Assembly: GCA_016190895.1 (NCBI GenBank)
Contig: JACPPR010000061.1
Span: 1 to 35,087, forward strand
DNA from: Chloroflexota bacterium
Lineage (GTDB): Bacteria > Chloroflexota > Dehalococcoidia > Dehalococcoidales > UBA2162
Length of the DNA stretch: 35,087 nt
Direction of reading: 5' to 3'
In this document: positions 1 through 35,087 of the stretch, piece after piece
Layout: every line of letters begins with the position of its first letter
Numbering within the stretch: position 1 is the stretch's first letter
Position numbers and translations under genes: made by a program
Notes under the pieces: generated by a model
Database searches by the model: none
What the model was told of the DNA's origin: nothing
What the model saw: only the letters and a program-made list of their open reading frames with translations

Positions 1-1
1 A

Positions 2-607
2 GCCACCGAAGCCCTGGACAGGCTGCGCACTACGGCGGAAAGTCACCACAGGGTGATGCTGCTTGAAGTGATGGGGCGGAATGCGGGCTGGATTGCCGTC
101 TTCGCCGGTATGGCCACCGGCGCTGATGCCATCCTTATTCCGGAGATTCCTCTCGATGATGCCGGGATTGAGCGATTGTGCCAGATGCTATTGGTGAGAA
201 GGTCGAGAGGCGTGAATTTCAGCGTCATGGCCGTCGCCGAAGGCACCAAGATACGGGGGGAAATAGTGTCTCAGGAGTTTCTCGAGACCCCGGGCGTGGG
301 ACATCGCCAGAGGCTGGGCGGAGTGGGCACGACTCTGGCTGACATTATAGAGCATAAAACAGGCCTGGAGACGCGCGTATCCACGCTCGGCTATATCCAG
401 AGGGGAGGCACGCCCGTAGCCTACGATAGGAGCCTGGCGACGGCCCTGGGCGTCAAAGCGGTGTCGCTTATCCAGAATAAGCAGCTCGGCCAGATGGCGG
501 CTCTTAAAGGTAACCGGATTTCCTGTACTCCCCTCTCTGAGGTCGCTGACGGTATCAAGACGGTCTATCTCAACGCCTATAGAACGGCAGCGAGGTTTTT
601 TGGATGA
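2..607 (+). CDS. pfkA: 6-phosphofructokinase, C-terminal part (5' end outside window)
   Basis: Frame is open from base 2 (ATEALDRLRTTAESHHRVMLLEVMGRNAGWIAVFAGMATGADAILIPE...GYIQRGGTPVAYDRSLATALG). TAESHHRV..EVMGR.AGWIA and LGYIQRGG are PFK motifs. Confidence 0.93.
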   Translation, partial: ATEALDRLRTTAESHHRVMLLEVMGRNAGWIAVFAGMATGADAILIPEIPLDDAGIERLCQMLLVRRSRGVNFSVMAVAEGTKIRGEIVSQEFLETPGVGHRQRLGGVGTTLADIIEHKTGLETRVSTLGYIQRGGTPVAYDRSLATALGVKAVSLIQNKQLGQMAALKGNRISCTPLSEVADGIKTVYLNAYRTAARFFG

Positions 608-722
608 GGGGGAAACATTGGAGCAAGCCTCACCACTCTCAGATTCTTCGTCCCGATAAAATCGGGACTCAGAATGACAGAAATATGTACTCTTGATACT
701 AGACCAATAAGAGTAGAAATGG

Positions 723-1502
723 GTGACTATGATGGAACGGATGCGTGCTAAGAGCCTCACCGAGATAAAATGTGAACCCAGCCCGAAGTGGGTGCGGGTG
801 ATGCTGGGTGGCAAGTTCATCGCTGATAGCAAACGGGTCAGGCTTTTATTTGCCGGCGGTTCGCCCCGTTACTACTTCCCCAAGGAAGATGTCCGGATGG
901 ATTTGCTGGAGCCAGCAGGAGATAATGAGCAAAACCCGCCCCTGGGCGAGGCTTCTTTCTGGACAGTGAGAGTCGGAGACCGTATCGCGACGAAAAGCGC
1001 CTGGACGTATACTCGGCCGGTGTCGGAATCGGTCGACCTGAGCGGTTACATTGCCTTCGATTGGAACAAGATGGACGCCTGGTTCGAGGAAGGGGAGGAG
1101 GTCTACGGACATCCTCACGACCCGTATAAGCGGATAGACGTCCTGGAGAGCGCCAGGCATGTGGAAGTGGTGGTATTGGGCGAAAAGGTGGCCGATACTC
1201 ACAAGCCCGTCATGCTCTTTGAGACCGGGCTGGTCACACGGTACTATTTACCCCGGCTCGATGTGCGGGAGGATTTGCTCGAACCCAGCGATACGACGAG
1301 CCTCTGCGCTTATAAAGGCAAAGCCGGTTATTACTCGGTAAGAGTGGGTGACAAGATTGCCCGGGATATTGCCTGGTACTACCGCTATCCGACCACGGAG
1401 GTCTCGAAGATAGCCGGGAAGATAGCTTTCTACAACGAGCGTGTCGATGCTCTCTACATCGACGGTCAACTGCAGGAGAAACCCAAGCCCCGGCGGGCTT
1501 GA
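723..1502 (+). CDS. DUF427-family protein with two DUF427-like repeats
   Basis: 259 aa; two internally similar halves (RLLFAGGSPRYYFPKEDVRMDLLEP / MLFETGLVTRYYLPRLDVREDLLEPSDTTSLCAYKGKAGYYSVRVGD). GTG start. Confidence 0.85.
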   Translation: MTMMERMRAKSLTEIKCEPSPKWVRVMLGGKFIADSKRVRLLFAGGSPRYYFPKEDVRMDLLEPAGDNEQNPPLGEASFWTVRVGDRIATKSAWTYTRPVSESVDLSGYIAFDWNKMDAWFEEGEEVYGHPHDPYKRIDVLESARHVEVVVLGEKVADTHKPVMLFETGLVTRYYLPRLDVREDLLEPSDTTSLCAYKGKAGYYSVRVGDKIARDIAWYYRYPTTEVSKIAGKIAFYNERVDALYIDGQLQEKPKPRRA

Positions 1503-1509
1503 TATTTTG
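1445..1509 (+). repeat. Direct repeat copy 1 (3' end of DUF427 gene)
   Basis: cgatgctctctacatcgacggtcaactgcaggagaaacccaagccccggcgggcttgatattttg; recurs at 5236-5298 with a 2-nt deletion and one substitution. Confidence 0.95.
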
Positions 1510-1538
1510 TCACCCTCCGGATGGTTCAGATGCAGAAC

Positions 1539-2030
1539 TTACCTGGAATGAGGAGCCTCTTCTTTCCGGGCCGTATCGCTTGACAAGGTATCGACAATCA
1601 GATTGACGGTCGATATGTGCTCTTGCCACATTTCCAACAGCGGGGTGAGTATCTTCTTTGCCGCAAGAACAGACTCTTTGAACTGAGTTCCTGTAGCTTT
1701 CTCGTGCAGGCAATGAGCCATGCACTCAGTAGCCTGAGTAAGCTCCCGTTTGATGTCATCATGTTGGCTCTTGATTATCCTGACTACGTTGGCATCGGTG
1801 TGGGAGGACAGGATATTTTCTTCCCTTTCGTCATGCTTCTCGGCGCCGCTTTCGAGATACCACAGCATGTTGTATAGATTGAAAGCCTTATCCTTCATGA
1901 ACTTTAGCTGCGTTTCCGGCGCATCGAGCGGAATAGCATCTGCCTGGCGAAGGCATTCCTTCACCTGGTTGATGTAGGCTCTAATAGCATCGTGCTCTCG
2001 CTTCAAATTCTGTAGCTCGGGAACAGTCAT
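1539..2030 (-). CDS. Hemerythrin-like (HHE) domain protein
   Basis: 163 aa; spaced His/acidic motifs (REHDAIRAYI, EKHDEREENIL, QHDDIKREL, WQEHIS) in a helical context. Confidence 0.7.
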   Translation of the reverse strand: MTVPELQNLKREHDAIRAYINQVKECLRQADAIPLDAPETQLKFMKDKAFNLYNMLWYLESGAEKHDEREENILSSHTDANVVRIIKSQHDDIKRELTQATECMAHCLHEKATGTQFKESVLAAKKILTPLLEMWQEHISTVNLIVDTLSSDTARKEEAPHSR

Positions 2031-2076
2031 AGTATGCCTCCCTGGAGAATTATCCTGTCATACCACGCTTTGCCTG

Positions 2077-2790
2077 TCACGCCGCCGGCGCACCGAATCT
2101 CTCCTCTCCTTCGAGTTTCTCCTTTTCCTCCGCTAGAGGATAAATGGTCAGTCTGTTTTCAACTTCTGTGATGCCGGGCATCTCCCGGGCTATTTTTTCG
2201 GCCTCCAGTTTTTCGATAAGAGCATGTACCGTTCCACTTAGAGTGATTTTGCCGTCCTGCACAGTGATATCGAGATGGCTTACGTGATGGGCTACCATCC
2301 GCTCGAAAGCCTTCACAATTCGCCCTTTGACATCGGACGGGGCCAGCCGCGGCTTGACTGTTATGTCATTAGTCACCTCCTTAGCGCCGTGTACGCTGCG
2401 GACGGTGGACCCGGCCTCTTCTTTCTGTCTTGGCCACTGGACCTCTCCGACGAGTGTGACCCTGCCGTATCTAACGACCACCTTTACCTGGTCGGGCGGG
2501 ACAGCCGGGTTCAGAGCAATGGCTGCGCAAGCGGCCTCCGCCAGGTCAAAATCATTGCGCTCAGGTTGGGATGGGGAGCGAACCCTTATATTCTGGACTA
2601 CTCCTCTTACCTCCGGAATACTGGCTGCAGTTTCTTCCGCAGCCATAGCATCACTGAAGTTATCAACATAACCGCTGAGCGTGACGATGGCATCTCTGAC
2701 AGCAACCCCGATGGCGACAGGATTAGTTATCCCGGTTTCCCAACGCAGTTCATCCATGATTCTCAACCTGATTTCTTCATCTCTTTTCAT
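2077..2790 (-). CDS. BON-domain protein (three BON-like repeats)
   Basis: 237 aa; repeated VTLSGYVDNFSDAMAAEETAASIPEVRGVVQNI / VTLVGEVQWPRQKEEAGSTVRSVHGAKEVTNDI / ITLSGTVHALIEKLEAEKIAREMPGITEVENRL. Confidence 0.9.
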   Translation of the reverse strand: MKRDEEIRLRIMDELRWETGITNPVAIGVAVRDAIVTLSGYVDNFSDAMAAEETAASIPEVRGVVQNIRVRSPSQPERNDFDLAEAACAAIALNPAVPPDQVKVVVRYGRVTLVGEVQWPRQKEEAGSTVRSVHGAKEVTNDITVKPRLAPSDVKGRIVKAFERMVAHHVSHLDITVQDGKITLSGTVHALIEKLEAEKIAREMPGITEVENRLTIYPLAEEKEKLEGEERFGAPAA

Positions 2791-2825
2791 TGTGTACCTC
2801 CTTGGAAGTACTTAGCCGTTCTGTG

Positions 2826-3179
2826 CTAAACCGCCACGGGTTCACAGATCAGAGTCAGCGGTTCTACGTCTTTGCGGCGCCGTCGTGCCCACTCGCAAAG
2901 GTCTTCGGCGTGCTGTACATTTTCCCCACAGAGACTCATTTCTTCCTCGAGGCGGAGACTACGTGCTTCGGTCTGGATAGCCTCTAAGAGCTCGTGGTCC
3001 GCTTTGTCCCCCTCCATTGGCAAGGTTTCCTCGCAGTATCCCTCGATGGTCATCAGGTGCTTTCTGATGCAGTAGTCTCCGCCCACGGTATAGGGACACG
3101 TACGGCTGACGGCATGGTCTTGGAGCAGCAGGAGCTGTTTGATTAGCTGGTCATACTGGTATTTCTGAATGGGTTTCAT
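2826..3179 (-). CDS. Small Cys-containing protein of unknown function
   Basis: 117 aa ORF with a GGAGG-type RBS upstream of its ATG; same strand as and adjacent to the BON gene. No family recognised. Confidence 0.65.
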   Translation of the reverse strand: MKPIQKYQYDQLIKQLLLLQDHAVSRTCPYTVGGDYCIRKHLMTIEGYCEETLPMEGDKADHELLEAIQTEARSLRLEEEMSLCGENVQHAEDLCEWARRRRKDVEPLTLICEPVAV

Positions 3180-3238
3180 ATCATGCCTCCTTCCCGTCTC
3201 GCTCTTTCGGTTCCATTTTCATTATAGTCCGCGCTGCA

Positions 3239-3282
3239 TTAGAAACACGTCAGAAAAATGTTAGAACTGTGTTAGAAATTGC
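3239..3282. promoter_or_regulatory. Four tandem 11-bp direct repeats (TYAGAAnnnnn), candidate OmpR/PhoB-type operator
   Basis: TTAGAAACACG / TCAGAAAAATG / TTAGAACTGTG / TTAGAAATTGC start at 3239, 3250, 3261, 3272, i.e. exact 11-bp spacing, in the divergent intergenic region upstream of the histidine kinase. Confidence 0.55.
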
Positions 3283-3420
3283 CTATTCGGAATACCGAAG
3301 ATGCTTTTGCTGGAATTGTGGCTACTTAAGCGTTATACTTAACTATTAGATAGTGTCGATATGCATTTAATTCCACAGAATGCACACCAGTCCTTCTCTT
3401 GTGACTGAGGAGCGACAAAA

Positions 3421-4476
3421 GTGGAATCCGTATTTGAAAACTTCCACGATGGCGTGATGACCATCGACGCTGCCCGCAAGATTACTGCCTTCAACGCCGC
3501 TATGGAGAGCCTTACCGGCTACGCGCGAGAGGAAGTCGTGGGTAAAGAATGCTCGGTGGTTCTCGAATTGCGGGGCGGCGAAGGAACAAGCCCGTGTTCG
3601 ACTCAATGTCCGTTGTCGCTCGCTTCGAAGGAGAGCGGCCAACTTTTCGAGCAGCAGGGTAGTATCAGGATAAAAGACATGCGCCGAATCAACGTGAATC
3701 TGCTTTACTCAGTGGCGCGGTCTCCCCGAGGCAGGCCCACCAGCGCCGTGGCAATCGTGCGAGAAGAGTCAGCTTCGAGGCAAGTCGACGCTCTCAGCGA
3801 GACTTTCCTGGCAATGCTGGGGCACGAACTGCAGACCCCGCTTTCTATCATCAAGGGTTATGCCAGCACTCTGGTGCGGAGGACCGTTGAACGAAACGAT
3901 GACCTGTTATCCCAGGGGCTTAAGGTCATCGAGGAGGAATGCGACCATCTAAGCCGTATGGTGAATAAACTCCTCTTCGCTTCGCGCATTTCAACTGGCA
4001 CCGCAACACTGGAAAAGGAGGCAATCAATATGGCCGGCCTGGTCCGGAGGGTGGTCTACCGGTTGAAGCGCCTGAGCGGTAACCACACCTTCGAAACTCG
4101 CTTCGCCCGGGACTTCCCTCCGGTGGTGGCTGACCCGGGACTAATGGAACAGGTAGTCAGCAATCTAGTGGAAAACGCCATCAAGTATTCTCCCCAGGGC
4201 GGGAAGATAAAAATCTCCGGAAGCTGGGAGAATGGGCTGGCCAGGATAATCGTCAGCGATGAGGGAGTAGGTATCCCCGCCGATAGAATGGAGCATCTTT
4301 TCACTCGCTTCGATGGTGTGCAAGATGGGAGAATGCGTCTGGCGAAGGGCACGGGACTGGGACTATATATCTGCAAGGCTATCATCGAGGCGCATAAGGG
4401 CACCATCGAGGCAACTAGCCAACCGAGGAAAGGCTCGCAGTTTACTTTCAGCTTGCCCGTTGAGGAAGATACCTGA
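3421..4476 (+). CDS. PAS-domain sensor histidine kinase, predicted soluble
   Basis: 351 aa; PAS, HisKA (FLAMLGHELQTPLSIIKGYAS), HATPase N/G boxes (LVENAIKYSPQGG, DEGVGIP, GTGLGLYICK); no obvious TM segment. GTG start. Confidence 0.93.
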   Translation: MESVFENFHDGVMTIDAARKITAFNAAMESLTGYAREEVVGKECSVVLELRGGEGTSPCSTQCPLSLASKESGQLFEQQGSIRIKDMRRINVNLLYSVARSPRGRPTSAVAIVREESASRQVDALSETFLAMLGHELQTPLSIIKGYASTLVRRTVERNDDLLSQGLKVIEEECDHLSRMVNKLLFASRISTGTATLEKEAINMAGLVRRVVYRLKRLSGNHTFETRFARDFPPVVADPGLMEQVVSNLVENAIKYSPQGGKIKISGSWENGLARIIVSDEGVGIPADRMEHLFTRFDGVQDGRMRLAKGTGLGLYICKAIIEAHKGTIEATSQPRKGSQFTFSLPVEEDT

Positions 4477-4496
4477 CGTGCTGAGGCTATGAACCA

Positions 4497-5198
4497 ATGG
4501 ATGAGACTATACTGATTGTAGATGATGAACCTCGTGTTATCCAGCTTGTCCAGACTAATCTGGAGATGGAGGGGTTTCGCGTTGTCAACGCCGCTAGCGG
4601 GTATCAAGCGCTGGAAAAAGTTTCAAAGGACTTGCCCGACCTGGTAGTGCTCGATATCATGATGCCGGAAATGGACGGCTTCGAAACATTGCAGCGAATC
4701 AGGCAAATTTCCCAGGTGCCGGTCATTTTCCTGAGCGTCAGAGGGCAGGAGCTTGACCAGGTGAAAGGATTAGACTTGGGCGCCGACGACTACGTTACTA
4801 AGCCGTTCAGCATCAAGGAACTGGTATCGAGAATGAAGGCGGTCTTGAGAAGGACAAGAGCCAAGCCGAGCGGTGAAGGACAGGAAGTTGTCGTGGATGA
4901 TGAGTTACGAATAGACTTCAACCAGCGTGTTGTCGTGGCGCGCGGCCAGGAGGTAAGGCTGAGGCCGACAGAATACCGTCTCCTCTACCAGTTGGTGACA
5001 AACGCCGGGCGGTTGCTGACGCATGGCACTTTACTCTCCCGGGTCTGGGGCCCCGAGTACCGTGATGAAGACCAGTACGTCCGCCTCTATATCAACTATT
5101 TAAGACGTAAAATCGAAAAAGACCCGAAAAACCCGAAATATATTCTAAGCGAGAGGGGTCTCGGCTACAGGTTCAAAGGGTTCGGGCGGCGGGCATGA
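4497..5198 (+). CDS. OmpR/PhoB-family response regulator
   Basis: Receiver domain (ILIVDDEP..LVVLDIMMPEMDG..VTKPFSIKEL) and winged-helix C-terminus (LRPTEYRLLYQLVTNAGRLLTHGTLLSRVWG..YVRLYINYLRRKIEKDP). Confidence 0.96.
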   Translation: MDETILIVDDEPRVIQLVQTNLEMEGFRVVNAASGYQALEKVSKDLPDLVVLDIMMPEMDGFETLQRIRQISQVPVIFLSVRGQELDQVKGLDLGADDYVTKPFSIKELVSRMKAVLRRTRAKPSGEGQEVVVDDELRIDFNQRVVVARGQEVRLRPTEYRLLYQLVTNAGRLLTHGTLLSRVWGPEYRDEDQYVRLYINYLRRKIEKDPKNPKYILSERGLGYRFKGFGRRA

Positions 5199-5235
5199 CG
5201 CAATGTGTGTAAAACGAGGTAGCCTCTGAGCATAC

Positions 5236-5298
5236 CGATGCTCTACATCGACGGTCAGCTGCAGGAGAAACCCAAGCCCCGGCGGGCTTGATATTTTG
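5236..5298 (+). repeat. Direct repeat copy 2 (orphan duplicate of the DUF427 gene 3' end)
   Basis: cgatgctctacatcgacggtcagctgcaggagaaacccaagccccggcgggcttgatattttg, directly after the response regulator gene and not part of a DUF427 ORF. Confidence 0.95.
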
Positions 5299-5326
5299 AC
5301 CCGCTACCCACCCGGGTCAAAATATC
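5290..5326. terminator. Perfect 14-bp stem / 9-nt loop hairpin
   Basis: GATATTTTGACCCG-ctacccacc-CGGGTCAAAATATC between the convergent response regulator and PL7 genes. No following T-tract. Confidence 0.5.
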
Positions 5327-5440
5327 AGTAGCTTATTACTTGGATGCAACAGAATTGTCACGAATGTCCATCCACATGATTAGTTTTCCAAGGTTTCCAC
5401 GATGTTGGGGTTTGAATTCTTGCCGCGGCGGTCGGCATTG

Positions 5441-7588
5441 TCAAACGAGCCTTTTTCTCGCGAAGCGGAAAGCCAATCCGATTACTGCTAAGGCAGGAAG
5501 ACCGATGATGATGCCCGGAATCGGCGTGGGGTTCGCATCAGACTGTGTTCTGGGTGCCGAGGCCTGCTCTGAAGCCCTTAGACCCGTCTCGGGAGCTAGC
5601 ATTACATCAGCAGCAGGTGGCTCAGGAACAGCGGCAGGTGACAATGCCGGAACTGGAAGGACCGGAACCGGTGTCTGAACGGCCTCAGAAGAGAGTGGTG
5701 GAGCGAGAGTCAGCGTGGGTTCGGGCACGGGTTCAGACTTCGGAGGCTCAGGTGCGAGCGTTGTCGTCGGCTCCTGGCTTGGTGTGGGAATTGGTGCCGG
5801 CGCCGGAGCAGGCGCTAGTGACAGCAGGGCATAGGTGGAGAAGTGGCTTATCGGGGCTGAAGCAGCTTTAGCTTCAGAATTTACTGAGGTCGCCAGATTT
5901 TCCCACTCGGAGCCGTTCCAGAAGCTAATGACAAGGCTATCCTCGGCAACTCCGGCCGGCAGCCTGGCCGGGTCATAATTCAGAGTAAGAGTTATCGGCG
6001 GGCTGAAAGTAGCGCCGCTCGGACCCAGGTCGTAGGCCAGAACAATGGCATTAAGGGATGGAGGCATTGGCAACGAGGACGTCGGCTCCGCAGTCAGCGA
6101 GGCTATCGGCTGATTGTTGGCGCCGAGCATTTGGGTACTGAAGGCAATATCGAGGCTCAGCAAGCCGTCTGAACTGTTCAAAGAAGTTGCGGCCATGGCA
6201 TGTCCCAGGGCGCCTATCGGCAGCGAGCCGCTCAGACCGATGAGGCTGACTGTTGGCAAACCCCCACCGCCGCCACCCATAGTTCCGCCACCGCTACTGA
6301 AGCCTCCCCCGCCTGCTTGCGGTAAAGGGGCAACTGGTGCAGTAGGCGTTGTCGGTACGGGAACCGATGCAGCAGGGGCAGCAGGCACGGTGGTCGTAAC
6401 CGATGAGGCAGGCGCTGTTGGTGCGGTAGGCACTGTGGATGAGGTAGCCGCAGCCGTAGTAAACGTAAGGTCGCCTGTGACAGCCGTATTGCCCGCCGCA
6501 TCCCTGGAGGTGACCCGGTAATGGTAGGCGGTCGCCGGGGCAAGTCCTGTCAGAGTAAGGCTGTGGCTGCCGACCAGAGTCGGTGCGGACTGGCTTGAGC
6601 CATAGGTAGCGGACGGCCCGTAATCGATAAAGGAGTCGGCAGCTTCATTCGTCTGCCAGGTGATGGTTGCTGAGGTGTCGCTGATTCCCGATGCTGTAAC
6701 GTTAGAAAGAGTTGGGGGTGTAGTGTCGGGGGAAGCCCTTTGATGTGTTACCCAAAGGCCATAAATATATACTTCTCCGTAATTGTTACTGGTATCATCC
6801 GTTTCCGTAGAGGTATTAGCCTGAGTATAAGCTCCGGCTTTAAAATAATTCCCGGGGCCGTTCCTGCTCAAGGTGTAAGCCGGCGTCGAACTTCCGTTGT
6901 AATAAATTTCTATCTGTCCGTTGGCCGCCACGAATTTGACGTTGAATCTTTTACCCAATGTGTAGTTGGAATCCAGTGTCGGACCGGCTGAGCCGTTGAT
7001 ATCGATGAATAGGTTCGGATATTCAAGGCGGATAACAATCACGTCGTCGACTGAGTCGTGGATTTGTCCGACCACGATATGTCTTTTGGTTTTCGGCACG
7101 GCAGTCACCGCCTGGTCGATATACATTGTGTGTACCCCCGAAGTGGTGGACCAGCTAGCCTTACTCGTTCCGTTCATTTCACGGAGTTCGGAACGCGGGT
7201 ATTTAGAACCGCTGGTTGTCACTCCGTTGACGGGCGCTCTGAACTGCACTCCGTTGCCGGAAGAGTTAACGAGAAAGTACGGGTCAATTGAATATGTGTC
7301 CAGTGCGGGCTGTTTGATTTCTCTAACACTTCCTTGAGTTCCAATTGGAAGTTGTAGCTTCCAATTGGCAAGATTCAAGATTTCCGAAGAGTAAATAGCA
7401 GATGATGCTCCCGCTGCCTGCGCCTGGTCGTCCGGGTTGACATAAAGAACGTTTGCCGCGGCTAGCGCCGCTTGAGGGACTGGATTGAGCAAAGAAGCTC
7501 CCAGAGTCAAAAGGGCCGACAGGGTGAAGAGAAATCTGAACTTAGCAGACCTGAAAAACGAGAGAAACAAGCAACCACCTCCCCACAA
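5441..7588 (-). CDS. Secreted, membrane-anchored PL7-type (alginate lyase-like) polysaccharide lyase with Fn3-like domain and C-terminal TM anchor
   Basis: 715 aa; N-terminal signal-like segment; LNLANWKLQLPIG, PRSELREM, VVGQIHDS, YFKAGAYTQ motifs typical of alginate lyase family 2/PL7; Fn3-like DTTPPTLSNVTASGISDTSATITWQTNEAADSFIDYG; Pro/Thr and Gly-rich linkers; terminal GIIIGLPALAVIGLAFRFARKRLV. Confidence 0.85.
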   Translation of the reverse strand: MWGGGCLFLSFFRSAKFRFLFTLSALLTLGASLLNPVPQAALAAANVLYVNPDDQAQAAGASSAIYSSEILNLANWKLQLPIGTQGSVREIKQPALDTYSIDPYFLVNSSGNGVQFRAPVNGVTTSGSKYPRSELREMNGTSKASWSTTSGVHTMYIDQAVTAVPKTKRHIVVGQIHDSVDDVIVIRLEYPNLFIDINGSAGPTLDSNYTLGKRFNVKFVAANGQIEIYYNGSSTPAYTLSRNGPGNYFKAGAYTQANTSTETDDTSNNYGEVYIYGLWVTHQRASPDTTPPTLSNVTASGISDTSATITWQTNEAADSFIDYGPSATYGSSQSAPTLVGSHSLTLTGLAPATAYHYRVTSRDAAGNTAVTGDLTFTTAAATSSTVPTAPTAPASSVTTTVPAAPAASVPVPTTPTAPVAPLPQAGGGGFSSGGGTMGGGGGGLPTVSLIGLSGSLPIGALGHAMAATSLNSSDGLLSLDIAFSTQMLGANNQPIASLTAEPTSSLPMPPSLNAIVLAYDLGPSGATFSPPITLTLNYDPARLPAGVAEDSLVISFWNGSEWENLATSVNSEAKAASAPISHFSTYALLSLAPAPAPAPIPTPSQEPTTTLAPEPPKSEPVPEPTLTLAPPLSSEAVQTPVPVLPVPALSPAAVPEPPAADVMLAPETGLRASEQASAPRTQSDANPTPIPGIIIGLPALAVIGLAFRFARKRLV

Positions 7589-7703
7589 CTTCCACTGCGC
7601 TGACGGATAAAAAGGACATGCGTGGATTTGACATTAAATGACATCTAATTTTACTTCGCCACGCTCTATTTTTATGTGATTTTTGTCACCCGCTACCGTC
7701 CCC

Positions 7704-9959
7704 CTACGAAATCAGTTTTTTCTTTTTGGTGATGTAATCATGGAGCACATATTTGCCCAGGTCGGAGGGGTCGGCGAAGAAGACCCGCCCTTTGTTCAGG
7801 GACGCCATCCGGTTGACGAAACTGCTCAGGAAAAGGGAATCATCGAGCATAAACATGTTGATGGTGATGCCTTTCTGGGTGACGTTTCTCACTTCCCTTA
7901 AGGTCATCTGCATCGTTCGCAGTGTGGGCGGATACTGGAAATAAATATCGCCGTTCTCGATGTGAGCCGTCGGCTCGCCATCCGAAATCAGGATGATTTG
8001 TTTGTTGGTGGCGCCTTCCTTGGCCAGCAGCTTTTCCGCCAGCATCAGGGCGTGCTGGAGATTGGTGCCGTGCTCGTAGCGGTTCTGGCCGACATAGAAG
8101 AGGTCCTCTTTCTTAATCACCCGGGCGTACTGCGAGAAGCCGACGATGTGCAGCACGTCCTTGGGGAACTGGCTCCGGATGAGGCAATCGAGCGCGATAG
8201 CCGTGCGCTTGGCGGCTTCGAAGTAGTTGCGCATGAACATCGACAGGCTCATATCCAACATCAGAACGATGGCCGTGCGAGTGGCGCTGTGCCACTGGGT
8301 TATTTCGAAATCATCGAGCGTTAATTTCATCGGCGGCTTGGTCTCACCGCGGCGCAGGGCATTCATCAATGTCTTCTGGAAATCGATGTCGAAATCGTCG
8401 CCGAACTCGAATTTCTTGGTTTCCTCTTCCTTTTCGCCGCCCCGGCCCTTGGCTTTGATGCTGTGCCCGGCAATTCGGTCTTTGCGCAACTGGGAGAAGA
8501 TATCCTGCAGGGCTTTTTGCCCGATTTTGCGCATTCCCTGCGGGGTCAGCTCATACTTACCGTTCTTCCAGCGGATGTAGCCGGCCTCCTCCAGTTTCTT
8601 CATCAGCTCGCGCAGGCGCTCTAATTCTTCGGCGGATTCATCGCCCATCAGCTCTTTGAACAGTTCCGGGTCGATGCTGTCCATAGAGTCGCGCTGGGCT
8701 TCCCTCATCTGCTGTTCGAGCCTGTCCATCTTCTGCAGTTCTTCCATCAGCTTGAGAGCCTCGGTGTAGGAGAGGGATTCCTCCCCCTCGAAAGAATATT
8801 CCTTGAGCAGGTCATCGAGGGGGAACAGAGTGTCCAGGTTGCGGGCCAGCTTGGCCATCTCCATCTTGGTGGCTTCATCGAGCATAGAATCCAGCATGTC
8901 CTGCAGGGCCTGGCGGTCCTTCGCTGAGAGACTGTTCATCAAGTTCTGGGCCTGGGCAATCTGGTTCTGGAGGCGCTCGATTAGCTCATCGAGGTTCTGG
9001 GGAGGGTTATCTCCGAAGAAGTCCCCGAATTGCTCCATGAACTGGTTGAAATCAGGCTCTTCGCCTCGCATCCGCTGTTCCAGCATCTGGTTCAGGGCTT
9101 CAATCATATTACGCATATTAGCTAGAGCCTGGGGGTCCATGCTCTGCAGTTTCTGCATCATATCACGCCCCATAGATTCCATGGCGTGCTTCTTGAGCAT
9201 ATCCAGCAGTTCCTGGAATTCCTGCCTGGCTTCGGCATCCATAAAGTCATAATCGGTCAGCTCTTTTATCTGGCCGCCGAGGTCTTTCGGCAGCCCGTCC
9301 AGTTTCTCCGTGTTTTGGCGGGCGCGCTCTTCAAGGCTTTCGAGCAGCTTCTTCATCTGTTCTTCATTCAGTCCGCCATCGCCCTGCTGGCCGCCTTGCG
9401 GGGAGCCTTGCTGGCCGGATTGCGGCTGGCCCGATTTGCCCCTTTGCCCCTTGCCGTTCTGGCCGGCTTGCTGTCTCAGTTGGTTCAATCGCTCCCGCAT
9501 CTCCGGGGTCATCTCGCCGGCGCCCTCCTGCCCTTCCTGGCCGCTCTCGCCCGCTTGCTGTCCGGCTTTCTGCCCCGCCTTATCCATCCGGTTTTGATTG
9601 TCTTGACCGGGCTTCTGACCGGCTTTTTCGCGGGCTTTGTCAAGCTGTTCCTGGATGCCCCCGCGTTCTTTCTTCTTGATTTCGTTCAGCTTCTCACGTA
9701 TTTCATCGACCACCGAGCCGAGGTCGTACTTATCAAGCTGCTGCTGCCGCTTCTGGCGCAGCCGCTCGAGCATCTCCTGCAAGCCGGGCAAGCGCTGGCC
9801 CTGGCGGTTACGCATGCCGTTGCGCATCATCCGGCGCATAATATCGGCCAGGTTTTCATTTGACATAAGGTCATTGCCGACCTTATCCATCAGCTCATCG
9901 GCATCCATATCGAATAAGTTCTGGCTGCCATCCCATTCCGAATACTTAAATTCGCCCAT
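7704..9959 (-). CDS. von Willebrand factor type A domain protein with long charged/Gln-rich N-terminal region
   Basis: 751 aa; VWA MIDAS motif DMSLSMF plus TNLQHALMLAEKLL and ISDGEPTAH. Confidence 0.88.
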   Translation of the reverse strand: MGEFKYSEWDGSQNLFDMDADELMDKVGNDLMSNENLADIMRRMMRNGMRNRQGQRLPGLQEMLERLRQKRQQQLDKYDLGSVVDEIREKLNEIKKKERGGIQEQLDKAREKAGQKPGQDNQNRMDKAGQKAGQQAGESGQEGQEGAGEMTPEMRERLNQLRQQAGQNGKGQRGKSGQPQSGQQGSPQGGQQGDGGLNEEQMKKLLESLEERARQNTEKLDGLPKDLGGQIKELTDYDFMDAEARQEFQELLDMLKKHAMESMGRDMMQKLQSMDPQALANMRNMIEALNQMLEQRMRGEEPDFNQFMEQFGDFFGDNPPQNLDELIERLQNQIAQAQNLMNSLSAKDRQALQDMLDSMLDEATKMEMAKLARNLDTLFPLDDLLKEYSFEGEESLSYTEALKLMEELQKMDRLEQQMREAQRDSMDSIDPELFKELMGDESAEELERLRELMKKLEEAGYIRWKNGKYELTPQGMRKIGQKALQDIFSQLRKDRIAGHSIKAKGRGGEKEEETKKFEFGDDFDIDFQKTLMNALRRGETKPPMKLTLDDFEITQWHSATRTAIVLMLDMSLSMFMRNYFEAAKRTAIALDCLIRSQFPKDVLHIVGFSQYARVIKKEDLFYVGQNRYEHGTNLQHALMLAEKLLAKEGATNKQIILISDGEPTAHIENGDIYFQYPPTLRTMQMTLREVRNVTQKGITINMFMLDDSLFLSSFVNRMASLNKGRVFFADPSDLGKYVLHDYITKKKKLIS

Positions 9960-10157
9960 TTCAACACCTCTTTAGCCCTTTTATTTCAGCCCGTCATCTA
10001 ATCTGTACCCGCTCCCTTGACGGGAGAGGGTCAGGGTGAGGGTGAAAATTGATATTACCCCTCACCTTAATCTCCCGATTCCATACGGGATCCCGCACGA
10101 AGTCGGGACTCTCCCGCAAGGGGAGAGGAAATATACACTTATCTATGCAGTTTAGCA

Positions 10158-10949
10158 CTAATATGGCGGCCAGGGGACCCGGCGGTACGAGCCGAAAGTG
10201 CTCGTGTAAACCCGCTCGGCGAGAATCATCCCGAGCCGTTCCTTCAAAGCCTGAATCTCCTCGGCCGATATTAATTCAGCTAGCGCCGCTATCAAGGCGC
10301 TCCTGTGATTATCTAGCCGGCGAAAGAGCGATTCCAGGTCCGCCAGCACGTCTTCGGGCACCGCTTGCCCGGCAAAGTCCCAGATAACCGTGCGCAGCTT
10401 CGGTACTACATTAAAGGTAAGGCCGTGGTCGATAAACCAGAGCTGCCCGTCCAGCCCCTCCAGACAGTGCCCGCCCTTCCTATCGGCATTATTCACCAGC
10501 CAATCGAAGGCGGCAATCCTTTTGAACTCAGCCAGATGCTTTTCAAATAGCCTCTCGTAGCTGGTGGCCGGTTCTGTAGCGATAAAGCGCTGCAGCATGC
10601 CGACCCCGTACGGTCCGTCTCTGATAATGGTTGGGGGAATCAGAGACCACTTCAGGGCCTGGCTGACCAGGTAGGCGGCGCATTCCCGCCTGTAGAGAGT
10701 GCCGTCAGGGAAATCGTACAGAGGCGCCTCTCCGCGGCGGGGCTTGTAGACTGCCCTCGCGCTCTCGCCGTGCCACTTCAGGGAAAGCAGGTAGACAGAG
10801 TTGGAACCCCGGGGCAGCATCTGGCAACCGGTGATTTCGCCTTCCTGAAGCATGGTGAAGATACCGTCCCCTGTGTAGCTGCTTTCGGCCGGCTGAGTCC
10901 TGACTGCCTTCCCATCTAGCTTCGTTGAGAAGAGTTCCTTCTCCAACAT
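10158..10949 (-). CDS. SCO1664-family / PI3-4-kinase-like protein
   Basis: 263 aa; AVYKPRRGEAPLYDFPDGTLYRRECAAYLVSQAL, FDWLVNNADRKGGHCLE, LWFIDHGLTFN resemble the SCO1664-type kinase-like fold. Confidence 0.75.
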   Translation of the reverse strand: MLEKELFSTKLDGKAVRTQPAESSYTGDGIFTMLQEGEITGCQMLPRGSNSVYLLSLKWHGESARAVYKPRRGEAPLYDFPDGTLYRRECAAYLVSQALKWSLIPPTIIRDGPYGVGMLQRFIATEPATSYERLFEKHLAEFKRIAAFDWLVNNADRKGGHCLEGLDGQLWFIDHGLTFNVVPKLRTVIWDFAGQAVPEDVLADLESLFRRLDNHRSALIAALAELISAEEIQALKERLGMILAERVYTSTFGSYRRVPWPPY

Positions 10950-11069
10950 ACCCGCGCCCCGTTCCGTCTATTAATATATTGTCCAACACACCGCCGCCAA
11001 AGTCAAGGAAAACGAGCAGGGGGAGGTTATCATTTTGAAAATGCTTGAGCGACACATTACACTTAAGTC

Positions 11070-11395
11070 ATGGTAAAGCGTAAGAAGAAAGAACACGATT
11101 TAGCTGTCAATGCTTTCAGAGTGGTTCAAGAAGCGACTGGACAAGCAGAGTCTGAACCAGAAAGAAGAAAGACTTTGATGCTCTAGCAGGGTGCTGAAAA
11201 ACCCCGTTTTCGCCTAAAAAGGGCTGTTAGCTAGGCACGAAATCGAGGCCATTTTTACCCATTTTGCCCTTTTTCAGCACCCTGCTAGGGCATAAGGGCG
11301 GTCTAATGGGCGGTAATGCCGGAGCAGAAAAATTAATACCAGAACAGCCAAAAGAAATTGCCCAAAAAGTTGCTCAAGCACGCTGGGAACGCTAA
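11070..11395 (+). pseudogene. Disrupted small basic protein gene
   Basis: 5' part MVKRKKKEHDLAVNAFRVVQEATGQAESEPERRK and 3' part GHKGGLMGGNAGAEKLIPEQPKEIAQKVAQARWER* are separated by the palindromic element 11183-11288 and differ by one frame. Confidence 0.65.
11183..11288. mobile_element. 106-bp MITE-like element with 19-bp perfect terminal inverted repeats
   Basis: CTAGCAGGGTGCTGAAAAA (11183-11201) and TTTTTCAGCACCCTGCTAG (11270-11288); CTAG at both ends. Confidence 0.8.
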
Positions 11396-11814
11396 AACTT
11401 GATAAACCCTTTCTCATACAGATAACTTCCGTTCCCTGTGACTGCATAGCCTATTTCAGCTAAACGACCCAATGCCTGGTACAATTCTTCCCTGCTACCC
11501 GTATTCTCCGGCTTCTCAAAGCAAGTGGCAAGGTCAGAGGCGATTTCGGTTAGTTTTTCATATACAACTGCCCCCTCAATAGGGAGACTTGTTCCGATCA
11601 AAGGAATCTGGGTTGTGACTTGGGTATGAGTTTGATGGGTAACCATGTGTAAGAGTGCGAGGTCACTATCCCATTCCGAATTAAGCACACGTTGCGCCTC
11701 TCCAAACAAAACACTGAAATAGAATAGTTTTCTAGCCGGGTTCGGTGTTTCCTGCATTTTGGTCGCAGCATAGCGGTATTCCTTTGCCAAACGTAGACGA
11801 ACTTCTTTATGCAT
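11392..11814 (-). CDS. Hypothetical protein, third gene of a TA-like operon
   Basis: 140 aa; start ATGCATAA overlaps the stop of the upstream XRE gene by 8 nt. Confidence 0.65.
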   Translation of the reverse strand: MHKEVRLRLAKEYRYAATKMQETPNPARKLFYFSVLFGEAQRVLNSEWDSDLALLHMVTHQTHTQVTTQIPLIGTSLPIEGAVVYEKLTEIASDLATCFEKPENTGSREELYQALGRLAEIGYAVTGNGSYLYEKGFIKF

Positions 11815-12328
11815 TGATTAGCTCCTCTGTGATTAATGCTTCAGATGCGAACGTACCCGGGACTTTTGAATTAACAAAACCAACTAAAGTATCTGTGACC
11901 ACAAGTTTCATATTCTCTGGAGAAGGTTTAACAGATGCCAAAGTCGCCAGTGCGACATGATGATTATCTTCTTCTTCGTTAAAGCTAGGTGGTGCAATGA
12001 CATCACCGGGCAGGTTGATTGCCCAATCAACCAATGTACTGAACGGTACGAATCGCACCAATAACCCTACGTCAAACGCCTTCGCTAATTCTTTCAGTGT
12101 TTTCAATGTATACTTGCCGTAGTTTGGATTTTCCCATGCTGAAAGCAAAGGTTGTTTTACTTTGAGTAATTCAGCCAATTTCGCTTGGGTCAATTTTTGT
12201 CGATCACGGAGTGCTCGAATCTGGAAAGCAATACCGACACTTATGTGTTCGTCAATGAATTGCTTACGAAACTCGATGTCATGCAGACTTTCCCATATTT
12301 GCTTACGTTTATTATTAGTTGTATTCAT
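11807..12328 (-). CDS. XRE-family HTH antitoxin-like protein
   Basis: 173 aa; HTH region IRALRDRQKLTQAKLAELLKVKQPLLSAWENPNYGKYTLKTLKELAKAFDV. Confidence 0.88.
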   Translation of the reverse strand: MNTTNNKRKQIWESLHDIEFRKQFIDEHISVGIAFQIRALRDRQKLTQAKLAELLKVKQPLLSAWENPNYGKYTLKTLKELAKAFDVGLLVRFVPFSTLVDWAINLPGDVIAPPSFNEEEDNHHVALATLASVKPSPENMKLVVTDTLVGFVNSKVPGTFASEALITEELINA

Positions 12329-12719
12329 GTTCTCTCCTGTACTTTGCAGGGTTATCTATCATTTGGGCTACTCTCTTTAAAGCTGTTTGGGGCGAGACAT
12401 TAGTTGTATAGTTCTGACCCTTGTGAATCGCACACGCTACCAGAAATACGTTATGGCCTTCCATTTTGAATATTAACCGATAATTGACCTTCCCTAATTT
12501 ACGAAGTTCCTGAAAGCCATGCCACTTTTGTCCCTTTATGGTCTTCATGGGTTTCGCGTAATTCCGCCAGACCGCTGGAGCAGAAACTTCCAATTGGGGC
12601 ATTATGTTTGTGAAATGTGCTTTTGCGTCCTTCCCATCTCCATTCAGCCAATCCTTTATGACATTCGCTCCATCCCCGTCGGCGTCAATGTAATCATAGA
12701 AGGTGAACTCATTACCCAT
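12315..12719 (-). CDS. HigB/RelE-superfamily (phage Gp49-like) toxin
   Basis: 134 aa; WHGFQELRKLGKVNYRLIFKMEGHNVFLVACAIHKGQN..TALKRVAQMIDN; directly upstream of and overlapping the XRE gene by 14 nt. Confidence 0.85.
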   Translation of the reverse strand: MGNEFTFYDYIDADGDGANVIKDWLNGDGKDAKAHFTNIMPQLEVSAPAVWRNYAKPMKTIKGQKWHGFQELRKLGKVNYRLIFKMEGHNVFLVACAIHKGQNYTTNVSPQTALKRVAQMIDNPAKYRREHEYN

Positions 12720-12754
12720 ATTATCAGCTTTTTCTTATATAAGTCAAGGATAAA

Positions 12755-12786
12755 CTGTTAATATAATAATTTTATTATATTAACAG
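12755..12786. promoter_or_regulatory. AT-rich inverted repeat upstream of the TA operon (candidate operator)
   Basis: CTGTTAATATAATAA-tt-TTATTATATTAACAG: perfect 15-bp arms, ~36 nt upstream of the toxin start codon. Confidence 0.5.
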
Positions 12787-12887
12787 TCCAATAAAAAAGA
12801 CTTTGAGTTATGGTATCAAGAATTACACTTATAGTAAAGTCCCAATGGACATTGTTGCCTTCAGAAGCAATGCTCTCCCATCCATTG

Positions 12888-14441
12888 TCAAAGCGCCGGA
12901 ACCGGCGTGACATCAAGAATCTGTGCTTCCCACGGCTTGAGTTCAAGATAGAGACCTTGTTTCTCAATCCGGCTGGAGGCGTGGGGTAACGTTTTGCCGG
13001 ACAGTTCCTCACGCAAAGTGGTTCTTTCTGAAATTGCGACTGACGCTGGTAATTGCAGCCAGCCGTAGGCGTGTTCCGCCGAGTAGTTTACCACCACTGT
13101 TTTGAACTGTTGTCGGTGCTGCCAGTACCAGGCGAGCACGTCAGGATGAATGTTGTCGCCGTCCCGGCCGACCCGCTTGAAATCCGCCAGCCCCCAATCC
13201 CCATCGTGAAAAGCGGGCGAGTCACAGATTGCCAGCAATTGCCGGTAAAATTGCCAGACCTCGGGGTCGGCAGCTTCTTCCGGCTGACGGATTAGCTGGA
13301 CGGGCATTTTTATCCGCCTGCCTTCAAGCTGCCCCTCGTGGAACAGGCGAAGACCCGGCACTGTGCTCATCACCGCAGCAGCGGCAAGCGAACGTTCCCG
13401 CCCGAAGGCAATAATGGCCCGCGGCTCGTCATGGTTCTCGATGAAGTGCCCGCAGCGCTGCTGGTAAGCCTGGTCGGCTGTAAGGTGATTCCGAACCTCT
13501 CCGGCATTCTTGTATCTCAGCCGGTCGTAGAGGGTCTTGTCATAGGTAAAATCAAAACCTAATTGCTGCAACTGGCGTTCCAAATCCCAGTAAGCCTCGG
13601 CCAGGAAGAGGAAGTCCGGCCGCTCTTGCCTGACCTGCCCGATGGCTTCGGCCCAGAATTCTGTTTTGGGTGGGGGATAACCGGCGAATTGTCCCCAGAC
13701 CCGCTCGAATACCTCGTTCAGGGCGAGCATCGCCATATCGCATCGCACCCCGTCCGCCGCTTCGGCAATTTTCTTTAGCTCGTCGGTCAGGGCTTGTCGC
13801 AGGTCTGTTGAATAGAAGTTTACCTGGACGGTGTCCGTCCAGGGCGGGAAATAGGGGTCTCTGCCGTGGGCGAGGTGATTCTTGCCGTCCGGGGAGAAGA
13901 ACCAGTCGGGGTGAGCCTGGATATCAGCCTCTCTCCCCTGGACGAACCGTTCCGGATGGGAGAGTGTCCCTTCGGCTTTGCTCCCTTCGGCTTTGCTCAG
14001 GGCAGGCAGGGCAAGCCAGGGATGGTCGATGGCAAGGTGATTGGGCACGAAATCCAGAATTAGTTTCAAACTCAGCCTGTTGAGCTTAGATTTGAGCTGA
14101 GCCAGTTCGCCGGGTTTGCCTAATAAGGGATTGAGTTCGTAAGCGTAAATAGCATAGGGCGAGCCGCCGACGTCTTCTTCAGTCCAGCCGGGCAGGGCGC
14201 GGGCGTATTCCTCGCGCAGACCGGCGTGGCGCAGGGCTTCCCGCCGGGAGCCGGGGCTGCGCTGCCAGACTCCCATTAACCAGACCAGGTCGAAGCCGAG
14301 CTTAGCCAACGCCTGCCATTCTTCATCCGGGACAGTCATCAGTGTCAGGGTTCGCCCGTATTTCTGAGACAGCCGGCGAACAAAGAGGCAGGTATTGATT
14401 TCGTAAAGATGAGGGTAGCGGCGTAGGCCCGGGTTTGCCAC
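12888..14441 (-). CDS. GH13 alpha-amylase-family glycosidase
   Basis: LILDFVPNHLAIDHPW, GVRCDMAMLAL, FLFLAEAYWDLE, FIENHDEPRA motifs. The listed ATG at 14627 overlaps the regulator; a GTG at 14441 directly after the regulator stop is the more likely start. Confidence 0.9.
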   Translation of the reverse strand: MANPGLRRYPHLYEINTCLFVRRLSQKYGRTLTLMTVPDEEWQALAKLGFDLVWLMGVWQRSPGSRREALRHAGLREEYARALPGWTEEDVGGSPYAIYAYELNPLLGKPGELAQLKSKLNRLSLKLILDFVPNHLAIDHPWLALPALSKAEGSKAEGTLSHPERFVQGREADIQAHPDWFFSPDGKNHLAHGRDPYFPPWTDTVQVNFYSTDLRQALTDELKKIAEAADGVRCDMAMLALNEVFERVWGQFAGYPPPKTEFWAEAIGQVRQERPDFLFLAEAYWDLERQLQQLGFDFTYDKTLYDRLRYKNAGEVRNHLTADQAYQQRCGHFIENHDEPRAIIAFGRERSLAAAAVMSTVPGLRLFHEGQLEGRRIKMPVQLIRQPEEAADPEVWQFYRQLLAICDSPAFHDGDWGLADFKRVGRDGDNIHPDVLAWYWQHRQQFKTVVVNYSAEHAYGWLQLPASVAISERTTLREELSGKTLPHASSRIEKQGLYLELKPWEAQILDVTPVPAL

Positions 14442-14442
14442 C

Positions 14443-14763
14443 TTAGCCGCCTTTACTTTCCGGTTTATTCGAGGCTTCGGCTGTCTTTCTCCCCCGCCTT
14501 TTCCAGCCGAGCATTTCGAGTAGCTCACCAACGGCGACATCGGCGGCTTTAATCGGCACTTCCGGGCGGACCCGGTAGGTGTTCTTATTACCGGCTTTGG
14601 CCTTGGTAATGTAACCTTCTGCCTCAAGGTCTAGTATCATCTTGTGAGCCGTTCTTTCGGTAACGCCGACCTCATCTCCGATTTCTCTGGCAGTCTTGCC
14701 CCGATTCTTAGCGATGCACAAGAGCACCAGGCCATGCTTGGTAATGAATCTCAGTTCGCCCAA
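14443..14763 (-). CDS. Winged-helix (MarR/ArsR-like) transcriptional regulator
   Basis: 106 aa; LLCIAKNRGKTAREIGDEVGVTERTAHKMILDLEAEGYITKAKAGNKNTYRV. Confidence 0.85.
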   Translation of the reverse strand: MGELRFITKHGLVLLCIAKNRGKTAREIGDEVGVTERTAHKMILDLEAEGYITKAKAGNKNTYRVRPEVPIKAADVAVGELLEMLGWKRRGRKTAEASNKPESKGG

Positions 14764-14794
14764 TGCCTACCTCCGGAAAATTTTCAGAAAACTA

Positions 14795-14822
14795 TTGACA
14801 AACAACTATACGAATGTATAAT
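14795..14822 (+). promoter_or_regulatory. Consensus sigma70-type promoter with overlapping dyad
   Basis: TTGACA (14795-14800), 16-nt spacer, TATAAT (14817-14822). The dyad TATACgaatGTATA overlaps the spacer and -10, between divergent genes. Confidence 0.6.
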
Positions 14823-15015
14823 TAAATTAAAGATATAGGTAGAAGCAAAGTTCTGGAAACGGAATACTGGTAATTTGCTTCAAGAAGAAATATACTAGAA
14901 GCTAGATGCGTTGTCAAGCCGTTTCTGGTGGTGAGGCTCGGTTGAATTGACCGGGGTGAGCGCAAGAAAAGGAGCGCTTTCAGGGATAGAAGCGGAGAAA
15001 TCGGAGGAGGCGACA

Positions 15016-15168
15016 ATGGGGTTATTCAGCAAGAAGAAACAGCAGAGTGTTAGCACTGAGCTAAAGTGCCCGGTGGAAGGGTGCACGTTCACCTGTGATG
15101 ATACTGTCACCCTGAAGAAGCACACGGATTGGAAACATCCGCAGCTGACACAGAACAAAGCAAAGTAA
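15016..15168 (+). CDS. ~50-aa C2H2 zinc-finger-like protein
   Basis: MGLFSKKKQQSVSTELKCPVEGCTFTCDDTVTLKKHTDWKHPQLTQNKAK: C-x4-C-x12-H-x4-H. ATG at 15016 preceded by GGAGGAGG (in frame with the longer listed ORF at 14947). Confidence 0.7.
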   Translation: MGLFSKKKQQSVSTELKCPVEGCTFTCDDTVTLKKHTDWKHPQLTQNKAK

Positions 15169-15223
15169 CAAGGATACTAAGCAAAGGAATATTAAGAGGA
15201 GTTGTGTCTCTCCGTTATCAGGA

Positions 15224-15559
15224 GTGATGCCGATGGCAATCATAAATGAGCAAATTGCCCGGAAGATGCTGGGCGATATTCCTGAAGATAAGCGATTTTA
15301 TTGTTCTGACGGCAGGGTGCTGAAGAACCTCGGGGAATTAGCTTCAGCTCTCAATGAAATGAATGACGGGACTTATAGCTATCATTCAAACGCCGATAAG
15401 ACAGACTTCAGTAACTGGATTAGAGACGTCATCGGAGATGAGAAGCTAGCTCGGGATTTGGGAAAGGGCGTCAGCCGGCTAAAAGCAGCCAAAGCTGTTT
15501 CAGACAGAATTATCTGGCTGAGCGGTAAGATTACGGCAGGTCGCCGGTCCAAGAGTTGA
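15224..15559 (+). CDS. DUF5752-like small protein
   Basis: 111 aa; IPEDKRFYCSDGRVLKNLGELASALNEMNDGTYSYHSNADKTDFSNWIRDVIGDEKLARDL. Confidence 0.65.
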   Translation: MMPMAIINEQIARKMLGDIPEDKRFYCSDGRVLKNLGELASALNEMNDGTYSYHSNADKTDFSNWIRDVIGDEKLARDLGKGVSRLKAAKAVSDRIIWLSGKITAGRRSKS

Positions 15560-15560
15560 G

Positions 15561-15660
15561 AGTGTTTAACAACACCCCTGTCATTCCCCGCGCAGGCGGG
15601 GAATCTATAGGAGCGGTAGATTGTGGATTCTCCGGTCAAGCCGGAGAATGACGTTGTTAG
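15561..15660. repeat. Dispersed palindromic repeat, copy A
   Basis: agtgtttaacaacaccc..ctgtcattccccgcgcaggcggggaat...gattgtggattctccggtcaagccggagaatgac; second copy at 31762-31879. Confidence 0.8.
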
Positions 15661-15837
15661 CCAACCTCGGGCTTGAGGCTTGCTCTGAAAGCTAGTATCT
15701 GATTAAATGTAAAGAGAAATAGGAATAATAAGAAAAAGGAGGACGGACAGATCAAAAGAAACATTGCCACAATAGAAAGCGGTACCCTGACCGAAAAGGA
15801 AGCTGAACCCCCCGGTAAAAGCAGCATTTTTCGCAAT

Positions 15838-17073
15838 TTGGAGGACGAGCCTCCAAGTACGGCTGCCACCAACAGACGCAGGTTGTTCGGAAACATACCG
15901 GATAGTACCTGGAACGACTGGAAGTGGCACTTTAGAAACAGAATCACCACGGTTGAACAGTTAAACGAGTTCATCCCTCTATCGACTGAAGAGCAGGCGC
16001 AACTCAGATGGGTAACCATGCGTTACCCCCTCTCAATAACCCCTCACTATCTCTCGCTTATCGACCCGTGTGACCCTGATGACCCCATCAGAAAGCAGGC
16101 CGTGCCGTCTATTCTTGAACTATCGATGGGCAAAATGGGCATCGAAGACCCGTTAGCGGAGAAAGAAGATTCGGCAGTCCCCGGCCTTGTGCACCGTTAT
16201 TCCGATAGGGCTTTAATGGTGCTTACCGATATCTGTCCTATGCTCTGCCGTCACTGTACGCGTAAGAGGGAATGGCGGCATGGCGGCTGGGTGCGCACCG
16301 ATGATGAAATCGAGGCGATGCTGGACTATTTGCGCCGGCACAAGGAAGTAAGGGACGTCATCCTCTCGGGTGGTGACCCCCTGACCCTGTCTACCCAGCA
16401 CCTGGAGAGTATCATCGTCCGGGTGAGAGCCATCGAGCACGTCGAGATTATCCGTATCGGTACTCGCTTCCCTGTGGTGCTGCCCCAGCGTATCGATGAT
16501 GAGCTGTGCAACATGCTCTCAAAACACGGGCCAATCTGGCTGAACACTCACTTTAACCACCCGCGGGAGTTAACTCCCGAATCGGCCAGGGCTATCGACC
16601 GCCTGCTACGGGCCGGCGTGCCGGTCAATAACCAGTCGGTGCTGCTGCGTGGCGTTAACGATTCGCTGGAAACCCAGTTGCGGCTCTGTCAGGGTCTACT
16701 CAAGATAAAGGCGCGTCCTTACTACCTCTTTCAGTGTGATGAGGTGCAGGGTACGGAACACTTGCGGACTCCTGTCGAGGTCGGCATCAGGATAATGGAG
16801 GGTATGCGCGGGCATACCTCCGGGTTCGCCATACCTAATTTTGTGGTCGACCTTTCTCATGGCGGCGGCAAAGTCCCTCTCCAGCCGAACTACATTGTCT
16901 CGCAAACTGAGGAAGAGTTGGTACTGAAAAACTACCAGGGACGCAAGTTCCGCTACCGCAACCCCAATAACAGAAAAGCTACCAGACAAATGCCTGTAGA
17001 GAGCCTGCTGTCTGCGGCCAAAAAACAGTATCAAACAAAAGGAGCGGTGGATGCGGATAGGGTTGTCGTGTGA
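15838..17073 (+). CDS. kamA: KamA-family radical SAM protein, predicted lysine 2,3-aminomutase (start uncertain; frame open upstream to at least 15751)
   Basis: CPMLCRHCTRKREW (CxxxCxxC), LSGGDPLTL, HFNHPRELTPE, CDEVQGTEHLRTPV, GHTSGFAIPNFVVDLSHGGGKVPLQPNYIV. Confidence 0.9.
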   Translation: MEDEPPSTAATNRRRLFGNIPDSTWNDWKWHFRNRITTVEQLNEFIPLSTEEQAQLRWVTMRYPLSITPHYLSLIDPCDPDDPIRKQAVPSILELSMGKMGIEDPLAEKEDSAVPGLVHRYSDRALMVLTDICPMLCRHCTRKREWRHGGWVRTDDEIEAMLDYLRRHKEVRDVILSGGDPLTLSTQHLESIIVRVRAIEHVEIIRIGTRFPVVLPQRIDDELCNMLSKHGPIWLNTHFNHPRELTPESARAIDRLLRAGVPVNNQSVLLRGVNDSLETQLRLCQGLLKIKARPYYLFQCDEVQGTEHLRTPVEVGIRIMEGMRGHTSGFAIPNFVVDLSHGGGKVPLQPNYIVSQTEEELVLKNYQGRKFRYRNPNNRKATRQMPVESLLSAAKKQYQTKGAVDADRVVV

Positions 17074-18055
17074 CCTGAAGGAAGCCGTGACGCTTGAGCC
17101 GGGTAGTCCGGAGGACGCTGCCGAGGAATACGACTCCTCGACGACAATAGAGATTATTGTCGCGGCTCTGGAAGCTAAAGGGCACTCGGTTGTCGTGCTC
17201 GGCGGCGGTCGCGAGTTTCTTGATAACATCCGCCGCGAGAAGGTGGACATCGTCTTCAATATCGCCGAGGGCAGGGGCTCCTACCGCTCGCGGGAAGCCC
17301 AGGTGCCAGCCGTCCTTGAAATGCTGGACATACCCTATACCGGCTCCGACCCCCAGTGTTTGGCGATTTGTCTGGACAAACCTCTCACCAAGAAGCTGGC
17401 GGCCGGTTTTGGCGTGAGCACGCCCGAATGGCTGACCGTAAACAACAAGCAAGAACTGCTTCAAGCCGGCTGGGAAGGGATGCCTTTTCCGGCGATTATC
17501 AAGCCGGCCTACGAAGGTTCGAGCAAGGGCATCCGTCTCACCTCCCTGGCGCACGATATGAAGCAGGCGCAGCGAGAAGTCGGCCGCGTCCTCGATTTGT
17601 ACCGTCAGCCTGTAATGGTCGAACAGTTTATCGATGGCGATGAAGTGACTGTGGGCATGGTCGGCAACTCACCGCCTGAGATAATCGGTATGATGCGGAT
17701 TATTCCCAGAAAAAAAGAGAGCCACTTCATTTACTCTCTGGAGGTAAAGCGCGATTACGTTAACCTGGTCGATTATGAATGTCCCGCCCGGCTGAGCCAA
17801 AACGTACTGGATAAGATGGCGGCTGCCAGCCTCAAGGTTTTCCAGGGGTTGGGCTGCCGGGATTTCGCCCGACTGGATTTCCGGATTAGCCCGGATGGTG
17901 TGCCCTACTTTCTGGAAGTGAATCCATTGCCTGGACTGGGGACTTATAGCGATCTGGTTATCATGGCGATAAAAATGGGCTGGACCCACGAAAAGCTGGT
18001 TGGCGCTGTGTTCGATGCTGCGCTTGAGAGGTGCCCCCAGTGTTTAGTCGAGTAA
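17051..18055 (+). CDS. D-Ala-D-Ala-ligase-like ATP-grasp protein 1
   Basis: 334 aa; DIVFNIAEG..YRSREAQVPAVLEMLDIPYTGSDP, PAIIKPAYEGSSKGI, VEQFIDGDEVTVGM, FARLDFRISPDGVPYFLEVNPLPGLG. Overlaps kamA by 23 nt. Confidence 0.9.
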   Translation: MRIGLSCDLKEAVTLEPGSPEDAAEEYDSSTTIEIIVAALEAKGHSVVVLGGGREFLDNIRREKVDIVFNIAEGRGSYRSREAQVPAVLEMLDIPYTGSDPQCLAICLDKPLTKKLAAGFGVSTPEWLTVNNKQELLQAGWEGMPFPAIIKPAYEGSSKGIRLTSLAHDMKQAQREVGRVLDLYRQPVMVEQFIDGDEVTVGMVGNSPPEIIGMMRIIPRKKESHFIYSLEVKRDYVNLVDYECPARLSQNVLDKMAAASLKVFQGLGCRDFARLDFRISPDGVPYFLEVNPLPGLGTYSDLVIMAIKMGWTHEKLVGAVFDAALERCPQCLVE

Positions 18056-19128
18056 CTCTGGTCTATAATGCACCGGAACCCTCTCGCTATGATACCACCG
18101 GCGAGGTGAAGGCGGTGCTGGGCGTTCTCGATGCCGTTCAGGCGGTGGAGCAATCGCTGCTTGAGCTTGGCTACTCGGTCACACTGCTCCCGCTGTCACT
18201 GCCTCTCGAAGAAGCCCGGGAAAAGCTGAAGGCTCTGGATACCGACCTGGTCTTTAACCTTTTTGAGGGCTTTTGTGGCTTTCCTGAAACTGAGGCCCTG
18301 GTGCCCGAGACGCTTTCGGAACTGGGGATACCATTTACAGGTTGCCAGGGAGGGATGATAAGATTATCCCTGAATAAAGCCGGGGTCAAGGTGTTCCTGA
18401 AAGCTGCCGATATACCGTCACCGGATGCCCAGGTGCTTACTCCTCAAACAGTGGATGCCTTCCAACTGGACTATCCTTGTATTGTGAAGCCTTGCGGCGA
18501 GGATGCCAGCCACGGACTGACCGGAGAGAGCGTGGTGAATGATTTTGTCTCGCTGGAGAGACAGGTAAGAGTGGTAAGCGAGTCTTACGGGGGGAGCGCT
18601 CTGGTTGAGAAATTCATCGATGGGCGTGAGTTTAATGCTACGGTTATGGGTAAATCCGGTTACTCGGTGCTGCCAATCTCTGAAATCGTCTATTCTCTGC
18701 CTCCGGAGATGCCTCGAATCCTTACTTTTGCTGCCAAATGGGAGCCGGATAGCCCCTATTTTCATGCCACGAAGGCGGTCTGTCCGGCCAAAATCAAGCC
18801 GGCAGAGAAGGAACGCATTGCTGCTACGGCTCTGGCGGTCTTCCGGCTGCTCGGCTGCAAGAGCTATGCCAGAGTCGATATGCGCGTTGATAGGCAGGGG
18901 CGGATTAACGTTATCGAGGTAAATCCCAACCCAGATATCTCGCCAGGCACCGGTGCGGCGCGTCAGGCGGCCGCGGCCGGTATGACCTACACCGAGTTCG
19001 TCGGGAAGATTATCGAAATCGCTCTCGAGAAGGAATCAAATGGCACTGAACGCCCGGCCGATGCTAAAGAAGGACAAACCGGCCCTGATGCGGATTTTGA
19101 AGACTACCCCCGAGTTCAAGCCGTCTGA
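18031..19128 (+). CDS. D-Ala-D-Ala-ligase-like ATP-grasp protein 2
   Basis: 365 aa; DLVFNLFEGFCGFPETEALVPETLSELGIPFTGC, PCIVKPCGEDASHGL, VEKFIDGREFNATVMG, YARVDMRVDRQGRINVIEVNPNPDISPG. Overlaps the previous gene by 25 nt. Confidence 0.9.
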   Translation: MPPVFSRVTLVYNAPEPSRYDTTGEVKAVLGVLDAVQAVEQSLLELGYSVTLLPLSLPLEEAREKLKALDTDLVFNLFEGFCGFPETEALVPETLSELGIPFTGCQGGMIRLSLNKAGVKVFLKAADIPSPDAQVLTPQTVDAFQLDYPCIVKPCGEDASHGLTGESVVNDFVSLERQVRVVSESYGGSALVEKFIDGREFNATVMGKSGYSVLPISEIVYSLPPEMPRILTFAAKWEPDSPYFHATKAVCPAKIKPAEKERIAATALAVFRLLGCKSYARVDMRVDRQGRINVIEVNPNPDISPGTGAARQAAAAGMTYTEFVGKIIEIALEKESNGTERPADAKEGQTGPDADFEDYPRVQAV

Positions 19129-19528
19129 GGTAGTCGTCGCCGAAGAGCTTATCGATTCTTATCTGGATGACGCCGCCGCTTCAGGGTATTCCATCCTGAT
19201 TGCCGAATCCGACTCTGTCCTGACGGGTTACATTTGCTACGGGCAGACTCCGCTAACTGAAGGTACCTGGGACATCTACTGGATGGCAGTCGCCCAAGAA
19301 AAGCGCGGGCAGGGCATCGGCGGCACCCTTCTGAAGAAGGCCGAGGAAAAGATAGAAGAGGCAGGGGGCAGGCTGGCTTTTATCGAGACATCATCTCTTC
19401 CGTCATATGAGAACACCCGGCGATTCTACCTAGGGCAAGGCTACGAAACACTCGTCCTTATTCCTGACTTTTATTCTCCCGGTGACGGTAAGCTCATCAT
19501 GCAGAAGCGGCTGAGACCGGATTCGTAG
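19040..19528 (+). CDS. GNAT-family N-acetyltransferase
   Basis: 162 aa; YWMAVAQEKRGQGIGGTLLKKAEEKI..LAFIETSSLPSYENTRRFYLGQGYE. Overlaps the previous gene by 89 nt. Confidence 0.9.
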   Translation: MALNARPMLKKDKPALMRILKTTPEFKPSEVVVAEELIDSYLDDAAASGYSILIAESDSVLTGYICYGQTPLTEGTWDIYWMAVAQEKRGQGIGGTLLKKAEEKIEEAGGRLAFIETSSLPSYENTRRFYLGQGYETLVLIPDFYSPGDGKLIMQKRLRPDS

Positions 19529-19729
19529 GGCGAAAAGCCTAAATGACAAAATGCTATGTCCAAAATCCCCCTAATCCCCCTTTGATAAAGGGGGATGCTC
19601 GGGCACACTTCTCAAAAATGGACACGCAATAATAGTGAAGAAGCGTCGTAGACATCTCCCTTTGTAAAAGGGAGAAAGAGAGGGATTTAACTCTTAGCAT
19701 TTGGGATTTGGATTTAAGGAAAAGAGACC

Positions 19730-20332
19730 ATGGCGAAGATTCTACAAGACTTTTTGCTGACTTTCATCCCCCTGCTCATCGTCATCGATGCGCTGGGTAA
19801 TTTGCCTTTTGTCATCTCGATAACTGAGGGTATGGGCAAGCCCGAGCGGCGCAGGATGGTGAACATCGCCGTGGTTACGGCCACTATCGTCGGGCTGGTC
19901 TTTCTTCTTTTCGGCCAGCTCATTCTGAGGGTGCTCGATATTTCTGTGGGCGCCTTTGCCATTGCCGGCGGGATAGTCCTCCTGGTGCTCTCCATCAAGT
20001 ATATGCAGACCGGTCATTCGGTCGATGCTACCAAAGAGGAAATGGTGGCCGTAGTGCCTATCGGCACCCCCCTGGTGGTCGGGCCAGCCACCATTACCAC
20101 GCTGCTGCTGCTGGCCTCCCAGTTCCCGATGTGGTTGGTGCTGATATCCTTCATCCTGAATATGCTGCTTACCTGGGTAACCTTCTTGTTCAGCGATGTT
20201 TTCCTCCGTGTTCTGGGTGCTGGCGGGCTTCGGGCAAGCTCCAAGGTTTTCAGCCTGCTGCTGGCGGCCATCGCCGTCAGCATGATTCTCAGGGGCTTCG
20301 ATTTGGTGGGCATATTCAATATTAATGGGTAG
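19730..20332 (+). CDS. MarC-family integral membrane protein
   Basis: 200 aa; FIPLLIVIDALGNLPFVISITEGM, VVPIGTPLVVGPATITTLLLLA, multiple TM segments. Confidence 0.88.
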   Translation: MAKILQDFLLTFIPLLIVIDALGNLPFVISITEGMGKPERRRMVNIAVVTATIVGLVFLLFGQLILRVLDISVGAFAIAGGIVLLVLSIKYMQTGHSVDATKEEMVAVVPIGTPLVVGPATITTLLLLASQFPMWLVLISFILNMLLTWVTFLFSDVFLRVLGAGGLRASSKVFSLLLAAIAVSMILRGFDLVGIFNING

Positions 20333-20470
20333 AACTCCACGTCGCCATTCCGGCGAAAGCCGGAATCCAGGTCGGACACGTTCACATTCTGGATACCGAC
20401 TGGAGCTTACCCGGTACCACGATACGGGGTCGGTATGATTACATATGTTGGTTGAATACAGGAGAGGGAA

Positions 20471-20800
20471 TTGCCCTATAATCTTGACTTGGAAGACAGG
20501 ATAGACCGCCTGGCGAGCCGGTTCGGGGAATTGACCAAGAAGAAGATGTTCGGCGGGGTCGGCTACATGCTCGGCGGCAATATGTGCTTCGGTATACACA
20601 AAGATTACCTTGTGCTCCGGACTTCGCCGGAGCAGGCTGAAAAACTGCTTAAGAAAGAGTATTTTGAACCCTTCGATATTACAGGCCGGCCGATGAAGGG
20701 CTGGCTGATGGTCTCACCGGATGCCGCCGAAACCGATGAGCAGCTTCTGGACTTATTGAAGCTCGGCGCCGACTACGCCAGGACGCTGCCAAAAAGGTAG
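20471..20800 (+). CDS. TfoX N-terminal domain protein
   Basis: 109 aa; KKMFGGVGYMLGGNMCFGIHKDYLVLRTSPEQAEKLL..RPMKGWLMV. TTG start. Confidence 0.87.
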   Translation: MPYNLDLEDRIDRLASRFGELTKKKMFGGVGYMLGGNMCFGIHKDYLVLRTSPEQAEKLLKKEYFEPFDITGRPMKGWLMVSPDAAETDEQLLDLLKLGADYARTLPKR

Positions 20801-20825
20801 AGACACGGCATGCCGTGTCTCTACC
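20796..20825. repeat. Perfect 30-bp palindrome
   Basis: GGTAGAGACACGGCA/TGCCGTGTCTCTACC at the 3' end of the TfoX-N gene. Confidence 0.85.
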
Positions 20826-20866
20826 TCCTCTCCCCTTGCGAGAGAGGATTAAGGGGACATAAAACC

Positions 20867-20894
20867 GTAGGGGCGACCGGCCGGTCGCCCCTAC
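20867..20894. repeat. Perfect 28-bp palindrome
   Basis: GTAGGGGCGACCGG/CCGGTCGCCCCTAC. Confidence 0.85.
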
Positions 20895-20923
20895 TACATT
20901 ATTTCACAGTACGGTGCGAGAAT

Positions 20924-21889
20924 CTACACTGTCAGCGTAGACAGATGTTTTATCCTCTTCAGCATGTTGGGGTGGGTGGTGAAGGCTTCCATCATTCTGT
21001 CGGCGAAACCGAGGCGCACCTGCTTCTGTCGAAGGTCGGCAAGCTCATTGGCGCTGATGGTGCCGCTCATATCCCAGTCAAGCTGGGATAGCTCCCTGAC
21101 CTCATACCAGGCGCGGGCGGGGTCGTTGACAAAGAATGCTCTGGCAGATTCCGCCTGCTTCAGTTCCCGGCTGTCCTTAAAGCGAGCGTTGCCGTATGCC
21201 AGCCTGTACAGAGCGGTGGCCATGTGATGAGGCTCGTTTCCCAGTTTGACACTGCCCAGGTCGGCGTAATATTCGCGGATTCTGGAGCCGTACAGTACGA
21301 GCAGGTTGGTGACAAAATAGAGGATGAAGGCGCCAAAGCCAATCAGGGCCGCGTAGCCGCCTCCCTCCTTATTACGGTTACCGGAGCCGCTCCACATCAT
21401 ACTCCAGGCGAGCCAATAGAGTATCATCGGGATGGCGGAAAGCAGGGTTATCACGGCCATATCGCGGTGTTTGATGTGGGACATTTCATGCCCGATAACG
21501 GCTTTCAGTTCGTCCCGGCTCAATATGTTCAGGATGCCCTGGGTGACGCAGATGCGCCCATCCCGGGCCGAGCGGCCGAAGGCGAAGGCGTTGGGGATAT
21601 TCATCTGGGAGATGCCGACTTTGGGTTTGGGCAGGCCGGCCTTTTCGGCAAGCTCGGCAACCATCCGGTGCAGTTCCGGCGCTTCTTTTTCCGAAACCCA
21701 TTTTATCCTCATCGTCCAGCCGACCAGGGCGGGACTGATAAGGTACTGCAAGCCCAGGACTACGAAGGCCATGATGAGATAAGACACGGCGCTGCCGACT
21801 CCCATCAGGTTCCCGACAGCCACCATCACGCCGTAAAGAATGCCGAAGAGAACGGCGACTAACAAAAACATTCTGGTTTGAAGCCACAT
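20924..21889 (-). CDS. htpX: HtpX-type M48 zinc metalloprotease
   Basis: 321 aa; AVIGHEMSHIKHRDMAV (HExxH), N-terminal TM segments, PNAFAFGRSARDGRICVTQGIL, THPNMLKRIKHL. Confidence 0.93.
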   Translation of the reverse strand: MWLQTRMFLLVAVLFGILYGVMVAVGNLMGVGSAVSYLIMAFVVLGLQYLISPALVGWTMRIKWVSEKEAPELHRMVAELAEKAGLPKPKVGISQMNIPNAFAFGRSARDGRICVTQGILNILSRDELKAVIGHEMSHIKHRDMAVITLLSAIPMILYWLAWSMMWSGSGNRNKEGGGYAALIGFGAFILYFVTNLLVLYGSRIREYYADLGSVKLGNEPHHMATALYRLAYGNARFKDSRELKQAESARAFFVNDPARAWYEVRELSQLDWDMSGTISANELADLRQKQVRLGFADRMMEAFTTHPNMLKRIKHLSTLTV

Positions 21890-21980
21890 ATGATTCCTAT
21901 TTCCTCCTAATCAGGGACAGTCTATATTTTGCTCCATATTTATGATACAACAAGACTGGGCGCGAGACAACAATCGGAAA

Positions 21981-22110
21981 GTTCAAATGCCAAAGCTCAA
22001 AGTTCAAATAAATGGAAAAAATGCCAAAGTCCAAATTACAAAAAGATTTGGCATTAAAGCATTTAGATTTGAGTTGGCATTTGGATTTTGTAATTTGGAT
22101 TTTTGCCCTG
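21981..22110. repeat. AT-rich imperfect inverted-repeat (MITE-like) element
   Basis: Opposed arms, e.g. gccaaagtccaaattacaaaa versus ttttgtaatttggatttttgc; no convincing coding content. Confidence 0.6.
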
Positions 22111-22199
22111 TTGACCTTTGTTTGTTATTTAGTATAGAATACGCAGCATACAGGTTGAGACTGTATATAAGAGAAAATCGGCATTAAGGAGGGACCACA

Positions 22200-22823
22200 A
22201 TGGCTGGAGAGCTAACCAAGGCAGTCGCTGACCTACAGGAAGAAAAAGCTGTCAAGATGATTAATGACAGGCTGGCTACGGGTGAAGATGCTAACAAGCT
22301 ATTTAACGAAAGCCGGGAAGGGATGGAGCTAGTCGGCGAGCGGTTCGGCAAAGGAGAGTATTTTCTCCCGGAACTGGTCTATTCAGCGGAAATCTTCAAG
22401 CAGATAGCCGAGATTCTCAAACCAAAGCTGAAAACGGAGACGAAGGCGGGAAAGGCCGGCAAGGTTATCGTCGGCACTGTCGCCGGTGATATCCACGATA
22501 TCGGCAAAGACATCGTCGTCTTTATGCTCGATATGAACGGCTTTGAAGTCTACGACCTTGGCGTCGATGTTCCCCCTCAGAAATTCATCGATAAGATAAA
22601 AGAGACCGACGCCTCCATCGTCGCCCTGAGCGGATTCCTGACGCTGGCTTTCGACTCGATGAAACAGACGGTCGATGCCATCAAAGCGGCCGGCCTGCGC
22701 AACAAAGTGAAGATAATGGTTGGCGGCGGGCAAATCGATGATGAAATCCGCAAATTCTCCGGCGCTGACGCCTATGGCAAGGATGCTATGGCTGGCGTAA
22801 GTATCGCCAAAGGGTGGGCTTAG
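22200..22823 (+). CDS. Corrinoid (B12-binding) methyltransferase-type protein
   Basis: 207 aa; B12-binding cap region plus DIHDIGKDIVVFMLDMNGFEVYDLGVDVPPQKF (DxHxxG) and VGGGQIDDEI. Confidence 0.93.
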   Translation: MAGELTKAVADLQEEKAVKMINDRLATGEDANKLFNESREGMELVGERFGKGEYFLPELVYSAEIFKQIAEILKPKLKTETKAGKAGKVIVGTVAGDIHDIGKDIVVFMLDMNGFEVYDLGVDVPPQKFIDKIKETDASIVALSGFLTLAFDSMKQTVDAIKAAGLRNKVKIMVGGGQIDDEIRKFSGADAYGKDAMAGVSIAKGWA

Positions 22824-22831
22824 GGCAGTAG

Positions 22832-23239
22832 ATGGCGAAAGCCTACAGCGAACTGGAAGCCGGGTATGAATTTCCGCCCGGCAACTATAAGCTTGACGCT
22901 GCCCGGGTATCCCTTTTCCTTGGAGCCGTTGGAGACGCCAGCTACCCGTATCTGGATAACAGGCTTGTCCCGCCGATGGCAGTAGCCGCCCTGGCTATGG
23001 CGGCGCTCTCTAACACTGTCAGTCTGCCTGCGGGAGCTGTGCATGTCTCCCAGGAGCTTGGCTTTGTAGAAGCTGTACGCCCGGACGAAAACCTGACCAG
23101 TTATGCCAGGCTCAGCCGGACGCAAAAGCGGGGCAAACTCCACGTTATTGCCATCGACTTCGATGTCCGCAGCCAGGCCGGTAAAACCGTGCTGACCGGC
23201 AAAACCAGCTTCATTCTGCCCCAGGACGAAGAGCAGTAA
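22832..23239 (+). CDS. MaoC_N / FAS1-DH-like dehydratase subunit
   Basis: 135 aa; HadA-like fold features (VHVSQELGFVEAVRPDENLTSYARLS); stop/start overlap with the next gene. Confidence 0.75.
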   Translation: MAKAYSELEAGYEFPPGNYKLDAARVSLFLGAVGDASYPYLDNRLVPPMAVAALAMAALSNTVSLPAGAVHVSQELGFVEAVRPDENLTSYARLSRTQKRGKLHVIAIDFDVRSQAGKTVLTGKTSFILPQDEEQ

Positions 23240-23664
23240 TGGCAAGCCAACTGGTCGAGCTGCAAGAGGGCGGGCGGCTGCCTGAGATAACCAAGACTGT
23301 TATTCAGGAGAATATCAACCGCTACGCCGAAGCCAGCCGGGATTTTAACCCTATTCACATCGATGAAGAGTTCGCCAGGAAAACCCAGCACGGCGGCACT
23401 ATCGCTCACGGTATGCTCGTTCTGGCTTATGTTTCCGAGATGATGACGGCCGCCTTCGGCAGGAACTGGCTCACCAGCGGCAAGCTCGATGTCAGGTTCA
23501 AGGCCGCCGCTCACCCGGGCGAGACTATTACCGTAAGCGGCCAAATAACTAAACTTTCCAAAAGCGGGGGCCAAACTGCCGTCACTTGCTCCATCCTGTG
23601 CCGCAACCAGAAGAACGAGCCTGTTATCACCGGAGAAGCCACCCTAGTTGTTCCGGAAGTCTAG
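23239..23664 (+). CDS. MaoC-like dehydratase
   Basis: 141 aa; YAEASRDFNPIHIDEEFARKTQHGGTIAHGMLVLAYVSEMM hydratase-2 motif. Confidence 0.92.
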   Translation: MASQLVELQEGGRLPEITKTVIQENINRYAEASRDFNPIHIDEEFARKTQHGGTIAHGMLVLAYVSEMMTAAFGRNWLTSGKLDVRFKAAAHPGETITVSGQITKLSKSGGQTAVTCSILCRNQKNEPVITGEATLVVPEV

Positions 23665-23871
23665 CATTTGCTTTTGATATGGGTGGCACAGGCGTCAGCC
23701 TGTGCGATTATAAGGCTACTGGTTACATCGACGGCAAAACTCGGTTTCAGGTTCGTATTTGACAAACTGGTAGAGCTTACTATATTTTAATTTTAGAAGC
23801 ATTATTTTCCAGTTGAGGTAATAGCGAATAAGGCTTGTCAAAATTAAGGAAGAAGGGTATAGGAGGTAAGG

Positions 23872-25731
23872 ATGAAAAGGAAGACGCTCTGGCTGGCGGT
23901 GAGTGGCTTGATGGTACTTTCCCTGGTGATGGCAGCCTGTGGCCCGGCCGCAGCCCCCACCACTCCAACAGCCCCGACAACTCCAACCGCCCCAACCGCC
24001 CCAACTGCCCCGACTGCCCCAACACCGGAAAAGCCCCAACAAGAGCCGGTGAAACCTATCGGTGAGACGCCCAAGTATGGCGGCACGATTAGACTCCTCG
24101 GAGGCACCGAACCAATAAGGTTTAGTTCTGTTACCCACACCGTCGGTAGTATTGTCCTCAATATGGCTAATCAGGGTCTTTGGGCGGGTGATTGGACCAA
24201 AGGGCCTGCCGGAGGTTACGGCACCAATGAGGCTGACTGGGCTGGCAATCCCGACCTTTTTAAGCACAAAATCGGCGTCATCGCTGAGAGTACGACGTGG
24301 ACAGTCGATGAGGCAAAAAACGAAGGAACTATCGTCTACAAGATTCGCCAGGGGGTACATTGGGCGCTCAACCCGGCCAGCGAAGCCAGCCGACTGCTCA
24401 ACGGACGGGAACTGACGGCTGATGACGTCATCTTCCACCTCAAACGGATTATTACCGACACCAAGACCTATCTCTACCTGGCTAGTCCGGAACTGAGGGT
24501 AGCCGTGATAACCAAAACTGGCCCCTGGGAGGTTACCGTTAAAATTCCTATCGATTCTCTAATATCAACGGTAAGCCGCTTTGGCGATTCAATCCAACTC
24601 GAGGCGCCGGAGGTGATAAACAAATATGGTAACGCTGAGAACTGGAAGAATTCGGTGGGCACCGGCCCATTCATTCTGACTGAATACACCCCTGGTAGCG
24701 TGTTGACCATGGTCAGAAACCCCAATTACTGGGAAAAGGACCCCATTGGCCCGGGCAAGGGCAACCAGTTACCTTATCTGGATAGCGTTCAGTATTTTAT
24801 CATACCTGATGTATCTACTCAGCAAGCTGCCCTGCGGACAGCCAAGATTGACCAGATTGGCAGCGTTTCCCAGGAAGACGCAGACTTGATGCGGAAGCAG
24901 GTTCCGGCATTAGTGGAACTAAAAAGAGATGGTGGTGGCACCGGCACGCCTGTAGTTAACTTCAGAACGGATAAGACTCCCTTTAATGATGTCCGGGTAC
25001 GCCGCGCAATGCAACTGGCCATCGATTTTGAGACGATAAACCAGAGTTTAGCCGGGGGCCAAGGCCGATATCCGAACCGACCCTTTGGGTATAGTGTTGA
25101 TTTCGCCGACCTCTACCTCGGACTTGACGACCCGGAGATGCCCGCGGAAGTTAAGGAGCTCTGGAGCTATAAGCCGGACAAGGCAAAACAGCTCTTGAAA
25201 GAAGCTGGCTATCCTAACGGTTTCAAGACCTCGGTACTTGTTACCGCCAGCCAGGTCGACGATTGGTCGATATACAAGGATATGTGGGCCAAGGTAGGTA
25301 TCGAACTGGTGCTTGATGTCAAAGACCAGGGCATCTATAATTCCATCGTCAATAACAGGAGCCACGAAGCCCTGATACAATCCAGTGGGAATCCCATATG
25401 GTACACGATGCCGGCTTATTCCGGGGTATCCTCTACCAACCGCAGCATGATTGACGACCCCATTATCAACGAGACGTTGGTTAAGATTCGACGAGCTATC
25501 GTCCTGGACCCTGTAAACGGCGAGAAGACAGGCATGAAAATGATGAAAGAACTTACCAAACATGTTTACTGGCAGGTATACGAAATCGGGGGCGTTAGCG
25601 GTTCTTCGAGCCGCTTCTGGTGGCCCTGGCTGAAGAACTACTTAGGTGAAGCCAATATAGGTTACTTCGAAACCGGTTGGCCACGGTACATCTGGCTCGA
25701 CCAGAACCTGAAGAAATCGATGGGTTATTAA
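23872..25731 (+). CDS. ABC transporter substrate-binding lipoprotein, family 5 (peptide/nickel-type), paralogue 1
   Basis: 619 aa; lipobox VMAAC; TPTAP linker; YGGTIRLL, GRELTADDVIFHLKRI, VKNPNYW-like VRNPNYWEKDPIG, FNDVRVRRAMQLAIDFETI, AKQLLKEAGYPNGFKT. Confidence 0.93.
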   Translation: MKRKTLWLAVSGLMVLSLVMAACGPAAAPTTPTAPTTPTAPTAPTAPTAPTPEKPQQEPVKPIGETPKYGGTIRLLGGTEPIRFSSVTHTVGSIVLNMANQGLWAGDWTKGPAGGYGTNEADWAGNPDLFKHKIGVIAESTTWTVDEAKNEGTIVYKIRQGVHWALNPASEASRLLNGRELTADDVIFHLKRIITDTKTYLYLASPELRVAVITKTGPWEVTVKIPIDSLISTVSRFGDSIQLEAPEVINKYGNAENWKNSVGTGPFILTEYTPGSVLTMVRNPNYWEKDPIGPGKGNQLPYLDSVQYFIIPDVSTQQAALRTAKIDQIGSVSQEDADLMRKQVPALVELKRDGGGTGTPVVNFRTDKTPFNDVRVRRAMQLAIDFETINQSLAGGQGRYPNRPFGYSVDFADLYLGLDDPEMPAEVKELWSYKPDKAKQLLKEAGYPNGFKTSVLVTASQVDDWSIYKDMWAKVGIELVLDVKDQGIYNSIVNNRSHEALIQSSGNPIWYTMPAYSGVSSTNRSMIDDPIINETLVKIRRAIVLDPVNGEKTGMKMMKELTKHVYWQVYEIGGVSGSSSRFWWPWLKNYLGEANIGYFETGWPRYIWLDQNLKKSMGY

Positions 25732-25760
25732 GTCTTAAGGAAGAGAGACAGAGAAGGTTA

Positions 25761-25790
25761 GCGGCTGGAGATTTGCAAATCTCCAGCCGC
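25761..25790. terminator. Perfect 30-bp palindrome after SBP1
   Basis: GCGGCTGGAGATTTG/CAAATCTCCAGCCGC, 30 bp after the SBP1 stop; followed by a T-rich stretch. Confidence 0.55.
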
Positions 25791-25926
25791 TTGCTCTTTA
25801 AGAAATTATTCTGTCTAAGCACTTATTCTAGCAAACAAGTAACTAAGACGACTGTAGTTGTCGCCATAGGGTGCTACACTCCTAGTTACTTACTCACGTC
25901 CGGTGATACATTTATGGGAGTCGCGT

Positions 25927-26922
25927 ATGGAAGGTGAAAGAAGCTTCGGCCGCTCGCTCCGCCTCGCGAAAATCCAATATGCCCTGCACAAAAATTCTGA
26001 TGGACTGACAAGCCGGGAATTATCTGAACTGTGCGGTGTCACCGTCCGTACCATTCAACGTGATTTACTCGACCTGCAATCCTATCTGGGTGTACCTCTC
26101 ACTCAGGCAGGTGACCGCTACGGAATAATCAGGGAATACGCCCTGCCTCCAGTAGTCTTCTCTGCTTATGAGGCCACCGCTCTGTTTCTTGCCTGCCGCC
26201 TGGCGCTCAGGCTTGCTGATGAAGGCAATCCTCATATAAGGAAAGCCCTGGATAAGATATCGACGGTAATGCCGCAAGAATTGGCCGGGCGTTTGAGACT
26301 GGGCATCGGATGCGGTGAGGATACCATAGCCCCTGATTTTGGCAAAGTCTTTGAAGCTGTAAGTTTAGCCTGGATTACCCAGCGGCAGATAAAGATTCAT
26401 TATCTTCCTCTAACAAGCGATAAGCTTATGGAATTGTTGCTGGAGCCGTATTTTGTGGAGATGACCGGAGCGGGACGTTCTACTTACGTCATCGGGCATG
26501 CTGTCAAGGAAGGAATGGAAGGGATCCTCTCATTTAGCCTGGACCGCATAAAAAATGCTGAAGTACTCCCAAGTAGTTTCGAGGCTCCGTCAGAGAAGGA
26601 ACTCGAACAAATATTATTGTCTGCCTGGGGCACAATGTGGAGAGAACATACAGAAGTAAGAATGTGGTCTTCATATCCTGCCATTCCTCCAAGAAAAGGT
26701 GCTGATTGTGTACTGTCTGCTGACACAGGCAAACTACCAGAAGAAGTTCATCAGACAACATTACACATAAGTAGCTGGCTTGAAGGTCACCTTCAGATAA
26801 AGAGGACATCAGAACTACCGGTCGGCGACCAGCTTTCATTAACCTCGCTTTTGCGTCACTTTGACGAACACGCGCGGAGATTATGGCAGAGTCTTCAGAC
26901 GCAGGATGTAACAGAAAAGTGA
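25927..26922 (+). CDS. HTH/WYL-domain transcriptional regulator
   Basis: LTSRELSELCGVTVRTIQRDLLDLQSYLGVPLTQAGDRYGI HTH and WYL-like region (ITQRQIKIHYLPL..LEPYFVEMTGAGRSTYVIGHAV). ATG at 25927 preferred over the listed upstream GTG at 25903. Confidence 0.85.
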   Translation: MEGERSFGRSLRLAKIQYALHKNSDGLTSRELSELCGVTVRTIQRDLLDLQSYLGVPLTQAGDRYGIIREYALPPVVFSAYEATALFLACRLALRLADEGNPHIRKALDKISTVMPQELAGRLRLGIGCGEDTIAPDFGKVFEAVSLAWITQRQIKIHYLPLTSDKLMELLLEPYFVEMTGAGRSTYVIGHAVKEGMEGILSFSLDRIKNAEVLPSSFEAPSEKELEQILLSAWGTMWREHTEVRMWSSYPAIPPRKGADCVLSADTGKLPEEVHQTTLHISSWLEGHLQIKRTSELPVGDQLSLTSLLRHFDEHARRLWQSLQTQDVTEK

Positions 26923-27022
26923 CAGAGGCTGACGGGTGTATACAGTACCGAGAGGGAAGTGTGAAACGCTTTAGATAACATCCTAAATCGAGAATAGATG
27001 GTCAAGCAGGAGGAGGTGTAAG

Positions 27023-28888
27023 ATGAGAGGAATCCTGTGGCTGGTAACAAGTGGCTTGATGACATTATCCCTGGCAATGGCAGCCTGTGCGCCGACGCCT
27101 ACCCCAACTGCTCCCACAACCCCCACAACCCCAGCAACCCCGACAACCACTCCGGCAGCCCCCGTCGCTCCGGCAACGGAAAAGCCCCAGCAAGAGGGGA
27201 TTAAGCCTGCTGCTGAGTCACCACAATATGGCGGAACGCTCAACCTTGTCCAGACTACCGATATAACTGTCTGGGATGATATTGTTACCCGGACGACCAC
27301 TCCAGGTCCCACCTTCAGTTTCACCAATGACCCCCTGTGGGGAGGGGATTGGTCAAAGGGTCCTGCCGGCGGTTATGGGACCAAAGAAACTGATTGGGCA
27401 GAGTATTACGACCGTTTTGACCAGAAGATAGGCTATCTGGCTGAAAACTGGAAGTGGACGGTCAACGCTGCGAAAAATGAAGGAACTATCATCTACCAGA
27501 TTCGCCAGGGGAAGCGCTACGCACTCAACCGAGAACCGTGGGCTGAAGCCAGTCGCCTGGCCGGGGGGCGAGAGGTAAGCACCGACGATGTTGTCTTTTC
27601 ATTGAAGCAAATGGTTACCGACCGTAGGGCTTACATCTACCGCGCCAATCCCGAACTGAGGGTTGCGGAGATAACCAAAACCGGTCCCTGGGAGGTTACC
27701 ATTAAGCTCCCCCTGGACGCTCTTTACGTAGGTATAGGGCGCTTCGGCAATTACGGCCGGGTGGTGCCTCCGGAGGTAGTAGCGAAATACGGCGATATGG
27801 CAAAGTGGCAGAATTCTGCCGGCAGCGGCTCCTTCATCCTCACCGATTATGTGCCCGGCAGCATAGCGGTTATGGCAAGAAATCCGAGCTACTGGATGAA
27901 GGACCCGGTAGGTTCGGGAAAAGGCAGCCAGTTACCTTACCTGGAGCGCGTGCGGTATCTTATCATACCTGATGCTTCTACCCGCCTCGCCGCTCTGCGA
28001 ACCGGTAAGCTTGACCAGCTAACCGGTGTCAGCACGGAAGACGCAACCCAGCTAAGGCGGACGACACCAGCGCTACTGGAGGCGGAGGGTCCGGGGGGTG
28101 GCCAGCCCACGATATCGATGAGAACAGACTTGCCGCCTTTTAACGATATTCGGGTTCGCCGTGCCCTTATGATGGCAACCGATTTCCAGGCGATAAACCA
28201 GAGTTTCTATGATGGCAAAGGACAAATCCTGACCTGGCCCTACGGCTATCGCGCCTCATACGCTGACCTCTATCTTAGTCTCGATGACCCGGAAATACCG
28301 GCATCTGTCCGGGAATTCTATACCTACAATCCTGAAAAGGCGAAGCAGCTCCTGAAAGAAGCCGGCTACCCCGGTGGACTGAAAACATCAGCCCTCATTA
28401 CGCAAACCGAGGTCGATTACTACTCTATTATCAAAGATATGTGGGCAAAGGTGGGCATCGATGTGGAACTCGATGTCAAGGACCGCGGCGCCTGGCAGAC
28501 CATAATGGCAAGGCGGGGGCATCAAGCCTTAGCCTACTATGCTCAGGGTCCAGTCGCTATGTGGTATACAGCTATCACGCTGGCGGGAGAGGGACCAGCC
28601 AATGCCAGCATGATTAACGACCCATTTATTAACGACGCGCTAGCGAAAATACGAATTGCTCTCCTTACCGAGAGCGAAACCAGTGGCATGAGGCTGTACA
28701 AAGAGATGATGAAATATGTCCTTGACCAGGCATACGTGATTCCGGGAGTCAGCGGATCTTCCAGCCGATTCTGGTGGCCCTGGCTCAAGAACTACTCCGG
28801 CGAGTTTACCACAGACTTTGGCTCCGGCAATTCGTGGATACGGTGGGTCTGGCTCGACCAGGATATGAAGAAAAAGATGGGATACTAA
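27023..28888 (+). CDS. ABC transporter substrate-binding lipoprotein, family 5, paralogue 2
   Basis: 621 aa; lipobox AMAAC; same architecture as 23872-25731, including the terminal VSGSSSRFWWPWLKNY. Confidence 0.93.
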   Translation: MRGILWLVTSGLMTLSLAMAACAPTPTPTAPTTPTTPATPTTTPAAPVAPATEKPQQEGIKPAAESPQYGGTLNLVQTTDITVWDDIVTRTTTPGPTFSFTNDPLWGGDWSKGPAGGYGTKETDWAEYYDRFDQKIGYLAENWKWTVNAAKNEGTIIYQIRQGKRYALNREPWAEASRLAGGREVSTDDVVFSLKQMVTDRRAYIYRANPELRVAEITKTGPWEVTIKLPLDALYVGIGRFGNYGRVVPPEVVAKYGDMAKWQNSAGSGSFILTDYVPGSIAVMARNPSYWMKDPVGSGKGSQLPYLERVRYLIIPDASTRLAALRTGKLDQLTGVSTEDATQLRRTTPALLEAEGPGGGQPTISMRTDLPPFNDIRVRRALMMATDFQAINQSFYDGKGQILTWPYGYRASYADLYLSLDDPEIPASVREFYTYNPEKAKQLLKEAGYPGGLKTSALITQTEVDYYSIIKDMWAKVGIDVELDVKDRGAWQTIMARRGHQALAYYAQGPVAMWYTAITLAGEGPANASMINDPFINDALAKIRIALLTESETSGMRLYKEMMKYVLDQAYVIPGVSGSSSRFWWPWLKNYSGEFTTDFGSGNSWIRWVWLDQDMKKKMGY

Positions 28889-29016
28889 GACTGGCAATTA
28901 AGGATAGGGCTGAAACTCCGACAAAAAAAGGAAAGATTTGTAAAGCGAAAGCGAATGCTGGTATATTTTGACTAGCCACCTAAGAAACACCGCAAGGGAA
29001 TAAGGGGGGTATTGCT

Positions 29017-30285
29017 GTGAAGAAACTGACAATTCAGGAATGGGAAGAGAAATACCAGGTTGCTGCGGACAAAGAAAGATTTGACTCAAAATATGGCATG
29101 TTTAACCGGCCTATGTGGGACCCTGAGTTAAAAGACCGATTGAAAAGTTGGGGGTTCCTGGGCGATGTCAAAGATAAAGCCGGCTACACGCTCCAGGACC
29201 AGGCATTGAGATGGGGCGCCCGGCGCGGTACTCTGCTATCCCGTTTTAAGACCAGGCTGGGCACCGGCCCAGCGCCTGGTGCACCGCCACAGGCAACACC
29301 GGCACCCGGAGGCATGGCTATGGCGTCTGTAAATCCCATCGGGACAGCTACAGCAGTGGCGAGTCGTAGCCAGGTGACTACGGCGACTGAAGCTCCCGGA
29401 CGGCAGGCTGCTATGGCACCGGACAATCCCAGTATGCCGATGAATTACAAGCCCCCAGAAGGCGCCAGAATCAATACCAGCAATCCTCAAGCTATAACCC
29501 GCGATATTAAGAAAGTTGCTCGTTACTTCGGAGCTGACCTGGTAGGAATTTGTAAACTGGACAGGCGCTTCGTCTACCTCAAAGAGGAAATACCAGAGGA
29601 GTTCCAGTACGCCATAGTTATGGCTTTCGGGATGGAATATGACCTGCTCAAGTACTTCCCATCATACATTGCTGATGCTGCCACCAGTATGGGCTATAGC
29701 GACATGGCCGTTACTAACACTTACCTGGCGGCGTTCATCGAGAACCTGGGGTTTAAAGCTATCGATAGCGGAAATGATACTGCCCTCTCTATACCTTTGG
29801 CTATTCAGGCAGGACTGGGAGAACACGGCCGTCTCGGTCTCCTGGTCACCCCCCAGTTTGGGCCCCGAATAAGACTGAGCAAAATAATCACCGATTTACC
29901 TTTGGTGCCAGACTCACCGATTGATTTCGGCGTAACCGAATTCTGCGCAGCCTGCAAAAAATGCGCCCGCCTGTGCCCTTCACAATCTATCCCCCGTGGC
30001 GACCGCACCACTGAGCCAAATAACGCCTCCAACAGCAGCGGTGAGCTAAAGTGGCGCATCAATGCCGAAACATGCCGGATGTACTGGGGAAGGGTTAACA
30101 AACCCTGCACCGCTTGCATCGCCTGCTGCCCTTATAATAAACCAAATACCTGGCAGCACCGCACGGTACGCTGGTTCACTGACCGCATTCGATGGGCAGA
30201 CCCCCTGTACATTAAGATGGATGACCTTTTTGGCTACGGCAAACCTCACAAGGCAGATAAATTCTGGGAGGAGTGGCAACCCTAG
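29017..30285 (+). CDS. Reductive dehalogenase-like (RdhA-family) protein without Tat signal
   Basis: 422 aa; GYSDMAVTNTYLAAFIENLGFKAIDSGNDTALSIPLAIQAGLGEHGRLGLLVTPQFGPRIRLSKIITDLPL and two 4Fe-4S motifs CAACKKCARLCP and C-x10-CTACIACCP. No RR twin-arginine signal. Confidence 0.88.
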   Translation: MKKLTIQEWEEKYQVAADKERFDSKYGMFNRPMWDPELKDRLKSWGFLGDVKDKAGYTLQDQALRWGARRGTLLSRFKTRLGTGPAPGAPPQATPAPGGMAMASVNPIGTATAVASRSQVTTATEAPGRQAAMAPDNPSMPMNYKPPEGARINTSNPQAITRDIKKVARYFGADLVGICKLDRRFVYLKEEIPEEFQYAIVMAFGMEYDLLKYFPSYIADAATSMGYSDMAVTNTYLAAFIENLGFKAIDSGNDTALSIPLAIQAGLGEHGRLGLLVTPQFGPRIRLSKIITDLPLVPDSPIDFGVTEFCAACKKCARLCPSQSIPRGDRTTEPNNASNSSGELKWRINAETCRMYWGRVNKPCTACIACCPYNKPNTWQHRTVRWFTDRIRWADPLYIKMDDLFGYGKPHKADKFWEEWQP

Positions 30286-30329
30286 CCATCGGTACAGGTG
30301 CTGGTATGACCTGCTTCGATTTTTATGGA

Positions 30330-30351
30330 CTGGAGAATTGCAATTCTCCAG
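30330..30351. terminator. Perfect 22-bp palindrome after RdhA-like gene 1
   Basis: CTGGAGAATTG/CAATTCTCCAG; related in sequence to the palindrome at 25761-25790. Confidence 0.5.
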
Positions 30352-30412
30352 CCACTTGATTTATCCTTATTATATAAGAGCTAAAAGGAAATAATTTTCC
30401 TGAAAGCAGTAA

Positions 30413-31711
30413 GTGAAGCTCACTTTAGCGGGTTTCACTGCGAGGAGGGGGGGTATGGCTACTATCGAATCAAAGCGAAATTTGAGCGCCAGTGATAAGA
30501 CCGTCCGCCGGATAACCATTGAAATCCCCGGTCCGGTGGAGCCTTTTGACGCTGAGGAGTCTTGGGATTGGCCCGAATGGCCCAAAGGCCCGGTCGGCGC
30601 CTCTCAGACAGGGGGAAGGGGAGTCCATGCTGGAAGGGCGCCCGGCGAGGCGGGACTCAATCCGATGTATTACACCTTTGCGACGTCCCGCACGCTTCTG
30701 CAGCAGATGCGAGACCCCCCGCCTGCGGGGAGGGGAGTGCCCGTTTACCCCCACAGGTATCTTGTGACTGATGAAGGGGAAATGGCCCGGAACATTAAAG
30801 CCACCGCCCGCTACCTGGGGGCGGACCTGGTGGGGATAGTGAAACTGACCCCGGAAAAGATAAAACTGGCCGCCTACCGCAAAGACCAGGAGGCCGTCAG
30901 CAAGTTCAGCCACTATATAATTGTGGCCAAGGAGATGGAGCCTCACCACTTTCGGAGCCGGCTTATTCATCCCAACTTCCGGCATCCGGTAAGAGCGCCA
31001 TCGGCCTCGGGAGATGTCCATAAGAGCTATAGCGATGTGGAGAAGATGTGTGTCCACCTGGCCGACTACATCAGGGGACTGGGCTATAATGCCGAGTCCC
31101 AGGGGCCGAGCCGCCGGTTACTTAACGGTCCCTTTGCCAACTGGGCAGGTCTGGGGGAAACAGGACGGAATAACACTGTTATTACTCCCGAGTTCGGGCC
31201 CAGAGTCAGGCTCGGGGGCGTTCTCACCGACTTGCCGATGACGGAAGACCAGCCCAGAGACCTGGGCGTGCAAGCCTTCTGCGAGGTGTGCAAGGCCTGC
31301 GTTCGGGCCTGTGCCTCGGGCGCTATCACTAAAGGCCCCAAGCAGTTGGTGCGGGGCGTGCTGCGCTGGCCGCTTAACCGAAAGCGGTGCTCGGAAGTAG
31401 GCTGGCAGCATGGCGGCGATGTCGCCTACGGTTGCCAGCAGTGTCTCATCGTCTGCCCTTTCAATAAGCCGCCGGGTCTGCTGCATGATATGGTCAGGTG
31501 GTCCATCAAGCGCACTCCCTGGCTGGACCCGTTTTTCGTCAAGATGGGCGACTTAATGCCTTCGAGTTATGAGAAGTTTCTGGACTATTCGGGTAGGGAA
31601 AAAGGTGAGAAGGCTACCCTGGGGCTCTGGCCCGAATTGTGGCATGAGAAGGGTTGGGTGGACGACTATACTCCTCCCGCTCGACCGGAGACGAGACCTC
31701 CTGAGCGTTAG
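30413..31711 (+). CDS. Divergent reductive dehalogenase-like protein without Tat signal (start may be the ATG at 30455)
   Basis: 432 aa; ATARYLGADLVGIVKL, GLGETGRNNTVITPEFGPRVRLGGVLTDLPM, CEVCKACVRAC and C-x14-CQQCLIVCPFNKP motifs. Confidence 0.83.
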   Translation: MKLTLAGFTARRGGMATIESKRNLSASDKTVRRITIEIPGPVEPFDAEESWDWPEWPKGPVGASQTGGRGVHAGRAPGEAGLNPMYYTFATSRTLLQQMRDPPPAGRGVPVYPHRYLVTDEGEMARNIKATARYLGADLVGIVKLTPEKIKLAAYRKDQEAVSKFSHYIIVAKEMEPHHFRSRLIHPNFRHPVRAPSASGDVHKSYSDVEKMCVHLADYIRGLGYNAESQGPSRRLLNGPFANWAGLGETGRNNTVITPEFGPRVRLGGVLTDLPMTEDQPRDLGVQAFCEVCKACVRACASGAITKGPKQLVRGVLRWPLNRKRCSEVGWQHGGDVAYGCQQCLIVCPFNKPPGLLHDMVRWSIKRTPWLDPFFVKMGDLMPSSYEKFLDYSGREKGEKATLGLWPELWHEKGWVDDYTPPARPETRPPER

Positions 31712-31761
31712 ACTCCAGGATTCTGGCTCGTGATGAAAGTTGCGGCGAACGGAGTATAGCT

Positions 31762-31879
31762 GAGGGCGTTTAACAACACCCTGTCATTCCCCGCCCCGCG
31801 GCACGGGGCGGGGAATCCATAAAAACGGAGATTGTGGATTCTCCGGTCAAGCCGGAGAATGACATTATCAAACACTCTC
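31762..31879. repeat. Dispersed palindromic repeat, copy B
   Basis: gagggcgtttaacaacaccctgtcattccccgcc...gattgtggattctccggtcaagccggagaatgacattatcaaacactctc; ends gagggcgttt / aaacactctc are near-inverted. Confidence 0.8.
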
Positions 31880-31925
31880 TAAGCGTCTTCTCAAAATAAC
31901 GGCGTTATGCTACAATAGCTAGCGT

Positions 31926-32001
<76 letters not shown>

Positions 32002-32014
32002 CGAATCACAAGGG

Positions 32015-32089
32015 GCGGAAGTAGTTCAGCGGTAGAATGCCTCCTTGCCAAGGAGGAGGTCGCGAGTTCGAATCTCGTCTTCCGCTCCA
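32015..32089 (+). tRNA. tRNA-Gly (GCC)
   Basis: gcggaag/cttccgc acceptor, cctcc-ttGCCaa-ggagg anticodon arm, gcgag-ttcgaat-ctcgt T arm, TCCA end. Confidence 0.96.
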
Positions 32090-32101
32090 AATGCATCGTA
32101 A

Positions 32102-32132
32102 AAGTAGGGGCACGGCTGACGTGCCCCTACTT
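32102..32132. terminator. Hairpin downstream of tRNA-Gly and of the convergent PAS gene
   Basis: AAGTAGGGGCACG-gctga-CGTGCCCCTACTT: perfect 13-bp stem, flanked by T-rich sequence. Confidence 0.6.
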
Positions 32133-33438
32133 ATTTGGCAGTCCGCCGGCGAGGCTTCGGCTTGTCGTCCGGAGCCTTGAGCATGGTGCTCTGAGTGCCG
32201 ATGATTTCACCTTTCGTGCTCCGGAGAGGCACGGCCCAGCCGAAGTATCTGCGGCGCCGAATCACGACCGAAAAGCTTGTCGGAGTGCCTGTTAGAGCGC
32301 CTTGGTGGGCTGGCAGCAGCGCCTTTTCGAAGCTGCTGCCTTTGAGATAATCGTATAACGTCATTCCGAGGCACTGGACCGGCTTCAGACCCGTCGAGTC
32401 CAGCGCGGAGCCGGCGCACGAGGTCAGTCTCAGATTGGCATCCGTAACCAAAATTGCCCCGGGTGCCTCATCGAACAACAAACGCAGTTCCGGCTCATCG
32501 GCCAGGTTGCGCATCACACTGACAATGAATTGCCCGTGGGCAGTTTTCGCGAGGCTATGATGCACCTGCACCGGCATTAATGACTTGTCTTTTCGCACGT
32601 GAATGGTAACTAACACCATGTGACCGGTCTCTTGTACTTCTTTCAGGCGGCCGGGGACAACCGATGCCTCCTCCGGCCTGAGTAATTGGCTGAGGTTCAT
32701 ATCGAGAAATTCGTCACGGCCGTAGCCGTATGTGTTAATGGCAGCTTCATTGGCATAGACGAAATTGCCCTTCGTATTGATGAGAAAGACGGGGAACCCG
32801 GCGCTATCGAGGATGCTCGCTCTGAGTACCAGCCCCTCCTCTGTTTTCCGACGTTCTTCTATTTCCCGGGTCAGTTCCGCATTCGCCCTGGCGAATTCGG
32901 CAGTCCGCTGGGCTACTACTTGCTCCAGGCGTTGCCGGTAACCCTCCAGCTCCTCTTCCAGCCGCTTCCGCTTCGTGGCATCGCGCACCACGGCTAAGAC
33001 AACAAATTCCTTGCCGATTTCGATAGGTCCCAGGTCGATGTCGGCGGCAAAAACAGTCCCGTCCTTTCTCCGTCCCCGCAACTCCAGTCCAATTCCCATT
33101 ACACGGACGCGCGGCTCGTTCATGTAGGCATTCATTTGGGTCGTGTGCTTCTCTTTGAAACGGTCGGGCACCAATAGTTCGTGGTCTTTACCAATTAGCT
33201 CTTGCCTGCTGTAGCCGAACAACCGCTCTGCCTCGGTGTTTACCCGCATGATGCAGGACTCGCGATTTACAAGAACCAAGGCATCCGGGCTTAGCTCGAA
33301 GAGATTTTCAAACAGCGCCCTGGCTTCCAGGAGCGCATCGATTGCCCCTCCTTTTATCTTTTCAGCCTCGTTGATGCGCTCCTGGCAGTCCCTCAGTTTG
33401 TGTATGATGTGGTCCTGTCCTATATCACGTTTATTCAT
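32131..33438 (-). CDS. Multi-PAS sensory protein lacking a recognisable output domain
   Basis: PAS-like segments (LFELSPDALVLVNRESCIMRVNTEAERLFGYSRQELIGKD; ILDSAGFPVFLINTKGNFVYANEAAINTYGYGRDEFLDM; LLFDEAPGAILVTDANLRLTSC). ATG at 33438, preceded by GGAGGGGGG, preferred over the listed upstream start. Confidence 0.85.
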   Translation of the reverse strand: MNKRDIGQDHIIHKLRDCQERINEAEKIKGGAIDALLEARALFENLFELSPDALVLVNRESCIMRVNTEAERLFGYSRQELIGKDHELLVPDRFKEKHTTQMNAYMNEPRVRVMGIGLELRGRRKDGTVFAADIDLGPIEIGKEFVVLAVVRDATKRKRLEEELEGYRQRLEQVVAQRTAEFARANAELTREIEERRKTEEGLVLRASILDSAGFPVFLINTKGNFVYANEAAINTYGYGRDEFLDMNLSQLLRPEEASVVPGRLKEVQETGHMVLVTIHVRKDKSLMPVQVHHSLAKTAHGQFIVSVMRNLADEPELRLLFDEAPGAILVTDANLRLTSCAGSALDSTGLKPVQCLGMTLYDYLKGSSFEKALLPAHQGALTGTPTSFSVVIRRRRYFGWAVPLRSTKGEIIGTQSTMLKAPDDKPKPRRRTAK

Positions 33439-35087
33439 ACCCCCCTCCTGAACCTTTACTCCTGTCACGGCTTGCCGGGCGCACCCGTCCAGCTGGCCGC
33501 TTTCCTTCCTGACCTGGTGGAACCATCCGGCCGGCCGTCAAATACATTCGCTCTGTATAGTCCTTCACCATGCGGCTGGCATTGAAAACAGGACTCACCG
33601 ACCTGACGGCTTCTTTCGAGACCTGTACCCAGCGATGCGGCACACCCAGCCTGTCGCGGTCGTAATAGAGGGGGATGACCTCTTTTTCCAGCAGGTCGTA
33701 AAGGGCGGCGGCATCAGCTTTGTCCTCATCGTGCAAAAGGTCTCTCTGGATGCCGCCTATCGCCCAGCCGTTGGTCGCATTGTAGCCTTCATCCCACCAG
33801 CCATCGCGAACACTGAGATTGATTACCCCGTTCATAGAAGCCTTCATACCACTGGTGCCGCAGGCTTCCTGGAGGCGGCGCGGGTTGTTCAGCCAGACAT
33901 CGACCCCGCGTACCAGGTCGCGCGCCAGACTCATATCATAATCTTCGACGAATGAAATCCTGCCCTGGAAGGTCCGGTCCTTGGTCAAGAGACAGACCTG
34001 GTTAAGCAGATTTTTCGAGGCGAAATCGGCCGGATGGGACTTCCCGGCAAATATTATCTGCAGCGGACGCAGGGGGTCATTGACGAGCTTCTTGAGGCGC
34101 TCGATGTCAGAAAGGATGAGCAGCGGCCTTTTGTATTCGGTAAAGCGGCGTGAAAAGGCGATTGTCAAGGCATAGGGGTCGAGCAAAGAGCCCATCTCCA
34201 CCAGTTGCTGGGGAGAGCACGTGCCCTCACCCCAGCGCCGTTGGGCGCGTTCTTGTATCAGGCGTATCAGCCTTGTCTTCAAGAGCTGGTGTACCTCCCA
34301 GAACTCCGCATCCGGAACATCGAGTACGGCTTTCCAGAAATCAGTGTTATCCTGCCCCTCGACAAACTCTACTCCGGTATATTTCTGACAAAGCTGCTGG
34401 ATTTCAGGCGCCTGCCAGGTAGGCAAATGGACGCCGTTGGTAACGTGAGTTATGGGCACCTTGTCTTCCGGCCCATCGGGCCAGAGGACGTGCCACATCT
34501 TACGCGCCACCTGGCCATGGAGCCGGCTGACAGCGTTAGCCTGCCCCGAGAGGCGAAGCGCAAGTGCGGCCAGGCTGAACTTCCCCGGTTCCAGTCCCGG
34601 GTGCCGGCCCATCTCCAGAAAAGCCTCTTTGTCAATCCTCAACGCTTGCCAGAAGTTCCCTGCGTATCGGTCCATAATCTGAATAGGAATAATATTGTGG
34701 CCGGCAGCAATCGGGGTATGTGTCGTAAAAACAGTGCTGGCGCAGATTTTTTCTATGGCGTCATCCAGAGAGAGTCCGCTCCTAAGCTCTTCCTGAACCC
34801 GCTCCAGCATCATCAGCGCCGTGTGGTCTTCATTGGCATGCCAGACCGCCGGATTTATCTCCAGCGTCCGGAGCGCTCGGACGCCGCCCATCCCCAAGAC
34901 GATTAGCTGGCGCAGGCGCTCTTCTGGCTGGGCGGTGTAGAGACGAGCCGAAAGTGTCCTGTCTTCAGGCGTGTTGGTTTCGACGTTGGTATCGAGCAAA
35001 TACAAAGAGACTCGCCCGACATTCACTTTCCAGACCAGGAAACATAGCTCCCTATCGCCCAGTTGGATGCTAATCGGGGGAGCGCAC
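33431..35087 (-). CDS. glgP: Alpha-glucan (glycogen) phosphorylase, C-terminal part (N-terminus beyond window)
   Basis: ASTVFTTHTPIAAGHN, VTHVTNGVHLPTW, FSRRFTEYKRPLLIL, IIFAGKSHPAD, GVDVWLNNPRRLQEACGTSGMKASMNGVINLSVRDGWW. Frame is open through the window end. Confidence 0.94.
   Translation of the reverse strand, partial: CAPPISIQLGDRELCFLVWKVNVGRVSLYLLDTNVETNTPEDRTLSARLYTAQPEERLRQLIVLGMGGVRALRTLEINPAVWHANEDHTALMMLERVQEELRSGLSLDDAIEKICASTVFTTHTPIAAGHNIIPIQIMDRYAGNFWQALRIDKEAFLEMGRHPGLEPGKFSLAALALRLSGQANAVSRLHGQVARKMWHVLWPDGPEDKVPITHVTNGVHLPTWQAPEIQQLCQKYTGVEFVEGQDNTDFWKAVLDVPDAEFWEVHQLLKTRLIRLIQERAQRRWGEGTCSPQQLVEMGSLLDPYALTIAFSRRFTEYKRPLLILSDIERLKKLVNDPLRPLQIIFAGKSHPADFASKNLLNQVCLLTKDRTFQGRISFVEDYDMSLARDLVRGVDVWLNNPRRLQEACGTSGMKASMNGVINLSVRDGWWDEGYNATNGWAIGGIQRDLLHDEDKADAAALYDLLEKEVIPLYYDRDRLGVPHRWVQVSKEAVRSVSPVFNASRMVKDYTERMYLTAGRMVPPGQEGKRPAGRVRPASRDRSKGSGGGYE

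Follow-up and report, generated by a model that had tools for sequence, protein, structure and literature searches.

A conserved aminomutase, ATP-grasp and acetyltransferase operon of Dehalococcoidales as a candidate pathway to N-acetylated beta-lysine amides

The locus studied here raises the question of what is made by an operon in which a lysine 2,3-aminomutase-like gene is followed by two genes for ATP-grasp ligases and one for an acetyltransferase. It lies in a window of 35,087 nucleotides (the whole stretch of DNA that was analysed) from a Chloroflexota bacterium of the order Dehalococcoidales. Four open reading frames, KamA, ATPg1, ATPg2 and GNAT, were found on the + strand with successive overlaps of 23, 25 and 89 nucleotides; the open reading frame coordinates agree in this with an earlier sequence-only reading. 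With somewhat better than even confidence, we read the operon as encoding enzymes dedicated to making a small amide of beta-lysine that carries an N-acetyl group.

KamA (nucleotides 15751–17073, + strand) is a radical SAM/PLP protein. Its best-scoring aminomutase model was TIGR03820, the AblA equivalog, at 478.5 bits, under the cut-off of 525.4, and the profile of PDB 2A5H was matched with an E value of 4e-166. The glutamate 2,3-aminomutase equivalog was not reached (426 bits vs. a cut-off of 650). The equivalents of C125, C129 and C132 (the radical SAM motif CxxxCxxC), R134 (the carboxylate Arg) and K337 (the PLP Lys) were kept in 46 of the 46 KamA homologues compared. The same was true of the pair D293 and D330, the Asp residues that bind the epsilon-amine of lysine in lysine 2,3-aminomutase. 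The residue comparison thus bears out the CxxxCxxC and both Asp residues noticed earlier; the two Asp residues support an enzyme of the lysine type, which, judged from its sequence, probably isomerises L-lysine to beta-lysine. The equivalent of Cys268, which together with C-terminal cysteines forms the Zn site of LAM, was Ser in the window's KamA and was replaced in every cassette KamA, whereas it was kept in AblA-AblB fusions. The cassette KamA proteins were mostly found in a clade separate from AblA, and the window's KamA belonged to such a separate clade.

ATPg1 (17051–18055, + strand) and ATPg2 (18031–19128, + strand) matched Dala_Dala_lig_C with 120 and 93 bits, respectively, and both scored under each of the Ddl/Van cut-offs listed. 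Their AF2 models (pLDDT 90 and 88.6, respectively) matched Ddl in Foldseek. The Ddl catalytic residues were kept in both proteins, which share with the Ddl/Van family the fold, the ATP and Mg residues and the equivalents of Arg255 and Lys215. The D-Ala pocket, in contrast, was altered: Y216, L282 and H63 of Ddl were replaced by R234, D301 and E73 in ATPg1, and Y216, L282, S150 and G276 by W237, G308, A159 and D302 in ATPg2. The replacements at Y216, L282 and H63 were invariant. MurB was found in none of the 61 Dehalococcoidales relatives searched, with a positive control. Because the pocket residues are invariantly altered and MurB is absent from these relatives, an identity as ordinary cell-wall Ddl was ruled out; from their sequences, both ligases should be active, yet other than ordinary Ddl. 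A plasmid search gave only distant Ddl-like matches, at about 32% identity.

GNAT (19040–19528, + strand) matched Acetyltransf_1 with 44 bits and PDB 2R7H with an E value of 8e-46 over residues 6–155, the next best match being at 3e-8. No match of the operon GNAT to TIGR03827 (AblB) was found, which rules out AblB, and no AblB over the TIGR03827 cut-off was present in the window's genome. The kinship with 2R7H, deposited as a ‘putative D-alanine N-acetyltransferase of GNAT family’, is clear at the family level; the D-alanine name is that of the depositors, a functional test of it was not found, and the present context gives it no support. ATPg2-GNAT fusions were present at three loci of SAR202 and Desulfobacterota-side genomes, and one further locus contained an HDAC-GNAT fusion. 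An HDAC-type deacetylase (Hist_deacetyl) adjoined the cassette in about 12 Dehalococcoidales loci. The ATPg2-GNAT fusions and the linked or fused deacetylase tie acetylation to ligation, and since the HDAC lies beside or is fused with GNAT in many relatives, the acetyl cap is probably removable.

The order KamA-ATPg1-ATPg2-GNAT goes beyond chance: it was found in 34 of the 41 Dehalococcoidales loci examined, with variable flanking genes, and most of the remaining loci were truncated by contig ends. KamA and ATPg1 occurred together in 48 of 101 relatives with four discordant genomes (Fisher 5e-24, a value that ignores shared ancestry). The gene set was also present in Acidobacteriota, Planctomycetota, Calditrichota, SAR202 and Desulfobacterota-side genomes. 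Among 198 of the latter, 64 contained GNAT, of which 61 had ATPg1 (Fisher 4e-34, again ignoring shared ancestry) and 62 had KamA; this co-occurrence held also in lineages with dispersed genes. The pairwise distances of the four families were correlated (r 0.79–0.90), and the cassette was single copy and near-vertical across Dehalococcoidales. Three probable Dehalococcoides genomes contained KamA-ATPg1 only, so that ATPg2 and GNAT are dispensable in places, and one other genome contained a cassette-type KamA without ATPg1.

We infer the substrates, the order of the steps, the product and its role as follows. KamA would convert L-lysine to beta-lysine by radical SAM and PLP chemistry. ATPg1 would then couple beta-lysine, in the role of either donor or acceptor, through an amide bond, with acyl-phosphate chemistry like that of D-Ala-D-Ala ligase, and ATPg2 would add a second unit. 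GNAT, working with and sometimes fused to ATPg2, would acetylate a free amine, and in many relatives the HDAC-type deacetylase can probably remove this cap. Our best model has as its product an amide or peptide of beta-lysine, small and reversibly acetylated on nitrogen, which may be a dipeptide, a conjugate or a polyamine amide. A cytosolic solute is more likely than a wall unit or an antibiotic: the distribution points to a solute or polycation-like metabolite (a compatible solute or polyamine analogue), because the cassette is mostly vertical and is conserved in a peptidoglycan-free order. No osmotic-stress gene was recognised adjoining the operon. The sequence-only reading is thus partly supported: it holds for the conserved gene order, the co-occurrence of the genes, the lysine-type KamA, the ligases divergent from Ddl and the GNAT unlike AblB, and finds no support for a cell-wall-modifying unit as product, MurB having been found in 0 of 61 genomes of the order.

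The alternative that survives best, though we consider it unlikely, is that the ligases mainly conjugate polyamines or polyamine-like amines, beta-lysine being an interchangeable cationic substrate or a unit attached to a polyamine, and that GNAT and HDAC form an acetylpolyamine cycle. In ten Desulfobacterota-side loci, some of them including GNAT, ATPg1-ATPg2 lay beside PvlArgDC, accompanied by agmatinase, a deoxyhypusine-synthase-like gene or both, and a solo KamA was also present in those genomes of this type that were checked; the linkage of a Hist_deacetyl protein to the cassette fits as well. Against it, the constant neighbour in most lineages was KamA and not a decarboxylase (KamA lay within 4 kb of ATPg1 in 52 of 75 ATPg1 loci), and PvlArgDC, the only decarboxylase searched for, was found in 0 of 101 Dehalococcoidales genomes, so that a PvlArgDC route was rejected for the window's order. 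A polyamine-like acceptor is possible within the preferred beta-lysine amide pathway, given the ligase pair beside arginine decarboxylase and agmatinase in another branch, and beta-lysine may be one of several amines used, as the ten loci pair the ligases with polyamine genes instead of KamA.

A secondary metabolite is improbable, e.g., an antibiotic peptide with beta-lysine that the ligases would assemble, an MFS protein would export and GNAT would neutralise in the producing cell. In streptothricin and viomycin, KamA-derived beta-lysine is attached as an amide, and acetylation of streptothricin by a GNAT is known; the activation there is of the NRPS type, in secondary-metabolite loci, unlike the ATP-grasp ligases of the operon. 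An MFS gene was found directly upstream of KamA in five loci, and in another one genes for a third ATP-grasp, an S66 peptidase and an MFS-like protein came after KamA-ATPg1. The window's operon, however, had no adjoining MFS-type exporter, and single-copy, near-vertical co-inheritance of four genes across small-genome anaerobes is unlike patchy antibiotic clusters.

Still less probable is the ordinary abl pathway (AblA and AblB, giving N-epsilon-acetyl-beta-lysine) with the ATP-grasp genes incidental between KamA and the acetyltransferase. The operon resembles it in combining a KamA with lysine-type residues and a GNAT, and probably beta-lysine with acetylation. It differs in the two intervening ligases, in having a GNAT other than AblB and in a KamA of another clade without the Zn-site Cys; moreover, no partner accompanied KamA more constantly than ATPg1, ATPg2 was fused to GNAT in some genomes, and the probable Dehalococcoides genomes contained a separate AblA-AblB fusion in addition to KamA-ATPg1. 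Attachment of beta-lysine to a protein or tRNA, in the manner of EpmA/EpmB on EF-P, is very improbable: EpmB is related to KamA, but the EpmB model gave KamA a score of 241, far under its cut-off of 369, known Ddl-type ATP-grasps use free amino acids, and no EF-P gene was noticed near the operon. Ordinary or resistance-type D-Ala-D-Ala (D-Lac, D-Ser) cell-wall ligases are the least credible of all: Ddl and Van ligases are the nearest solved structures, but the sub-threshold scores, the invariant pocket changes, the co-occurrence with KamA and the missing MurB all speak against them.

The preferred beta-lysine amide pathway also resembles the synthesis of NAGGN (N-acetylglutaminylglutamine amide) by ATP-grasp/GNAT and amidotransferase, in which ATP-grasp ligation and GNAT acetylation likewise serve a small solute; that system differs in its type of ligase and has no KamA, and no asparagine-synthetase-like gene was seen in the operon. 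In the literature searched, no description joining an aminomutase with ATP-grasp and beta-lysine was found, nor of the predicted pathway from lysine through beta-lysine and ATP-driven amides to an acetate cap; the matches listed for KamA and ATP-grasp, by their titles and abstracts, were apparently chance word matches. A 2009 ATP-grasp/amidoligase survey by Iyer and colleagues reportedly may touch related neighbourhoods. Tentatively, and with less than even confidence, we propose an undescribed, phylum-spanning class of natural small molecules, beta-lysyl peptides or beta-lysyl/polyamine amides with N-acetyl groups, whose synthesis by KamA, two (sometimes three) ATP-grasp ligases and GNAT would need neither ribosome nor NRPS and which a dedicated deacetylase would turn over. 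Current models would label these proteins of peptidoglycan-free Dehalococcoidales as D-alanine–D-alanine ligase, and here they are reassigned to a widespread predicted beta-lysine pathway. If true, this would correct a systematic misannotation, add a new metabolite class for uncultured and organohalide-respiring lineages and, where closed genomes contain the whole cassette, supply a concrete target for LC-MS.

An Rfam search of the window turned up no riboswitch, and the promoter and terminator scans yielded about the same as shuffled sequence. The KamA codon at 15751 is ATC, a non-standard start, and the first standard start codon is TTG at 15838. AAGGAGG was present at 15736–15742, ahead of the ATC, and the N-termini of homologues align at 15751, which is plausible as the start, either as an unusual AUC start or through a sequence error. 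For ATPg2, the GTG at 18040 was better spaced from GAGAGG than the start at 18031 and may be the true start, which would shorten the overlap with ATPg1 to 16 nucleotides. The 89 nucleotides shared by ATPg2 and GNAT fall on a C-terminal tail of ATPg2 that was modelled with low confidence (pLDDT <50 from residue 337).

In the window, four same-strand (+) open reading frames were found to overlap successively by 23, 25 and 89 nucleotides, in agreement with the sequence-only reading. KamA extended from 15751 (ATC) or 15838 (the first TTG) to 17073, followed by the two D-Ala-D-Ala-ligase-like ATP-grasp proteins, ATPg1 (17051–18055) and ATPg2 (18031–19128, where GTG at 18040 might be the start in place of 18031), and by GNAT (19040–19528). 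The KamA frame ran upstream past the first TTG to the ATC, the apparent start codon, 8 nucleotides downstream of a strong AAGGAGG (15736–15753 region). Since the KamA homologues align from 15751 on and have an EEEPPS repeat in common, translation probably starts at or near this position. The 35-kb contig (G000:C41) belongs to a genome of 2.09 Mb, 79% complete, whose relatives are Dehalococcoidales.

The KamA-ATPg1-ATPg2-GNAT order, for which a neighbourhood check had been proposed, was kept in 34 of the 41 Dehalococcoidales loci (the window counted); contig ends cut most of the others, and the flanking genes varied from lineage to lineage. Of 101 relatives, 48 contained both KamA and ATPg1, and four genomes were discordant (Fisher 5e-24, uncorrected for kinship). 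For each pair of the four families, the all-against-all protein distances were correlated over 48 loci (r 0.79–0.90). The full set was also present in Acidobacteriota (L103, L106), Planctomycetota (L130), Calditrichota (L132), another Chloroflexota lineage (L159) and SAR202 (L098), and KamA-ATPg1, with or without ATPg2, in Planctomycetota, Omnitrophota, Margulisiibacteriota, Clostridiales and Caldifarciminota. In a second, phylum-level sample of 198 genomes around a Syntrophaceae MAG (G390), 61 of the 64 genomes with GNAT contained ATPg1 and 62 contained KamA, which lay within 4 kb of ATPg1 in 52 of 75 ATPg1 loci. Because G390 contained all of the cassette genes, dispersed as ATPg1, KamA-ATPg2 and GNAT, their link is more than synteny. 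In two Syntrophaceae-type loci (L242, L243), ATPg1 was followed by a PAS-type kinase-like protein, an NtrC-like regulator and then KamA-ATPg2. One genome (G005) contained a cassette-type KamA alone (L269, 4671–5915), ATPg1 being undetectable. A second, paralogous pair of KamA (about 354 aa) and an ATP-grasp ligase 33–36% identical to ATPg1 was found in L267 (5082–7225) and L268 (5316–7409), in genomes of the same family that also possess the main cassette.

The best NCBIfam model for KamA was lysine 2,3-aminomutase (LAM), at 478.5 bits, below the cut-off of 525.4; the rival models scored 426 (glutamate), 412 (arginine) and 241 bits (EpmB). The sole PDB relative was LAM 2A5H. The radical SAM cysteines and two lysine-pocket aspartates read from the sequence were recovered, the equivalents of the cluster cysteines, R134, D293, D330 and K337 being kept in all 46 homologues compared. 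In the same comparison C268, a zinc ligand in LAM, was substituted in every cassette KamA and retained in LAM, the KamA of L265 and the AblA-AblB fusions. A 100/98 branch placed 24 cassette KamAs and one unlinked KamA, from a cassette-bearing genome (G439), on one side, and LAM 2A5H, AblA-AblB, solo KamAs and 12 mostly Desulfobacterota-side cassette KamAs on the other. As cassette KamAs fall on both sides, the cassette has drawn its KamAs from more than one source, each having a lysine-type pocket. Ornithine or arginine is a possible substrate instead of lysine; the predicted product, as judged from these residues, is beta-lysine.

Both ligases had the Ddl fold by profile, AF2 model (pLDDT 90 for ATPg1 and 88.6 for ATPg2) and Foldseek. 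Following E. coli DdlB numbering, K97, K144, E180, E187, K215, R255, D257, E270 and N272 were invariant in the ATPg1 and ATPg2 alignments, and both enzymes are therefore expected to have acyl-phosphate ligase activity. In every aligned sequence H63 was replaced by Glu in both, Y216 by Arg (ATPg1) or Trp (ATPg2), and L282 by Asp (ATPg1) or Gly (ATPg2); ATPg2 further contained G276 to Asp and S150 to Ala. MurB was detected in none of 61 relatives, the control being positive in 10 of 14 genomes. A role as wall Ddl was ruled out by these replacements and the MurB absence from the 61 relatives, as the earlier view of the ligases as other than ordinary Ddl had anticipated. At its second-substrate site, the invariant Asp and Arg of ATPg1 would suit a charged, non-alanine substrate. 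A third, RimK-like ATP-grasp accompanied the cassette in seven loci (L098, L121, L128, L132, L133, L134 and L231). In L121 (7021–8960, Margulisiibacteriota) and L134 (6995–9915, Omnitrophota), the genes after KamA-ATPg1 encoded this third ATP-grasp together with a peptidase of the S66 LD-carboxypeptidase type.

GNAT matched 2R7H at E 8e-46 (next structure 3e-8); its suspected unlikeness to AblB held, and AblB itself was rejected, AblB model searches of GNAT and of the genome being negative. The known abl pathway uses the AblB acetyltransferase; the cassette has a GNAT of another kind. In the probable Dehalococcoides genomes G019 and G055, and also in G091, the cassette consisted of KamA-ATPg1 only. 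In G019 and G055 an AblA-AblB fusion was present at a separate site, which separates the cassette system from the abl pathway; in L180 and L181 (probable Dehalococcoides) AblA and AblB formed one frame of 764–784 aa. ATPg2 and GNAT shared one open frame in SAR202 (L098), in two Desulfobacterota-side loci (L225, L226) and possibly in Gemmataceae (L109). About a dozen Dehalococcoidales loci encode a histone-deacetylase-domain protein after GNAT, whereas in the window the next gene encodes a MarC-family protein; in L224 the deacetylase domain and the cassette GNAT form a fusion protein.

The ATPg1-ATPg2 pair, with or without GNAT, was found beside pyruvoyl arginine decarboxylase (PvlArgDC) in ten Desulfobacterota-side loci, usually with agmatinase and a deoxyhypusine-synthase-like gene, and KamA was at another site in the genomes of this variant examined. 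PvlArgDC was absent from the 101 Dehalococcoidales genomes. Both contexts would be covered most simply if the ligases act on a polycationic amine, beta-lysine being the donor, the acceptor or both. In the proposed pathway, KamA would convert lysine to beta-lysine, the ligases would perform two amide-forming steps, and N-acetylation would follow, which the linked deacetylase could reverse; the product may serve as a cytosolic solute or polyamine analogue. Computation directly showed which genes make up the set and in what order, their co-occurrence and fusions, the conserved residues and the absence of the peptidoglycan marker. The component families are all already known; no paper combining an aminomutase, ATP-grasp and beta-lysine was found in literature thin on subscription journals, and a newly identified product would add to the novelty.

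Elsewhere in the window, two proteins (29017–30285 and 30413–31711) showed weak reductive-dehalogenase and 4Fe-4S ferredoxin matches, with a B12-binding protein (22200–22823) and two SBP_bac_5 proteins ahead of them. Adjacent, overlapping HTH_3 and Gp49-like (DUF891) proteins (11807–12719, minus strand) were toxin-antitoxin-like. A 715-aa protein on the minus strand (5441–7588) contained Alginate_lyase2 and fibronectin III domains, unexpected in this lineage.
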